DNA from: a virus
Direction: 5' to 3' (one strand)
Virus record (IMG/VR): IMGVR_UViG_3300023180_000051
Location: 1 to 64,000 of that record
Length of the DNA: 64,000 nucleotides
Numbering within the stretch: the stretch's first letter is position 1; every line of letters begins with the position of its first letter. A program made the translations under genes and the position numbers. Shown here piece after piece: positions 1 through 64,000 of this stretch. Below the pieces are notes generated by a model, which searched no databases, was not told the DNA's origin, and saw only the letters and a list, made by a program, of their open reading frames with translations.

Positions 1-178
1 CTTGATATGTGCCAGGAGTTCTTACAGCATTAGAATAATCATGTGCGACATAATCACCATTCCAATCACTATAAGTCACAGTGCTCCAACCCTCAGTGCC
101 AGAAAACTGATTGACAGTTGTGCTAGCAGGTTGAGGAGACACAATAACATTATTGTAATCGTATCTTGTGTATGCCAT
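1..178 (-). CDS. Unidentified protein, N-terminal 59 residues only (runs off window)
   Basis: The ATG is at 178-176 and the frame stays open to base 1, giving a protein that begins MAYTRYDYNNVIVSPQP and is rich in Tyr, Thr, Ser and Asn. A perfect late promoter (GATAAATA, 198-205) lies 20 bases upstream and overlaps the gp16 stop codon, so this is a real, late-expressed gene. In T4 the gene after 16 is 17, the large terminase, but these residues show no Walker motif and do not resemble a terminase start; the composition fits a virion, fibre or peptidase-like late protein. The family is not recognised and the C-terminal part lies outside the window. Confidence 0.75.
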   Translation of the reverse strand, partial: MAYTRYDYNNVIVSPQPASTTVNQFSGTEGWSTVTYSDWNGDYVAHDYSNAVRTPGTYQ

Positions 179-197
179 CTAGATTACACCTCTGAGC

Positions 198-205
198 TAT
201 TTATC
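198..205 (-). promoter_or_regulatory. Late promoter GATAAATA overlapping the gp16 stop
   Basis: The plus strand reads TATTTATC, so the minus strand has GATAAATA, matching the T4-type late promoter NATAAATA. It overlaps the gp16 stop codon (201-203) and lies 20 bases before the start at 178. No clear inverted repeat surrounds it, unlike several other late promoters in the window. Confidence 0.8.
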
Positions 206-602
206 TCTTGTTGCCGTTCATCTGCTTCAGCATCTTCTGAAGTTCCGCAGTGCTACCGACAAACATAGCGTTGTTTGTGACCTTGGTTGGACCTTTCTTT
301 TCCTCGTCAAGATCCTTCATCTTCTTATGAAGATCCTGTAGTTTCTCAGTCATGTCTGCGACGTGCTTCATTGCCGCTACAGCGACCTCATACGCTCTCG
401 GGTGCCCTGACTCCTGAGCGACCTCTAAAGCGCCTCTGACCGCCTCCTGACCCTGATCTATGAGGCTGTATAGTTCGCCTCTGGTATATTCATAATCTTT
501 CTGGCGATCGTCATCAGTTTTCTCAACCTTTACTGGTGGTTTATCCACCACAGGTTCAGCACTGATATTGAGGATCTCCTCCATGTTTTCTTCTAGGCTC
601 AT
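201..602 (-). CDS. gp16: Terminase small subunit, gp16-like
   Basis: A 133-aa protein matching T4 gp16, the ring-forming small terminase subunit that regulates the gp17 packaging motor. Motifs seen in T4 gp16 recur in order: HPRAYEV (67-73; T4 has SPRHMEV), LHKKMKD (91-97; T4 LHKDMKD) and NNAMFVGSTAEL (110-121; T4 NATVFMGSPTEL). The middle is a predicted coiled coil. The start at 602 overlaps the gp15 stop by four bases (ATGA), which supports translational coupling. The protein is shorter than T4 gp16 (164 aa), as is usual in cyanophages. A second Met at residue 7 is possible, but the coupled start is preferred. Confidence 0.88.
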   Translation of the reverse strand: MSLEENMEEILNISAEPVVDKPPVKVEKTDDDRQKDYEYTRGELYSLIDQGQEAVRGALEVAQESGHPRAYEVAVAAMKHVADMTEKLQDLHKKMKDLDEEKKGPTKVTNNAMFVGSTAELQKMLKQMNGNKR

Positions 603-1399
603 AAGAATTCAATTCCTTCATTAAATCCAAAGTCATCATCAGCGGTCAATAGAAGATCGTCTAAACCATCAATGTTACCATCTTCATTGATATCTGTTGT
701 TGCTTTTGGCGTGTATGTTCTTGTAATAGTTCTACGATTGACATTATTATCACCAAGCGTTTCGTGAATGATTGCTTTCTTGATAACAGAAGCAGTGTTG
801 TATGGACCGTAGAGATAAGTTTTAGCAGTGAAGTTTAGAGTATATACAATGTATCTACGTTCTAAAAAACTATCATCCCAGTTATCTTCATGACTTATAC
901 TATTGAGAACTATAGCAACATCTTTTTTCTCATCCATATCTGGAATCATATTCAATGTTAATGAAAATGATGGTTGAAAATATGGAAGTATTTGTTCTGT
1001 AATTTGCAGTGCATCATCTTGAGACTTTGCAATTACACCTAGTTCAAAATTTATATTATAAGGAACAGGAACATATTGAGTTCGGACCTCATTACCATTA
1101 TCATCAATGATCGTTTTGTATTTTTGAATTGGTGATGTCTTACGGGCAGAATCGTAGTCAAGACCTGTCATCTCAAAATAGAGACGTGGCAATGTGATTG
1201 ATACTTTACGAAGATCTGGGTTCTCTTCCAATCGAACTAAAAACTTTTGCTTAGGTCCATAAGCAAGAGGAACTTTCTGTTGCTCAATAATAGAATCATC
1301 CGAAGGATCTTTTCTTCTGATCTCTACATTATTAAATAGAGTTCCAAAAGCAATGACAGTTCTTCGTATAGTTTCGTTATAAAAATGAGATCCTAACAT
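599..1399 (-). CDS. gp15: Proximal tail sheath stabilizer / tail completion protein, gp15-like
   Basis: A 266-aa protein in the T4 position between gp14 and gp16, starting MLGSHFYNETIRRTVIAFGTLFNNVEI, a typical T4-like gp15 N-terminus. In T4, gp15 forms the hexameric ring that closes the head-proximal end of tail tube and sheath and joins tail to head. The length is close to T4 gp15 (272 aa). The start overlaps the gp14 stop by one base (TAATG). Near the C-terminus, residues 236-247 (DINEDGNIDGLD) form a perfect dockerin/EF-hand-like calcium loop just before the DDFGFNE end; this is not a feature of T4 gp15. Confidence 0.92.
   Translation of the reverse strand: MLGSHFYNETIRRTVIAFGTLFNNVEIRRKDPSDDSIIEQQKVPLAYGPKQKFLVRLEENPDLRKVSITLPRLYFEMTGLDYDSARKTSPIQKYKTIIDDNGNEVRTQYVPVPYNINFELGVIAKSQDDALQITEQILPYFQPSFSLTLNMIPDMDEKKDVAIVLNSISHEDNWDDSFLERRYIVYTLNFTAKTYLYGPYNTASVIKKAIIHETLGDNNVNRRTITRTYTPKATTDINEDGNIDGLDDLLLTADDDFGFNEGIEFL
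659..694 (-). other. EF-hand/dockerin-like Ca-binding loop in gp15
   Basis: Residues 236-247 of gp15 read D-x-N-x-D-G-x-I-D-x-x-D, with oxygen ligands at loop positions 1, 3, 5, 7, 9 and 12, Gly at 6 and Ile at 8, followed by a short Leu-rich helix start (LLLT). This is the pattern of a single dockerin-type or EF-hand loop. Confidence 0.7.
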
Positions 1400-2340
1400 T
1401 AGAAGACATCAGTAAAGTTTCCATATTCGCCAAATGGATTCCTCTCTGTAAAGTCGAGAATGTCATCCGCTTCAACTTCTATGTATTTATTATCATCATA
1501 TTCACTATTGCTGTCATCAATATTGACAGTAGGACTTTGATCTCCTATAATGTATACACCATCACTGGTATAAGAAGATCCACTTTGTTTTAGTACAGCT
1601 TGTCCTTCTGCAAAGTCTCCAGTAATATTGATTAGTTTCAATGATCTAGTTGGTGCATCCCAGTCTGCTACCTTAGCAGTTATACCAGTTGGAGTATATG
1701 TTGTATTACCTAACAACTCACCAACAGTGTGATATTCTATAATATCATTTTGATAGTAGTTGCCAGTTCCACCTTCATCCAATACAAGAGTAATGGAGTA
1801 ATCTGTTTCTAGTGCGTCATCATCAATCTCAGGAATTCCAGTATTGAAATCATCGCTACCAACATCATAGATTTCACAAGTTAGAGTATAGAAATATACT
1901 TTACCTAACTGATAGAAAGGTTGTTCTCTTTCTACAAATTTTATTTCATATATATCTTCTGTTAGTGGGAAGTATATTAGATCACCTTCATTGGGTCTTG
2001 TCATAATTTCTAGATTTTTCAATCTAGGTGCTTCTTCATCCCATCGTCTTGCGGAGATAGTAATCCTGATTTCATCAGTAATCTTTAGACCAAACTTACT
2101 GATAAATTCTGAAGTATCTCCAAATCCTTCTACGTTTTGTAAGAACGCTTCTATAACTATTTTCTCATTGAACTCTGAGAAGATAATGTCACCAAGAACT
2201 CCATCTTGAGTTGTCTTTCTAGAGAGATAATAGACATCACTACCGAAGAGCTTGATCTGCTCATCTACTAAATCTTGAACTAGGTTTTGTTCCCCACTAT
2301 CATTTTTTAGATAGAGTGGAAAGTAATGACTGGTAGGCAT
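1399..2340 (-). CDS. gp14: Neck protein gp14
   Basis: A 313-aa protein directly after gp13, starting MPTSHYFPLYLKNDSGEQNLVQDLVDEQIKLFGSDVYY, which is the characteristic start of T4-like gp14. With gp13, gp14 forms the head-completion ring that seals the portal and docks the tail. T4 gp14 is 256 aa; the extra length here is in the C-terminal half (Asp/Glu-rich, roughly residues 160-300), which looks like an inserted beta-rich decoration. The gene starts one base after the gp13 stop and its own stop overlaps the gp15 start, so gp13-14-15-16 form a tightly coupled late unit. Confidence 0.9.
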   Translation of the reverse strand: MPTSHYFPLYLKNDSGEQNLVQDLVDEQIKLFGSDVYYLSRKTTQDGVLGDIIFSEFNEKIVIEAFLQNVEGFGDTSEFISKFGLKITDEIRITISARRWDEEAPRLKNLEIMTRPNEGDLIYFPLTEDIYEIKFVEREQPFYQLGKVYFYTLTCEIYDVGSDDFNTGIPEIDDDALETDYSITLVLDEGGTGNYYQNDIIEYHTVGELLGNTTYTPTGITAKVADWDAPTRSLKLINITGDFAEGQAVLKQSGSSYTSDGVYIIGDQSPTVNIDDSNSEYDDNKYIEVEADDILDFTERNPFGEYGNFTDVF

Positions 2341-2341
2341 C

Positions 2342-3142
2342 TTATCCGATCATGTCCATAGGTGGAATAGCATACTTGCTGAGGACTTCACTTTCTATTT
2401 GCATAATCTCTCCAACAGCATCTTCATACAACTGTCTTCCATTCATGGTAATACCACCAGGAAGTTGTACGTTATTAAACTTGATCATGTTTTGACCCCA
2501 CTGTCTTTTGATTAGAGCAGTAGCGTATCTCTTCAAGAACATATCATTATACATTTCGGTTGCGTCTGTAGGATCAACAAGACGATGTGCCTCAATCAAT
2601 AACCAAGTATCCTCTTTGAGGAATGCCTTATTGATATCAAGATATAAACGATCACGACGCATTGTGTATCTGAACTGCTGGAATGATCCATTGTTGAGGA
2701 CCATATCCAGTGTCTCTAGATACTGCTTGTTCATATAGTAGTTGAGGATATCTAGTGATCCAAACGCATACAGATCGTTCAGGAACAACTGATACTCAAC
2801 ACCAAAAAGGTTAGAACGGATTGAGTTGCTGACTAGACCAAATACTCTTGTAATGCCAACAACGTGATTAGGAATAGGAATATAATTTGTTGCCTCTTCC
2901 CAATTAGTAGTTCCAGATGTTGTAGTTAGTTCTCCATCAAATCTTGTTAGATCGTCAGCAGTAATTTTGTGTCTTAGGTAAGCACGCTCAGCACCATTGT
3001 AGCAGTTCTCTTGAAAAAACTGAATGGCATCATCAATCAGATCATCAACTTGATCATCATCAACGTTGATTTCTAATACTGGTGCGCCTAATTTTCTTAG
3101 GCAGTAATCAGTAAACTCTGCCCTAGATGCTGGTTGAGCCAT
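2342..3142 (-). CDS. gp13: Neck protein gp13
   Basis: A 266-aa protein whose N-terminus (LRKLGAP at 15-21, then INVDDDQVDDLIDDAIQFF at 25-43) is the signature of gp13 from T4-like cyanophages. It is a head-completion protein that binds the portal and recruits gp14. T4 gp13 is 309 aa. The gene has its own late promoter (3165-3172), 22 bases upstream, and opens the gp13-16 neck and packaging unit. A modest ribosome-binding sequence (TAGG, about 8 bases upstream of ATG) is visible. Confidence 0.92.
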   Translation of the reverse strand: MAQPASRAEFTDYCLRKLGAPVLEINVDDDQVDDLIDDAIQFFQENCYNGAERAYLRHKITADDLTRFDGELTTTSGTTNWEEATNYIPIPNHVVGITRVFGLVSNSIRSNLFGVEYQLFLNDLYAFGSLDILNYYMNKQYLETLDMVLNNGSFQQFRYTMRRDRLYLDINKAFLKEDTWLLIEAHRLVDPTDATEMYNDMFLKRYATALIKRQWGQNMIKFNNVQLPGGITMNGRQLYEDAVGEIMQIESEVLSKYAIPPMDMIG

Positions 3143-3152
3143 CCTTACAACC

Positions 3153-3166
3153 TACTTTATTAAGTA
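3153..3166 (-). promoter_or_regulatory. Short inverted repeat at the gp13 late start site
   Basis: Arms TACTT (3153-3157) and AAGTA (3162-3166) with a 4-base loop. The upstream arm overlaps the end of the late promoter and the downstream arm abuts the GG of the likely ribosome-binding site. The arms are only 5 bp, so the feature matters mainly as part of the recurring geometry. Confidence 0.35.
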
Positions 3167-3172
3167 TTTATC
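3165..3172 (-). promoter_or_regulatory. Late promoter GATAAATA for gp13-16
   Basis: GATAAATA on the minus strand in the 28-base gap between the 177-aa gene and gp13, followed by CTT. The start of transcription is expected about 6 bases downstream, near 3159. Confidence 0.85.
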
Positions 3173-3704
3173 AAAAGAAGGTAGAGAAGGAATATGCTCC
3201 TCCGCCAACTGGAGCAACCGTATAGTCAGCAATCCATTCGGCAGTATCAACTTCTACATATCTTCTATTACTTCGTCTTCCACTAGCACCACCAGTCTGA
3301 ATAATACCAACCTCAACGTTAGCTCCAGATAGTGCTGCTAGAATATTGGCATTCCAGGTAAATGATATGGTTTGACCTGTGGTAGATGATACCGTAATAT
3401 TATTACTAGATGTTCCTGTAGAACTTCCAGACTCATAGACAACTAACTGAACTGTTGGATTATTTCCACCGCTAGCATTTTTCTTTACAACTGCCCTAAA
3501 GGTTTGTAAGTTTGCTCCACTAGTTAGAGTGTCTGTTGGTGATGGAAAAGAAAGAATTATTTCAGTTGCTCCACTAGTATCAGCAGTAGCAAACGTTCCA
3601 TCAGCATTAGCAACACCTTCATCCAAATTTGCAATTACAGCGTCATTGTTAAATCCTACAGGAGTTCCTATTACTGCATCAGGTAATAAAGTTTCAGTTG
3701 CCAT
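3171..3704 (-). CDS. Probable virion structural protein, 177 aa
   Basis: A 177-aa Ser/Thr/Asn-rich beta-type protein starting MATETLLPDAVIGTPVGFNNDAV. The middle (about 40-165) reads like a single jelly-roll or beta-sandwich domain, with alternating hydrophobic strands and the ending VEVDTAEWIADYTVAP. It lies between the fibre-like 570-aa gene and the neck genes, suggesting a capsid, neck or tail decoration protein. There is no signal peptide or membrane segment. Its stop overlaps the gp13 late promoter. I do not recognise the family with confidence. Confidence 0.8.
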   Translation of the reverse strand: MATETLLPDAVIGTPVGFNNDAVIANLDEGVANADGTFATADTSGATEIILSFPSPTDTLTSGANLQTFRAVVKKNASGGNNPTVQLVVYESGSSTGTSSNNITVSSTTGQTISFTWNANILAALSGANVEVGIIQTGGASGRRSNRRYVEVDTAEWIADYTVAPVGGGAYSFSTFF

Positions 3705-3706
3705 AA

Positions 3707-3847
3707 TTATTCAGTGGGTTGTTGTGATTCGCTGTCGTCTAATAAATTTTTATTTTCTTCTAGTTTTTTCATAGACTCTAGTTGACTAGCATCTAGAGAA
3801 CTTCTGTGGTCTTTATTTCTTTGTGCTAATTTTTTACTAAATGTCAT
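3707..3847 (-). CDS. Small charged helical protein, 46 aa
   Basis: ATG at 3847-3845, stop TAA at 3707-3709. The protein starts MTFSKKLAQRNKDHRSSLDA; most of it is charged, predicted helix, with an acidic Gln-rich tail. It fits exactly between its neighbours, with a 5-base gap after the 570-aa gene and a 2-base gap before the 177-aa gene, which supports a real gene rather than spacer. There is no strong Shine-Dalgarno, so translation may be coupled to the gene upstream. Function unknown; a small virion or assembly accessory protein is possible. Confidence 0.65.
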   Translation of the reverse strand: MTFSKKLAQRNKDHRSSLDASQLESMKKLEENKNLLDDSESQQPTE

Positions 3848-3852
3848 GATTA

Positions 3853-5565
3853 TTAACTGGGTACTAAACGTAATGCGACTGTAACTCTTGTAACAGTTGT
3901 AGCAGAGTCAACTTCAAATTCTATCACATCTCTTGCGGATAGTGTAGTTGTCCATGAAGATAATGTGAGATCTTCTGCTTTCTGTGCTGAAGATAATGTT
4001 GGAAGTTCCGTTCCAGCAATAGAAGATGTTGTTGGGAATCCTGTGAAAGTAGAACGGTTTACATCAACTACAATACTTCCAGATTGATCTGCAATAATCG
4101 TCCAACCAGTTACTGTATAATCTCCATCAATAACAATTACTCCTTTCTTTCCAGTAGTAATTGCAGAACCACCACCATCAATTACAAAGTTGAGAGTTCT
4201 GGTATTTGAAACAAATGAAGCATTTTGAGATCCGTCAAACTGGAGAATGTCATTTGCAGCACCCCCTGCAGCAGGGAGAGTGATAATATAATCATTAGTT
4301 ACATTTGCTGGTGCTTGTATAAGAACTGTATTAGTTCTGTCGTCATCTTGTAATGATATTCCTTGACCTATAGCAACACCATCGGGAGAAATCTGAAAAA
4401 CACTAGTGCCCTGATATGTACAACTAAGTAATCTTGAATCTGCTCCGACACTTACGTTGCTTGTGCTACCTCCAGAATCATTTGTGCATTGTATAGTAAA
4501 TCCAGTATAATTAACGCTAGCGACTGGCCAGTTTGCAACTACACTAGATCCATTGCTTGTAGAATAAAAAGATCTTGAAACAATGCCAAGATTTCCTGCA
4601 TCTTTATTAGAAAGATAAACACTAAAACTTGAAGTTGGTCCAATAGATCCAGATGTAGTGCCATCTTCATCTGGATCTTCTATCTGGGAAATTATTGTCG
4701 TGTATCCATATCCCTGCTGCACTCCTGATGGCGGACCAGCATCATAAGCACCAAGCCAATCAATTGACGCCATGAAATCATCTGCTGCTGGACTAAGTGA
4801 TTCTCTTATTAAGTTTGTAATTGGACCTCTGTTTGCTCCTGATTCGCTAATTTTAATAGCAACTGGGGTAAACACAGTGCCTTCAACAAAGAGATTTCCA
4901 CTAGCATCAGTTTTATTACCAATATTCAAACGTGTATTAGTAGCATCAAAGTTGATATCCGTGTCTGATGTAAAGTTTCCAGCACCGTCACTGAACTGAA
5001 TATCACCAGATCCACCAGCAGCAGATTGAGTTGTTCCAGAAGCATTTGCCCAAACTAGAGTAGCATCAGTTGCTGTTGGTGTTGGAGAAGAAGCAATCTG
5101 CAATATGTCTCCAGCTGAACCAATTGTTGCTGGTAATGTATAAGTTCGAACTGCTCCAATAGAAGCAGGAGCTTGAAAAGCAAGATAGTTTGTGCCATCT
5201 CCAAGTCTTAGATCTCCTTGACTATCAATAAGAAGATTGCTGCCGTCTGTAGTAATTCCAGTAGCACCAGCAAATGATCCAGAACTATTATATTGTATTT
5301 GTGTATCAGATCCTGCAGCAGATGCTCCTGGTGCATCTACCCAAGATAAAACTCCAGTTCCATTAGTTTGTAAATATTGATTTGCTGTACCATCATCTGC
5401 TGGCAAAGTCAGAGTATAATTTGCTGCTAATGAATCTGGTGCTTTTAAAGAAACAGTATTTGTTCCATTTGTAGAACCCTCATAAAAAATTAGAGATGCT
5501 CCGTCTGCTGCTACTCCACTTATAATTTCTGGATTTATTAATATCTGTCCTCTAGTTAGTGCCAT
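3853..5565 (-). CDS. Tail-fibre-like structural protein, 570 aa
   Basis: I place the start at ATG 5565-5563 (MALTRGQILINPEII), not at an ATG 21 bases upstream, because it gives a one-base TAATG overlap with the previous gene and is preceded by a good GGAGG eight bases upstream. The protein contains repeated fibre-like segments with LTLPADDGTANQYLQTNG (near residue 50) and related TLPA...GDILQ copies near 145 and 430. The last ~115 residues (from about 455, TLNFVIDGGGSAITTGKKG, ending VTRVTVALRLVPS) are a C-terminal module common in phage fibres. The role is probably an outer tail or capsid fibre; the receptor is unknown. Confidence 0.82.
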   Translation of the reverse strand: MALTRGQILINPEIISGVAADGASLIFYEGSTNGTNTVSLKAPDSLAANYTLTLPADDGTANQYLQTNGTGVLSWVDAPGASAAGSDTQIQYNSSGSFAGATGITTDGSNLLIDSQGDLRLGDGTNYLAFQAPASIGAVRTYTLPATIGSAGDILQIASSPTPTATDATLVWANASGTTQSAAGGSGDIQFSDGAGNFTSDTDINFDATNTRLNIGNKTDASGNLFVEGTVFTPVAIKISESGANRGPITNLIRESLSPAADDFMASIDWLGAYDAGPPSGVQQGYGYTTIISQIEDPDEDGTTSGSIGPTSSFSVYLSNKDAGNLGIVSRSFYSTSNGSSVVANWPVASVNYTGFTIQCTNDSGGSTSNVSVGADSRLLSCTYQGTSVFQISPDGVAIGQGISLQDDDRTNTVLIQAPANVTNDYIITLPAAGGAANDILQFDGSQNASFVSNTRTLNFVIDGGGSAITTGKKGVIVIDGDYTVTGWTIIADQSGSIVVDVNRSTFTGFPTTSSIAGTELPTLSSAQKAEDLTLSSWTTTLSARDVIEFEVDSATTVTRVTVALRLVPS

Positions 5566-8456
5566 TATGCTTGTGCCTCCGTCCAACGAAGAATGATATC
5601 AACAGTTGCTGACTGGGAATTGTTATTAGCAATGGTAAATACAATTACTTCTGGTCCATCTGGATAAGTAGAGTCTCCACCAATGATAGAGTTTTGAACT
5701 TCTTTGATAGCAGACAAATCATATGTAGCAGTTCCAGAAGCAGAAAGATATCTAAATAAAATCTCTCCATCTTCTGGTGCTGTTGTTGTTCCAGCAAGAG
5801 TTCCACCTGAAGTAGCATATTGTGCAAATGATGGTTGGAAAGCAGTTACAGTTCTAACAGTAGTGGTATTAGCATTCTGCCAAGTTGCTGCTCCAACGTT
5901 ACTTGGATTCAAGATAGCGGCAATCTCAAGGTTTCTGCTTGAGTTGTTATTCAATTCTAAACTTTGTAGCTTGATCTGTGATCTATTAATAATTTCTCTT
6001 TCTCCAAGAAGACCAGGAATTGTATCTGAAACTGATGGAGCAGGACGGAACAACAATAGATTTTGAATACCATTACCAGCAATAGTTACGTTTGTTACTG
6101 ACAAACTAAACAGATAACCAGTATCTTCTTGGAATTCTCCATCCATAATTACAGCAGAACCCCAGTGTGAAATTGTTGGAGCACATGTTGTATTCAATAG
6201 AATTGCACTTGAACCTGCTGGGTGATTATATGCTGTGGTTGCTCCACTAAATGATCTAGATGCTCCAGCGAGGAATTGTGTATAAGAATCTGCTCTAGTA
6301 GTTCCAGTCAATACATTTCCAGATTTGCCAGTATAACTAATAATTTCATGTCTAATAGTTCCAGATTGATTACTTGTAACCATAACATGTTCTGGATATG
6401 TTGCTGATGCTTCTGGGAATCTGGAAGCATCTGCCAATGTAATGTCTCCAGTAGTTCCTGATGCTGATGCTAATTTATCTAAAGCTGAATAATTTACAAC
6501 TTCATATCTTGCTGGCAAGTTTCCAGATCTCATATAAGCTTCTGCGTTGAAGTTACTGTTTGATATTCTATGAACAGTAACAAAGTTTCCTTCTGGACCT
6601 CTCAGCATGAAGTCAATAAATCCAGCACCATACCATGAATACTGAATGGCAACCATCTGCATCTTGGATAGATCTATATTATATCCAGATGCTCCTTTTC
6701 CATCAATTTTATCGTAGTTGAATTTACTTTGTGGAACGCGAAGTTCCCTAATAATCGTCGGTTTTGAATTAGTTACAGTAGCACCTCTATTTTCTGGAGA
6801 TACTGAAATAGAAGTATCACTAGTAATAGTAGTTACCAGATATCTTTGACCTTTGATTAGAATATTATCACCAACTTTTAATTGTTCTGTGAATCTTGTA
6901 TTTGTTCCTGTAACTGCCTGTGATCCATTTGTAATAGAGCAGACACCAGTAAGTTGGAATGTAGAAGAACGACGAACTACATTCAGTTCTTGTCCATCAA
7001 ATTCCCAAAAAACTCCGTTAGTATCGTCAAACAATCCACAACGAATAGATGATCCAGACCATTTCGTAATAGCAATTCTTGGTTGGTTATCAAGAACGGC
7101 AGCGGCATCGGTTGGCGCTGATGCTCCTTCATCTACTCTAAATGTTTTATCATCTACAATAGTTTTTACAATATATGTTCCGTTGTAATTTGTCGAAGAG
7201 ATACCATATAATTCAATAGTAGCACCTGCTTGTAATCCATGAGATAATTGAGTTTCAATCGTGATTTCATTTGTGCCAGAACTCCACGATGCTGACTGTA
7301 AATCAAAGATTGGATTGAACAGTGCTCCAGTGGAATACAAAATTCCCTTACCAGATTGATAACGGAAGTATCTTTTTGATTGTCTCTTTGCTTCTAATCC
7401 ATGAATAGGTAAGTATGGACCTACGAGAACACCACCATCAAATGGTCTATGAATAAAGAAACTATCATTGATTGCTATTAGACTAACATTAGTCGTTGTA
7501 ATAGAACCACTAGTTACGGTCTGACCAGCATCATAAACAATAGTATCTCCATCTGTTACTTCCGTAACAAAGAATCTACCTTCATGTGATTGAGTTCCTG
7601 CGGTGGTATCAACAACAAGAATAGGCGAACCTGGAACTAGACCATGTGGACTATTGAATGTAACGGTTACATTACCACCAGCACCATCACCAGTCATTGT
7701 ATTAATATCCATAGGAGAACCAACATAAGTTCCTCCTTCTTTTACTACTACCGTTGGGTTGTATATACTTCCAGTAGCAATACTTCCTTTGACTAGAACA
7801 TCAAAAGTAGATAATGTAGGAGAGTTATTTGCGTTAACAACAAACAAACCATTCGCCAAATCACTATCAGTGCCAGTAATTGAAACTGGTGTTCCCACAT
7901 CAGGAGCAGTTCCAGTAGTAACTGTTACTCTCACTGTTGAAAAGGTAGCAGCTCCTAAAGACTCTATTTCAGATGCTACTAGTGCTGGTCCAGGAAATTC
8001 AAAGAACGAAGGGATATTTCTATTCAGTCCAACCGACTGCCATTTAGTTGCTTGTAATCCATATTCAAAGTCAGCGTCAATTAGTGACTGTGGATTAGCA
8101 ACACGTATTCTTTCAATTGCGTCTGTGCCAAAATCGAAAGGACGAACCTTTAGTCCCTGAGCATTATCTTCAACGTAGATGAGCAACTCATCCGTATCAC
8201 TCATCGATGTTGTATCAAAATCTAATGTGAAGACACAATGACCATCAATAGAATATGGGAAGTCTGGGTCAGTTCCTAGCTCTGGGTGTGTATGAGACTT
8301 AGTTCCTCCTTTCCCAGCAACTCCAACCGAATATATTACAGTATCTGCAGTTACATTAATAATCAATAGAAGATCATTTAGATCTCTATGACCAGGAATT
8401 TTTACGGTCTTCGCACTAGCATCAAATAAGTATTGTTTTTCTTGTCTTTTTGCCAT
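5565..8456 (-). CDS. Virion structural protein, 963 aa
   Basis: A large beta-rich protein. The segment around residues 115-145 (IRVANPQSLIDADFEYGL then QATKW) is the hallmark of a structural protein common in marine T4-like phages. It carries repeated VTVTFNSPHGL- and VSLIA-type beta modules and one copy of the DEIIxY module (near 6,345), also found in the gp7-like and 4,038-aa proteins. It starts 3 bases after the 153-aa gene. Probably a baseplate-associated or fibre protein; the role is inferred from context only. Confidence 0.85.
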   Translation of the reverse strand: MAKRQEKQYLFDASAKTVKIPGHRDLNDLLLIINVTADTVIYSVGVAGKGGTKSHTHPELGTDPDFPYSIDGHCVFTLDFDTTSMSDTDELLIYVEDNAQGLKVRPFDFGTDAIERIRVANPQSLIDADFEYGLQATKWQSVGLNRNIPSFFEFPGPALVASEIESLGAATFSTVRVTVTTGTAPDVGTPVSITGTDSDLANGLFVVNANNSPTLSTFDVLVKGSIATGSIYNPTVVVKEGGTYVGSPMDINTMTGDGAGGNVTVTFNSPHGLVPGSPILVVDTTAGTQSHEGRFFVTEVTDGDTIVYDAGQTVTSGSITTTNVSLIAINDSFFIHRPFDGGVLVGPYLPIHGLEAKRQSKRYFRYQSGKGILYSTGALFNPIFDLQSASWSSGTNEITIETQLSHGLQAGATIELYGISSTNYNGTYIVKTIVDDKTFRVDEGASAPTDAAAVLDNQPRIAITKWSGSSIRCGLFDDTNGVFWEFDGQELNVVRRSSTFQLTGVCSITNGSQAVTGTNTRFTEQLKVGDNILIKGQRYLVTTITSDTSISVSPENRGATVTNSKPTIIRELRVPQSKFNYDKIDGKGASGYNIDLSKMQMVAIQYSWYGAGFIDFMLRGPEGNFVTVHRISNSNFNAEAYMRSGNLPARYEVVNYSALDKLASASGTTGDITLADASRFPEASATYPEHVMVTSNQSGTIRHEIISYTGKSGNVLTGTTRADSYTQFLAGASRSFSGATTAYNHPAGSSAILLNTTCAPTISHWGSAVIMDGEFQEDTGYLFSLSVTNVTIAGNGIQNLLLFRPAPSVSDTIPGLLGEREIINRSQIKLQSLELNNNSSRNLEIAAILNPSNVGAATWQNANTTTVRTVTAFQPSFAQYATSGGTLAGTTTAPEDGEILFRYLSASGTATYDLSAIKEVQNSIIGGDSTYPDGPEVIVFTIANNNSQSATVDIILRWTEAQA

Positions 8457-8459
8457 GAT

Positions 8460-8921
8460 CTATACTCCAAATACTATGCTATTTACGATTGATTGTTCTT
8501 GTGTAACATAAGCATCTAATTCAGTAGTAGAAGTTGTCAACCCAAAAACTACACCAAAAAAGTCTTGACCTGCTTTTGGCGCTTCTACAAAATTAATTAC
8601 AATAGGATCTGTCGTCAAATCCGTTCCACCAGAAATATAAAATCCACTTGATTGAGTTGGATCTGGTTGTTGAATCACACCACCAACTGATATCATTACT
8701 CTCGCTGCTGTTGTTATTTCACTATTTATGAACTTGTTCGTATTGCTAGTAAGAGTAAATGCTGTTGTAGTTCCATTAAAAGAAGACGCAATATTATCGA
8801 TAATTTTATACTCAGTGTTTAGTGGAACTATTTGCCATGCTGCACCATTGTATTTCCAAGTTTTTGTTCCAATAGTAACAGTATCATTCAAACTTGGTGA
8901 TGCTGGAAAATCTAATGCCAT
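8460..8921 (-). CDS. Short fibre/structural protein, 153 aa
   Basis: Starts MALDFPASPSLNDTVTIGTKTWKYNGAAW, an N-terminal motif (FPxxPxxNxxxxxGxxxWxxNGxAW) seen on many phage fibre proteins. The rest (about 45-150) is a beta domain with SVGGVIQQPD and a hydrophobic-strand pattern like small fibre head domains. It lies tightly between the 65-aa and 963-aa genes. Likely a short fibre or a cap for a neighbouring fibre. Confidence 0.8.
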   Translation of the reverse strand: MALDFPASPSLNDTVTIGTKTWKYNGAAWQIVPLNTEYKIIDNIASSFNGTTTAFTLTSNTNKFINSEITTAARVMISVGGVIQQPDPTQSSGFYISGGTDLTTDPIVINFVEAPKAGQDFFGVVFGLTTSTTELDAYVTQEQSIVNSIVFGV

Positions 8922-8924
8922 TTT

Positions 8925-9122
8925 TTATACCTCCTCTGGTGTTACAATACCAAAGAATTCACATGCTTCTGTCTGACTATCAAACCAATACCATCCATCA
9001 ACAGGATATGTATGGTCATCCTTAGACTCTTTTCTCAATTCATAATTAGAATTCATTACAAAATTTGGTCCATAAAGTAATGTACCATTATCATTCTTAT
9101 AAAATCCTTGTGTGTTTTCCAT
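8925..9122 (-). CDS. Small conserved-looking phage protein, 65 aa
   Basis: Starts MENTQGFYKNDNGTLLYGPNFV, with aromatic-rich centre DGWYWFDSQTEACEFFG. A clear AGGAG precedes the ATG by about seven bases, so the start is well supported. Small proteins of this type often sit between fibre genes in cyanomyoviruses. It may be a fibre chaperone or small adhesin; no function can be assigned from sequence. Confidence 0.75.
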   Translation of the reverse strand: MENTQGFYKNDNGTLLYGPNFVMNSNYELRKESKDDHTYPVDGWYWFDSQTEACEFFGIVTPEEV

Positions 9123-9137
9123 AGTTAATCTCCTAAA

Positions 9138-10901
9138 TTATCCCGTAACAGTCCAACCTTTGTCTGTAGCAATAGAAGTATTGTCAGCAACTGTCCCAGG
9201 ATTACTAGATACAGTTATAGTTTGTGAAGTAACAGTTGATAAGTTTGTGTATATTTCATTCAATGAATTAAAGGATAACTTGGCGTTCGCAACTGAAAAT
9301 GAAACGTCATATAAATCAGTAGATTCTATTCTTTGTAGTGATGCGCATCCACTAATAGAAAGACCAGAAGATGAAGTTCCAGTGCCAAAATTCCAATGAC
9401 TGGGAATAACTTGAATATTTGCACAATTGTATAATACACTACTTCTGCCATTGTTCATATTTGGCATATTATATCTTGGAAGTTTTTCTAAAGAAATGCA
9501 ATTGCTAAAATGATCATCCCAATTAGTACATGAAGTATAATCAGTATCTGGAACTTTTCTCAAAGCCACACAATTTGAGAAAACACTTCTTGCTTGATCT
9601 ACTCCACTACTATTAAAATTTAAAAAGTTTGGAGCTGTAATCAATGATCTACAGTTTGAAAACATAAAATTTACGCTTGTAACACTGGTCATATCAAAAT
9701 CTGCTACTTTTGCAAGTGAATAACAACTTGAAAAGCAAGATGAAAAAGATAGAACTAATCCTGTATTTAAATATGGAACTTCTTTCAAAGAGTAACAACT
9801 TGCAAACGTACTACTCATAATTGTACAACTACTAAAATCAAATTGTGGAATCTCTTCTAAAGAAGTACATGATTGAAAAGCAGCGGTAGCGTTTGTGACA
9901 GAACTAAAATCATATAAAGGCAATTTTTTTAATTTAAAGCATTCATTGAACATAAAAGATATGTTTGTAGCACTGGAAGTATCAAGATACGGAGCTCGAT
10001 CAAGATTATAACAATCAGAAAAAGCACTACTAAAACTAGTTACATTTGATGAAAGACTAGGATCTATAACAAAATTTTGTAGGTTAGTGCATCCACTACA
10101 CATATTTTGAAAACTAGTAATGCTACTACTAAGATTGTAAATTTCTATACTTTCTAAATATTTCGCCATAACCGCAGTAAAATCAGAGATATTACTAAGT
10201 TGTAGACTTGTGCAACTTGGAAGTGAAAGTTTTATTTCTAACCAACCACTAGTATATCCACCTCTAGAAAAAGGTGCAAATTTATTATCAAGATCGAGTC
10301 TCTCAATGTTACCAGATGTTGGCGTAATTTTTATAGTTTCTATTTTATATGGCAGCAATGATCCAGATCCATCAGTAGTTAGTGCCACAGCACTACCAGA
10401 TTCTGTTGCTGAGATTTGAAATGTATTTGTTGTTGGATTTATTACATAATAATCTTTTCCTTCTGTTATTCCAGTTGTTGATGAAATGCGGTAGAATTGT
10501 ACAATGTCTCCTTCAATATATCCATGAGAACTTCTTGTTACTACATCTCCAGTATCTGTAAAAGTAACAGTGGCATCATATAATGCATTATTATCAAAAG
10601 GAGTTGCCCATTCGACATATTGATTAGTCGATCTGTTTGTTGTACTAATACCGACACGCTCAACTTGATAAGTACCACTGTTAGACACTTGACAAGTTAC
10701 TGAACTTTCATTGCCATTATTTCCAGTGTTATCTCCTGGCCAAACAGCACACAACCCAACAAATTTTTCATCACTACTAGAAACTGACTCTGGAAATTCT
10801 GGCCATGCTTTGTTTCTTTTCCATATTTGTTCACTAGTATTTGTCGATACAGATCTTGTACTAGACTGAATACTAAATGATTGATTATTGCGAATTGCCA
10901 T
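9138..10901 (-). CDS. BspA-type leucine-rich-repeat adhesin-like protein, 587 aa
   Basis: Residues about 1-215 form an N-terminal attachment region with a beta module (SSHGYIEGDIVQFYRI). From about 265 to 520 there are roughly ten repeats of ~24 residues of the form xSLxxxPxxDxSSxTxxxxxFxxC, each closing with Cys, the pattern of BspA/DUF285-type leucine-rich repeats. The C-terminus TSIATDKGWTVTG is typical of such proteins. In bacteria these repeats bind host surfaces. In a late virion operon next to fibre genes the likely role is a receptor-binding or decoration protein. The start overlaps the 108-aa stop by one base (TAATG). Confidence 0.88.
   Translation of the reverse strand: MAIRNNQSFSIQSSTRSVSTNTSEQIWKRNKAWPEFPESVSSSDEKFVGLCAVWPGDNTGNNGNESSVTCQVSNSGTYQVERVGISTTNRSTNQYVEWATPFDNNALYDATVTFTDTGDVVTRSSHGYIEGDIVQFYRISSTTGITEGKDYYVINPTTNTFQISATESGSAVALTTDGSGSLLPYKIETIKITPTSGNIERLDLDNKFAPFSRGGYTSGWLEIKLSLPSCTSLQLSNISDFTAVMAKYLESIEIYNLSSSITSFQNMCSGCTNLQNFVIDPSLSSNVTSFSSAFSDCYNLDRAPYLDTSSATNISFMFNECFKLKKLPLYDFSSVTNATAAFQSCTSLEEIPQFDFSSCTIMSSTFASCYSLKEVPYLNTGLVLSFSSCFSSCYSLAKVADFDMTSVTSVNFMFSNCRSLITAPNFLNFNSSGVDQARSVFSNCVALRKVPDTDYTSCTNWDDHFSNCISLEKLPRYNMPNMNNGRSSVLYNCANIQVIPSHWNFGTGTSSSGLSISGCASLQRIESTDLYDVSFSVANAKLSFNSLNEIYTNLSTVTSQTITVSSNPGTVADNTSIATDKGWTVTG
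9345..10100 (-). repeat. About ten BspA-type leucine-rich repeats with a Cys ladder
   Basis: Units such as TSLEEIPQFDFSSC, YSLKEVPYLNTG and ISLEKLPRYNMPN recur every ~24 residues (72 bases). Nearly every unit ends in F(S/A/N)xC, which would place one Cys per turn along the solenoid. Boundaries are approximate. Confidence 0.85.
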
Positions 10902-11227
10902 TATGTAATCTCCGATCCAAATAGACTAAAAGATAAATTAACACTCGATGCGTACACTGTTACAACATCTGTAGTTGCTAATGTAATACCTAGAGTGAGG
11001 TGAAGAGAGTCAGTTTGAGCTATAACTGTATCGTATATTACATAGTGTTGATTGGCAATAGCTGCACCAGATGGTCTAACAGCAACTCTAACTGATGCCG
11101 CTGATCCACGATTGCATATAGAAAGCGTTGATACTACAGTACTAGTAGATGCTGGAACTGTGTATAAATCTGTGTTTGTTGTAGCAGATGGAGAACTTTG
11201 TCCAAGTACTTTATATGTTGTTGCCAT
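10901..11227 (-). CDS. Small virion structural protein, 108 aa
   Basis: Starts MATTYKVLGQSSPSATTNTDLYTVPA and ends SVNLSFSLFGSEIT. The motif SICNRGSAASVRVAVRPSGAAIANQHY in the middle matches a small beta-sandwich virion protein found across marine phages. It is compact, with no coiled coil or membrane segment. It lies one base after the 427-aa fibre stop and overlaps the LRR protein start. It probably decorates capsid or fibre. Confidence 0.82.
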   Translation of the reverse strand: MATTYKVLGQSSPSATTNTDLYTVPASTSTVVSTLSICNRGSAASVRVAVRPSGAAIANQHYVIYDTVIAQTDSLHLTLGITLATTDVVTVYASSVNLSFSLFGSEIT

Positions 11228-11228
11228 T

Positions 11229-12512
11229 TTATGCTCCCATTAATAAAAACGAACTGATAGTTTCTTGTGCAGCTGCAGGTTCTGTTGCACCAGTTACTGT
11301 ATATGAAGAACCAAATTCAATCCACTGTGAACTATTTCCGTCGTTGTAGTAAACGTAACAAATTCCGTCGTCAGAATCTACCCAGCGATCTCCTACACTT
11401 GGAGATGTTGGCGCTGTTGACTGGAAGTAATTTTCTCCGCCATTACTAACGGATCCATCTGCCATTAAATACTGTGATGCAGTTCCGCCAGATTTTATAA
11501 ACGAAGTCGCTTTTATATTACCTTGTACATCTAATTTTTCAGTTGGATCTATTCCAATACCAACATTATAATTCTCATCTCCAACAATCCAATAGTTTGC
11601 TGCTCCACTACTTGTTCTATTTCCTATAGCAAGTTGCTCATTGCTAGTTGTATCTGGCGCATCAAATAAAAATGATTCACTAAATCCATTTCCTATGATA
11701 ACTTTATTTGATGCAGTTGTAGATATTCCTCCATATTTTCCAATAAAAATATTGGAAGATCCTGTAGTATTATTATTTCCTGATAGTGTGCCAATAGAAA
11801 CGTTATCTTGCCCTTCTGTAATAGAAGGTCCAGCAATATATCCAATCGAAACATTTTCTGATCCAGTAGTATAACCAGGTGATGGAAAATATCCTAGGAA
11901 GACGTTATGATTACCAGTTGCACCACTATTTGCTCCTTCACCAGCACCTTCTCCTATGCATACATTATAACTAGCAGATGTAATTTCACCACCAGCATTA
12001 ACTCCAATAAAAACATTATTAAATGCACCGTCAAAATTAAGTCCCGCAAATCTACCTATAGAGATATTTTGATTACCATCGGTATTAGCTGAACCAGCAA
12101 GTTGACCGATAGATATGTTATAAACACCACTAGTAAGTGATTCCCCCGACTGGTCGCCAATAAGAATATTATCAGTTCCTGTCGTCAGAGCAGCACCTGT
12201 GGTTGTTGAACTGCCAACTAAAAAATTCTGATTATTACTTAGAACAATTTTGTCGTCATTCAGAAGAATGTTATTACCATTTGAATCTAAGTCTCCACCA
12301 AGTTGTGGAGTGGTATCTTCTACTACATTAGATATTCCTCCTCCCCCAGCACCAGCACCAATCTCTACGATGCTTTCTGTGCCGTTGTCTTTCTTGATAA
12401 ACAGTTTGCCATCAAACGTGTTGATAGCAACTTCTCCTAATGCTAATTGTGCAGTAGTTGGTACTGCAGATTGTGTGGCTGATCGCCTCAGCCTTACTAC
12501 TGGTGTTGCCAT
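11229..12512 (-). CDS. YadA-head-like tail fibre protein, 427 aa
   Basis: The N-terminus (residues 1-50: RLRRSA...LALGEVAINTFDGKLF) is a fibre attachment module that also begins the 646-aa protein. Residues about 110-280 are a run of short repeats with Gx(D/E/S)NxxIGxxAG (for example NISIGQLAG, NVSIGYIAG, NVSIGTLSG), the pattern of trimeric autotransporter (YadA-type) left-handed beta-roll heads. The C-terminal part has STAPTSPSVGDRWVDSDDG, common at fibre ends. Likely a trimeric side fibre or fibre tip that contacts the host. Confidence 0.85.
   Translation of the reverse strand: MATPVVRLRRSATQSAVPTTAQLALGEVAINTFDGKLFIKKDNGTESIVEIGAGAGGGGISNVVEDTTPQLGGDLDSNGNNILLNDDKIVLSNNQNFLVGSSTTTGAALTTGTDNILIGDQSGESLTSGVYNISIGQLAGSANTDGNQNISIGRFAGLNFDGAFNNVFIGVNAGGEITSASYNVCIGEGAGEGANSGATGNHNVFLGYFPSPGYTTGSENVSIGYIAGPSITEGQDNVSIGTLSGNNNTTGSSNIFIGKYGGISTTASNKVIIGNGFSESFLFDAPDTTSNEQLAIGNRTSSGAANYWIVGDENYNVGIGIDPTEKLDVQGNIKATSFIKSGGTASQYLMADGSVSNGGENYFQSTAPTSPSVGDRWVDSDDGICYVYYNDGNSSQWIEFGSSYTVTGATEPAAAQETISSFLLMGA
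11683..12180 (-). repeat. YadA-head-type short repeats in the 427-aa fibre
   Basis: Roughly eight units with the core N(V/I)xIG, spaced about 14-25 residues apart, in the middle of the 427-aa protein. Unit boundaries are approximate. Confidence 0.75.
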
Positions 12513-12531
12513 TTTTTATCCTATATAGGTT

Positions 12532-12756
12532 TTAAAATGTGCCACCATCCTGATCTGTATCTACAGACTTTTTACGGGTGGTGGTTTTCTTGGTAGGAGC
12601 AGATTCAGAAGCATTATTTAATGCCTCGGTCAATGCTAAGTCAAATGCTCTTACCTTCGCTTCTAACGCAACAATCTGATTGAGTTGAGAGGAAATTTTT
12701 TCCTGCATCACCTCAATCAGAATTGCGTAATCTACTTGTACTTGATTTTGGATCAT
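12532..12756 (-). CDS. Small coiled-coil protein, 74 aa
   Basis: Residues 1-50 are a predicted amphipathic coiled coil (DYAILIEVMQEKISSQLNQI then VALEAKVRAFDLALTEAL), followed by a basic Thr/Lys tail (KKTTTRKKS) and an acidic end. The gene lies between two fibre genes and has its own late promoter (12779-12786), so it is expressed late. It may be a fibre trimerization or assembly chaperone; this is inference from size, coil and position. Confidence 0.78.
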   Translation of the reverse strand: MIQNQVQVDYAILIEVMQEKISSQLNQIVALEAKVRAFDLALTEALNNASESAPTKKTTTRKKSVDTDQDGGTF

Positions 12757-12760
12757 AACA

Positions 12761-12783
12761 AAATAATACTGTTAGTATTATTT
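12761..12783 (-). promoter_or_regulatory. Perfect 10-bp inverted repeat spanning a late start site
   Basis: Arms AAATAATACT (12761-12770) and AGTATTATTT (12774-12783) with a 3-base loop. The upstream arm overlaps the promoter at 12779-12786; the expected start (~12773) falls in the loop. It could be a weak terminator for the 646-aa gene or a leader hairpin of the 74-aa gene. Confidence 0.6.
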
Positions 12784-12786
12784 ATC
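12779..12786 (-). promoter_or_regulatory. Late promoter GATAAATA overlapping the 646-aa gene stop
   Basis: GATAAATA on the minus strand, with its first two bases inside the stop codon of the 646-aa gene (12785-12787) and 22 bases before the 74-aa start. Confidence 0.8.
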
Positions 12787-14725
12787 AATAAGTACCAGCA
12801 TCAACTGTTAGGTTCTGAAGATATCTTCCAGCGGTTGAACCATCGGGAGCAGAACCAGCAGCAAGATAACTTACAATCGCTTGATTAGCTCCAGCGGTAT
12901 CTGTTACGTTTAGAGCACCACAAAGAACTGCAATTGGAGTAGGTGAAAGATCAGTACCCGAACCAGTGCCAGTAGTAGTACCAGTAACAAATAGATCTAG
13001 ACCTTCGTCATAACCGATGAAGATGTTGTCATCATCACCACGCTCAATTACGATACCAGAATCTGCAGTTGGATTACCAGTAGTACCGTTTGCTAATTCA
13101 AGCAGTCTATCTGAAACTACGGTGTTGGTAGTATTGATGGTTGTGGTAGTACCATTGACTGTTAAGTTACCAGTGATAGTGACGTTAGAATCAAACGTAC
13201 CGTCTCCAGTAACATCAAGAGTACCAGGAACATCAATATTTGATGCCCACTCAACACCTGTACCAGCAGCATCTGTTTGAAGTAACTGACGAGCAGTTCC
13301 ATTTGCTAGTTTTGAAACCGCAATCTCAGCAGTAGCAGAGATATCTCCATCTACAATTACACCAGAACCAATGCTAGCAGCGCCGCCAGCAGCAATAGTG
13401 ATATCGCCAGATACCTTACCGAAAGTATAATCAGCAACTCTCGTTACTGCTGCTTTGCGGTTAGTACCAGCGCCACCATCATCGACAGCGATAAGATCAG
13501 CATCTGCAAGTGCAGCACCGATGTCAGTCATGCCATCGATGTCAAGTGCTAACTCATGAGAAATTCCTTCACCTGATGTAGCACCACTGGTAGAAATACC
13601 ACCATTAGCAGTTACTGAAACATCAGCAACATAATCACCAGTAGTATCTGTTCCAAGTGCAACAGAGTTAGCAGCAATTGTGGCAACACCAGATGAGTTG
13701 AAAGTTACATCACCAGTTGCTTCTTGAAGAACATATAGTGCTAAATTAGCAGCAGTAATCTTATTATGACCGACACCATTGACACCATCAACAGTGTCAT
13801 AGAATGCTAGTTCGTCAGCATCAGCAATAGTGTCAGTATCTAAACCATTGATGTCTAGTGCAACGTCATCTGCGTTGACTGTGATACCTTCACCAGCACC
13901 AATTGCTAGATCAACGGTTTGACCTTCACCAGCAGAAGAAGTCTTAGCAAGACCTGCACCTGCGGTTACATCTTCGACATAGTTGCCAGTTGTCTGAGTT
14001 CCTAGAGCAACAGAGTCGTTCTGGATTGTTGCAGTGCCGTTTGCTGCAACAGCAATATCGCCAGCAATATCAGCAAAAATAACAGTCTCAAGATTTGAAA
14101 TTGTTACCTTCTTATTTGCTGTTGCTGATGCATCATATACTGCAAAAGAATCAGCAACGACTAGAGGATCAGTGCCACCTTCTGCATCTAGTGCAGTTAG
14201 TTCGTTAATGTCTAGAGCAGTTGTAAGAACATTAGTTGCCGTAGCATAGGTCTGTGAAATACCAGACCCACCAGTAAATGTTACGGTATCTGTAGAAGCA
14301 ATGTTCTCTGAGTTAGAACCATCAGATACTGTCCAACCAGAATAACCTGATGTTTGATCTACCCAAGAAAGATTTCCATTAGCATCGGACTGAAGAATCT
14401 TTGCTCCTGTTGGAGCTGCTGGCCAAGTATATGTTGAATCTGTTGCGATATCAGCAACATCAAAAGTTACCGATCCTCCACCAGATACATCAGTTCTTGC
14501 TAGAATAGTTACTTCGCCTGAAGTAGTTGCCGCCGCGGCTGTGAGTGACTCATCAACTCTTGCTGTATATGAAGTACCACCAACATGAACAAAAGAAGAT
14601 GCGCCATCTGCAACGTAAAGGTTGCTTGCGCTAGTATCAAAAAATGGTTCACCAGAAAGAGCAGTTGACACATTTCCTACTGGGGTGGATGATCCCCTAC
14701 GTAGTCTTAAACGTGGTGCTGCCAT
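12785..14725 (-). CDS. Repeat-containing tail fibre protein, 646 aa
   Basis: The N-terminus RLRRGSSTPVGN and GEPFFDTSASNLYV is the same attachment module as in the 427-aa fibre. Residues about 168-455 hold three tandem repeats of ~105-120 residues, each LDI(N/D)G..., then ADADxxAxYD, a short KxT helix, GDIxxxxxGxATI and SVALGTxTTGxYVxDV. The last ~150 residues include GDGTFDSNVTITGNLTVNG and TNTVVSDRLLELANGT, then a beta C-terminus (EWASNIDVPGTLDV precedes them). Likely a long trimeric fibre; copy number probably sets its length. Confidence 0.85.
   Translation of the reverse strand: MAAPRLRLRRGSSTPVGNVSTALSGEPFFDTSASNLYVADGASSFVHVGGTSYTARVDESLTAAAATTSGEVTILARTDVSGGGSVTFDVADIATDSTYTWPAAPTGAKILQSDANGNLSWVDQTSGYSGWTVSDGSNSENIASTDTVTFTGGSGISQTYATATNVLTTALDINELTALDAEGGTDPLVVADSFAVYDASATANKKVTISNLETVIFADIAGDIAVAANGTATIQNDSVALGTQTTGNYVEDVTAGAGLAKTSSAGEGQTVDLAIGAGEGITVNADDVALDINGLDTDTIADADELAFYDTVDGVNGVGHNKITAANLALYVLQEATGDVTFNSSGVATIAANSVALGTDTTGDYVADVSVTANGGISTSGATSGEGISHELALDIDGMTDIGAALADADLIAVDDGGAGTNRKAAVTRVADYTFGKVSGDITIAAGGAASIGSGVIVDGDISATAEIAVSKLANGTARQLLQTDAAGTGVEWASNIDVPGTLDVTGDGTFDSNVTITGNLTVNGTTTTINTTNTVVSDRLLELANGTTGNPTADSGIVIERGDDDNIFIGYDEGLDLFVTGTTTGTGSGTDLSPTPIAVLCGALNVTDTAGANQAIVSYLAAGSAPDGSTAGRYLQNLTVDAGTY
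13370..14225 (-). repeat. Three tandem ~105-120-residue fibre repeats
   Basis: Units begin near residues 168 (LDINELTALDAEGG), 287 (LDINGLDTDTIADADELAFY) and 393 (LDIDGMTDIGAALADADLIA) of the 646-aa protein. Similarity is clear at protein level. Limits are approximate. Confidence 0.75.
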
Positions 14726-14756
14726 TTTAGTTCCTTAAAACCTGTTACTTATATAT

Positions 14757-15140
14757 TTAGTAAGTTCCATAGTCTAAAGCATCATCATCAATATTATCAG
14801 ATCTATCAACTATTTCAAATGGTGAAACATATTCATGCTTTTGTAATGATTCATTCCAAACTAAAACATAGTTATTATTTCTATTTGATGTATCGACATC
14901 ATTAGAACCAGATAATGATCCTGCTACTGGTAAACTATAAACATGAGCTTGTTGGGTTTCATCCCAAGTCACAACGTATTGATCTAATCTACCAGAAGTG
15001 TTGACATCATCAAGTGTGGACAAATTTCCTTCTAGCTGCTGAGGAGCTTCATCTACGTCTACAATTTGTTTTCTATCTGTTCTTGTAAAAGTTACATTAT
15101 AATTATTTGTGCTGCTTACTGTAACTTGATACTTGCTCAT
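14757..15140 (-). CDS. Probable structural protein, 127 aa
   Basis: Starts MSKYQVTVSSTNNYNVTFTR and contains two copies of a short unit: LDDVNTSGRLDQYVVTWDET (about 42-61) and NDVDTSNRNNNYVLVWNESL (about 78-97), the second followed by QKHEYVSPFE. This duplicated (D)DVxTSxRxxxYVxxWxExxQxH motif resembles phage baseplate or fibre linker repeats. The start overlaps the 117-aa stop by four bases (ATGA). With the 117-aa protein it probably forms a small baseplate or fibre-adaptor pair. Confidence 0.75.
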   Translation of the reverse strand: MSKYQVTVSSTNNYNVTFTRTDRKQIVDVDEAPQQLEGNLSTLDDVNTSGRLDQYVVTWDETQQAHVYSLPVAGSLSGSNDVDTSNRNNNYVLVWNESLQKHEYVSPFEIVDRSDNIDDDALDYGTY

Positions 15141-15490
15141 AGTACTCCTGGCATTACTGTGACCACTCCTTCAATTACTTTATCCGTTGTTCCTCCAGGA
15201 CTAGTAATAAAAAGATTCCATACATATCTTCCTTTTTTGAGGTCTGTTGTTTTTTGTACCAATGATCCTCCACTGTTTGCCATAGAGAGTTTTACTTCAC
15301 CAGTAGTAACATCAGTTACAGTAGCACCTAAACTATACTTGGTTGTTGTAGTATAATTTCTTGCCATATATGCAGACACAGCATATCCAGTCATATCTAG
15401 AAAGTTTCCATTCTCATCTCTTAGGTTGAATGAAACTTCCCAGTCAGCACCAATCTCTATTTGTAGATTTACTGGTATAGCAGTAGCCAT
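15137..15490 (-). CDS. Small beta-domain baseplate/fibre adaptor-like protein, 117 aa
   Basis: Starts MATAIPVNLQIEIGADWEVSF, continuing LRDENGNFLDMTGYAVSAYM. The pattern (ADWexxFxLxDexGnxlDLTGyxvxaxxr...GxxxlxlxxxxTxxLxxGxYxW) is that of small phage beta-sandwich proteins related to the N-terminal domain of upper baseplate proteins. It is led by a late promoter and hairpin at 15495-15530, with GAGGGG as ribosome-binding site inside the hairpin's 3' arm. The length is typical for a single domain. Confidence 0.82.
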   Translation of the reverse strand: MATAIPVNLQIEIGADWEVSFNLRDENGNFLDMTGYAVSAYMARNYTTTTKYSLGATVTDVTTGEVKLSMANSGGSLVQKTTDLKKGRYVWNLFITSPGGTTDKVIEGVVTVMPGVL

Positions 15491-15494
15491 GAAA

Positions 15495-15530
15495 ATACCC
15501 CTCTATACTTGTATTTATACAGAGGGGTAT
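15495..15530 (-). promoter_or_regulatory. Perfect 10-bp inverted repeat enclosing a late promoter; 3' arm holds the ribosome-binding site
   Basis: On the minus strand the arms are ATACCCCTCT (15530-15521) and AGAGGGGTAT (15504-15495). The 16-base loop contains TATAAATA. The 3' arm includes GAGGGG, the only good ribosome-binding site for the ATG at 15490, and is followed by TTTC. RNA started at the late promoter (~15506) lacks the 5' arm. The same structure could act as a terminator for the 60-aa gene, whose stop is 3 bases upstream. Confidence 0.8.
15512..15519 (-). promoter_or_regulatory. Late promoter TATAAATA inside a hairpin loop
   Basis: A perfect T4 late consensus TATAAATA followed by C, lying in the loop of the inverted repeat at 15495-15530 and 22 bases before the 117-aa start. 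Confidence 0.88.
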
Positions 15531-15533
15531 CTA

Positions 15534-15716
15534 TCAAGATTCTTCGCTTGGAGCGTCTGGTGAATCATGCTCTAATAAATTTAGAGTCTCTAGACCACCA
15601 GTAAGTTTTGTTCTATACTCTTTTGCTTTTACTAGATTTTGTTCTAGTTCTTTAATTTGACTATCAGTTTGAGCAATTTGATCTTCAAAATTTTTTCTAA
15701 GTGTTGCAGGATCCAT
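15534..15716 (-). CDS. Small coiled-coil protein, 60 aa
   Basis: Starts MDPATLRKNFEDQIAQTDSQ; residues 5-45 form a continuous amphipathic coil with heptad-like Ile/Leu spacing, and the tail is acidic (EHDSPDAPSEES). A late promoter (15741-15748) lies 24 bases upstream and overlaps the stop of the 4,038-aa gene. A perfect 14-bp palindrome covers the start codon. It is likely a small fibre or baseplate assembly factor; no function can be read from sequence. Confidence 0.78.
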   Translation of the reverse strand: MDPATLRKNFEDQIAQTDSQIKELEQNLVKAKEYRTKLTGGLETLNLLEHDSPDAPSEES

Positions 15717-15727
15717 GATATATCATG
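15714..15727 (-). promoter_or_regulatory. 14-bp perfect palindrome over the 60-aa start codon
   Basis: CATGATATATCATG is its own reverse complement and includes the ATG (15716-15714). A second dyad, TGATG-A-CATCA (15726-15736), abuts it at the expected late transcription start (~15735). Confidence 0.5.
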
Positions 15728-15740
15728 ATGACATCACTAA

Positions 15741-15748
15741 TATTTATA
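15741..15748 (-). promoter_or_regulatory. Late promoter TATAAATA overlapping the 4,038-aa gene stop
   Basis: A perfect TATAAATA on the minus strand. The TAA stop of the giant gene (15744-15746) lies inside it. It serves the 60-aa gene. Confidence 0.85.
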
Positions 15749-18700
15749 GACCCTGTGCGAACGCAAACTCGCTAGACAGGTGAGCAATATCCGAAATAAA
15801 GATTCTAGAATTACTATCTAAGAACACACCGTTTGCATCAAAGAACATTATATAATACAAACTAGAATTTAGAAGGTTCTTGTACAATACTGCATAACCA
15901 GAAGTGCCTGCTTGAGCACCATAAACACTATACTGTTTATAATTTACATTATTATTGAATGAAATAATAGCTCTTTCATCTTCAACACCTTCCTCATATG
16001 GCGCAACATTTAGAACTCCATTGGGATCTATACCAGTGTTATTAAGTAAAATTAGTCCTCCTTGCAGTTCTGCTAAGTCTGAATAGAATTTGCCATTTTG
16101 TGTGACGGTTACTGTATCTATTTCACCTTCTTCATTTGTTCCGCAAGTTAATAGTGCATCTAAACCAAACTCAGAACTTACCCGACAATTACTAAAAGTA
16201 GTCAAAGGTTCATATCCAGTTCCAGCACGAACAATTCTAGGTTCAATAAGACCTTCTTCAAACAATGATAATGGAGCAGATGTAAAGATAGGATCGCCAA
16301 ATGTTGGAGATTCTGGATCATTATCAGTTCCAATTTGTTCTGGAGCAGTTCTAAAGTCTGGTACAATCAAACCATTATATTCATAATAGTTGCATGTTTG
16401 ACAACCAATAACTTTGTATTCGTTCAACTCGTTTGTTTCTACTGGAGCACCAGACTCGTATTTGAAGTATACTAAGTTTGTACCATCCCATGCAAGTAAA
16501 TTTCCTTCAAGGACAGAAGACTTGTATCTATAGAGAGTTGTATTACCGACATTTTCAATAACTCTGAACGTTCCATTGTCAACATCATATTGTTCTGGAT
16601 TCAGATCACTTGTTGCTGGTAATGGTAAAGCAGAAAGTACAAATCTTGTCTGTAGAGTTATTGGGTTATGTACAGCAGCAACGTACTTATTAAATCCAGC
16701 ATATTCAATTGCTGTTATATGTTCGTCTTCTGAAATTAGATTTAGAGACAAATCAATACATGATCCTACTCCAGTTACAGCAACACCGTTATAAGTAAAT
16801 CTAGTTCCAACATCAAATCCTGCAGGAGCACCAATGTCTGTCCAATTTGTATCTTCTACAAGGTCAATAGTATACTCTTGACCAGATATCATTTCGGTTG
16901 CTGGAATTTCTTTATCACGATATAGTTCTGTATCAATCCAGACTCTAGCGTTAGGTGAATATCTTATAAACTGCCTTCCAGTATTGAGATTCGTACCTGC
17001 ACAAATAAATTGACCATCGTTAAATGTCAATGCTTTGACATCAAATTCTTCGGTACTTTCTGGAGAAGTAATATCAGAGAAGTTTTCATATTCGTAAATT
17101 TCAATAAATGGACTTTGGTATACTCCTTGGAAGAATACTCTATATCCTGCCTCAACAAACTTACCAAGACCATAAGTTACTGCAGTAGTTTTGATTGGAG
17201 TAAAGACATTGTTGTATCCTTTTATTCTGTCAGCAACAACATCAATATCTAGATTTAGTCCTGTTATATTTGATAGAACAAAGTTTTTATAGAAATTAGT
17301 TGAAGATGCAATATCATAAATCAGAACATAATTATAATCATCAAACTCTGCTTCAATTACGGTGTTAGTATTGTTTACAGTAATTGAGTACCATACAATA
17401 CTATCTGCTGAAACTGAACTTGGATTTGTGCTGGTATAGTATACTAAATTATCTCCTTGAGCAAATGTATAACTACCAATCCTCTTTATAAATTTCACAT
17501 TTGTTTCAGATAGCAAACTGTAATCTACTCCATTACCAGAAGAAATATCAGTAATAGATAGTGATTTGAACGTTCCATTTGCAAATGCAATCAAAATATT
17601 AGAACTTGGTTCATCGTAAGATATGTGATTGATTGTATTTGCTAAAGTTCTATTACTCCAGTTTTCTCCATCGAATGACCAGTAAAGACTTGTTCCAGAG
17701 AATGAAGCAAAGAAAGGAAGATCTAGATATAATCCAGAAATAATTTTCTCTACGGGAGTATTAGCAAAGAAAGTTGGTTGTGTGACAACTTCATTCCAAT
17801 AAATTGGTCTGTTCTTTGAAATAAAGTTTCTTTGTTTGAATACAAATCTACCAAGAGTTTTACCAACAGATGTTGTAAACATCTCTCTAGTTGCTCTGGT
17901 CTGAACGGTTTCAATATCATAGATTGCTCCGTCAGTTCCATCAGCAATAACACTAGTGTTTACAATCTGCTGTCTCTGATTATTCTTGAATCCTCCAAGT
18001 TCAACAGCACCAATTTCAAAATCTCTTGTAGAGAATCCATCTTTACTAGCAATGTACATAATGTTAGAACTAGGCGTTGAACTAGAGTTAGAATTTATTG
18101 TCAGTGATGTTTCACTAAAAACATTAGAAACATAATATTTTATGGAACTTCTGTTGATATCGATTGGTTCACTGGGATTAGGAGAAATAATAAATGAAAC
18201 GGTATCACCAATAAAGACATTGTTTGTGTCTCCATTGACTATAGTTACATTGTACTTATATCTTCTTACATAAAATCTTAGATTGCTTGGATCACCGAGC
18301 AATGATTGTGTCAAATAAACTACATTGTTAACATAATCAATTGATTTTACTTTTGTTCCTGGTTTTATATTTGTACCAGTAACAAAGAGATCCTCAGAAT
18401 GCAATTCATTTACATCAGATAAGATTACATATGAATTGATATCTCCAGCCTCGCTAAATGAAGCGGAGGTTTTTAGTGATTTCAAAACAGAGTAAACATA
18501 TGATCGACTATAACTGCTAGATGTTATAACAGCTTTATAGTTATCAAACAGAACTGCTTTTTGTGGTCCATAAACCAAACCTCTAACGTTAGGAATTCTT
18601 TGATAATCAGTTCTGTAGTCTTGTGATTTTACAATAACAGTATCTTTATAAGTTGAAGCGATCTTTAGTGGTGTTGTAAGATTTACCTTAATGTAATTTT

Positions 18701-21700
18701 TTTCTAGATCAATCAATGTTCCAAATACATTTGGAGCAAAAGGAAGAACTACATCGTAATATGTGTTAGAAGCATTGTTTATAGATAATTGTTGATCTTT
18801 ATACCATCCATAAGAATAGTTGGAAGTGTATGGTTCGGTTCTGTTAGATGGTAATTGTATATCAAAGAAATTGTATTGAGTTCCAGCATCATCAAGATTG
18901 AATGCCGATCTACCATATGGTCCATTGATATCGCCAGGAGCAGAAGATAAATCTAGGCGAGCAAGGAATCCTCCTCTACTAGAATTATTTTTATATGTGA
19001 ATCCTGTCAAATAACATACATCGTTTTCTACATATATCGATTTATTTCTATTTCTAATATCTACCAAAATACCATCAGATAAATCAGAACCAAATTCTTT
19101 TGCTAGCAATAAATTTCCATTAGTATCTAATTTATAGAGTATCAAATCACTACCAGTATTACCACTGGTAGTATACCCATAATGATAAGTAGTTCCAGTA
19201 GTTTTATCAATATCAATTCCTCCATAAGAGTATTCAGATGCATTTGCATCAAACACTTTACCCCATTGATATGTGCCATTAGTATCTAACTTCATAACAA
19301 ACGTATAGTAAGCTTGGTATGTTGGATCGCTATTGTATGAATAACTATATCCACCAATGTATACGTTATCATTATCATCTAATACTAAACCATTTATATA
19401 TTCAGCTCCATTATATGTAAGGTCAATTTGAGAATATACTTTGCTCCATATTGCAGTAGGATTATTTGGATTTGAAGTAATGTCAAATTTGTATATGCCC
19501 AATAACTGATCATATATCGCTGCAGCAAGATACATGTATCCTTGAGAATCAAACTTGATATCTCTAATTCTCCATTGATACTCACTAGTACCAATACGCC
19601 AATCATCTAATAATGTTAGGGTGGTACTATCTAATTTTACAACCATTCCACCTTGGTATGCTCCTGTCAAACTCATACCAGTATTAATCTGGTCATTAGA
19701 TCCATGCATACCAGTAAGGAAATTGAAATCGTTGTAGTTCCAAACTACTTGATTGTTATCAGTAAATGTAACATTGATTTCTTTCAGGTCAATATTATCC
19801 ATATAAGTTGACCAGTAGTAACCACCAGCAAATATACTGAAATAGTATTCATTAGAATCAAATGCTTGAATTGTAAATGTATGCTGAGGTGATGCTGGTT
19901 TTACATTTGTCTTATCATAATAAATTTCCATTTGTGAAGTAGATGGGTTGTAGTCCATCCAATAGAAAACATTCTGTTTGATACCAACAAATGGTGCAGT
20001 ACCAGATAGAATATTCAGATCAACTGCCTGTTGTTCGAATGGAGTAGTTCCTGAATATCCATCTGTTTTATAATATCTAACAGTATTATCAGTATCTCTC
20101 CATACATCACCAGTAAAAACAAATGAAGCATACTCCAAACTACTACTTGTATGTTTTTGTAACCAGTAGTAACTACCATGCTTATCATTTTGTTTTGTCC
20201 AACCAATACCAAATACTCCAGACTGAGTATTATTATTTGGATCAGACATTTCAATATTGAATGAAATGCTAAATGGTCTATTCCATAGATACTTATTTTC
20301 TGTGTAGAAATTATTGGTTTGGTAATTAGCATTATAATGGCACATTCTCAAGTCTTTACTATTGACTATGCTATATCCAGAACTTTGATTATCATGACCA
20401 TCATACAAAGTATGAAGAGCAAATCTCCAACCACTTGTATTTGGAACAGATGGTAAATCCCATCTATAATGTCTGCCAGAATAAGTCCACGAAAGACTTG
20501 CTACTCTTTCTCCTTCAAAAGAAAATGCACCGCCACCACTAGCAGAGTTTGCTCCAGATGAATAAGAATTATCATTAATTTCTGTAGAAAGTTCTACTCT
20601 TGTTTGTTCATTTTCATAGAATCTCAACTCGTGGAATTTAGTTGGAGATCCTAGAGACCCACTACTACTTGTGCTTCCTTCGTAAACTACATGATATATT
20701 CTATTAGGAGCAGTTCCTGTAATACCATATCTAATTCTTTGACATGAGTAATTAGATCTACATCCAAAGAAAAGTTTATCTTCTGCTGGACTAGTACCTG
20801 ACATATTAGTTATGGCAAGTGGATCGTATGCTCCAAATATTATTGCACCTTTAGTGCTCACATATGCAGTATTATGAAGTCTTCCTTGGAAATTGACACT
20901 CCAGGGTAGAGCAAGTTCCCAATAACCATTGTAATTAGTACCTACTGTTGGAGTTTCTGAAGATGACCAATCTCCTGGGAATAGTCCATTAAATTTTGTA
21001 CTTCCAGTAATCCATAGATTTCCAGTGCTATCAAATTCAAACCCACCATATGGATATTCTTCTCCACCAGAACTTATTTTTTTGTCTAGTAAAACAGTTC
21101 CATTTGTATCATATTTTGCTATGTGAATAGAATTATCAGTACGATTTCTAGTCAAACAATATATCTGGTCATTATAAACCTGCACTCCTTCTGGACGATA
21201 ATCAAAATCAAATGTACTCTCTGCTGCTTTTGCCCAAACAACATCTCCAGCAGAATCAAACTTGATTAAGAACTGCCTATCTCCAGTACTAGATGATTCA
21301 TAATATCCAGTTGCTAGTGTATAAATGTTTCCTAAAGAATCTTTTGCTACACCGCAAGTTGATAACTGGTAATTTGATGATGGATTTCCAAATGTCGTAA
21401 TGAAGTTAGCTGCGTTTTCTTCTCCCTGTGTTCCTTCTGGATATTCAAGCGATTGAATTTCATAATCATTTCCTTCAAATGACAAAATATAATTTCCAGT
21501 ATTTTTGATTCCAGTCTCTGGATCATACTTTGGTTCTAGACCTGTCAGACTTTCTGGATCTAGAATGGTATCAGAAAGGAATAGTGTTTTGGAGAATTTT
21601 TCTGACGCAAAAGAAACATATTTTGATGTCAAACATTTCACTGGTTTAATATCCAAGCATCCAGACAGAGGAATGTATTTGAATCCTCTACCGTTATTGA

Positions 21701-24700
21701 ATTTGTTTGCAGCAGTAACCAAACCATCATTCAAACCAGCAAGAATTTGGGAGTCAACAATGTACATCTTTCTGAAAGGAGTACATTGGTCATTCGAAAT
21801 AGATGTGTTTACTGTTGGTTTGTTTATGTAGAAACTTGTGGAGTCTTTTAGTAGTGAGACTTTGTAACCAGGACCAATTGCATGTGTAGTTTGAATTAGT
21901 AATTCATCACCAGGAGTCAACTCTGTTATAATACTACCAGCTTCCAATTCTAGGGTAGATGAATCGATATAAGTACATTCTTTAGTAGGATCAATTTTTA
22001 TTGAGAAAATATTATTTACATTAATCTGATCAGTTGTGGGACTTATAGCAGACATTCCATTGAAGATATATGGATTATCAACTTCTAAACCAGCAACTTT
22101 AATTTGAACAGATGCTGATGGATTTGGTTGATAAGTATCTGTTACAACTACACGAATATTTGAAAGTTCATCTGATCCATTATAGATAATAGAATTTTCT
22201 TTGATAGCATTATATGGACTGAATGAAATTATTGCTCCAGCAGAATGATTTTCTTTGATAATACAATCACCAAAATATTTGTTTGTTCTGTATCCATAGT
22301 AAATAATTTCATCGTCAATTCTTATGTTTCCAAACTGTGGCAATGATGCATCAATTGCATCTGGAATCATATACCTGAGACCAGTAGATTCATTTGTTAG
22401 ATTTTGTGCCTCGTAAGTTTCAGTTGAAACTTTTGTATAAGAAATTCCATCATCTGATGTAAACGCCTGGAATGCTGATGGGAATGATCCGTAGTATGAA
22501 GTACCACGAACAATATCATATGCATCTACTAACACAGGATTTGCAAATTCCATTATGATAGTTGTAGATCCAACAGAACCATGGTTGAAATCAATAAAAT
22601 TGCTATCTAGATTACCATCGGTAATGTAACCTATTTGTGTTGCATTCGCAGATGTTCCAGGTGCAGTAACAGTGACATTTGTATATGGAACTTGAGTACC
22701 ATCGTAATAAAGTCTGATCTGACCAAGAGATGTGTAAGAATAATTTGTAAAATGAGTTTCTGTAATAACAAATTTATAAAATCTTCTTGCAGTAATTGGA
22801 TCTCGAAGTACTTCAATTTTTGAATCGGAAGCACTAATAGAATTTTCTAATTGTGATTGTGGATATCTTACTGCTATCTTTGTTTGGGGAATTGCCCAGA
22901 ACTGATTTAGTTCTGTTACTGGTAATGTAAATGTATATGTGTTGTTATCAAAAGTACGACCAGTATAATTATATAAAGTATTTCCTATTGTAACTTGCCC
23001 AAATGTTGGAACTAATTCTTCTTCTAAGTTTTCTGGTGCTTGGTTGAATGTATCTTGAGTAGTAATACTATTGAAACCAGTAATACTAAAAGTTTCTGGT
23101 TGGTTTTTATTATTATTTACTTGAGCATCCAGAGTTGCTTCTGTTGCGTTACCACTAGAATTACGAGTAACATCAATAATTGTTCTAAATTCTGGAGAGG
23201 TAATTCCTGGACCATATACTTTTTGTCCTATTGTTATACCTATTGCTGGGTTTGAAAATGTAACAACTTCTTTAAAAGTCGTTGCTTCAAAATCTTGATA
23301 TAATTGTTGAGGAACTCTTGCTTTTAGTTTGTATCCAGATCCTGTTGGGAACGTAATTGGCGATCCACCTTTTGTGGCAGAAATACTTATATCAGAATTA
23401 GAAACAGAATTTGTTGAAATTACATAATATACTACTCCTTCGGTTAGAAGTGAAGATAATGCAGATGGTATATTAGTGAAGCAAACTGGAACATCAATTG
23501 CAAATTGTAGACTAGGGAAAGCAAAACTATTTACAAAATTAGTTTGAATGAGTTCAGTTCCTGCACTAGATTCTATAGTATATGTTTTTTGATCTGCTCC
23601 TGCTATGTGGAAATAACGAGACTCTTCATTCTTATCTAATAACCAATAGACCGAAGGATCATACTGGTCAGGAACATAGTAAGTAGATAGTTCGATATCA
23701 CCTTCATTCCATTGAGTTGCAAACCAGACAACTTTACCATTATCTAAAGAATATCTAGTATTCTTGTTTAAGTTTGGAATAGGATCGATTCGATATTCTT
23801 GTTCTACTGGAGTAGTGTTTGATAAATCTGAAATTTTTCTAATGTTTACAATTTCACAAACAGAAGGAATACCCCTCAAGTACGTGTTATATGTTTCAAT
23901 GGTCTCTGGATCTTCCAGTGTTACATTATTTACATAAACATAATAATACTCAACTTCTGTTGGATGATTTTCAAAACCTATAACGGGAGCATTATAATCA
24001 TTGCCAGTATATAAAATTACATCTGTAATATCTTCATATACAGGATTGAAATAGCTGTTAGATATTTTAGAGATATGTGAAATATTTGCTTGTAAATTTC
24101 CAATATCTGCTTTTTTCAATTTGAATCTAGCACATGGTTCTCCACCAAATGCTGCTAGTGAATAATCATAAATGATAATGTCTGAATATTTTTGTCTCTT
24201 TGTTCTGGTTTTAATTTTTACTGGACTATAATATCCACTACCAATTAACCATGACGAACTTATGCCACCAACCCAAATTGGATTTGGATTTAGATACACA
24301 TAAGTTCCCCATGTATATTGATAAACCCTGCTGACAGTAAATGGTGTGTCTGGAAACGCAGATGATGTAGCAATTGAACCTGTCGTAATTTTATCTCTAT
24401 CGTCTACACCATTTTGTATAAAGAAATATGCATAAGAATATCCATTACTATATCCCCAAGTATTATTAATCGAAACACTTCCTGGATATAATTGTAGTGG
24501 ATACTCAGGACCATACTGTTCTAATGACCAGATAACTGCTCCATCATTTGGAAGATCTGGTCCGAATATTACATCACCAACACCAATACCAGAACTATCA
24601 TTTAGTACAATAGTTTCATTGTCGGAAATTGGTTCATATAAGTACTTTAATCTAGTAGAAGGAATACTTTCGTTTGAGAAGAATTGGTCTCTAGATGCTT

Positions 24701-27700
24701 GGATCAAAAACGTTTCTGTTTGAGTACGAGGAGCAAAATAAGTTTCATCATCATCTTGAATTCCTGTAATTTGATTTCTTGAAGAAACAAATGCTTGATA
24801 CACAGTTCCATACAAATCTTCGTATGCTCTATTACCGATTGGATATGGTTCTAGGTAATATTTTATTTGTATAGTTTCGGTTGTATATGATGCATATTGA
24901 TATTGTTTAACTTTTGCAAATCCTTTATCATTCACTCCAAACATAGCAATATAAGGAGTCTGTCCATCTGCAGTTGAATTGAACTCTATCGTTGCAGTAT
25001 TTCCAACCATTGCACCTTCTGCAATATTTGGATCAAATATAGTAGTAGTAGATTCCAAGAATACTTTTCTATTGATTATATCGATAGAAGATATTGTAAT
25101 TGTACTGGAATTTTCTAGTCCACTGCATATAATTCTCATCTTTGGTGCTAATCCAGCAACCTCATCAAGTTTCAATGAATTTTCTAAGTAATTTACATCT
25201 TCAACTACCCTTTCAAATGTAAGACCATTTGGATACAATCCCTTTGAGAAGAAGTAATTTGGTCCATACAATGGAGTCTGATATCTATAACGATATGTAG
25301 AGTCCGAAGTTATTTTTCCAATAGTTGTTTGGTAATCATTTGTATCATATGGTCTTTCTCTCGTATATGTTCCTTGTCTCCAATAAAACTGTTTAGTAGT
25401 TCCTATTACAGTTCCGTCTGAATTGAATGGTTTGTTTCTTGCTTCTTCTGGTACGACATATTCGTATATTAGTTTTATAACACTTGTACTGTCAAATCCC
25501 TGGTGCGCTACTGCAGTAGTACCACACTCACCACGAGTAACACCTATGAGTTCATATCTATTTTCAGAAACTTCTGCATAATTTGTATAACTGATGATCT
25601 CATTATCAATCTGGATATAGTATTTGAAATTATATGTAGTACCATTCCATTGATAGGAAGTTCCATAATTATCTTCTCTTGGATATTCAACATAATAATA
25701 TCTAGTTTCAGTTTGAGTCAGGATAGGTTCTGATGTTCCGATTCTTTCATTCCAAGAAATTGATTGTACATCACCAACTAAGTTTGCTAATATAATATTC
25801 TGAGTAGTTCCTCCACTGTTGATATCAGACATCAATTGTGGTTTATCTGCATTAGCAGTTCCTTTTGGATAAAGATTGATATACTTAATTGGAGTACCTG
25901 CTGTCAATCCATCTGTGCCACGCTCTGTATTGTAATCTTGATATGAATTCAATCTAAGAATTTCGTATGCTCCGCCGCCTTGGGTACTGACAGTAGGACC
26001 ATTACTTGAGGTCGTTTCGTACGTATAAATTCTGATTCCTATTCTGTCTTTAGAACGTACATCATTACCACTGTTTGCATTATTGAGATTAGTGTCTCCA
26101 TAAGCATAAGCATAATATGTTTGTTGTAATTCATAACTGTCATCGACGCTATCCCACCGTGGAGTATAAAGTCTTCCATACCAACGCCAATTTGCACCGC
26201 TCATATAAAAGTAGTATGTTGATGGCCAATTAGTAGCGTTGATATCGCTAGTTGCCCAAGCATACATGATGCTGGTGGTTCGATTTCTAAAACAATCTAA
26301 AACTCCGCCAACTGCGGATGCTTTATCTACAGCATCATCTACACTAACAAGATCATATTCAAAATTAAATCCAATAGAAGTATAAATTCCCCTAAACTCT
26401 ATCGATACTGGTAGATTTGGTATAGTATCTAATACCCAATTAGAACTAAGTTGTTTTAGTGTATTTTTATATAATACAGAATATTGTAATATATTATCCT
26501 GATTTATGCTAACTCTAGATGGATACTTGAAATTTATATAATACTCATAGTATGTTTCTCCATCATCATTTGTTTTTGTCGCAACTTTATTGTATCCACT
26601 AATAGGAGTAGAATCCCACTGATAATTGGGGATATTAGAATCACCACTATCTTCCCATACTTGGGTGTAAAAAGAATACTCTTCGTCTTTTGGAGTTGGT
26701 ATTGCTACCGATAAATCTGTTTTTGTTTGTACTTTTATAGATCTTGTATATTTTGGATAGTTTAGATCTCCAGAAGTAGCAGATATCACATTGCAATGAA
26801 TTGAATCTCTAAACAGATATCCATAGTATTGTCTTCTGATCTGAGACGATGAACCTCTATTTAATTTTGACCAAAGTGAATTACTGCCTCTTTCAAGAAT
26901 AACCTCATCACCAGATACTATTGGTGTATCTGGAAATACTGATAAATATATGTTGTAAAATTCTGAAGAGTCTGCATTTTCTTCAATGAAAGTTACATAA
27001 GCATTTCTAAAAACAGAACTAACAATAAAATCATTGATAGTGATTCCAGTATCTAATTGTGATTTTTCAATTGTAATATTATAACCAGATAATTGAATGT
27101 TATCTAGACGAATGTCATCAATTCCATCTACTCCACCAAATTGACTTCCCGAGATATAAAGGTCTTCATTAGCATTGTATCCACTACCAGATGAAATAAT
27201 AGAAACTCCAACAACTCCATATGATCCACTAGCTTCAGAATCAGATCCTCCTTGTCCGTCGTCAACATCTTCGAAGTTTGGTGCTAAAACAACTAGAAAT
27301 GTTGCACCAGTTCCGCCAGATGATGCAGGTTGATGTTCGCAAATATATTCAAAGACATCCTCTTCTAAAATAATTTCATGTAAAAGATTACTATCCCCAT
27401 CAACACTATCGATGTTCAAACTTGTGTTATTTAGATCATAAACATTGCTCCAACCAGCAACACCATCAGTTGGAACTAATTCTACATCAGATATTAAAAC
27501 TCTATATTGATCAATAAAATCTTTCCTAATCCAAGTTTGACTAAGATCACCAGTGCCACCAACTGATCCTAAATTTCTTCCCAACCAATCAGTATCTGGG
27601 ATTACTTTTGCATCTGTTAGTGTCGCGGTAGCAAATCTATTAAAATATTGCGCTCCAAGAGTTGTACTACCAACATTTTCTGCTTCTAAAGCATCATTCA

Positions 27701-27860
27701 AACTTATGAGAACTGTAGAATCGGTTGCCCAATTCTTGAAGTCCGCCATGTTGACGGAATCATCAGTTTGTATTAAAATGTCTGCGGTTGATGGTAATTT
27801 ACCTATAGAAGCTCTGGTGATCTTCTTGGAGAAAAACGATCTTGATACTACTGCCGACAT
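15744..27860 (-). CDS. Giant modular virion protein with propeller and lectin-like parts, 4,038 aa
   Basis: A single uninterrupted frame. The N-terminus (MSAVVSRSFFSKKITRASIG) is not recognised. Residues ~200-260 and ~3,880 hold GSGYT-type beta modules, and ~750 and ~1,850 hold DEIIxY modules. Residues ~2,160-2,290 and ~2,735-2,970 contain propeller blades (DSLGNIYTLATG, STGNLWITGST, DDNDNVYIGGYSY, VKLDTNGTYQWGKVF) split by a ~450-residue lectin-like insert (LPWSVNFQGRLHNTAYVSTK; WRFALHTLYDGHDN). A second propeller-like region near 3,385 has an Asp-box (WSFDGENW). Residues ~3,657-3,703 are an NTNW module. In the late operon between baseplate and fibre genes it is likely a peripheral baseplate fibre with glycan-binding potential. 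The closest T4 counterpart is unclear. Confidence 0.85.
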   Translation of the reverse strand: MSAVVSRSFFSKKITRASIGKLPSTADILIQTDDSVNMADFKNWATDSTVLISLNDALEAENVGSTTLGAQYFNRFATATLTDAKVIPDTDWLGRNLGSVGGTGDLSQTWIRKDFIDQYRVLISDVELVPTDGVAGWSNVYDLNNTSLNIDSVDGDSNLLHEIILEEDVFEYICEHQPASSGGTGATFLVVLAPNFEDVDDGQGGSDSEASGSYGVVGVSIISSGSGYNANEDLYISGSQFGGVDGIDDIRLDNIQLSGYNITIEKSQLDTGITINDFIVSSVFRNAYVTFIEENADSSEFYNIYLSVFPDTPIVSGDEVILERGSNSLWSKLNRGSSSQIRRQYYGYLFRDSIHCNVISATSGDLNYPKYTRSIKVQTKTDLSVAIPTPKDEEYSFYTQVWEDSGDSNIPNYQWDSTPISGYNKVATKTNDDGETYYEYYINFKYPSRVSINQDNILQYSVLYKNTLKQLSSNWVLDTIPNLPVSIEFRGIYTSIGFNFEYDLVSVDDAVDKASAVGGVLDCFRNRTTSIMYAWATSDINATNWPSTYYFYMSGANWRWYGRLYTPRWDSVDDSYELQQTYYAYAYGDTNLNNANSGNDVRSKDRIGIRIYTYETTSSNGPTVSTQGGGAYEILRLNSYQDYNTERGTDGLTAGTPIKYINLYPKGTANADKPQLMSDINSGGTTQNIILANLVGDVQSISWNERIGTSEPILTQTETRYYYVEYPREDNYGTSYQWNGTTYNFKYYIQIDNEIISYTNYAEVSENRYELIGVTRGECGTTAVAHQGFDSTSVIKLIYEYVVPEEARNKPFNSDGTVIGTTKQFYWRQGTYTRERPYDTNDYQTTIGKITSDSTYRYRYQTPLYGPNYFFSKGLYPNGLTFERVVEDVNYLENSLKLDEVAGLAPKMRIICSGLENSSTITISSIDIINRKVFLESTTTIFDPNIAEGAMVGNTATIEFNSTADGQTPYIAMFGVNDKGFAKVKQYQYASYTTETIQIKYYLEPYPIGNRAYEDLYGTVYQAFVSSRNQITGIQDDDETYFAPRTQTETFLIQASRDQFFSNESIPSTRLKYLYEPISDNETIVLNDSSGIGVGDVIFGPDLPNDGAVIWSLEQYGPEYPLQLYPGSVSINNTWGYSNGYSYAYFFIQNGVDDRDKITTGSIATSSAFPDTPFTVSRVYQYTWGTYVYLNPNPIWVGGISSSWLIGSGYYSPVKIKTRTKRQKYSDIIIYDYSLAAFGGEPCARFKLKKADIGNLQANISHISKISNSYFNPVYEDITDVILYTGNDYNAPVIGFENHPTEVEYYYVYVNNVTLEDPETIETYNTYLRGIPSVCEIVNIRKISDLSNTTPVEQEYRIDPIPNLNKNTRYSLDNGKVVWFATQWNEGDIELSTYYVPDQYDPSVYWLLDKNEESRYFHIAGADQKTYTIESSAGTELIQTNFVNSFAFPSLQFAIDVPVCFTNIPSALSSLLTEGVVYYVISTNSVSNSDISISATKGGSPITFPTGSGYKLKARVPQQLYQDFEATTFKEVVTFSNPAIGITIGQKVYGPGITSPEFRTIIDVTRNSSGNATEATLDAQVNNNKNQPETFSITGFNSITTQDTFNQAPENLEEELVPTFGQVTIGNTLYNYTGRTFDNNTYTFTLPVTELNQFWAIPQTKIAVRYPQSQLENSISASDSKIEVLRDPITARRFYKFVITETHFTNYSYTSLGQIRLYYDGTQVPYTNVTVTAPGTSANATQIGYITDGNLDSNFIDFNHGSVGSTTIIMEFANPVLVDAYDIVRGTSYYGSFPSAFQAFTSDDGISYTKVSTETYEAQNLTNESTGLRYMIPDAIDASLPQFGNIRIDDEIIYYGYRTNKYFGDCIIKENHSAGAIISFSPYNAIKENSIIYNGSDELSNIRVVVTDTYQPNPSASVQIKVAGLEVDNPYIFNGMSAISPTTDQINVNNIFSIKIDPTKECTYIDSSTLELEAGSIITELTPGDELLIQTTHAIGPGYKVSLLKDSTSFYINKPTVNTSISNDQCTPFRKMYIVDSQILAGLNDGLVTAANKFNNGRGFKYIPLSGCLDIKPVKCLTSKYVSFASEKFSKTLFLSDTILDPESLTGLEPKYDPETGIKNTGNYILSFEGNDYEIQSLEYPEGTQGEENAANFITTFGNPSSNYQLSTCGVAKDSLGNIYTLATGYYESSSTGDRQFLIKFDSAGDVVWAKAAESTFDFDYRPEGVQVYNDQIYCLTRNRTDNSIHIAKYDTNGTVLLDKKISSGGEEYPYGGFEFDSTGNLWITGSTKFNGLFPGDWSSSETPTVGTNYNGYWELALPWSVNFQGRLHNTAYVSTKGAIIFGAYDPLAITNMSGTSPAEDKLFFGCRSNYSCQRIRYGITGTAPNRIYHVVYEGSTSSSGSLGSPTKFHELRFYENEQTRVELSTEINDNSYSSGANSASGGGAFSFEGERVASLSWTYSGRHYRWDLPSVPNTSGWRFALHTLYDGHDNQSSGYSIVNSKDLRMCHYNANYQTNNFYTENKYLWNRPFSISFNIEMSDPNNNTQSGVFGIGWTKQNDKHGSYYWLQKHTSSSLEYASFVFTGDVWRDTDNTVRYYKTDGYSGTTPFEQQAVDLNILSGTAPFVGIKQNVFYWMDYNPSTSQMEIYYDKTNVKPASPQHTFTIQAFDSNEYYFSIFAGGYYWSTYMDNIDLKEINVTFTDNNQVVWNYNDFNFLTGMHGSNDQINTGMSLTGAYQGGMVVKLDSTTLTLLDDWRIGTSEYQWRIRDIKFDSQGYMYLAAAIYDQLLGIYKFDITSNPNNPTAIWSKVYSQIDLTYNGAEYINGLVLDDNDNVYIGGYSYSYNSDPTYQAYYTFVMKLDTNGTYQWGKVFDANASEYSYGGIDIDKTTGTTYHYGYTTSGNTGSDLILYKLDTNGNLLLAKEFGSDLSDGILVDIRNRNKSIYVENDVCYLTGFTYKNNSSRGGFLARLDLSSAPGDINGPYGRSAFNLDDAGTQYNFFDIQLPSNRTEPYTSNYSYGWYKDQQLSINNASNTYYDVVLPFAPNVFGTLIDLEKNYIKVNLTTPLKIASTYKDTVIVKSQDYRTDYQRIPNVRGLVYGPQKAVLFDNYKAVITSSSYSRSYVYSVLKSLKTSASFSEAGDINSYVILSDVNELHSEDLFVTGTNIKPGTKVKSIDYVNNVVYLTQSLLGDPSNLRFYVRRYKYNVTIVNGDTNNVFIGDTVSFIISPNPSEPIDINRSSIKYYVSNVFSETSLTINSNSSSTPSSNIMYIASKDGFSTRDFEIGAVELGGFKNNQRQQIVNTSVIADGTDGAIYDIETVQTRATREMFTTSVGKTLGRFVFKQRNFISKNRPIYWNEVVTQPTFFANTPVEKIISGLYLDLPFFASFSGTSLYWSFDGENWSNRTLANTINHISYDEPSSNILIAFANGTFKSLSITDISSGNGVDYSLLSETNVKFIKRIGSYTFAQGDNLVYYTSTNPSSVSADSIVWYSITVNNTNTVIEAEFDDYNYVLIYDIASSTNFYKNFVLSNITGLNLDIDVVADRIKGYNNVFTPIKTTAVTYGLGKFVEAGYRVFFQGVYQSPFIEIYEYENFSDITSPESTEEFDVKALTFNDGQFICAGTNLNTGRQFIRYSPNARVWIDTELYRDKEIPATEMISGQEYTIDLVEDTNWTDIGAPAGFDVGTRFTYNGVAVTGVGSCIDLSLNLISEDEHITAIEYAGFNKYVAAVHNPITLQTRFVLSALPLPATSDLNPEQYDVDNGTFRVIENVGNTTLYRYKSSVLEGNLLAWDGTNLVYFKYESGAPVETNELNEYKVIGCQTCNYYEYNGLIVPDFRTAPEQIGTDNDPESPTFGDPIFTSAPLSLFEEGLIEPRIVRAGTGYEPLTTFSNCRVSSEFGLDALLTCGTNEEGEIDTVTVTQNGKFYSDLAELQGGLILLNNTGIDPNGVLNVAPYEEGVEDERAIISFNNNVNYKQYSVYGAQAGTSGYAVLYKNLLNSSLYYIMFFDANGVFLDSNSRIFISDIAHLSSEFAFAQGL
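16750..16890 (-). repeat. NTNW module in the 4,038-aa protein
   Basis: A diverged copy of the ~45-residue module: EMISGQEYTIDLVEDTNW, then TDIGAPA, GTRFTYNG and TGVGS. The same order of motifs occurs at 32595-32730 and 43145-43275. Confidence 0.75.
19640..21000 (-). other. Lectin-like insert splitting a beta-propeller
   Basis: About 450 residues of aromatic-rich beta sequence, in two parts. The first has LPWSVNFQGRLHNTAYVSTK, RIRYGITGTAPNRIYHVVYE and EGERVASLSW; the second has a concanavalin-like pattern (FSISFNIEMSDPNN, SGVFGIGWTKQN, YYFSIFAGGYYW). Propeller blades resume on either side. Confidence 0.55.
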
Positions 27861-27865
27861 TTCTT

Positions 27866-30800
27866 TTAGACATCAAAGGTGTTTACGTTGTAGAGAATTC
27901 TATCAGTACCATAGATGAAGTAGTTGATAATAAAATCTCCTACAACGCCATTCTCTCCCGTATCAGTATTTAGCCAAGCATTCTTGATAGAATACCATCT
28001 ATTGCCACCTGTAGAAGCAATTCTTTCTAACCCTTTGATAACTGTTCCTTCTGTGTTTTGTGTAGAAACATAGATAAATCCAGATACACCTAAGTTAGCA
28101 GTAAGAACGGTATCAGATAATCTTCCAATTCTTAGTAGTCCTTCGTCTGTATCTAATTCTGCTGTTGATGGTGAGTATGAGAAGTTTACACCATTTTCCA
28201 AATTGTAAACAAAGTTTCCACCTGACAATGCACCAGCTTCATAATTACCATCATCATCAACATAAATTTGCCACGTTGTTGGAGCAGGTGATCCAGTTAG
28301 TTTATTTGCATATGCCCACTGGAATAGTCCAGCAGGTGTGACAAACACATCATCAATTGATGCTGCTGATGGACCCCAGTTTTGTGTTGAAGATACTTTC
28401 TTAGTAAATCCAAACTTATCTTCTGTAGCAACTGGGAATCTAAACAAAGCATTTGGTTGTGCTACCTGAGAATCTTTTAGTTCAAGGCTAGCACCATCTT
28501 TTAGTTTGAGAACGTTGGAAACTTCAATATCAGCAACAGTTACTTTGTCATATGTAACCGTCTTAGAAGACGCTTCTGCTAACTGAATACGTGCGGATGA
28601 CTGCAAGATAGTAGAGAATGCTTCTAGGTTTCCAACTCCGCTACTGGAAGCAGCAGTGATGTATAGATAATCATTTGGATTGATTAGTCTAGTCTGAGCA
28701 CTAGTTTTTAGTTTAGGTACATTGACTGTTTCTGACTGACTACCCTTGGTGTCAATAATTTGAGAACCAATGAAGAAGTCTCCATTTGAGTTAGTGCCAC
28801 TAGATCCGTTGAATCCACCATCAAGTTCTTGAGTTTGAGCATTAATAGTTTGCTGTTTGTTTAGAACAATAGTTTGGAAAGCAGGGAAACCAGTTGAATA
28901 GTTACCAGGACCAAATCCAACATATTCCCAAGTGTGACCAGATGCTCTAATATTACTTGGTCTATGTAGTTTGACTGTAATTGGTGCTAATCCATCCTGA
29001 TCTTCAAACAATAGCATTCTATTGCTATATGCAGATCCGTCGTTTCTGGACGTTTCATTTACAACAGTGAAATCATCAAACAAATCATCATCAATACCAA
29101 TATCATTTTCAATATTTGATCCGCCAACTTTTTTGTATGGTTCGTTTGATTTGAAATTAACTCTCTTCAACTTGACACCAACTAAAGCAGAATCTCCTGC
29201 TGCTATAGCATTACCACCTGTTAGTTTTTTGAATGTAATTTGGTTTGTTGAAGTCGATGATATTCTATAGAAAGTATCTGTATCAATTACAGATGATGTG
29301 CCTACAGAACAGAATTTTACAATATCGCCTACAACTAGATTATTAGTTCCAGCAGTTAGAGTTACAGTTGTGCCAGCATTAGATCCAATAGTATACAAAG
29401 AAACACCAGAATTAATGTTTACACCAGACTGTAGATACGTGACAAAAGTTTCTATAGTTTCTGCTGTAGTAGAATATTCTGATCTTCTTTCATAACCATC
29501 TGCCTCTAAATTGGATGCATCTACAGTCACAGTTTTGATTGTTGGAGTTGTGTCATAGATGCTGTATGCTTTTTTAGGATTCCATTCTGGTTTATCAAGA
29601 TTTACATCTGGATATAAGAAATATTGATTCTGTGCATATCCAATTGGTAATTCATCATTTGTTCCCAAAATATTCTTGACATTAGCATTACTAACGGTTA
29701 AGATATAGTATCCATCCTGCTGGTTGTATTGATACTCAACTTGAGTTTCTACATTATAAATGTAATAACTATTAGCATATGATGGTGCTTGGTCAAGTGA
29801 TAACTTGATTACATACTTTCTTTCGGGTGGTTTTGATATTGTTTCTTTTGGAATTTTATAAAGAACTCTCCAGATATGATCTGTTTGTAATCTATTGTCT
29901 GGTGTTCTCTTAACAAACAAACTTGGGAAAGAAGAATTTTCTCCAAACTCTCTACTATCAAGAGTATTCAACGCATAATCCGTATTAGAATCATACCTCA
30001 TCGTGATTCTCTTCAGCAATGTATTTTCTGTAGTAGAATCAATTGGATCTGCTTGAGAAAAATCAGCGTTCAACTGCGTAGCAGCAAAAGAAGCAGCATC
30101 TACAAATTCATAGTAACTTCCATCACCTGCTTGTGACCAATAAAATACATCATCATTTGCAACAGCATCTTTGATGTAGATAACAACATGACCATAATAT
30201 AGACCGCCTTGTGTCTCTGAATATTCCCATCCATAATACTGTCTAGTATCATTTTCGGGAATAGAAATTGGAGTTGAATCTGCTGCAGTTTGATTTACAT
30301 CTGCATCAATACAAACTTCTCCCTTTTCATTTTCATTTTCAGTAGCAGTTCCTTTTAGTCTTAGTCTTGCTTTAAATTCTTTCTGAACATCGGATCCAAT
30401 ATATGTTGGGAAAGAAGTATAAACATACTCATCAAAATCCGAACTAGTTTCATATTCTTCAGTTTGTGGATTGAAACCAATGTTTCTTCCTTTACCTAAT
30501 AGATAGTTGATTCCATCTAATAGTAACCAACGTTTTTCTTCCGCAGTTCCTTTGTTTTCAATGTACTCAGGAACTTCATCTTGACCATACAATCCATATG
30601 GGTTGTTTGGATTCTTGATGTAAATTTTACTAATTTTTGGTTTATCTGCTGTAGTAGCATTCTGCCATGTGGAGAATGTTCTTTGATCAATTTCACCAAT
30701 GCCAATTGGTTGTGTTGTTCCGTAATTGATTCCTCTTGGGGGAATAACACCAATCAACTGACCAGAAGAATCTTGATCAAATGCTACTCTCTTATAACCA

Positions 30801-33800
30801 GAACTTAGTGTAGCAATATTACCGAAGTTTGAGTTAGAGTTTGTAATTGATACGTCAGATCCAGTTTCTGAAATAAAGTGATCTGCATAACCAACAGCGA
30901 AAACAGATACAACTTGTAGGAAAGAATCGTTACTACACTTAATGTGGTAATGTCTCCATCCATCTTGATACACTGCATCAACTTTGGTGTGTCTTTGATC
31001 TGCTTCAGTAACAACTTTTGTGCTATCTGCATATGTTGGCCCACCAGAAGGATTGTACAAATATGCTCTGTCGTCTCTTTGTAGTGAGATACCAGTGTAC
31101 TGTGCAAGAACCATTGATTTGAAACCAGTGGCATCATCACCATTAGCATGTAGACCACCCATTCCATATACGGAACGTAGTGAGCAGTTGAAGATATATG
31201 GAGAAGCAGAACTTACAGTATCAATAGAGATAGGTGATGTTGCATCACCAACGATTCTGTTTTCTTCAATTCTGCGAGTCAGTTCCTCTTCACCAATGTC
31301 TGGGTTTGTCTGAGCGTTATAAATTCTAACTGCTTTTAGATAATACTCATCAAGTTCTTTTGCGTTGGCATACTTGAATGCAACTAGTCTGTGGTGACTA
31401 CATGGGAAGCATCCAGTATCATCAATACCGTTTTGATTATTATAATCAACTAGATTATCATTCACGTCAACATACTGTGGAATGTTGATAGCGTCTTTGA
31501 TAGTAAGTTGCCAGAAATAAGAACCACCAGTTACTCTGAAGATAGCACTTTCTTGATCCCTATCAAATCCAAAAGGAACACGTCTGATAGTAGTTGTTGT
31601 GCCATCATTAAGAATATCAACATACAAATCATATGAAGTAAAAATAGACTGTGCTACATCATTGCATTCTGGAACAGATGGATCAAACAAATCTCCAGAT
31701 TCAAATTTAGACTCTGAGTATGGAATTGCCGTTGAATAGAACGATGCTGCTCTAAATGTGAAGTTTGTATTAGATGCTTGATTTACATCTACAGCAGAAT
31801 CTAATGTTGCAGATGTAACAGCATTATTTCCATCATAAACTACGCTAATAATTTGTCTAGTTCCAGTAATACCAGGACCTTCAATAGTAACACCAGGAAC
31901 AATACCTAGTTGTGGAGTTACAAACGTAACAGTAGTTCCACTTGTAGTTGCTTGATCTACAAAAGAACTGTTTCTCATTGCCATTACTGCCATATGAGAA
32001 GCAATACGTAGAGTAGTTACAGTATCAGCAACTTCGCTATCTCCTTCAATAGTTCCCGATTTTAGTACCGCTCCATCATAGTAGAATTTTGCGCTATCAT
32101 AGATGTTTGAGTTGCCACCTTTCTGAAGATCATCAACTAGAGCATCTAGATAATATCCAATGTCTCTCTTACACTTTGCTTTATTATAATCAAGATTGTT
32201 GGCAGCATGATTGCTATCTTCCTGTAACCATCCAAATGACTCTGCTTGGATAAACTCTCTATTACGGATAATTAGATTGCCACCATCTTGATATCTGTGT
32301 GCTGTTGCGGGAGTAGCAGGATCGGGAACATACTTTGGTCTAAGAATAGTTTTTCTTAGATCCAGACCAATGATAGAAGTACCTCTGGGAACTACAACAC
32401 CACCAGAAGGTGGGTTAATTTTATGGAGGTTTCCAATTAGTTCTTCTTCTGTGTTATAATTTGCTGCTGTATTGAAGAACGAAGCAAAGTCTGCATCAGT
32501 CTCTTGCTTTCCTGGTCTATTATCAATATCATAATCACCAGGGAATACAATGATTGTATAATATTCGAATGCGTCAACACCAACTTCTTCTGCAATACCA
32601 GTACCAGTAGGAGTTTGTGAATTGGCAATAAATGTAGTTCCAGGATCAGAATTTGCAGCACCAATAGTAGTCCAATTGGTATTACCAGCAATAACAATCT
32701 TATACTCTTTTCCAGGTATAATCTGCTCTGCTGGAACTTCGCCTAACTGACCCTCACCAGCAATGTATGATTGCTTTGCAACTTCAAACAATGCCCTTTC
32801 AATACTCTTGAATGGTTTATTTAAACTTCTTCCTGTTTGATCAAAAGCATCTGTTGCAAATTCTTCGTTCTTACTAACGTAGATAGTTCTTTCATTATTT
32901 GTAAGTTCAATGTTTGCTGAGTTTTTGGTAGCAAGACCTTGAGCAACTAGAGTTCCATCAGCACGAAATAGAATTTTTGTGTTTTCATTACCACCAGTTG
33001 TAAAGTTTACACCAAAAGTATCTCTGTGGAATCCAGTGTTATCTTCGGTATCACTAAGATTTCTAAACGTAAGTGATTGATCTGTAATTAAACCAGCAGA
33101 AAGTGTTACATCTGTGGATTCAATATTAGGTACAGTTAATTTATTTGTATCTGCATTATATACAAGATCAGTATCATACTGAACACCTTCTGCTGAACTA
33201 GTTCCTTCTAAAATAGCAAGTGGTTTATCTGTAGTTTGTGAAGATGCAGTTAGGATTACTTTTTGAGTTTCTGTAGCAGAAAGGCTAATACTTGATGAAG
33301 ATAATCCTTGTACTTGGAAACGTGCATCTTGGTTTCCACTATCAATTCTTAGAATATCCCCAATTTTATAATCTTGACCCTCTGACGTTACGGTGACGGT
33401 CTCTGGTACTGCTCCACCAGTTCCACCTGTCCAAGAAATAGTAAGAAGACTACCAGTACCAGTTACAGCAACTGTTCCAACATCTGTTCCCGTTGCAGCA
33501 TATCCAGTACCAGCAACTGTTCTGAGAAGCTCATTAGCAGGACCAGATCCAATCAAAGTTTCTCTTACTTCATTTACAGCAGAAACAAGATCTGATTTAT
33601 CTGTAGTAGTTAGAGTAGTTAGATCTCCAATTCTATCTAATGCTAGATCAGCATGTACCAATCCTGTATCCGCATCTGCCTGTGCTGCTGCAGCATCTAA
33701 AACAGCTTGATCTGCAGTCGTCTTTACTTCATTGATACCATCAACAATATAAACTGCTGTTGTATCTAACGTGCTAACATCGGTAATTTCGGTAACTTGG

Positions 33801-34783
33801 AATTGAGCATCTCCACTACCAGCAGAAATGGTGACAGTATCTCCTACTCTGTATCCAGATCCAGCAAGGTCAACAGTTACAGTCGCTGGAACTGCTCCAC
33901 CAGTTCCACCTGACCATCCAATTTGTAAACCAGTACCATCATTACCAGATGTAGTTGATATAAAATTGTCTGCAGCATCATATCCAGTGCCACCAGATAT
34001 TCTAGATAGTGTTACAACTTTACCATTATTAACTATCTGACCTTTTAGTTCATTGATCGCATGAGTAATGTCTGTGTGATCAATAGTAATTAGACGATCT
34101 AGATCTCCAATTTTTGTATTGACATTACTATCATTTGTACCAACAGTACCATCCAAATTAGACAAATTTGTATCTGTAGTGTCTAGTCTATTTTTCAGTT
34201 CATTGATAGCATCAACAACAGTTACTTGTGATGTAGTTGCTAGATTGGTTTTATCACCAACATAATCATTGGTTCCCTTAGGACCAATGTATCTCCAACC
34301 TTTGATACGAATAAAACCAGTTGTAGTACCACCAGAATCTACATATGTTGGCAAACTTTCTCCAATAAAAGTAAGCACACCACTGGCATAATCAAAGTGC
34401 CATTCGCCAACCCCACTATCACCTTGTGGGTAAAGTCTTTGAGTTCCGTTATTTGAATATACTTCTACTTGATACTGCTGCCCAAATTCTGGAGAAATCC
34501 AATCAGTTAGACCAGTTGACCAAGATCTTTTTGGTTCTTTTGAAGAAAAATTGGCAGTACATGAAACAGCAGTCGAATATTTATCTTCAACATACCCAGC
34601 AACTGCTACTGGTGTTGCTGGAATCTTATCAGAAGCAAACCAGACTAAATCACCTCTAGGAGATTCTACAGATAAAGTAGATTCGTTGTAGAGTAGTTTA
34701 TCCTCAGCAACATCTGTTTTGATTTTCTTATGCCCTACCTTTTTGTAGAGATAATCTAACTTTTCAGAATCGGGAATTGCCAT
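27866..34783 (-). CDS. Giant baseplate/fibre protein with coiled and beta-helix-like parts, 2,305 aa
   Basis: The N-terminus (MAIPDSEKLDYLYKKVGHKK) is typical of large cyanophage structural proteins. Residues ~175-470 hold coiled units (VVDAINELKNRL, ITHAINELKGQI, DLVSAVNEVRETL) alternating with two GSGYT beta modules. From ~610 (TIYVSKNEEF, then SLNKPFKSIERALFEVA) to ~1,250 the sequence reads like a pectate-lyase-type beta-helix start, with an NTNW module at ~685-730 and a helical AMRN module at ~833-938. The C-terminus has a YVSTQNTEGTVIKGLERI stretch. It occupies roughly the T4 gene 10 region, but direct similarity to gp10 is not clear. Likely a baseplate-peripheral or tail-spike-like protein. 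Confidence 0.83.
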   Translation of the reverse strand: MAIPDSEKLDYLYKKVGHKKIKTDVAEDKLLYNESTLSVESPRGDLVWFASDKIPATPVAVAGYVEDKYSTAVSCTANFSSKEPKRSWSTGLTDWISPEFGQQYQVEVYSNNGTQRLYPQGDSGVGEWHFDYASGVLTFIGESLPTYVDSGGTTTGFIRIKGWRYIGPKGTNDYVGDKTNLATTSQVTVVDAINELKNRLDTTDTNLSNLDGTVGTNDSNVNTKIGDLDRLITIDHTDITHAINELKGQIVNNGKVVTLSRISGGTGYDAADNFISTTSGNDGTGLQIGWSGGTGGAVPATVTVDLAGSGYRVGDTVTISAGSGDAQFQVTEITDVSTLDTTAVYIVDGINEVKTTADQAVLDAAAAQADADTGLVHADLALDRIGDLTTLTTTDKSDLVSAVNEVRETLIGSGPANELLRTVAGTGYAATGTDVGTVAVTGTGSLLTISWTGGTGGAVPETVTVTSEGQDYKIGDILRIDSGNQDARFQVQGLSSSSISLSATETQKVILTASSQTTDKPLAILEGTSSAEGVQYDTDLVYNADTNKLTVPNIESTDVTLSAGLITDQSLTFRNLSDTEDNTGFHRDTFGVNFTTGGNENTKILFRADGTLVAQGLATKNSANIELTNNERTIYVSKNEEFATDAFDQTGRSLNKPFKSIERALFEVAKQSYIAGEGQLGEVPAEQIIPGKEYKIVIAGNTNWTTIGAANSDPGTTFIANSQTPTGTGIAEEVGVDAFEYYTIIVFPGDYDIDNRPGKQETDADFASFFNTAANYNTEEELIGNLHKINPPSGGVVVPRGTSIIGLDLRKTILRPKYVPDPATPATAHRYQDGGNLIIRNREFIQAESFGWLQEDSNHAANNLDYNKAKCKRDIGYYLDALVDDLQKGGNSNIYDSAKFYYDGAVLKSGTIEGDSEVADTVTTLRIASHMAVMAMRNSSFVDQATTSGTTVTFVTPQLGIVPGVTIEGPGITGTRQIISVVYDGNNAVTSATLDSAVDVNQASNTNFTFRAASFYSTAIPYSESKFESGDLFDPSVPECNDVAQSIFTSYDLYVDILNDGTTTTIRRVPFGFDRDQESAIFRVTGGSYFWQLTIKDAINIPQYVDVNDNLVDYNNQNGIDDTGCFPCSHHRLVAFKYANAKELDEYYLKAVRIYNAQTNPDIGEEELTRRIEENRIVGDATSPISIDTVSSASPYIFNCSLRSVYGMGGLHANGDDATGFKSMVLAQYTGISLQRDDRAYLYNPSGGPTYADSTKVVTEADQRHTKVDAVYQDGWRHYHIKCSNDSFLQVVSVFAVGYADHFISETGSDVSITNSNSNFGNIATLSSGYKRVAFDQDSSGQLIGVIPPRGINYGTTQPIGIGEIDQRTFSTWQNATTADKPKISKIYIKNPNNPYGLYGQDEVPEYIENKGTAEEKRWLLLDGINYLLGKGRNIGFNPQTEEYETSSDFDEYVYTSFPTYIGSDVQKEFKARLRLKGTATENENEKGEVCIDADVNQTAADSTPISIPENDTRQYYGWEYSETQGGLYYGHVVIYIKDAVANDDVFYWSQAGDGSYYEFVDAASFAATQLNADFSQADPIDSTTENTLLKRITMRYDSNTDYALNTLDSREFGENSSFPSLFVKRTPDNRLQTDHIWRVLYKIPKETISKPPERKYVIKLSLDQAPSYANSYYIYNVETQVEYQYNQQDGYYILTVSNANVKNILGTNDELPIGYAQNQYFLYPDVNLDKPEWNPKKAYSIYDTTPTIKTVTVDASNLEADGYERRSEYSTTAETIETFVTYLQSGVNINSGVSLYTIGSNAGTTVTLTAGTNNLVVGDIVKFCSVGTSSVIDTDTFYRISSTSTNQITFKKLTGGNAIAAGDSALVGVKLKRVNFKSNEPYKKVGGSNIENDIGIDDDLFDDFTVVNETSRNDGSAYSNRMLLFEDQDGLAPITVKLHRPSNIRASGHTWEYVGFGPGNYSTGFPAFQTIVLNKQQTINAQTQELDGGFNGSSGTNSNGDFFIGSQIIDTKGSQSETVNVPKLKTSAQTRLINPNDYLYITAASSSGVGNLEAFSTILQSSARIQLAEASSKTVTYDKVTVADIEVSNVLKLKDGASLELKDSQVAQPNALFRFPVATEDKFGFTKKVSSTQNWGPSAASIDDVFVTPAGLFQWAYANKLTGSPAPTTWQIYVDDDGNYEAGALSGGNFVYNLENGVNFSYSPSTAELDTDEGLLRIGRLSDTVLTANLGVSGFIYVSTQNTEGTVIKGLERIASTGGNRWYSIKNAWLNTDTGENGVVGDFIINYFIYGTDRILYNVNTFDV
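31971..32285 (-). repeat. Helical AMRN module in the 2,305-aa protein
   Basis: Reads NLIIRNREFIQAESFGW, then KAKCKRDIGYYLDALVDDL, QKGGNSN and AVMAMRN. It matches two modules in the gp7-like protein in order and spacing. A following C..VA......D motif (CNDVAQSIF, near 31,665) is also shared. Confidence 0.8.
32595..32730 (-). repeat. NTNW module in the 2,305-aa protein
   Basis: Reads EQIIPGKEYKIVIAGNTNW, then TTIGAANSDPGTTFIAN and TPTGTGIAEE. It is close to the copy in the 2,764-aa protein. Confidence 0.85.
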
Positions 34784-34795
34784 TTTGAAAAACTA

Positions 34796-36577
34796 CTACG
34801 CTTGGGTTACTGGTGTAATGCTGAGACTAGTTACTGATTGTCCAGATGTTAGTTTAATTCTTACAAAAATATCATTAGTAGAAGAATTAGAACTACTTTC
34901 TGATCCGAAAGTACAGCCTATCGCTGTATTATTTAGTGCTGTATTGAGAGGTAAGATATAGTCGATAGCGCAACCACCAACGGCAATTCCAGATCCAGAA
35001 TATCTTTCATATAAATCCAACCAACCATTAGTAGCAGCATTCAAAGATTGTACATTAGGAATATTTGAAGTCATCCATATTCCTGCAACTCCACTGGGAG
35101 AATTTATATTGATAGTAAAGTTTTGTACGGAAGATCTGGTAAATTTGAATGTAAAGTATTGAGCACCAGATCTAGATCCACCAGAAAGGTCTGGACCATA
35201 TGGAAGATATGTAGTAGTATAATCAGTTTCGTCGTGACTCAAAACTCCACCAACAACAGTTGCTTCAAAATCGTTAATTGTAATAAATTGATTGAAATTT
35301 ATCGTGCTTCCATTCCAAATATTTGCAGGATTATCAGTTGCACTAATTGAATTTATCCTAACACCATTTCCCGACCCAGAACCAACATTACCAATAACAA
35401 CATTTTGTTCATCAATTTTAGTAGAAGATGGTGTTCCACCTTTTACTAAGATTACTTTTGTGTATGTTGGTGTATGATTTCTTGTTGAATATCCATTATC
35501 AACAGTAAAAGTTGGAAAGTTATTAGAAGCAATGTGAGTGTCTCTAATTGGTAAATTTACTGTATAATTTGTAGTAGAAGAACTCAAATAGTTTTGTGGC
35601 AATGGTACAGAAATACTAGCATCTGAATATGTAATATCGTTTACAGTTTCAAAATTGGTAACAGCACTTACTGTAATAAATGTATTGCTAGAAGGAAATA
35701 CATTCCCAGATAAATTTCCAAAATTCAATTCCACCTGATATGAATTGGACTGACTAAAATGTGGAATACCACTGCTATAATTATAGTTTGCTGTTAGTGG
35801 TTCTGTTATTGTAGAAGTGCAAGTTGGTTGACCAGGATTTGATGTGTCATACAACCATTGAACTTTTTGTGAAAGAATTGCAGATTGTGAAAATTGCAAC
35901 TCATTCCATCCACTAGTATTAGATCCTGTAGCATAGAAATCATAAGATTGCCAGAACCCCGTTGGATCTCCAGTGATCGTTCCATAATCTACATTATTAG
36001 AAATAATCAAATCATCATACGTTCCTGAATTATCAGTATCATCAAAAGTTACGGAACCTACACTAGAACCATTTCTGTTTACAGATAATGTTCCGCTATT
36101 TCCTGGACCAAAAGTTTCTTTTAGTTCTGTAACATAATTTGCTGTTCTTAAAACTTTTACTGTACTTCCTGCTCCTGGTAAAGAAGCAATTCCATTATCT
36201 AATCCAGTAACACCAGAGCAATATCTGTACTGAGTATATTGATCTAGATCAATACTAGTATTTGATATAGTTTGTGGTTGAGTGGGAATAATTCTTCCTA
36301 AAAAAGTATTCAAACCATCAACAGCATCTGCTACTTTTGTGTTTTGATCGAGAACAACTGCATAAGTGCTGTTTGTATAAGAACCATCTGTTGGCAAACC
36401 AATAACTCCTGCTTCTGCAGCAGTAAGTGCGTCATAAACTAAATTAACAGCATCAACAACATTTGTAGTTGTGTCAACATCCAAATTGGATATGTCTCCT
36501 ACGTCTGTAGCAATATTATTGATTTCTCTTCTTTGTTGCTCAAACGTGAATGTTTTCGCTACGTTTCTAGTTGCCAT
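34796..36577 (-). CDS. Virion structural protein with coiled N-terminus, 593 aa
   Basis: Residues 1-95 are coil-like (MATRNVAKTFTFEQQRREIN, then GDISNLDVDTTTNVVDAVNL and KVADAVDGLNTFLGRI), resembling the coil units of the 2,305-aa protein. The rest is a Ser/Thr/Asn-rich beta protein with jelly-roll-like segments and a C-terminal SGQSVTSLSITPVTQA. The start overlaps the 67-aa stop by 11 bases. It lies between the DUF4815-type and 2,305-aa genes, so it is probably a baseplate-attached fibre or connector. Family not recognised beyond marine T4-like phages. Confidence 0.8.
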   Translation of the reverse strand: MATRNVAKTFTFEQQRREINNIATDVGDISNLDVDTTTNVVDAVNLVYDALTAAEAGVIGLPTDGSYTNSTYAVVLDQNTKVADAVDGLNTFLGRIIPTQPQTISNTSIDLDQYTQYRYCSGVTGLDNGIASLPGAGSTVKVLRTANYVTELKETFGPGNSGTLSVNRNGSSVGSVTFDDTDNSGTYDDLIISNNVDYGTITGDPTGFWQSYDFYATGSNTSGWNELQFSQSAILSQKVQWLYDTSNPGQPTCTSTITEPLTANYNYSSGIPHFSQSNSYQVELNFGNLSGNVFPSSNTFITVSAVTNFETVNDITYSDASISVPLPQNYLSSSTTNYTVNLPIRDTHIASNNFPTFTVDNGYSTRNHTPTYTKVILVKGGTPSSTKIDEQNVVIGNVGSGSGNGVRINSISATDNPANIWNGSTINFNQFITINDFEATVVGGVLSHDETDYTTTYLPYGPDLSGGSRSGAQYFTFKFTRSSVQNFTININSPSGVAGIWMTSNIPNVQSLNAATNGWLDLYERYSGSGIAVGGCAIDYILPLNTALNNTAIGCTFGSESSSNSSTNDIFVRIKLTSGQSVTSLSITPVTQA

Positions 36578-36770
36578 TTTTGATTAGCTCTTTTAGTAAA
36601 GTTTTTATTTCAGAAACTTCATTCTTCAAAATATTTATGTCCTCCAAAGCATTGTTTAAAGACTTCAACTTTCTCCTAGCTTCTATTGCTGATGGGTCAT
36701 GATTAATTATTGCACCAGTATTTTTATCTCGCAATAATCCATCATGACCCTTTACTTTTATATAATCCAT
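36567..36770 (-). CDS. Small conserved-looking phage protein, 67 aa
   Basis: Starts MDYIKVKGHDGLLRDKNTGA and then forms a long charged helix or coil (ARRKLKSLNNALEDINILKN, continuing EVSEIKTLLKELIKNGN). The beginning KGHDxLxRDxxTGAI(I/L)N is a recurrent motif of small proteins encoded in T4-like cyanophage structural regions. The start overlaps the stop of the 2,764-aa gene by one base (TAATG), and the end overlaps the 593-aa start, so all three are translationally coupled. A small assembly factor is possible. Confidence 0.85.
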   Translation of the reverse strand: MDYIKVKGHDGLLRDKNTGAIINHDPSAIEARRKLKSLNNALEDINILKNEVSEIKTLLKELIKNGN

Positions 36771-39700
36771 TAGAATCCTGCAACCGCACGAATGTCTTGA
36801 ATCTTAGGAACATATACTGGATCGGATCCGAGCATTACAATTTTGATAGCAAACGAAGAAAATTCGGGGAGATCTGATACACTATATTTTAGATCTTGAT
36901 AAGAAGATTGCTTTTCAACAACACTGGAAATTGTATTGTTGCTATTAGCAAGTTCACTTGTATCAGGATGACCATTATCATTGAAATAGATCCACTCAAT
37001 ATCATCAAAGTTTTCTTGACTTGAAGACTTCTTGAATTTATACAGGACTTGAATATTTTCTATTTCTTTTACATTTGCTAAGAGGTGAACATCAATAGAA
37101 GTAGCTGGACTTGCTATGTAAACTTCTTTAGTTACATACTTGGAAATTGTGGAACTATTGTTTGAAGTATCTTCTTCTACATAATCAACACCATTTTCAT
37201 ATCTAACTCTAGACACTTCAATGAACAGTGATTCATCATCGGGTTGTGCTGGATAAGATATAATGTCTCCTACACGGAAGATATCGCTGGATTGACTATC
37301 GGAATCAGATGCTCTTGTAAACAAGTTGTTATCAATAATCCTTCCAGTATAATCATCATTGATTGGTCTGAAGTCGGTTCTTAGAGTCAATTCTCTGGAA
37401 TTTCTATTCCAAATAATTGAAGTTCCGCTAATAATATTGTCATATGTAATTGTAGGAGTAATTGGATTCCTAGCAGTAATCGTAATCGATTCTCCAGCAG
37501 CAGATTGAGTAGAACTATTGATAACAGGAACAATCAATGATGGTGAAGTTCCAACTGTAATAGTTGGGGGATTATTATCATTGATAAATTGTTCTAGTTG
37601 CAGTTCTTCTCCTTGAATAAATCCTTGTTTTGTTTTTAATTTTACAAATGCATTTGTTCCATCAATCTTGACTATTTGACCAGCAGCTTCAGAAGAAACT
37701 CCTTTTACACTCTTGTTATTTGTGTAAGTAATGTCTGGTGTGTTAGTTGCAAGAGCAAATGTGTAAACTGGATAAAATTCCAGAATTTGATTCTGCCTTC
37801 CATATCTTTGTTCTGTACCAACAGGATTTTCAATTCTATTAGAAACAGTTTTTACTGAACAGCTAGACAAATCAATCACTGGAGACAAGTATGAAACATC
37901 AGATGTCAGATTTATTTTGTAAACTAAAGAATCATCAATATTGTTGAGAATTTCATTTATGGGAGAACTAATAACTTTTTGATTGTTAAAATAATGACTT
38001 TCATTCAAGAATGTTTTTTCATAATCATTTTGTGAATAAGAAGAGTAATTAGTTGATGTAGAATCAACAGGAACAATGTTGGTGGTTTTTACGAAAGTTT
38101 CTAGTTTTGTTCCAGAAACAGTAATGTATCTAACTTGTGGATATAGAGTTTCGTATTTTCTATTGTAAGCAGCATATAAGTTATTACCACCTGCAATATC
38201 ATTTGAAGATGCTTTTCCAGGAACAATTATATTGTAAGAATCAATTCCAGAGTTTGTAACTTGGAAAAGATTTGTGTTGAATACTGAAGAATTCAAACCA
38301 CCAACTGATCCAGATCCTCTATAAAATACATATGAATTTCCATTTCCGTCAAATCCATGATCTCTATGATTTACTTTGACTACATTAGAATTTCCTCTAA
38401 ACAAGGTAGAAGTTGCAGTGGATCCAGCAGTAGCATCAGTTTCAAATGTATTTGCAGTTAATTTTTCATATCTAAGTGGGGAATTTTTCAATAACAACTC
38501 AGCAGTTCTGCTGATATCAAATTCGGCACGATACATATTGAACTTTAGATCTTGATCTAGATCTTCTGTCCAATTTTCTGTATTTTGTGATTTGTATAAA
38601 GATCCGAGTGATGGTTGACTCGTAATAACAGTACTAGTTGAAATATCAGTTTCTCCTAACTTAGAAGACCAGAGTTTATAATCAGTAGAATCTGTTTCTA
38701 TTACTAACGCATATTCTGTATTATTTTCCAAATAAACTGGATAATCGAACATAAAGTTAGTTGGTGTAGTAGACTCTGTGAGACCTTCGAAATCGGTTGC
38801 TATGCCCATTCTAACTGCTGGGGTATCTATCTCTATCAAAGTTTCAATTACGCATCCTCCAGCGCCATTACCGACGCCTTTGATGACAACTGATGGTGCT
38901 TCGGTATATCCAAAACCAGAAATTGCAACATCTACATTATAAATTTTTCCATTGGAAACACTAACTTGAGCAGTTGCTACTGATCCACCAGGAAGTTGTG
39001 GACTTTCTATAGTAAGAACAGCACTGTCATAATTTGATCCTGTTTCTTTAATAATAATGTCAGAGAGTTTTCCGCTATCTTTTGCAATTTTTAATTTGAG
39101 TGAAGTTCCATTTGCAGCATTTGCTGTAGTAATTGAAGGAACTTCTAGATCTTCATTTTGACGGAACGACTTTCCATTATGGTTGGATAACACTAATGTG
39201 TATACTTGCTCATTTGTTAGTGAGAAAATTCCTTGTGCATTTGCAACTAACTCTACTCCATTCTTATCAATTATTCTGGAGATTGGTCCAGAAGCAGCAG
39301 AAGTAGATCCAACTATGTACTCATCTTTTTTGACAGAAACAGATCCTGTAGAGAAACACTTCAAATATGTTTCTGGAGATAATGATTTTTCTGTTCCAGG
39401 AACTATATTTTTTGCTGGTTTTTCATAATTTACATTTGTCAAATAAACTCTTGCGGGAATAGTAGCACTCTTTTCTTTGAAGAATAAATCCAATCCCGTC
39501 ACAAAAACTCCACCTTCATAATTTTCAACTTTGAATATTTGTGCAAGGGGATTTGGTTTTATGGGATTATCAGTATTGCTGTCAACAAATTGAACACCCT
39601 CATTTGATTTGAAGTATGAAGGTTTTGTTGATATAATACTTGAAGGATTTTGAGGAAGTATACCAGAAGCATAATACTTAATTTCTGCATAACTATCTAC

Positions 39701-42700
39701 AGATGTCTTATCTTCATTTGTGCTACTGGATGTAAATCTAAATGTTAGTTCTCCTGTAGTAAACTTCAATTCTTCGGAAGATGTATCATAGTCTACAGTA
39801 GAGATATCACCTCCCCATAAAGAATTTTCTTTTGGTGCATAACCAAATGGAAGTAGAATCAACCCACTTGCATTTCCATTACTATCTGTTTTTATTTGAC
39901 CATTGAAAGCAGATAAAGAGTTACCAGCAATTCCAGTAAATCTCAAGTCTGGATTTACCCAACGATTGATATTTCTACCTTCTAGGAAAACAGAAATATT
40001 AGTATTTGGTTTTAGTCTCTCTATAGCAAACTTGATTGGTTTTGATCTTGCGAAGAATTGTAGCGAAGATGATACAATGTTTTCTCCAATTTTTTTAGAT
40101 ACAACACCTTTTGCGAGATCATTATTTTGTGGACTTACATTTGAACTACTACCAACTGAAGCAACCTGTACAGAAGACTTAGAGATTAGTAGATTGTTTT
40201 CTCCTAATGAATTTATTGGAGTGAAAGCAGTAGAGGTTCCTACCCAATTCACAATATATGAATTGTATAAACTAGACAAACTTTCTTTTGGATCTTCTTT
40301 TGCTAAGAAAATATTATACAAATTTGTATTTGTATCAATAATTAATGGTTCAATAGTATCGGCATACCATTGATCTATTTGTGGAGAAAGATGTCCCTCT
40401 CCAACATATTGAAATACTACAAATGGATTTGGATTGATAGTTTTAGAAGCAAAATCATTTCCTAATAGTTTTAGTTCAGTATATGGAAGCGTAACAATAT
40501 CACCAGATTTCTTATAACCAGCAACTGTTCTTTGATCTTCTCTCGTGTATAGTTCTTTTAGATCAATTGAATCTTCTTTTGATTGTGGTCTTAATACAGA
40601 TTGTCTACTATCAATAGAGCATCTATAATCGGGAGATGATAGGAACCCAATACTATGAGATTCAAAATTATCCACAAAGAAACCACTCTTGAATCTATCA
40701 AGACCAACACTATCTTTGATTTGCATGTTTAGAGCTTGTTGCTCCAAAATACTCAATGTTGTATAATATTCTAAACGTTCAATACGTTTTTCTAATTTTC
40801 CAATATCTTTCATCGTATATCTACGATGTTCAACTGGAGTAATTCTTACATTTTTGCTGCTTGGCGTAAAAGCAGGAATGTAAGCATAGAACAATGGAAT
40901 AGCATCTTTTATGTCATCTGGTTTGGATGGGTTCAATGAAGAGTTACCTTCTTTGACAACAAACTCGCCTCTCTTGTTCAAGAAAATACCATCAATTCTG
41001 TCAAGATACTCTACTTGACTAAATGAGAACGTATACTCTAAATTTGCATCTGGCGCAGGAGTGCTAGAAACAACAGATCCAGATCCAGTGAAATTACTAG
41101 TAGTTATTTCTAAAGATGAAGTGTCCTGATATCCAGGAACAATAGTATTTGAATTTACTTTTGGTCTAAAATCAATAACATTTTTTAGATTGATATTTCC
41201 AAGAACTGATGAATTGAATGTAGGAATTTCATCTTCTAATACACCCGCTTCATGTAAGTAACTATCAATTGTTGCAAAATCACCTTGAGAATGTTCAAAA
41301 TAATCAAATCCAATAATTAGTTGTCCAACGGTTGGTTCAAATCCTGGTCTGATTACAATCCTAGAAACATCGTAAATTGTATCTCTTTGACCATCATCAA
41401 AGGTAAATCTATTAGTTACATCTTTTCCAGAAATAAGATTGCCTGAGTTATCAACTTCTGGTGGTTGCGTACTTGTACCTTCGTAGATATATCTTATCTT
41501 ATAAACGTCAGAATATGATAGTTTTTCCACAACATCGCTATCATAATTTGTTCCTCTAAGTGGAACTACTCTATCTCCAGAAGAATCAACTACAATTCTT
41601 TTATTCTCGATTGCTGTTTTTAGTCTTGGTTTTGCATTTTCTACTTCTACAGTTGCAGTAAGTTTTAGTTCTGGTGCTGTAAAGTTTGCAATTGATGATA
41701 CATTTGTATTGAAGTAACTAGATGGCAATTCTATCGATAGACTTCCTGATGTTAATCCACTCGCAGTGTCTGTAGATGATACAATACTAACACTGTCTGG
41801 ATCAATGTAAATCAGATCACCGTTTTCAACTAAGTCTGCATCATTCTTATTAAGAACAGTGATTACATAATTCTTTTCATTGAAAGTTGTAAATCTCTGA
41901 GTACCAAATGGAAGTTGTGCTGCAAATGTAATAATACCTCCACCAGTAGATCCAGCGGCAACAAAGTCTCTACGGAAATAATATTTGATTTTGCTATCTT
42001 CACCGCCAGTAGAAATTTGTTTTACTTCTTTTCCTCCTGTTGGGAAAAGGAGAGTTCCTGAATTTATATTCTGTACTTTTGGACGTAACAATACAACACT
42101 AGTATTATTTACATCGGCATATAAAGTTTCATCTAGATAAATTCTAGTTTTAGATGATCCTTTTTGTACCGTAGCATATTGCACTACACCTCTAATAACA
42201 TTGTTATCTACATCAGAGAACTGTACTAAATCTCCCTGAGAAACAACCGAACTAGCATCAGAATTGAAACTTGTAGATTCTAAAAACTTATTTCCTTTGG
42301 AACCAAAGAAAGTAAAATCAGTTACAGAAGAAAGATTTGCATAATCTTTATTATCTAATATTACATCTGCTGTAAATGTATTAATTCCACCAGATCCATA
42401 ATTACATCCCATGGATTTTACATTATTTGGTGCATACGTAGTTACAGTATTTCTGTTTAGAACTGGTACGATAACAGCTTGCTCAGCAACTGTTGCTCCA
42501 TCGGTATCTAAAGTCACTACAGGTGGAATTGTATATTCTTCTGATACTGATGCTTTGTCTAAAATATCAACCTTATAAATTGATTGACCTAAACGACCAA
42601 CTAAAATCTGACTCTCGTTATAGAGAATGCCATTTATTCTTATCTTAGTGGTAGAAGGATATCCGTTTCCTCTCTTCTGTACTATCAAATGAGAAATTGT

Positions 42701-45064
42701 ATTTTCTTTTGCAATGTTTAATAGATTACCAGATTCGTCTCTAATTGTTTCTCCTGGAATGAATTTTCCAGAGAGTGTTTTTATGAAAAGAATATTCCCT
42801 GTTGAGTAAACACCATTGGATGCACCTTCTACGACTCCATATGCTTTGCTAGTCAGACCATAAACATATTCACCTACATCATAAGTTCCCTGTGTTATAA
42901 TAGTATCTAAAATAATTTTAGTGTAGAATTGTGGGTCGAAATAAGACAATGCATACTTTGCATTATATGCTTCTCCACCTTGATCTAATACACCTTTAGA
43001 AAGAACGATATCGGAGTCTGGGTTGAATCCATCTCCTCTTTCTTGCAAGTAGAAATTATTTGGTTTTATTGTTCCTATAACAGGAGTAATTGTATCACTA
43101 TAATCGATTATCTCAGCAAACTTAGAAGCTGATAAATCGATAACTGTTCCTTGACCAGTTGGTGTTGTATTATTAGCAACAAACTCTGTTCCTTCATCTG
43201 GACTGTCTGCGCCAATTTCAGTCCAGTTGGTATTTGATGCAGATACAATCTTATATTGTCTTCCTGGTATTATTTCACTTGCATTGAGAACTACTTCATC
43301 TGCAGTTGCATCTTGTTCTGATAAAAATAAAATTCTCCTTTTATTAAATGAAGTCTCATCATATTCCACTAAAACATTTTCTAAGTCTTTTTTATTTCCA
43401 GCAACAGTAATTTCTAAGTATTTTGCAGATTCTCCTTGTGCTGGATTTATTGCTGGTTTATAAACCTTAGTAAAAGACAGTACTTCAACAGAGTCAACAA
43501 TATTTTCTGCTGCTCTTGTTCTTACATACCAAAGATTGGCAAATGTATTTTCTAGATCATTTGCATTGATTGTTTCAATTGCATAATCATCATCAACAAT
43601 CTGTAGAGTTATAGTTTTGATTCCAATGTTAGAATCAAAAAATTGACCTCTTCTACTGATAGAACTTCTATAGTTATCACTAGACTCAGTTCCACTCAAA
43701 CCTACATATCCGTCATTAAATAAGTTTGATAAAAAGATTGTTGGATAAGCAGTTAGTTGAGAACCTTCTTTGTTTAGAGGAACACTTCCAAAAACATTAG
43801 TAATATTGAATGTTGGAAGTCCACTTGCTTTGACAGTAACATTTTCAGAACTTGTACTTTCTCTTGCTTTATTGAGTTCTAAAAATTTTGTTTCTTTATT
43901 GACAATTTCATATCCTTTAATATATGCTTTACCAGGACCAACGCTGGCAATCATCTTTCTGGATGCTTCTAATTCAGAAAGACCATTATACAATCCAAAC
44001 TCATCAGCAGAATAGACACCGTTATTTTGATTTCTTTGTGAATATTCTCTAATATTGACAGAAAAATCTTCTACTACATAATCACCACTCTCATCATATG
44101 TTCTTCTAGCAAGAGTTTGTTCTAATAAATTGTAGTCTGTTGCTGTTACTTTCTTTTGAATTGCTCCTTGTGATACTGTAATAATTTGAATAAAATTCTT
44201 ATCAGTAATTTCATTTAGTTCAAACTTTTTAAGTTCTAACTGAATTCGCAAACGATGCGCTCCAGGAGCAGTTTGGTTTGAAGAACCAATAGCATTATCA
44301 TATAGTGATAAATCTTTTTCTGGTGTAACAATATCTTCTACAATAGTAAATCCAATCTTTGCAGAAGGTCTATTGTAATATGAATCAATAACTAAAAGCT
44401 CTTCTTGATTTTTTACAAAATAACCATTGACAAAATAAATTCCTTCTTCCACCTTTACACCAGAAGCATATCCCATTGCTGGACTTTCTAATGTAATAGT
44501 TTGATTTGTATTTGGATTCGTGACAGAAATACTAGTTGGAAGAACGCTTCCATCAGTACCTACAACCATTAGAGGAGTATTTACTCCATCAACTACTTCC
44601 AGAGTTTCTCCTTGTCTAAAAGTAAGTTCTTCACTAGAATTTCCACTGGTAATATAGTTTACATAAAGAGTATCAGCACTAGAATCTGTCGCTAAATTTA
44701 CAGACAGAATCACTGCTTCAACACCAGAAGTCAAACCTTGAACAGTTTGACCAATCAGTTGTGTAATATCATATTTTTTATATACAATATTATTATCTTC
44801 ATTTACCGCTACTTCGGATACTGAAGATAATTTTACATAGTTTAGTTTCGTATTGAGACTAACTTCTCCAGGTATTACAAGTTCGCCTTGCTTGAAAGAG
44901 TATTTTCCAAAACTCTCAATTTGATTTTGTAAAATTGATTGGAGTTGTGTTAATTCACGTCCTTGGATGGAATATCCAGGGCGAAATAGTACTTTATAAA
45001 AATTCTTATCTGCGTCGAAATCGTCGTAGTAAGGATTTACATTAAGGTTAGTCTTCTGTGGCAT
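36770..45064 (-). CDS. Giant DUF4815-type baseplate protein, 2,764 aa
   Basis: The N-terminus (NVNPYYDDFDADKNFYKVLF, then RPGYSIQGRELTQLQSILQN) fits the DUF4815 family of phage structural proteins. The domain probably runs through the first ~550 residues, followed by an NTNW module at ~597-640. Later parts include TLSILEQQALNMQIKDSVGL (near residue 1,445), a galactose-binding-like region near 1,700-1,850 (FKVENYEGGVFVTGLDLFFK), and GSGYT-like modules near 2,010-2,050. In T4-like marine phages this type of protein follows gp8 and is thought to sit on the baseplate rim. It has its own candidate late promoter (45099-45106) and a ribosome-binding sequence GGCGGAG before ATG. Confidence 0.85.
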   Translation of the reverse strand: MPQKTNLNVNPYYDDFDADKNFYKVLFRPGYSIQGRELTQLQSILQNQIESFGKYSFKQGELVIPGEVSLNTKLNYVKLSSVSEVAVNEDNNIVYKKYDITQLIGQTVQGLTSGVEAVILSVNLATDSSADTLYVNYITSGNSSEELTFRQGETLEVVDGVNTPLMVVGTDGSVLPTSISVTNPNTNQTITLESPAMGYASGVKVEEGIYFVNGYFVKNQEELLVIDSYYNRPSAKIGFTIVEDIVTPEKDLSLYDNAIGSSNQTAPGAHRLRIQLELKKFELNEITDKNFIQIITVSQGAIQKKVTATDYNLLEQTLARRTYDESGDYVVEDFSVNIREYSQRNQNNGVYSADEFGLYNGLSELEASRKMIASVGPGKAYIKGYEIVNKETKFLELNKARESTSSENVTVKASGLPTFNITNVFGSVPLNKEGSQLTAYPTIFLSNLFNDGYVGLSGTESSDNYRSSISRRGQFFDSNIGIKTITLQIVDDDYAIETINANDLENTFANLWYVRTRAAENIVDSVEVLSFTKVYKPAINPAQGESAKYLEITVAGNKKDLENVLVEYDETSFNKRRILFLSEQDATADEVVLNASEIIPGRQYKIVSASNTNWTEIGADSPDEGTEFVANNTTPTGQGTVIDLSASKFAEIIDYSDTITPVIGTIKPNNFYLQERGDGFNPDSDIVLSKGVLDQGGEAYNAKYALSYFDPQFYTKIILDTIITQGTYDVGEYVYGLTSKAYGVVEGASNGVYSTGNILFIKTLSGKFIPGETIRDESGNLLNIAKENTISHLIVQKRGNGYPSTTKIRINGILYNESQILVGRLGQSIYKVDILDKASVSEEYTIPPVVTLDTDGATVAEQAVIVPVLNRNTVTTYAPNNVKSMGCNYGSGGINTFTADVILDNKDYANLSSVTDFTFFGSKGNKFLESTSFNSDASSVVSQGDLVQFSDVDNNVIRGVVQYATVQKGSSKTRIYLDETLYADVNNTSVVLLRPKVQNINSGTLLFPTGGKEVKQISTGGEDSKIKYYFRRDFVAAGSTGGGIITFAAQLPFGTQRFTTFNEKNYVITVLNKNDADLVENGDLIYIDPDSVSIVSSTDTASGLTSGSLSIELPSSYFNTNVSSIANFTAPELKLTATVEVENAKPRLKTAIENKRIVVDSSGDRVVPLRGTNYDSDVVEKLSYSDVYKIRYIYEGTSTQPPEVDNSGNLISGKDVTNRFTFDDGQRDTIYDVSRIVIRPGFEPTVGQLIIGFDYFEHSQGDFATIDSYLHEAGVLEDEIPTFNSSVLGNINLKNVIDFRPKVNSNTIVPGYQDTSSLEITTSNFTGSGSVVSSTPAPDANLEYTFSFSQVEYLDRIDGIFLNKRGEFVVKEGNSSLNPSKPDDIKDAIPLFYAYIPAFTPSSKNVRITPVEHRRYTMKDIGKLEKRIERLEYYTTLSILEQQALNMQIKDSVGLDRFKSGFFVDNFESHSIGFLSSPDYRCSIDSRQSVLRPQSKEDSIDLKELYTREDQRTVAGYKKSGDIVTLPYTELKLLGNDFASKTINPNPFVVFQYVGEGHLSPQIDQWYADTIEPLIIDTNTNLYNIFLAKEDPKESLSSLYNSYIVNWVGTSTAFTPINSLGENNLLISKSSVQVASVGSSSNVSPQNNDLAKGVVSKKIGENIVSSSLQFFARSKPIKFAIERLKPNTNISVFLEGRNINRWVNPDLRFTGIAGNSLSAFNGQIKTDSNGNASGLILLPFGYAPKENSLWGGDISTVDYDTSSEELKFTTGELTFRFTSSSTNEDKTSVDSYAEIKYYASGILPQNPSSIISTKPSYFKSNEGVQFVDSNTDNPIKPNPLAQIFKVENYEGGVFVTGLDLFFKEKSATIPARVYLTNVNYEKPAKNIVPGTEKSLSPETYLKCFSTGSVSVKKDEYIVGSTSAASGPISRIIDKNGVELVANAQGIFSLTNEQVYTLVLSNHNGKSFRQNEDLEVPSITTANAANGTSLKLKIAKDSGKLSDIIIKETGSNYDSAVLTIESPQLPGGSVATAQVSVSNGKIYNVDVAISGFGYTEAPSVVIKGVGNGAGGCVIETLIEIDTPAVRMGIATDFEGLTESTTPTNFMFDYPVYLENNTEYALVIETDSTDYKLWSSKLGETDISTSTVITSQPSLGSLYKSQNTENWTEDLDQDLKFNMYRAEFDISRTAELLLKNSPLRYEKLTANTFETDATAGSTATSTLFRGNSNVVKVNHRDHGFDGNGNSYVFYRGSGSVGGLNSSVFNTNLFQVTNSGIDSYNIIVPGKASSNDIAGGNNLYAAYNRKYETLYPQVRYITVSGTKLETFVKTTNIVPVDSTSTNYSSYSQNDYEKTFLNESHYFNNQKVISSPINEILNNIDDSLVYKINLTSDVSYLSPVIDLSSCSVKTVSNRIENPVGTEQRYGRQNQILEFYPVYTFALATNTPDITYTNNKSVKGVSSEAAGQIVKIDGTNAFVKLKTKQGFIQGEELQLEQFINDNNPPTITVGTSPSLIVPVINSSTQSAAGESITITARNPITPTITYDNIISGTSIIWNRNSRELTLRTDFRPINDDYTGRIIDNNLFTRASDSDSQSSDIFRVGDIISYPAQPDDESLFIEVSRVRYENGVDYVEEDTSNNSSTISKYVTKEVYIASPATSIDVHLLANVKEIENIQVLYKFKKSSSQENFDDIEWIYFNDNGHPDTSELANSNNTISSVVEKQSSYQDLKYSVSDLPEFSSFAIKIVMLGSDPVYVPKIQDIRAVAGF
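43145..43275 (-). repeat. NTNW module in the 2,764-aa protein
   Basis: Reads SEIIPGRQYKIVSASNTNW, then TEIGADSPDEGTEFVAN and TTPTGQG. The match to the 2,305-aa protein copy spans the whole module. Confidence 0.85.
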
Positions 45065-45075
45065 CGTACTCCGCC

Positions 45076-45103
45076 AAATACTAGCATCTTGTCCCTAGTA
45101 TTT
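45076..45103 (-). promoter_or_regulatory. Perfect 9-bp inverted repeat at a candidate late start site
   Basis: Arms AAATACTAG (45095-45103, minus-strand reading) and CTAGTATTT (45084-45076), loop 10 bases. The 5' arm overlaps the late-promoter-like GCTAAATA, and the 3' arm directly abuts the ribosome-binding sequence GGCGGAG (45075-45069). Confidence 0.6.
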
Positions 45104-45106
45104 AGC
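45099..45106 (-). promoter_or_regulatory. Variant late promoter GCTAAATA
   Basis: GCTAAATACTA on the minus strand differs from TATAAATA in the first two bases, but the following CTA resembles the extended T4 late sequence. It lies in the 57-base gap between gp8 and the 2,764-aa gene, the expected place for a promoter. Confidence 0.45.
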
Positions 45107-45121
45107 GAAGTAATCTAGAGA

Positions 45122-46954
45122 TCAGAATTCAATTACAAGTTTGATGTCTTCAATCTGGTCAGGAGCACGAGTGATTAGACGACGGTTCTCAATATAAATG
45201 ATTTCGCCTGAATTATTTTCAATATCACTATTTGCTAAACCAGAAGCAAAAGTAGAACCTAGAAGTGATCCACTGAATCCAGTAACTACAGATCCAGAGG
45301 CATTTGATTGAGCACCAGTAATTGGTTGAGCACCATTGGAAGCGAAATCTCTTACCTCTCCTTGATATGCATGTTCAGTATTAGTTTGGTAGTATTTTAG
45401 TACACCATCTGTGGTAGATCCTTCATCGAGAGTCCAAGAAACAACAGTTCCATATGCTGTCTCAGAACCTTGTACTTGCTCGATTCTTTCATCTGCAATA
45501 TAATCTGCAGTAGCACCACTAATCTTGATTGCTTTTAGACCAGAAACCGTACTTCTATCTTCAAATGTTGTAGTTCCTTCTTTGTATGGATCTTTTAGAA
45601 GACCAATTCTGCGGAAGTCATTATCGACTGGGAAGTCACCATCACCTTCAGCATAGGTGAGGCGAACATTTGTCATCACGCGCTTACCATTAAGTTCTTG
45701 TTCGTGATTTGATCCATGACCACCTTCTGGAGGAAGAATTGCTTCGATTGCTCCAGTAGCAGAATTTCCTACACTAACCGTGCTTGTTAGACCAGAGTCG
45801 CTAAAGACAAATCCATCAGAAAGAAGAACATTTGCATATGTATATCCAGATCCACGAGACTGCACAGAAGCAGAAGTAATAGTTCCAGCACCATTAGTTA
45901 CAAATCTTACTACACCACCAGTTCCGTCTCCTTGGATACCAGCATAAAGTGTTGCGGATGATGGTAAATTAGCACCTGCATCCTCAATCAATACCGCGTC
46001 AATAGCTCCATCAACGACTTGTGATACTACACCAATTCTGGAAGGATCTGATGCAAGAACAATTGGCATAAAGTCCGAAGACAAGAACTTAAGAACATCT
46101 GAAGTTGGAATAGTATACATGTACTTCCAAATGTAACCAGCTCCAGTTGCTTCTGTATAAAGACCAGTGCCACTGTTATAGTTTCCACTTGCAGTTGATG
46201 GTTCTTCTGATGCGTTTTGTCCTAATGGATTAGCAGGAGTTTCTCCATTGTATAGACACTTCCAAACTTCATATGTTGAATTCATTACATAGAACTTGGA
46301 ATCTGCAATATTGGACTCTCCCGTTGCTGATTGCTTACCTGTTTGACCGCCACCAGTAGGAGTTGCAGAATAATCGGGCTTCCACATATCAAACTTTGGA
46401 TTTGCGGTAAGATTCCAGTTATAACGACGAATAACACTTCTTGCATAAACTGTTGTGATTCTCTTTGCTGCAATGAGTTCGTCGTAAATATCTTTCTTTT
46501 CTCTCTGGTTGTCTAAAGGTAGAGGTGGAACATCCTCCGTTCCATAACGATAAACACCAGTTTTTGCACTTACGCCAGCAGTAATTGTGGAACCAGCATC
46601 GCCTGTCTCTGAGATAGTGCTTCCTACAGTTGGAACAGAAGAAGATGCAGGAGTGCCACTACCAAAAATGTCTGTTAGAAGAAGAGCGTTTTCGTAAACA
46701 GCGGAAATAGTTCCTCTAAAAGCAGTACTTCCGTAGTCTCCAGCAGAAGTACCAACAAAAACTTCTCTACCAACTGTAAATCCAGTAGTAGACTTTGAGT
46801 AAATTTCTAAGTATGCTGCCCAAGGTTGTGGACGACCTACGAAGAAATACATACGTGACCTTTCAGCACTAGCGTCGTTAGGACCTTCGCTGAGCGATTC
46901 GAGGAATTGCGTCGCATTAAAAATTCTAAATTTATCAGAGATAATAGCAGCCAT
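45122..46954 (-). CDS. gp8: Baseplate wedge protein gp8, enlarged
   Basis: A 610-aa protein with T4 gp8 ends: N-terminal SDKFRIFNATQFLESL and MYFFVGRPQPW (T4 VTSKFR... and ITFGRSEPW), internal GYIWKYMYTIP (T4 GYVWEYLFEIP), and C-terminal GEIIYIENRRLITRAPDQIE (T4 GEMIYMENRPPIIMAMDQTE). gp8 is a wedge subunit bound to gp7 and gp10. T4 gp8 is 334 aa; the added length falls in at least three insertions, one near residue 370 with a GSGYT beta module. Tandem late promoters (46992-47005) lie just upstream. Confidence 0.93.
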   Translation of the reverse strand: MAAIISDKFRIFNATQFLESLSEGPNDASAERSRMYFFVGRPQPWAAYLEIYSKSTTGFTVGREVFVGTSAGDYGSTAFRGTISAVYENALLLTDIFGSGTPASSSVPTVGSTISETGDAGSTITAGVSAKTGVYRYGTEDVPPLPLDNQREKKDIYDELIAAKRITTVYARSVIRRYNWNLTANPKFDMWKPDYSATPTGGGQTGKQSATGESNIADSKFYVMNSTYEVWKCLYNGETPANPLGQNASEEPSTASGNYNSGTGLYTEATGAGYIWKYMYTIPTSDVLKFLSSDFMPIVLASDPSRIGVVSQVVDGAIDAVLIEDAGANLPSSATLYAGIQGDGTGGVVRFVTNGAGTITSASVQSRGSGYTYANVLLSDGFVFSDSGLTSTVSVGNSATGAIEAILPPEGGHGSNHEQELNGKRVMTNVRLTYAEGDGDFPVDNDFRRIGLLKDPYKEGTTTFEDRSTVSGLKAIKISGATADYIADERIEQVQGSETAYGTVVSWTLDEGSTTDGVLKYYQTNTEHAYQGEVRDFASNGAQPITGAQSNASGSVVTGFSGSLLGSTFASGLANSDIENNSGEIIYIENRRLITRAPDQIEDIKLVIEF

Positions 46955-46991
46955 GGGTTTTCTGTTCCGACGTTGTAATTTGTGCCTGAGT

Positions 46992-47005
46992 TATTTATAT
47001 TTATA
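46992..47005 (-). promoter_or_regulatory. Two overlapping late promoters for gp8
   Basis: The minus strand reads TATAAATATAAATA: two perfect TATAAATA boxes (47005-46998 and 46999-46992) sharing two bases, 37 bases before the gp8 start and within the 54-base gap after the giant gp7-like gene. They would give starts about six bases apart. No inverted repeat is seen here. Confidence 0.88.
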
Positions 47006-47008
47006 CCA

Positions 47009-48195
47009 TTATGTAGTAATCAATTCTACTTGATTATCATCTACTTTAGTTGACCAGTAAATCAAGCGTCCAATAGTACCAGAGAATGGTTTGTCAACAA
47101 ACGGAGCAATATTGAACTGATTATATGTAGACACTTGATAAGGATTAGTATCAGTAACATTTGTCTGTGCTACTCCATCAATATATGCTCCATAACTTGC
47201 GACAGGAGCATCATATGAGAATGCTACTTTGTTTCTATCAATTGTTTGAGTTTGTGCAATTCTAATAGCACTTCCATAATCACTACCAAATACAAATATA
47301 TCTTGTGTATCTGATTTAGTATTGTAGAATGTTCCCAGATTTCCATTAGCACCTACATTATAAAGAAGCGTATTTTCATTAGTGCCATCATTATTAGTTC
47401 CTTCAAGTGCTTCGTGCTCAAGATAGAAGGTGCCTTGCTCACCATTAAATCCAAGAGCAGTAAAACTTGTTCCGAGAATGTTGACGGCATCGCGTTGTCT
47501 TGTTACTGTGCTTCCGCTGGTGGGGATGTAGGAAGTGGGAAATCTCCCACGTTCAGCTTGTATATGAGAAACAAGAGATTTTTCACCACCAGAGAAGGTG
47601 CCTAATGCCCGCACATATATGCTGGGAGTAGCCCCTGCGTTTCCATTTCTAACAATAGCCGTGCATTTGTACAATCCTCCCCCTAAATTTGTAATTGTGG
47701 GATCAAGAGCATTTTGACCTGTTGCAGTAAGAGTAATACCATCTACTGTTGTACTTCTACTAGTTGTAGAAGAATATTGTGAAGCAACTACCAAATAATC
47801 CTTGACATCATTATCCGCAGTATCATAGAGATAGAATGTTACGGTCCACCATACCCCATATTGATCCAGATTACTTCTATTCCATAAATTATGATTGGTT
47901 CCTGCAGGCATCGAAAATCCACCAAACCCAAGTTCGTAAAATTGCTTAGGAGATGTGTACAGAAAATCACTATTTAAAGAATTTGAAACGTAATTCGTCC
48001 TCTCCTCCTCCACCAACAATCCAAGAGAATTGCCATTTGAATCATGAGTAAATCTTGCCTCATTTGCCTGAGCAGTTTGAATAATGCCATTCTCATCAAC
48101 GTAAGTAGCAATGCTATTTCTAGAGAACGTAATTGGATTTGAATTTGTCACTTGGTTGTTGAGTGACTTGGCATTCGCAAAGTTCAAATCTAACT
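47009..48195 (-). other. C-terminal lectin-like domain of the gp7-like protein
   Basis: About 395 residues with the motif order of a phage glycan-binding module: TFSRNSIATYVDENGIIQTA, then EARFTHD, LGLLVEEERTNYV, AERGRFPTSYIPT and STVTRQRDA, and a C-terminal beta-sandwich ending FSGTIGRLIYWSTKV. Confidence 0.75.
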
Positions 48196-51100
48196 GTGGT
48201 TCTTGATATACAGGAGTAACAAAACTAGATTCTGATCCAGTATATGGTATAATATCAGAGTTAGGACCAATAGCAAAGTTACCTCTATAATTCACACAAT
48301 CTTCAAAACTAGATGAAGTCTTAGAACCATAGTATACAATACCATAGTCTGTTCCATCTGAGTGGTAGAAATATCCAGAACTTGGGAAGAAGTGAGTAGA
48401 GTGTACATTTACACTGCTGCCAATTGGTGTACCACCAGCTACATGTTGTACTGGATTTTGAATAGATGGATTGACGAGGTTTACATAGTCTCTGGAGATA
48501 GTGTAACTGGAAAGTTTTCTATCTGTAAAATCTTGAATTGTCAAAGAATTATAATGTAACTCATATTCTTCAATTGACACACCCGAAACAAACGATTCTC
48601 CAGAATCCCAAGACACTGTATCTAGATTTCCAATATTTGGTCCTGCATTGAATGGTTCATAGTTTCCAACAAAATAATCATCACTACCAAATTCTATGTT
48701 ACGTACTGTTACTGTATTAGATCTTTGTTCTACGACAGTAACATCAACGCCAGTTATTATTCCAGATCTTGTAAGAATATCTTCTGACATGTAGATAGTT
48801 TCTACATATCTGTCATAAATTCCAGATCCAGGTAAGAACCTAACTGCTTCGCTATTTTTTGTTGGTTCTTCTAATGTTACTATGCTATCTTCGTTATCTC
48901 CAAATTCATAATTGAATACAATCTCAATTTTAGCACTGGTAGCATCAAAACTTACAGAAGATTCGGATTGAATTGAAGCAACTCCACCAAATGCAACAGA
49001 TACTAGATCTGGAATTTGTCTAAGGAACGTTCCAGCTGGCCAGAATTGTGCTGTTGTTCCTTTTTGTGCTCGTTCTACATCAAGGAAACGATCACTAAGC
49101 TTTCTTGAGTATCTTACTATTTCATCACCAACTAAAAGTATTCCATTAGAACTGAATTTAGTAGTGTCTGGAATGTATAGTATAGTATCTGTAAGAAGAG
49201 CATCAATGTCAAGATAAGCACCAACTTCATACTGATTGACATTAGATAGTAGTGGATTTGTAATTACGGTGTTTATTACACTAACAAACTCTCTATTTCT
49301 AATATCTGTTACGATTGATTCGCTGAGTGCTGCTGGTCTTTCTAGTTCAAGTACAGAGATTGCATATGAATTCTTGGTAGGTTGAGGAATAGTAACAGTA
49401 TCAACGCTAGTAGCAGGAATGATAGTGATCTGCTTTGATAAAATTAAATCTGATACATCTACATCTTTTTTTACAAAAAGCGTAATCAATCTATTTTCTA
49501 GATTGTTCAGAGTTTCATCTTCACCTGGCATTTGTACAAATGCACTAGAAGTTACTAAGTCTCCTTGACCTTCTAAAGTTATATCAAGAGAATAACTTAC
49601 GACAAGACTAAAAGGAGATAGAGAAACTTCAAAACTATTATTGATTAAAGAAACACCAATATCTCTGTCTTTTAGAACCGTATAATTTCGTGCAACTCTA
49701 ACTATAGGTGCTTTAGTATAACCAGATCCAGGATTGATCAAGTCTACACTGACTACTTGACCTTTAGAAACACTTACTAATGCACGAGCTCCACCACCAT
49801 CACCATTTTGTGGTTCAAATTCTAAAATTGGTGGAGTATAATACTGATATGCTGTTGGTTGAGTTATTGGTTCATAACTTCTCTGATTCCACTCAAGTCT
49901 TTCAATTCTGCCAGTAAGAACCTCATTGCCATTTCCATCATCCACAGTTTCCATGATGGCAACAACTGACAATCCTTCGCCACGAGTGATGCCAGCATAA
50001 GATTCTACTGAAACCGTACCAAAAATATTATTAGTTATTTGTTCGTTTCTTCTGCCTTCTTTACTAGTAGCAGTACTAGGAAGAGTTTTTATTTTTCTAA
50101 ACTTATCCTGTCCATCTATTTTAATCTGATCTCCTGTTGCTAGATTTACAAATGGAGATCTATAAGATCTGCGTAATGAAGTTCCATACCAGATATTATC
50201 TGTTTTTGTTATTTTTCTTCCAACTTCATCTTCTTCATATGATAAAGTTACGGAAGAAAAATCACTCCAAGGAATTGTAATCCTAGTATCATAAGATCCA
50301 GCAATAGCAAATATGATATCTTGCTCTTCTATAAATTTAGAAGACTGAGATTTTACCCTATATGTAAGTTCACCATCAGTTCTATATGAATTGTATAGTT
50401 CTCCAATAACGTTGTAGGTTGTATCTTGATTATATTGGAGACAATGAATTCTTTTACCAGCTTCATCTCCTCTCCAGACGTTGGATTCTATTTGATCAAG
50501 AACAGTATTGGTAGCTTGTAATGCTAGTTCACCATAAGCATAGTAGCTATCTGGTTCAAAATCATAAAGATTTAGAAGTTGACCAACTTCTCTTCCATAT
50601 AAGAGACGCATATCAATATTCATCTCTTCTTTGATGGGAACATTGAAGTAGATATTTGGACCAACAACAGTATACGAATATCCCTCTCTTTGCAAAATAC
50701 CATCAACAAAGACATAAAGATATTCTTTTTCTTCAATATTAGTTACAGTGTTATCTTCTACATCTAAAATCAAGAATGGTCCTACTCTAGTTCCATCAAG
50801 AAGGGATTTATCAATAGTAAGTCTCTTGTAATTACCAACACCGATACCAATTACATTTTCGACTGCAGTTGGTTCACCAATACTCTTAGCACCAAAATCT
50901 TGATCCCAAATGGGAGCAACATCAAATACTATTTTATTGGGGACTGTAGTTCTATCAATATAATAAGAATCTTCTCCAGGATAATCGGCATTGTATTTTG
51001 GTCTCTGTAAGACAGCATTTATTGTTACAAATAAATCTTCATCTTCTTCAGTGAATACTCCAGATCCATCTTCCCAATACAATTCAAAGATTTTGTTTTC

Positions 51101-54100
51101 TCCATCAATATAATCTGGAAGAGATCTTGTGTAAGACACACCATTAAATATGTCATCAAGATTATCATATAAAGAATCTATAGATGAGACAACATCATCA
51201 CATTCTCCATTATATGGTAAATTTGGATCTGGAATTAGAGTATAATTTACATATGGTTTCAATGAAGTCCAATATCCAGTTTTTGTATCATTTGCAGGTA
51301 CAATCTCTGTAGTGTAGTTTCCTTGTAGTGTTTCTTCTAAAATATCTCTAAAAGTATTGAGAGTACTTGCAACATCAGCACAAACGGGAATTTGTGTATC
51401 AACAATAACTTCTGGATCTTGATAAGCATCTGGAACAAACGATGACCAATTATTATCTGATGGTGGTCTACCAGAAAGCGTATTTCTCATTGCTTGAATC
51501 ATATAATCAGTAGCTTTACTCAAAGCAGTCTTTACAATAGTAGAATGCTGCAATATAAAATCTTCTGAATCAACTAAACTTTCTGCAAGTGAATATGGTG
51601 CATATAAAAGTGCTGATGGTGGAGTAAAATCTGCAGTATATGAATATTCTGCAACATCTTTATTTCCTCCATATCTTAGATGATATACTACAGCATCAAT
51701 ATACTTCAGTACTGGATTCCAAAAATCCCTTGGATTTTCATACCAGTAAGTGTATGATGTTGGGAATGCTTCTTCAACTTCAGCATCACATAATGACTGA
51801 GCAGCAATCCATTCTCTATTTGCTTCAATTAGATCTGATGCATCATAATATCTGCCACTATTAATTCTGCTAAAGAAGAACGTTGCTGTAGCAGCTCCAG
51901 AGAAAGAAGAAGGAACTCCTACAGTATCTCCTTCATTTACTGTATAAGTAGTTCCTGGTTCAATAATCAAAGTGCTAGTAGGAACAATAGCGTCACCATC
52001 AGTATCTCCGTCTAGAATAGTGTCACCAACAGGAGCACCGCCACCACCACCAGAATTAGATAGTGCTGCATTCGATAATGTTACTTGTGTTTCACTATCA
52101 ATCGCTACAATTTTTGTTCCTGCTGGATATGCTTGACCAGAACTAATATGCATTCCGACAGCAAGATCTTTTGTAGATTCTACAGAAAGTTTAAATGATC
52201 CCTGTAAATAATTTACCTCTAAAGTAAGATCCCAATTTCTAACAGCAAGACGTGCTAAATTTGTAGCGTATCTAAAAATATCTAGAGATTCTGTTTTGTT
52301 GGTAGTCAAGTAAGAGAAATCACTATCATCAACAAATATCTGACTGTAATCAGCAGTTTTTACATTACCGCCAAATCTAATGTCGTGCTGATATGCATCT
52401 AAGATATTTCTGATATTATCTTGATAATCATCTAATTTTGTGCTCCAATCAAGAGATGGATAAATCTCTCTGCCATATCCAACAGATTCGCCAACAATAA
52501 ATTCTATATTTCTTTCAATCTGATTAGCAGCATCTAACCACCTTCCACTACGTTGGAAAATATTTCTTAATTTTCTGAAATGTTTGTTATTATATTGACT
52601 ATCTTTGAAACTAAAATATCTTCCATAGAAAGTTACTCCAGAATAATCTGTAGTTTCGGAAAGATTAGCACCAGTTAATTTTTGGTTTGGACCCAGTGGT
52701 GGTTGAGAGAAAATAATATTATTACCAGAAATTGTATATGCTACTTCTGGTTCTTGTAGAACACCATCTAAAGTAACAACTAAATTCTTAGCACTTGGTG
52801 GTGTGAATATTTGATCGTTATTATTTCTTAGTTGGAAAGTTGTTGTTCCTTGTAGTCTACCGTCATTATCATAGTATCCATCGAAAGAGTTTTTTGACCA
52901 CCATGATTTACCATCAGCGATAACATCATCATAATATCCAGGAGCATTGTTATAAATCCTGAAAGTAAACGCAACAGATTCATTGAAGTTGAATTCTGTT
53001 GAGGAGACAGAACCAAGTCCTTGTATTTCTCTAGTATTTTCTACTTTTTGAACAATTTGAGTAACAGTTCTTCTAGTATTTTCTACAGTAATTTTATTCT
53101 TGTTAGGATCCCATAATTGTACAATACTAAAATGACTAGACTTTGTTGTGTCAACTGGCATCTCAGTGCCAGAAGATGTCTCAATGTCAACTTGACCAAA
53201 TAGTCTAAATCCAGCTGGATGAGTTGTAGACTTGATTAAATCTCTCCATTGATCAATTGGAGTCTTAGATTTTACAACATAAGAATAATCTTGATAGAAG
53301 AAACTATCTAGTAATTTTTGATTTTCTGCACCAAGTCTACCTCTATCAGATTTGAAGTAACCGATATTATCATAAGAAGAAGTAATATTTTCTTTTAGTG
53401 TAGAAACAAATACAGATTTTACTGTACCAGTGCTGTTAGAAACAAGACCTGTAATACGTACATCTTCTCTAATAGTTCCAACAACGTTTTCTATTTTTAA
53501 TAAATTTGATCCTACTCTCGATTCAGATACTCTTGCTCTTAGTACTTCTGTACCATTTACTGTTTGTACTACAGTCTCACCTTTTGCAAATGTTCCAATG
53601 GTTGGTGTTGTTAGTGAAACGGTATATTTTGAAGTAAAATCTGAAGATATAGTTTTATCGAGGTGGAATGCTCCTCCATTTTGTATAATACTCACACTTT
53701 GAGGAATGCCAATAGTAGAACTATCAACATATGCTTCTACATCACTTTCTATAATGTTTACTATTGGAGCATATGTATAGTTACGACCAGGATTTTTTAC
53801 AGTTAGTGAAAATATTTTTCCATCAGAAGCAACTGCTTCAAATTCTACATCCTCACCATCTCCATCAACTACAACAACTTTTGGTTTTGAATAGTTAGAC
53901 CCAACTGTATCAATATCAATTCCTGTAATTAATTTTGTTTCTTCGTCAAATACAACTGTAGCAGTTGCTATAAAATTGGAGTTTGGATAAACACCAGTAA
54001 TAATTGGTGTCTTTTTATAATCTGATCCTAAATTGATAATTTTATATGAATTGATTTCACCAACGGCAAACTGTCCAGATGTGGTGTATGTAATAGTACC

Positions 54101-57100
54101 AGATCCATCCCAAAGTGGAGGAGAATCGATATCATATACAAATCTATTTGGAGTTACATAATTTACAGTTTTTTGTCCTTGTAAAGGATCTTGAACAATA
54201 GTCAAATACTTTCCATCAGAATCTACTATTCCATTTTTATCAAAGTAATAGAAATTGCTAAAATCTGTTCCTACTTTGTTGGTATATTGATTAGTTGCAA
54301 TTCTAGAACCAAATCCAAATTTTACTTCTGTATAAGATCCTGGATTTCCAGGTGCAATTGTTGATACTAATTTTTCTTCGGTAATTATGTTATAATTTTT
54401 ACTTGGACTTACATCAAAAGAAATTCCATTCATTGATGGGTGGTAAGTGTCAAAAACATAACGATAATATTCTTGTATTTCAATAATAGGATTTACAACA
54501 AATACAGAGTCCACACCATCTTGTCCGTTTTCATCACCTTCTGAAAATTCAAACTTATATTCAATTGGTTCTACTGACTTAACGGAAACAGTTCTGGATG
54601 GTTGACTTGCGTCAAAGAAAGATGTATTGATGTTTATAATTTCTGCATTTGATATACCAATATTGTAATTAAATACAATCAATGCTTTTTGTGTTGATTG
54701 ATCATATGATTTTACATATCCAGATCCAGAAGAATTTGATAATTGATAATTTTCTGGGAAATTATAACTTGCTTTGTATAAAGAGACTGGTTGATCGTTA
54801 TAATGATCTGACTGTTCTGTATTCTCTCTTCCTGGCAAAACCGTTAGAGTTTTACCACTAATAGATGATACTTCAAGCACCTCATCCCCAACTTTAATCA
54901 AATCCCCTTCGACTAATCCAACAGAACTCGATACAATCAATCTGGTAGAACCTTTTCCATAACCAACATGATCAACATACAAAGTTAGTCTAGATGTGCT
55001 CTGTGATGCTAATGCTCTTCCTAATTGATCATCTTCAACACTAAGGTAATTTGCTTTAGTATATCCAGATCCTTTTGTTTCAATCTGAACATCAGAAACA
55101 ATACCAGCAGAAGATACTGTTATATTAGCAGTAAGACCAGTACCATCTCCACCAGTAAGAGGAACATCAGTATATAAACCTGGGGTGTAGTCTGCACCAC
55201 CATTTAGAATCTGGAATCTTCCTACACCAGTATCATCAATAGTAGTACTAAACTCTGGAGTTTTTAGAGTTATTTCTTGATATAACCTATTTCTTACAAA
55301 ATATGTTTTTGTTTTCTCGCTATCATTTGGGAATATGTCAATACTAACACTGTCACCTATACCAAGACCATGATTTTCTGTAGTCTCTACTAAAGCGACA
55401 CTTTGATTTACTTCAAATGGTTCTAGATTATCACTTAATGAAGTAAGAGTTACTACTCTTGAACCAGATGTATTGAAGAAATCATCGGACTGTAAAAAAT
55501 AATCAAAATCTGGATCATTAAACTCTAACCAATCTCCAGATAATACTTTTATCTCTAGTGTGTTTTGCTGACTTGTTCCATTCAGAACTTCTCCTGTTGC
55601 TACAGCAGCATTGATACCATCAGTGAGACTTACTGTAGCTCCTTTAGTAAAAGAACTTTTCTGATCTAGTAATAAGAAGAAGGTTTTGATATCAGCAGAA
55701 AATGTTCCTGTATTATCAAACGTTCCTACAACATCTTTTAGAACAATAACATTATCATTCTCTATATTGCCTACAATAGTTCCAGAAGCTTGTGATGATG
55801 GTTGACGAAGAATATCATCAGTAAACAAGTAAGCATTTTGAATGGTAGTAAGTTTTACTACTTTGTTTTCGAAACTATCTAAGTATGATACAGTTTTACC
55901 TTTTACAGACTCTACTAATGCTTCTGCACTATTACCAAAAGAACCTCTATTATCAAAATATACTCTTGAATTTACAGAAAAATTATCTGATGATTTTACA
56001 CTAGTGATAGCATCTACAGTTCCAGATCTAACATCTGCAATTTGTGCAAATACTCCCTCGCCATTTCTTGGTATACCAGGAGAGAAAAATCTTTTTGCTC
56101 TTTTTGGTATTTCATTTTGTGTAATTGGAGAATCATAGTTACTAGAAACTGGCAATGAATAATAATTTTCTCCAATTAAATATGGGAACTGTGGTTCTTG
56201 GTTCTCATCAATCGTAATAAAGTACGCATACGTTCCTTCTGGATAATCAGGTGTTACACAGTATCTTCCATTATTTTCATCAAGTGTTCCTGATTTATGA
56301 TTATAAGTGTAATCATTTACAAATGTTCCTAATGGATAACTAGAAACAAGTGGTCCTTTAGATCTAGTGTTATTCAAACTGTAACTAGAAGTCATTCTAA
56401 TTACATTGGAAACATCATCTAGGGGATCTTGATATCCAAATGGACCGTAGATAGGATTCCCATCATAAGCAAATCCTAGGATTGGGGAGTGGGTTTTTGT
56501 TGCTGGTTCAGTGTCACCAAGGTTCAAATTATCATTTTTAGATATTCTTAGTGATTTTGGATTTGCAACATATCCATATCCATATTCTAAAGAAGAAGTA
56601 TAATTCTGAAAAAGATATCCATTTTCAGTGTCTAGATCATTCTTTAGTTTTTCGTATCTATTATAATTCCATTCTGTTAGAACTGGTTTTGCAGTAGCAC
56701 CTGAACCAACAGGAATAATATCAACTCTTACCGTTTGTTGATTATAAAACTTTCCAGTTGCATTTTGAGTAAATCCTGTTATCTGTCCATTGGTATTAAC
56801 AGTAGCAGTATAATCTGCAAATTTACCTCTACCATTTGAATCACTGATAACAACTAGTGGTGGAGAAGAATAGTATTCTCCAGGGTTATCAATTACCAAA
56901 CTAGTAATTTCATCTCCAGTAACAATTGCACGAATAACTGCTCCTCTACCAGAAGTTACTTCTACTAAAGGATTTCTACGAAAAACTTCTGTAGTGTCTA
57001 CAACATAACTTTCTACTACAGATCCAGAAAGTATTGCTCTTGCTTTATTTGGAACTCCATCAAGTAAAACAAATGGTGGTTTTATATAACCACTACCTCT

Positions 57101-58753
57101 AACATCAACATCAATCGATTCTAAGATACCATAACGAATACTTTCGGTATCTTTATAACTATATGTTCTTATACCATTTAGAAGTATGCCAGTATCAACC
57201 TTTGGAGTTTTGTACTTTTCTGTAGTTCTGATTGCATTCTTTCTAATAATGCGAAGAATATTTTGATCTAAAAGGGTTTCAGATACATCAGAACCAGTCA
57301 AGATATCATGTGATGGAAATCCTGAAGATGTGATATAATAATATTGATCATCTGCAAAAATAGCAGAAACATCAGTAGACAAATCATCAACTGATTGTTG
57401 TAAAGTTGTGTTTGTAGGAATACTTACATTTTGATTATTGTAAAGAACCCATCTAGAAACATTTGTACCAGAGTTTACAATTTTGGGGTCCGATGTTTCA
57501 AATCCAGGATTAGATACTTGTACCTGATCTCCTTCAAATGAATGTGGTTGACCATCAGTAATATCAAAATTATATACAATACCGAGAGAAAGCAATTCAA
57601 CATTGCCCGAAGATAAGATAACTGGTTTATATACAGAATCTCCTTCTGAATGATTATATGTAATGTTTCCTCTTTTTTTGATGGTAAACTGAGTTACATT
57701 TTTTTCTTCAAATGTAATGACTTCAGATCCAATTAAAATACTTCCTGTATTTTCCCATCCAACAGTAGAGAATACATTTACACGTTTTCCAACACCATCA
57801 TTTTGACTTAGATTTCTTGTTAGTGTTGTTTTTGTCGAAACAGCAAATTTTCCAGTTACAGTCTCTGGTGCTAAAATAATATCCCAAATTTGTTCGCCAT
57901 CATAATTACCAGATTCTTTTACATTATCTACAACTGCAGAAATAAATCCATATTCTTCAGTCTCTGGTTGAACAATTCTTTGACCTACTAAAGATTTTGG
58001 ATCTCCACTCAAAACTTTTACTTTGATGGCATATGCACTAATCCAATCAGATTTTGAAACCTTATATGTAAAATCTTTAGGATTGTATACTTCTGGAGAA
58101 TCATTAGGTTCTCTAGAAACAATAGTATTGAATATAAATTTGATAGAACTCGCAGTTCCTTTTGATTTGTAGAACTTTTGAATGTTTTTGATAAGAGTTC
58201 TCTTATCTACTTCACCTTTAAGATACTTTTCTGGGAATGATCCTAAGTATTGAGATTCAAAGTTTTTTACAAATGCATAAAGAAATAAATTGCTTATATT
58301 ATAAACAGTTGCCCCAGAGTAATGAGCACCTGCATCAGTGCTTTGAAAATTGCTAGAAGAATACAGATCTCCTAGTTTAGTATTTCCACTAACACCTCTA
58401 AAACACTCTTGTAACTCATTTCCTACTTTGGATGCATAAAATATAATTTCATCATTAATTCTTACATAACCATTTTTTTCTGGAAATGATGATGCATCCT
58501 CTAATGTAATAGAAGTATCAGTTTCGCTTATGTTTCCAACCAAAACATCATTTTGCTTGAGAATATCCTTCTCATAAAAATCAATATCTAAGTAAGTTGA
58601 AAGATTATTAGCAATGTCTAAAGGACCGCCTTGAACTTCTTGTGATTCATAATACTTCTCTACAAACCTAGCAAAAAGTTCGTACTCATCAGAAATAAAT
58701 GAAGGAAGTTGAGACTCAATTAGAGTTGAAATTCTCTTAGTCTTAGCAGGCAT
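47009..58753 (-). CDS. gp7: Giant baseplate wedge protein, gp7-like, with C-terminal lectin-like domain, 3,914 aa
   Basis: Residues ~1-280 match the C-terminal half of T4 gp7: VDKRTLIKNIQKFYKSKGTA plus SSIKFIFNTIV and DPKSLVGQRIV (T4 ADKRDAVARFFESRSYDFYS, LVGQTIY). Residues ~1,816-1,863 (DYSYVVKSKTPIDQW and HPAGFRLFG) match T4 SYYVMKIKSNLPSSRW and HPVGFGF. The N-terminal part of T4 gp7 is missing. Between and after these are GSGYT and DEIIxY modules, two helical AMRN modules (~2,071-2,173 and ~2,303-2,423) and, from ~3,520 to the end, a lectin/LamG-like domain (TFSRNSIATYVDENG, LGLLVEEERTNYV, SYIPTSGSTVTRQRDA). T4 gp7 is 1,032 aa. It lies between gp6 and gp8, as in T4. Confidence 0.87.
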   Translation of the reverse strand: MPAKTKRISTLIESQLPSFISDEYELFARFVEKYYESQEVQGGPLDIANNLSTYLDIDFYEKDILKQNDVLVGNISETDTSITLEDASSFPEKNGYVRINDEIIFYASKVGNELQECFRGVSGNTKLGDLYSSSNFQSTDAGAHYSGATVYNISNLFLYAFVKNFESQYLGSFPEKYLKGEVDKRTLIKNIQKFYKSKGTASSIKFIFNTIVSREPNDSPEVYNPKDFTYKVSKSDWISAYAIKVKVLSGDPKSLVGQRIVQPETEEYGFISAVVDNVKESGNYDGEQIWDIILAPETVTGKFAVSTKTTLTRNLSQNDGVGKRVNVFSTVGWENTGSILIGSEVITFEEKNVTQFTIKKRGNITYNHSEGDSVYKPVILSSGNVELLSLGIVYNFDITDGQPHSFEGDQVQVSNPGFETSDPKIVNSGTNVSRWVLYNNQNVSIPTNTTLQQSVDDLSTDVSAIFADDQYYYITSSGFPSHDILTGSDVSETLLDQNILRIIRKNAIRTTEKYKTPKVDTGILLNGIRTYSYKDTESIRYGILESIDVDVRGSGYIKPPFVLLDGVPNKARAILSGSVVESYVVDTTEVFRRNPLVEVTSGRGAVIRAIVTGDEITSLVIDNPGEYYSSPPLVVISDSNGRGKFADYTATVNTNGQITGFTQNATGKFYNQQTVRVDIIPVGSGATAKPVLTEWNYNRYEKLKNDLDTENGYLFQNYTSSLEYGYGYVANPKSLRISKNDNLNLGDTEPATKTHSPILGFAYDGNPIYGPFGYQDPLDDVSNVIRMTSSYSLNNTRSKGPLVSSYPLGTFVNDYTYNHKSGTLDENNGRYCVTPDYPEGTYAYFITIDENQEPQFPYLIGENYYSLPVSSNYDSPITQNEIPKRAKRFFSPGIPRNGEGVFAQIADVRSGTVDAITSVKSSDNFSVNSRVYFDNRGSFGNSAEALVESVKGKTVSYLDSFENKVVKLTTIQNAYLFTDDILRQPSSQASGTIVGNIENDNVIVLKDVVGTFDNTGTFSADIKTFFLLLDQKSSFTKGATVSLTDGINAAVATGEVLNGTSQQNTLEIKVLSGDWLEFNDPDFDYFLQSDDFFNTSGSRVVTLTSLSDNLEPFEVNQSVALVETTENHGLGIGDSVSIDIFPNDSEKTKTYFVRNRLYQEITLKTPEFSTTIDDTGVGRFQILNGGADYTPGLYTDVPLTGGDGTGLTANITVSSAGIVSDVQIETKGSGYTKANYLSVEDDQLGRALASQSTSRLTLYVDHVGYGKGSTRLIVSSSVGLVEGDLIKVGDEVLEVSSISGKTLTVLPGRENTEQSDHYNDQPVSLYKASYNFPENYQLSNSSGSGYVKSYDQSTQKALIVFNYNIGISNAEIININTSFFDASQPSRTVSVKSVEPIEYKFEFSEGDENGQDGVDSVFVVNPIIEIQEYYRYVFDTYHPSMNGISFDVSPSKNYNIITEEKLVSTIAPGNPGSYTEVKFGFGSRIATNQYTNKVGTDFSNFYYFDKNGIVDSDGKYLTIVQDPLQGQKTVNYVTPNRFVYDIDSPPLWDGSGTITYTTSGQFAVGEINSYKIINLGSDYKKTPIITGVYPNSNFIATATVVFDEETKLITGIDIDTVGSNYSKPKVVVVDGDGEDVEFEAVASDGKIFSLTVKNPGRNYTYAPIVNIIESDVEAYVDSSTIGIPQSVSIIQNGGAFHLDKTISSDFTSKYTVSLTTPTIGTFAKGETVVQTVNGTEVLRARVSESRVGSNLLKIENVVGTIREDVRITGLVSNSTGTVKSVFVSTLKENITSSYDNIGYFKSDRGRLGAENQKLLDSFFYQDYSYVVKSKTPIDQWRDLIKSTTHPAGFRLFGQVDIETSSGTEMPVDTTKSSHFSIVQLWDPNKNKITVENTRRTVTQIVQKVENTREIQGLGSVSSTEFNFNESVAFTFRIYNNAPGYYDDVIADGKSWWSKNSFDGYYDNDGRLQGTTTFQLRNNNDQIFTPPSAKNLVVTLDGVLQEPEVAYTISGNNIIFSQPPLGPNQKLTGANLSETTDYSGVTFYGRYFSFKDSQYNNKHFRKLRNIFQRSGRWLDAANQIERNIEFIVGESVGYGREIYPSLDWSTKLDDYQDNIRNILDAYQHDIRFGGNVKTADYSQIFVDDSDFSYLTTNKTESLDIFRYATNLARLAVRNWDLTLEVNYLQGSFKLSVESTKDLAVGMHISSGQAYPAGTKIVAIDSETQVTLSNAALSNSGGGGGAPVGDTILDGDTDGDAIVPTSTLIIEPGTTYTVNEGDTVGVPSSFSGAATATFFFSRINSGRYYDASDLIEANREWIAAQSLCDAEVEEAFPTSYTYWYENPRDFWNPVLKYIDAVVYHLRYGGNKDVAEYSYTADFTPPSALLYAPYSLAESLVDSEDFILQHSTIVKTALSKATDYMIQAMRNTLSGRPPSDNNWSSFVPDAYQDPEVIVDTQIPVCADVASTLNTFRDILEETLQGNYTTEIVPANDTKTGYWTSLKPYVNYTLIPDPNLPYNGECDDVVSSIDSLYDNLDDIFNGVSYTRSLPDYIDGENKIFELYWEDGSGVFTEEDEDLFVTINAVLQRPKYNADYPGEDSYYIDRTTVPNKIVFDVAPIWDQDFGAKSIGEPTAVENVIGIGVGNYKRLTIDKSLLDGTRVGPFLILDVEDNTVTNIEEKEYLYVFVDGILQREGYSYTVVGPNIYFNVPIKEEMNIDMRLLYGREVGQLLNLYDFEPDSYYAYGELALQATNTVLDQIESNVWRGDEAGKRIHCLQYNQDTTYNVIGELYNSYRTDGELTYRVKSQSSKFIEEQDIIFAIAGSYDTRITIPWSDFSSVTLSYEEDEVGRKITKTDNIWYGTSLRRSYRSPFVNLATGDQIKIDGQDKFRKIKTLPSTATSKEGRRNEQITNNIFGTVSVESYAGITRGEGLSVVAIMETVDDGNGNEVLTGRIERLEWNQRSYEPITQPTAYQYYTPPILEFEPQNGDGGGARALVSVSKGQVVSVDLINPGSGYTKAPIVRVARNYTVLKDRDIGVSLINNSFEVSLSPFSLVVSYSLDITLEGQGDLVTSSAFVQMPGEDETLNNLENRLITLFVKKDVDVSDLILSKQITIIPATSVDTVTIPQPTKNSYAISVLELERPAALSESIVTDIRNREFVSVINTVITNPLLSNVNQYEVGAYLDIDALLTDTILYIPDTTKFSSNGILLVGDEIVRYSRKLSDRFLDVERAQKGTTAQFWPAGTFLRQIPDLVSVAFGGVASIQSESSVSFDATSAKIEIVFNYEFGDNEDSIVTLEEPTKNSEAVRFLPGSGIYDRYVETIYMSEDILTRSGIITGVDVTVVEQRSNTVTVRNIEFGSDDYFVGNYEPFNAGPNIGNLDTVSWDSGESFVSGVSIEEYELHYNSLTIQDFTDRKLSSYTISRDYVNLVNPSIQNPVQHVAGGTPIGSSVNVHSTHFFPSSGYFYHSDGTDYGIVYYGSKTSSSFEDCVNYRGNFAIGPNSDIIPYTGSESSFVTPVYQEPQLDLNFANAKSLNNQVTNSNPITFSRNSIATYVDENGIIQTAQANEARFTHDSNGNSLGLLVEEERTNYVSNSLNSDFLYTSPKQFYELGFGGFSMPAGTNHNLWNRSNLDQYGVWWTVTFYLYDTADNDVKDYLVVASQYSSTTSRSTTVDGITLTATGQNALDPTITNLGGGLYKCTAIVRNGNAGATPSIYVRALGTFSGGEKSLVSHIQAERGRFPTSYIPTSGSTVTRQRDAVNILGTSFTALGFNGEQGTFYLEHEALEGTNNDGTNENTLLYNVGANGNLGTFYNTKSDTQDIFVFGSDYGSAIRIAQTQTIDRNKVAFSYDAPVASYGAYIDGVAQTNVTDTNPYQVSTYNQFNIAPFVDKPFSGTIGRLIYWSTKVDDNQVELITT
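51486..51845 (-). repeat. Helical AMRN module, second copy in the gp7-like protein
   Basis: SDLIEANREWIAAQ, then YIDAVVYHLRYGGNKDVAEY and MIQAMRN. It is followed by two C..VA....D motifs (CADVASTLNTFRDI and CDDVVSSIDSLYDN) that also follow the copy in the 2,305-aa protein. Confidence 0.8.
52235..52540 (-). repeat. Helical AMRN module, first copy in the gp7-like protein
   Basis: ANQIERNIEFIVGESVGYGR, then NILDAYQHDIRFGGNVKTAD and LARLAVRNW. A Gly-rich linker and a 110-residue beta insert separate it from the second copy. Confidence 0.78.
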
Positions 58754-58757
58754 TTAC

Positions 58758-60554
58758 TTACTCTTTGTATGCAGTGAACGATGAATTAGCAACATCAACA
58801 TCAAGATATACCTCACGGAGTGCCTTGACATCATTAGACAATGGTTTTACCCTAACAGAAATTCTATTATCAAAGAAACTACCTTTGATAATAGTCAAAG
58901 CGTACATTTTTAATTCGCCTTTTTCATAATCAATATCACCAACTTCGCTGTCAAGAACAACTTTCTCGCCAGTTACGCTATCTAGTCTATATAGGACAAT
59001 TTTACCATCCCTATCTTCGAGATAAACATCAAAGTTAGGATACTCAGTAACCCTAAAACCAGTTGTAGAAAGGGTTGGTCCTTCGCAATCTTTATCAAAT
59101 GCATTTTGATAACAAATTTCATAATAGAAGGTAGAATTTAACTGAGGATAAAAATCTTTCCTCATTGTTATCTCAGTTAGGTTTGAATTTACAGAGACAT
59201 CAGAGTCATCAATTACACCAATAAATTTACTGTATCTGAACTTGCCATTAAACTTTTCAGTGTTTGAATTGTCCAAATATGACTGTACTGATCCTATTGC
59301 CATATCTCTAATTTGAGATGGAGTTTTATCTGTTTTATTTTTGTCATAGTAAATCTTACTAGACATCTCAATATAAAGTATGGAGGGATCGATAATTACT
59401 GGTTCGATAGACGCTACAACATATTTTTGTAACTCTTCTACAATTTGATTTTTTGTAAAAGAAGTTAGATAAGAAGCATCAGATGGTTTTAGTACAATAA
59501 AAACTTTTCCATATTCTGGTGGATCTTGATCCTCGCCACCAAAAATAATAATATCACTTACTGCTGGATATATCTTACGGACAATAGCACCATAGTCATC
59601 TGCTGTTACTGCTCTATCTTGTGCTCCATAAGATTTTGGAGCATTGAACTTAATCTTCTTGATAGATTCTACTTCCTCACCACCAGAAGAAGCAACCGTT
59701 GAGTTTATAGTAACTGTGTAGTTGTTTGGTGATACTCCTTCTGGATTTTCGAGAACACCAGAGAAAACAAATGTTTTCACTCCATTTGACTCTGGTCCAT
59801 TTGTTGTAATATACGAAATTTCAATTCGTGATCCGTTTTCTAGTTTTTTCCCTAAAATACCATCACCAAAAATAATTTCATATCTTTCATCTTCAATTTC
59901 ATCTAAGAAAAATATTTTTGATTCTGAATTAGCATCAAGAATATTATCGGAAACAGTGTAAGGTTCGCTAAAACTACCACCAGTAGGAAATACTTCTATT
60001 CGGATAGTGTTAGTATCAATGTTCTTGTTATCTAATATAAATCTTTGTGACTGTAACGAACTATTTACAGTAAATGTATTTGTTACAAATGTTCCTTCTC
60101 TTACAGGAATATTTTCAAATATTGCTTGATCATTTGATACCTGTGCTTTCACATTTTCAGTTACAACATATTGATATATTGAATTATCATATGAAGCAAT
60201 GAATCCTGTTCCTTTCTTCAGTGAAAGTTCAGTATCAGTTGTTGAGTTGCCATATGCAACTGCAAATGATACATATGCTGTCGGAGACGTGATCGACTTG
60301 GGTCTGTACCCTAATTGCTTCGCTAAGGCGACCACGTTGTCCCTGAGGGTGGCAGAATCAATGAATAGTTCATTGACTACCATATTAGTGTTAAACGCCG
60401 TATAATAAGTGTTGTAGGCGAGTGTGTCTATTAGAGTCGCTAATGCACTGCCCTCAAAGTCATAGTCAGTAAAATCTGACTGTGCTCTCATGTATTCTCT
60501 GAGAACAGCTTTGATATCAGCAAAGTCTAAATTGGCAACCTGAGTGTAAGGCAT
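58758..60554 (-). CDS. gp6: Baseplate wedge protein gp6
   Basis: A 598-aa protein (T4 gp6 is 660 aa) with the conserved N-terminus VANLDFADIKAVLREYMRAQ, YNTYYTAFNTNMVVNELFID and AKQLGYRPKSITSPTAYVSF, and a baseplate-J-like core at ~305-358 (FNAPKSYGAQDRAVTADDYG, then YPAVSDIIIFGG). gp6 dimers form the inner ring of the baseplate and bind gp25 and gp7. The start overlaps the gp25 stop by one base and the stop is 4 bases before the giant gp7-like gene, exactly as expected for coupled wedge synthesis. Confidence 0.96.
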   Translation of the reverse strand: MPYTQVANLDFADIKAVLREYMRAQSDFTDYDFEGSALATLIDTLAYNTYYTAFNTNMVVNELFIDSATLRDNVVALAKQLGYRPKSITSPTAYVSFAVAYGNSTTDTELSLKKGTGFIASYDNSIYQYVVTENVKAQVSNDQAIFENIPVREGTFVTNTFTVNSSLQSQRFILDNKNIDTNTIRIEVFPTGGSFSEPYTVSDNILDANSESKIFFLDEIEDERYEIIFGDGILGKKLENGSRIEISYITTNGPESNGVKTFVFSGVLENPEGVSPNNYTVTINSTVASSGGEEVESIKKIKFNAPKSYGAQDRAVTADDYGAIVRKIYPAVSDIIIFGGEDQDPPEYGKVFIVLKPSDASYLTSFTKNQIVEELQKYVVASIEPVIIDPSILYIEMSSKIYYDKNKTDKTPSQIRDMAIGSVQSYLDNSNTEKFNGKFRYSKFIGVIDDSDVSVNSNLTEITMRKDFYPQLNSTFYYEICYQNAFDKDCEGPTLSTTGFRVTEYPNFDVYLEDRDGKIVLYRLDSVTGEKVVLDSEVGDIDYEKGELKMYALTIIKGSFFDNRISVRVKPLSNDVKALREVYLDVDVANSSFTAYKE

Positions 60555-60946
60555 TATCGTGTACGCTCTAGAACGAATTCTACTGCTATTGTCTGATCAT
60601 CACGACCAATAATCTTATATTCCAACTCAACATTATATCCATTATTCACGGAGTCTGGAAATACACCAATATTTTGAACTACAATTCTTGGTTCATATCT
60701 TTTTAGTGTTGAGAGAATTTCTCCTCTAACAATACCAGCAGAACCAAAATCTAATGGTTCAAATAAAACTCGCTTGATATTAGATCCCAAATCAGGTTGA
60801 AATGGTCTTTCTCCTTTATTAGTAAGAAGTAAGGCAGTGATCGCTTGTGAAATCGCTGCCTTATCCTTAATAGTTACCAAGTCATCCGTAACTGGATGTT
60901 TCTTGAATGTAACACTCAGATCCTTAAATGTCTGAAAGGTAGGCAT
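60554..60946 (-). CDS. gp25: Baseplate wedge protein gp25
   Basis: A 130-aa protein of the gp25/lysozyme-like wedge family: GERPFQPDLGS (45-55), LFEPLD (61-66), RGEIL and the invariant EPR (85-87). T4 gp25 is 132 aa. It links the wedge to the sheath and starts sheath assembly; homologues occur in contractile injection systems. It is the first gene of the wedge unit and has a late promoter (60971-60978) 24 bases upstream. Confidence 0.97.
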   Translation of the reverse strand: MPTFQTFKDLSVTFKKHPVTDDLVTIKDKAAISQAITALLLTNKGERPFQPDLGSNIKRVLFEPLDFGSAGIVRGEILSTLKRYEPRIVVQNIGVFPDSVNNGYNVELEYKIIGRDDQTIAVEFVLERTR

Positions 60947-60949
60947 TTA

Positions 60950-60970
60950 GACACAGCAATAGGCTGTTTC
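60950..60970 (-). promoter_or_regulatory. Imperfect 8-bp inverted repeat at the gp25 late start
   Basis: Minus-strand arms GAAACAGC (60970-60963) and GCTGTGTC (60957-60950), with one mismatch and a 5-base loop. The expected late start (~60965) removes most of the 5' arm. The 3' arm ends 3 bases before the ATG. Confidence 0.4.
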
Positions 60971-60978
60971 TATTTATC
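60971..60978 (-). promoter_or_regulatory. Late promoter GATAAATA for gp25-gp6-gp7
   Basis: GATAAATA on the minus strand, directly after the stop of the 71-aa gene (60979-60981). It marks the return to late structural genes after the sigma70-led small-gene cassette. Confidence 0.85.
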
Positions 60979-61194
60979 TCACTCGTGCCAACGCTCGACA
61001 TAATCATCAAATCCGCCCGCGCCTCCACAAGGGCGTTCTAGACGGTCTTCGGGAAGAGGGTATAGTTCTTCCTTCTTCTGTGCTCTACGCTTCCTTGCAG
61101 CGGCATCTAGAAGACGATCACTGTCTGTTTCGGTGATCAGTGTCATACCTTCTTGTACAAACTCTTCACTTTTGTCTACAGGAAATAGTCCCAT
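60979..61194 (-). CDS. Small hypothetical protein, 71 aa
   Basis: Starts MGLFPVDKSEEFVQEGMTLI, with a basic helix (DAAARKRRAQKKEELYPLPE) and an end GGAGGFDDYVERWHE. A good GGAG lies about 7 bases before the ATG. It has no structural-protein character. It follows the 167-aa gene after 66 bases and may belong to the same sigma70-led cassette. Function unknown. Confidence 0.78.
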   Translation of the reverse strand: MGLFPVDKSEEFVQEGMTLITETDSDRLLDAAARKRRAQKKEELYPLPEDRLERPCGGAGGFDDYVERWHE

Positions 61195-61260
61195 TGGTTT
61201 TCTCCGTTAGAAAGTTTTATTAGAACTTTTTACGGGGTTACTATCCCTCTCGCTCGGCGC

Positions 61261-61764
61261 TTAGGTCCAATGATTATTTGGTCTCTCCCACCAGAAATGT
61301 AAATCTTCACCATTGTCATCATAATACAATGAGACCAGATCACTCTTATATTTACTATGAATATTCTCACATAGAGATAAAGTGTAGTAATTCTTCTCGG
61401 AGAACTTTTCCATACTCTGAGTAATCCAAGTATAGTTCCCACCTCTGATAACACCTGCCTCACAAAGTACAAAGTTATCCCAATCCAATACCCATTCCGC
61501 AAAATTCAACTCAAAGTTAATCATGTACTCGGAAGGGTTTTCATCAGGAAATGGCACATTGACTGCCTCTATATGAAAAATCTCCCGATCCATTGATAAT
61601 GAATGCGAGAGATGTTGTGTAACAATACTAGAGTAATCAGGAGAAACACACAAAAAACATGTCTTGCTGGGGTGAATATCCCAACCTGACATTTGAATTT
61701 TGTATGACATCTCCTGAATGAGTGCCATCTCTTTATCCTGTGAGATGAACAGTAAATCTTTCAT
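61261..61764 (-). CDS. Hypothetical protein, possibly phosphoribosyltransferase-like, 167 aa
   Basis: Starts MKDLLFISQDKEMALIQEMS and is a mixed alpha/beta globular protein, unlike the beta-rich virion proteins around it. Segment NFVLCEAGVIRGGNYTWI (about 107-124) is laid out like the PRPP loop of type I phosphoribosyltransferases (hydrophobic strand, acidic residue, Gly-rich turn), but only one acidic residue is kept, so catalysis is doubtful. The start overlaps the 48-aa stop by one base (TAATG). The assignment is tentative; an accessory enzyme or regulator expressed early from the sigma70-like promoter upstream is the best reading. Confidence 0.8.
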   Translation of the reverse strand: MKDLLFISQDKEMALIQEMSYKIQMSGWDIHPSKTCFLCVSPDYSSIVTQHLSHSLSMDREIFHIEAVNVPFPDENPSEYMINFELNFAEWVLDWDNFVLCEAGVIRGGNYTWITQSMEKFSEKNYYTLSLCENIHSKYKSDLVSLYYDDNGEDLHFWWERPNNHWT

Positions 61765-61910
61765 TACTTGCCTTGACCGCGATATTTTTTACGTGCCTTA
61801 TTACGAGAGGTAGCAGCATACTTTGTATTCTTGCTCTTGCCCTGACGAGTACACTTAGGAGTGGACTCAATCATTTGCTGACCACTTAGACCAATTTTAC
61901 TTCGTGCCAT
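61764..61910 (-). CDS. Small highly basic protein, 48 aa
   Basis: ATG at 61910-61908, stop TAA at 61764-61766. It starts MARSKIGLSGQQMIESTP and ends NKARKKYRGQGK, with about a quarter Lys/Arg, suggesting nucleic-acid or ribosome binding. Small proteins of this pattern occur near gp25 in cyanomyoviruses. A ribosome-binding GGA lies ~9 bases before the ATG, and the sigma70-like promoter (61934-61962) is just upstream. Its stop overlaps the 167-aa start. The function is unknown. Confidence 0.85.
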   Translation of the reverse strand: MARSKIGLSGQQMIESTPKCTRQGKSKNTKYAATSRNKARKKYRGQGK

Positions 61911-61933
61911 ATGTTTTCCAAAAAGACTTTATT

Positions 61934-61962
61934 AGTATACCACAAAAACTAATCTTTGACAA
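61934..61962 (-). promoter_or_regulatory. Sigma70-type promoter TTGTCA-17-TATACT
   Basis: On the minus strand the -35 is TTGTCA (61962-61957), the spacer is exactly 17 bases and the -10 is TATACT (61939-61934). Each box differs from consensus by one base. The -35 lies inside the end of the PAAR gene. The expected start is near 61927, giving a ~17-base leader before the 48-aa ATG. It differs from all other promoters seen in the window. Confidence 0.7.
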
Positions 61963-62269
61963 TCACAGTAGTCGCTGCTGGACCTGCGATAAATGCTCCA
62001 GTTGTCTTTGCTCCCACAGGTGCCAGGAGTCTGCCCTCGCAAATCACAGTAGGATATGCACCTTCAATAACAATATCAACATCACATACAGGTGGTACTG
62101 TGCCAGGTATACAATGAATATCAGATGTGTCTCCTACTCGATGCACAGGAAGACCATTCATATACACAGTAGCGGAATGACCTACTCCAGGTGTATTGTA
62201 AAATGGTGGTAAGAATGGGAAGTGGGTTGGGTAAGGTACTGGTACATGTAAAGCGACGGGTTTAGCCAT
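61949..62269 (-). CDS. PAAR-domain tail-tip protein (gp5.4-like)
   Basis: A 106-aa protein with the PAAR signature GHSATVYMNGLPVHRVGD (30-47), then HCIPGTVPPVCDV (52-64) and VICEGRLLAPVGAKTTG. PAAR proteins cap the spike at the tail tip and sharpen it for membrane penetration; T4 gp5.4 is 97 aa. Conserved His, Cys and Pro residues that bind the tip metal in this family are visible (His30-31 region, His52, Cys53). The start overlaps the 449-aa stop by 8 bases. Confidence 0.93.
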   Translation of the reverse strand: MAKPVALHVPVPYPTHFPFLPPFYNTPGVGHSATVYMNGLPVHRVGDTSDIHCIPGTVPPVCDVDIVIEGAYPTVICEGRLLAPVGAKTTGAFIAGPAATTVIVKD

Positions 62270-63611
62270 TTTCTTGAACAGATGCTGATTTATTGATGTA
62301 AGTATTTAATATATCTCCCAAGTATATTGGATTATACCTTACTGGCATATAGAAATACCAAATATTTGAAAGTAATTCTGAACTATATTGTTCTAGTCCC
62401 AAATCAAGAAGATTCTCAAGTTCTTCCTCTTCTTCAAATCCATACTCTAATTCATCATCAGGTATAATAATTGTCTGACATGCTACTTTGAATGTTATAA
62501 CAATTGTATCTAACTCTGATACTCTTGTATCATATATCAAACCTGCTTCATATTCTGTATATGGTTGACCTTCTGCATCTAATGCTGGTGAATTACTAGT
62601 AAATTCATCCCATATAGGACAAAAGGAATCTCCACCTTCTGATATCTTCAAATAATCCTTAAATGAATATGCATCTGGTTTATAGAGTTTGCCATTACGT
62701 TCTAATAACTTCCATCCATACACAGCATCTGGTCTACCATCACTTGTCTCCAATGCAGGTTGACCTTGATCTGGTACAATATCTAAACCTTTCTTTACCC
62801 ATACACCATCACTTCTGACTCTAAAAATCTCAGCATACCGATCTGCATCATATCCATTCTGTAATAGATCAATCTCTTCTTCTGGTGTTGTTGCATTCGC
62901 AAAGTAATAATTCCTTGCTACTGTATCATATTGTACTTGACCAAACTTCGTTCCATTGATTATAATCATCTCATGATCATAAAATGAAAAATCTGTTATC
63001 TTTCCACTGACTTGACATAATCCTAACATACCATTGAGAACAAATGGACTTGCTAAAAGGTCTGGTAAGTATTGACTTGAATTGTTCTCTATTACAATTC
63101 CAGGATCCATTGTATCGGCTTCTTTAGGATCGTCATATAACCCAACTGGTGTACTGCCTTCATACAATTCATTATAATATGAACTACTATACTTCTTATA
63201 ATATAAGTTCCTCCTCTCAGTATGAAATGCATCATCTGGAACAGGTCCTAAGATTGCTTGCACACTCTGATCATCTACAAAAAATGATCCCCTATCCCAT
63301 ACATTGATATGAGTTACCTCTACTTGCATATCAATGATCTTCTCCCTTCCACCAAATGTACCACCTCCTATCATCCAGATATCAGTGCCTCCCATCTCCT
63401 CCCATTGCATCCAGGGAGGTGTATCCGTAGTTAGCGAAGGTGAATAGATATCTAACTCATCCGCAGTGTTCTTCGGATAAAATCTCCCGTAATAATTTGG
63501 TACGTCTGGGTTTTCTCGTAATAATTTTGCAACAGCAGATCCATCTGCTGGTGGAATAAATCCAATCCCTCCTACCGTATTTGCAAATATATTAAGTACT
63601 GGTACTGGCAT
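62262..63611 (-). CDS. Probable baseplate or virion structural protein, 449 aa
   Basis: Starts MPVPVLNIFANTVGGIGFIP. It is rich in Tyr, Asp and Gly throughout, with a strongly acidic stretch DDELEYGFEEEEELENL (~385-401) and an aromatic end SNIWYFYMPVRYNPIYLGDI. There is no signal peptide or membrane segment. It sits next to the PAAR gene and before the wedge genes, which points to a tail-tip or hub-associated role, but no T4 counterpart can be named from sequence. The start overlaps the 72-aa stop by 20 bases. Confidence 0.82.
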   Translation of the reverse strand: MPVPVLNIFANTVGGIGFIPPADGSAVAKLLRENPDVPNYYGRFYPKNTADELDIYSPSLTTDTPPWMQWEEMGGTDIWMIGGGTFGGREKIIDMQVEVTHINVWDRGSFFVDDQSVQAILGPVPDDAFHTERRNLYYKKYSSSYYNELYEGSTPVGLYDDPKEADTMDPGIVIENNSSQYLPDLLASPFVLNGMLGLCQVSGKITDFSFYDHEMIIINGTKFGQVQYDTVARNYYFANATTPEEEIDLLQNGYDADRYAEIFRVRSDGVWVKKGLDIVPDQGQPALETSDGRPDAVYGWKLLERNGKLYKPDAYSFKDYLKISEGGDSFCPIWDEFTSNSPALDAEGQPYTEYEAGLIYDTRVSELDTIVITFKVACQTIIIPDDELEYGFEEEEELENLLDLGLEQYSSELLSNIWYFYMPVRYNPIYLGDILNTYINKSASVQENG

Positions 63612-63810
63612 TACGTAATTCTTCTACATTATTGTGCAAATAATCTAGAGTGTCTGACAATGTTTCGTAATCCCTCCCTGTTGGGCGTCTATACGCAATC
63701 GTCGGTCTCTCCAACTGAGATACCCTCAACTCCAGACTCTCCAATCTCTGTAACAGCACTAGGAGTTTCTCCTCCAAGTTTTGCTGTGGCTGCTCTGACG
63801 ACTTCTCCAT
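63592..63810 (-). CDS. Small coiled-coil protein overlapping two genes, 72 aa
   Basis: Starts MEKSSEQPQQNLEEKLLVLL; residues 10-38 are a predicted coiled coil, followed by IAYRRPTGRD and a helical end. An AGAGGAG ribosome-binding sequence precedes the ATG with good spacing, so the start is better supported than that of the gene upstream. It overlaps the 77-aa gene by 122 bases in another frame and the 449-aa gene by 20 bases. Function unknown. Confidence 0.7.
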   Translation of the reverse strand: MEKSSEQPQQNLEEKLLVLLQRLESLELRVSQLERPTIAYRRPTGRDYETLSDTLDYLHNNVEELRNASTST

Positions 63811-63922
63811 TATTTGTATCTCCTCTCATGAATGACTCTGCGGCGCGACTTTCAAACTCGTCGCAGAATTTATCAAAGTTTTCTAATATACCCGTAAAGT
63901 TTTCAAAAAGGTTTTCGCTCAT
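63689..63922 (-). CDS. Small hypothetical protein, 77 aa, first gene of the late unit
   Basis: Starts MSENLFENFTGILENFDKFC; residues 1-35 look helical and acidic, and the rest is Gly/Glu/Thr-rich. A late promoter (63980-63987) lies 57 bases upstream, but no clear ribosome-binding sequence precedes the ATG. Its 3' half overlaps the 72-aa gene in another frame. It is either a real overlapping gene or a leader ORF through which ribosomes reach the 72-aa start. Confidence 0.55.
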   Translation of the reverse strand: MSENLFENFTGILENFDKFCDEFESRAAESFMRGDTNNGEVVRAATAKLGGETPSAVTEIGESGVEGISVGETDDCV

Positions 63923-63956
63923 TTTTTTGCTGGGAAAATTTTTTCTATTTCAAGGT

Positions 63957-63977
63957 TTTGAAAAATCAATTTTCAAA
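63957..63977 (-). promoter_or_regulatory. Perfect 8-bp inverted repeat after the first late promoter
   Basis: Arms TTTGAAAA (63957-63964) and TTTTCAAA (63970-63977) with a 5-base loop. The expected late start (~63974) falls inside the promoter-proximal arm. The remaining leader to the ATG at 63922 is AT-rich. Confidence 0.5.
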
Positions 63978-63979
63978 TA

Positions 63980-63987
63980 TATTTATC
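63980..63987 (-). promoter_or_regulatory. Late promoter GATAAATA
   Basis: GATAAATATATTT on the minus strand at the head of the late unit. It is the most upstream promoter in the window, so transcripts could begin here and read through many genes. Confidence 0.8.
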
Positions 63988-64000
63988 GGTCGTCTGGATA

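Follow-up and report, generated by a model that had tools for sequence, protein, structure and literature searches.

We asked why a host-type promoter should sit among the late structural genes of a T4-like cyanophage, whether it opens a transcription unit of its own, and what the small genes behind it might do. The stretch that we analysed (64,000 nt, hereafter the window) comes from a 65.3-kb virus record of a T4-like cyanophage (Kyanoviridae), and by a wide margin it matches Synechococcus phage S-RSM4, also of the Kyanoviridae, best. Minus-strand late structural genes fill nearly the whole window, and around 61.9 kb the order along that strand is PAAR, promoter, p48, p167, p71, GATAAATA, gene 25 (g25) and gene 6 (g6), with the following features:

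61949..62269, minus strand: PAAR-motif spike-tip protein (Pfam PF05488, E 1.4e-4, below the curated cutoff; PHROG 281; PAAR annotated at the S-RSM4 counterpart)
61957..61962, minus strand: -35 hexamer TTGTCA, within the last PAAR codons
61934..61942, minus strand: extended -10, TGG plus TATACT (hexamer 61934-61939), its position kept in relatives
61764..61910, minus strand: p48, a basic 48-aa protein and leader gene of the unit (PHROG 516, phrog_516, E 5e-26; T4-GC 394)
61261..61764, minus strand: p167, an acidic protein and cargo gene (phrog_29004; predicted type I phosphoribosyltransferase (PRTase) fold)
60979..61194, minus strand: p71, a small acidic protein (phrog_12480/1414; 55 phage records; mostly beside g25 by synteny)
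60971..60978, minus strand: GATAAATA, a T4-type late promoter box 31 nt ahead of the g25 ATG (60946)
60554..60946, minus strand: gene 25, baseplate wedge subunit (Pfam PF04965, E 5.5e-13)
58758..60554, minus strand: gene 6, baseplate wedge subunit and downstream late gene (matches the annotated g6 of S-RSM4)

The original prediction, made from the letters of this DNA, had the promoter lead the 48-, 167- and 71-aa genes until the GATAAATA box restarts structural genes, and we find the coordinates, the gene order and the placement of that box as described, together with a TAATG overlap of p48 and p167 at position 61764 that is a real translational coupling arrangement. All three are real genes given their low dN/dS against the S-RSM4 orthologues (~0.05 for p167, 0.06 for p71 and 0.23 for p48).

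Evaluating the promoter itself, we recovered the near-consensus TTGTCA-17-TATACT at minus-strand positions 61962-61934, with 10 of 12 consensus matches plus a TG extension, as TGG directly precedes the -10 within the 17-nt spacer, and with an expected start near 61927. The site had been placed inside the end of the PAAR gene, which is right for the -35 but not for the -10, as the PAAR frame ends at a stop codon at 61949-61951 and leaves the latter intergenic. The exact pattern with 16-18 nt spacing occurs once in the window and turned up in 6 of 100 dinucleotide-shuffled windows; under an E. coli-like weight matrix, entered by hand and possibly ill-fitted to the cyanobacterial polymerase, the site is the top scorer of the coding strand (14.9, followed by 13.3), with a higher-scoring site on the non-coding strand (17.2 at ~1546). 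Because of the shuffled matches and that better non-coding-strand site, the window site is unconvincing by itself. Its surroundings hold no terminator between PAAR and p48, no GC stem of at least 5 bp at the promoter and no Rfam match across the region.

What carries the site well above chance is the conservation of its position in relatives. We gathered relatives from viral contigs, 80 loci through p167 and 80 through p48, yielding 110 distinct upstream regions that are related to each other, such that the counts below are not independent events. A sigma70-type site, counting the extended -10 form, lies within 60 nt upstream of p48 in 50 of the 110, and with a minimum score of 14 we observed 32 sites in the ~60 nt before p48, where the remainder of these loci would predict 0.64 (43 versus 2 when the threshold is 12). 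A further 39 loci carry an inserted gene of ~250 aa (phrog_1574), often accompanied by a 55-aa gene, ahead of p48. In 30 of them a strong site lies no more than 70 nt before phrog_1574, where the null rate is 1.2%. The remaining loci without a site are mostly truncated upstream; ~5 with adequate upstream sequence lack a clear one. The phrog_1574 gene itself (L121:2329-3108, L129 and ~37 further loci) begins MAKGFTVKA, shows weak similarity to a glycosyltransferase family and often stands between the PAAR region and p48 together with a strong TTGACA-17-TAWAAT promoter of its own.

The same position is occupied by varying sequences, namely TTGACA-17-TACAAT within the upstream gene, intergenic TTGACA-17-TATACT or TATGCT, and TGNTATAAT with a weak -35, while TATGCTATAATA stands ahead of p48 in all three isolates S-RSM4, S-PM2 and Syn1. 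In 16 loci TTGACA-17-TACAAT falls within the final coding stretch of the gene upstream of p48, and third codon positions there are invariant at 4 of 4 sites inside the hexamers versus 2 of 12 outside (hypergeometric p = 0.008). Since third positions in the hexamers never vary while 10 of the 12 around them do, the DNA itself appears to be conserved at the overlap, a result that is supportive rather than independent proof because the 16 loci are related. In four loci (L018, L063, L070 and L086; 4/35 observed versus 0.36 expected) a perfect GC stem, for example AGGCCC-TTGACA-GGGCCT-TTT, holds the -35 TTGACA in its loop and forms a composite promoter-terminator.

To place this promoter within a class, we compared it with the complete S-RSM4 genome. 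On the main strand there, strong or extended -10 sites precede g32, g46, g55, g61, cobS, petF, hli, p48 and others but none of the 34 structural genes, 11 of which have ATAAATA in front. In the window, 13 of 14 ATAAATA boxes are on the minus strand, many directly upstream of structural genes, including one upstream of the unit at 63980-63986; we saw none ahead of p48 in the window or at that position in S-RSM4 and S-PM2. Cyanomyoviruses, as reviewed, use the unmodified host polymerase early and the published late motif NATAAATA late, and they lack alt/modA/modB and motA/asiA (PMC2984593). The same review gives sigma70 motifs ahead of early-gene homologues in S-PM2 and Syn9, and cites unpublished data in which early sigma70 motifs were not found in S-RSM4 (PMC2984593). 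The p48 gene is not given in main-text passages of the P-HM2 and S-PM2 papers. From the S-RSM4 promoter class and the early/late polymerase scheme of the review, we infer early or middle expression of the p48 unit.

Considering the conserved position and the promoter class jointly, we judge it likely that the window site is a genuine sigma70-type promoter opening a conserved early or middle transcription unit with a cargo slot, which bears out the proposal of a host-type promoter at the head of a non-structural unit. The picture of an early island within a late operon is likely too, its promoter being conserved and of the early/middle class, but the unit does not lie deep in the late block, as a run of small hypothetical genes starts only ~2 genes upstream of it in S-RSM4 and S-CAM1, and such genes stand directly upstream of it in S-PM2. 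As we envision it, unmodified host RNA polymerase would read the promoter early or mid infection, giving a transcript that starts with the small, virus-only, cationic and probably nucleic-acid-binding p48, continues through a variable cargo slot (p167 with its predicted PRTase fold in the window) and includes p71; the appearance of the gp55 late sigma factor would then let the GATAAATA box turn on g25, g6 and subsequent baseplate genes. With no terminator between PAAR and p48, read-through from upstream late promoters probably adds late transcription of the p48 unit in the window.

Extending that read-through, the unit may be expressed throughout infection, from the sigma70 promoter early and from upstream late promoters thereafter, a mode also put forward for RB49 and cyanophage psbA. 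We regard this as a plausible reading with a somewhat less than even prospect; it is a variant of our best explanation, and the likelihoods that we give to the two overlap. Overlapping early and late promoters are a likely substitute for the middle mode in S-PM2 and Syn9 (PMC2984593), a passage of PMC5931967 describes sigma70 elements and a gp55 site in the psbA region of S-PM2d, and the window shows no terminator that would insulate the unit. Against it, no late box stands directly ahead of p48, and the GC stem with the -35 in its loop could both terminate transcription and insulate the unit in L018, L070 and L086.

The leader gene of the unit encodes a strongly basic protein (pI 11.2, charge +12.5) found in 443 phage records, all of them cyanophage or marine virus, with invariant positions PK..T.QG, SRN, K and RGQG; its counterparts are S-PM2p079 in S-PM2 and gp96 in Syn9. 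It is modelled as disordered with one short helix at low confidence (pLDDT 57), and searches of Pfam, NCBIfam and PDB sequences (the latter at E<=10) gave no match. The gene is unannotated in S-CAM1 (L193) and Syn1 (L165), and in Syn1 an ORF in a different frame overlaps it. A host origin for p48 was considered and rejected: its 17 matches in genome collections all come from MAG bins of marine or aquatic origin that span diverse organisms but no cyanobacteria, and none are on plasmids. Mistaken binning of cyanophage contigs is probably their simplest explanation. Loci L167-L183 are such probable cyanophage contigs, assigned to MAGs of bacteria and archaea (Flavobacteriales, Euryarchaeota, Woesearchaeota and others). 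A nucleic acid or ribonucleoprotein ligand for p48 is a natural guess and nothing firmer. More speculatively still, p48 might be a very widespread early protein of T4-like cyanophages, a disordered cationic peptide (PK-x-T-x-QG...SRN...RGQG; no host homologue found) whose target is the RNA polymerase, the ribosomes or the nucleoid of the host, such that selection for the host-type promoter acts on p48 while the slot behind it has come to receive incoming cargo, among it a PRTase-fold protein retooled for a new function; as a whole, we hold this joint reading only tentatively.

Between p48 and g25, both p48 and p71 adjoining g25 in nearly all relatives, the contents vary. Relatives carry p167, speD, 2-oxoglutarate (2OG-Fe(II)) oxygenases, a 2Fe-2S ferredoxin, phrog_3577, phrog_3704 and others in this slot, mostly followed by p71, meaning that genes without homology replace one another at a single syntenic site flanked by core genes. 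Adjacency of p48 and p167 is frequent in the S-RSM4-like clade; in S-SSM7, a p167 that is 68% identical lies beside psbA and tRNAs, and we detected no p48 in that phage. Given the varying slot contents and a p167 without p48 in S-SSM7, the comparison of gene neighbourhoods points to p167 as cargo rather than an obligate partner of p48. Among the other occupants, speD (AdoMet decarboxylase) takes the slot in 14 loci (L116:2275-2598 and relatives), and the S-RSM4 speD is in the replication cluster. Members of phrog_3704 bear the labels 'ferredoxin' or 'PurM', which are doubtful given that these proteins have no Pfam match.

For p167, an AlphaFold model of high confidence (pLDDT 89, pTM 0.85) has 6-oxopurine (xanthine/guanine/hypoxanthine) PRTases as its best Foldseek matches in the PDB (probability 1.0, E 1.1e-6, TM 0.6-0.7), and there is a weak profile match to 7kl6 (E 0.024). 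Standard type I PRTases carry a PRPP loop of the form E/D-D/E-x-x-D-T/S-G and a pyrophosphate loop of RGG or KGG. The p167 loop after the fourth strand (E97-102) instead reads E102-A-G-V-I106-R-G-G-N, with a nearly invariant Ile at the position of the catalytic Asp and EAGVIRGGN conserved at >=90% for most positions, whereas the loop after the second strand (E35-40), at the pyrophosphate-loop position, is an invariant S-P-D-Y-S. We found neither the PRPP motif E/D-D-x-x-D-T/S-G nor a Pfam or NCBIfam PRTase match in p167. We thus read p167 as a predicted PRTase-fold protein with remodelled active-site loops that is probably not a standard PRTase, and because the catalytic Asp and the pyrophosphate-loop signature are replaced, changed chemistry or a role in nucleotide binding or sensing appears likelier than standard catalysis. 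That p167 might be an active 6-oxopurine PRTase salvaging bases from degraded host DNA would suit its top Foldseek matches (HGXPRT/XGPRT) and a purine-hood-like WWERP near the C-terminus that aligns to 7kl6, but the same two loop replacements make this unlikely.

Setting aside what the proteins do, p48, p167 and p71 could simply be late like their neighbours, transcribed mainly by upstream read-through, with the sigma70-like site incidental or minor. The single strand shared by all genes, the unterminated junction of PAAR and p48, the upstream box at 63980-63986 and the persistence of p48 and p71 beside g25 would fit, yet a promoter placement kept far more often than chance would allow, together with frozen synonymous sites, and the lack of ATAAATA before p48 in the window, S-RSM4 and S-PM2, render this improbable. 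Least credible is the original suggestion that p48 and p167 form a dedicated two-protein complex for host takeover or regulation, for which the TAATG coupling, the opposite charges (+12.5 and -14.9) and the clade-level adjacency speak, and which we consider very improbable given unrelated genes after p48 in many lineages, the S-SSM7 arrangement and a predicted PRTase fold better suited to metabolic cargo.

Returning to the preferred reading of a conserved early or middle unit, we compared it with known systems. The sigma70 early promoters of S-PM2 and Syn9 likewise place host-type -35 and -10 elements before non-structural genes, the same class as before S-RSM4 g32, g46, g55 and g61, whereas the p48 site lies between baseplate genes rather than in the replication cluster and, in some lineages, inside the coding end of a structural-type gene. 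The early gene repEA of T4 oriE, inside late gene 5, is similarly a small early gene in a late baseplate cluster, but it is on the strand opposite gene 5 whereas the p48 unit shares the strand of the late genes; homology was therefore rejected and the likeness kept as analogy only. Type I 6-oxopurine PRTases (7kl6, 1vdm, 5bqp) resemble p167 in predicted fold and C-terminal hood but differ in having the catalytic Asp and the PRPP and PPi loop signatures. Mobile regulatory PeSL cassettes have reportedly been described in T4-type phages by Arbiol in 2010 and Comeau in 2014. They resemble our locus in an early promoter at a gene-shuffling site and in the stem-loop composite of L018, L063, L070 and L086; as far as their titles and one mention (in a passage of PMC4503421) convey, they differ in that the window site has no stem-loop and that its promoter goes with the conserved leader gene p48. 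Variable cargo, metabolic genes included, also lies among core genes in cyanophage auxiliary-metabolic-gene hotspots and in the S-PM2 'ORFanage' (PMC3037559, PMC4503421), whereas the p48-g25 slot is defined and has its own conserved promoter. Early promoter and cargo slot are of known kinds, here in a conserved arrangement around the very widespread p48; we found no description of this arrangement, or of a slot with its own promoter, in the literature searched.

This arrangement makes an anonymous ORF present in 443 records a testable early-protein candidate, and its layout of promoter, leader and slot suggests how metabolic cargo in a late block can be expressed early. With p167 it also offers a clear example of a purine-enzyme fold whose active site has been remodelled and which escapes standard family searches. 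Elsewhere in the window, the 449-aa protein upstream of PAAR (62262-63611) has no PHROG match, unlike its neighbours. On the plus strand, no obvious gene lies behind two strong sigma70-like sites at ~1546 and 62961, TTGACA-17-TATAAT and TTGACC-18-TATAAT, both of which point antisense into structural genes.
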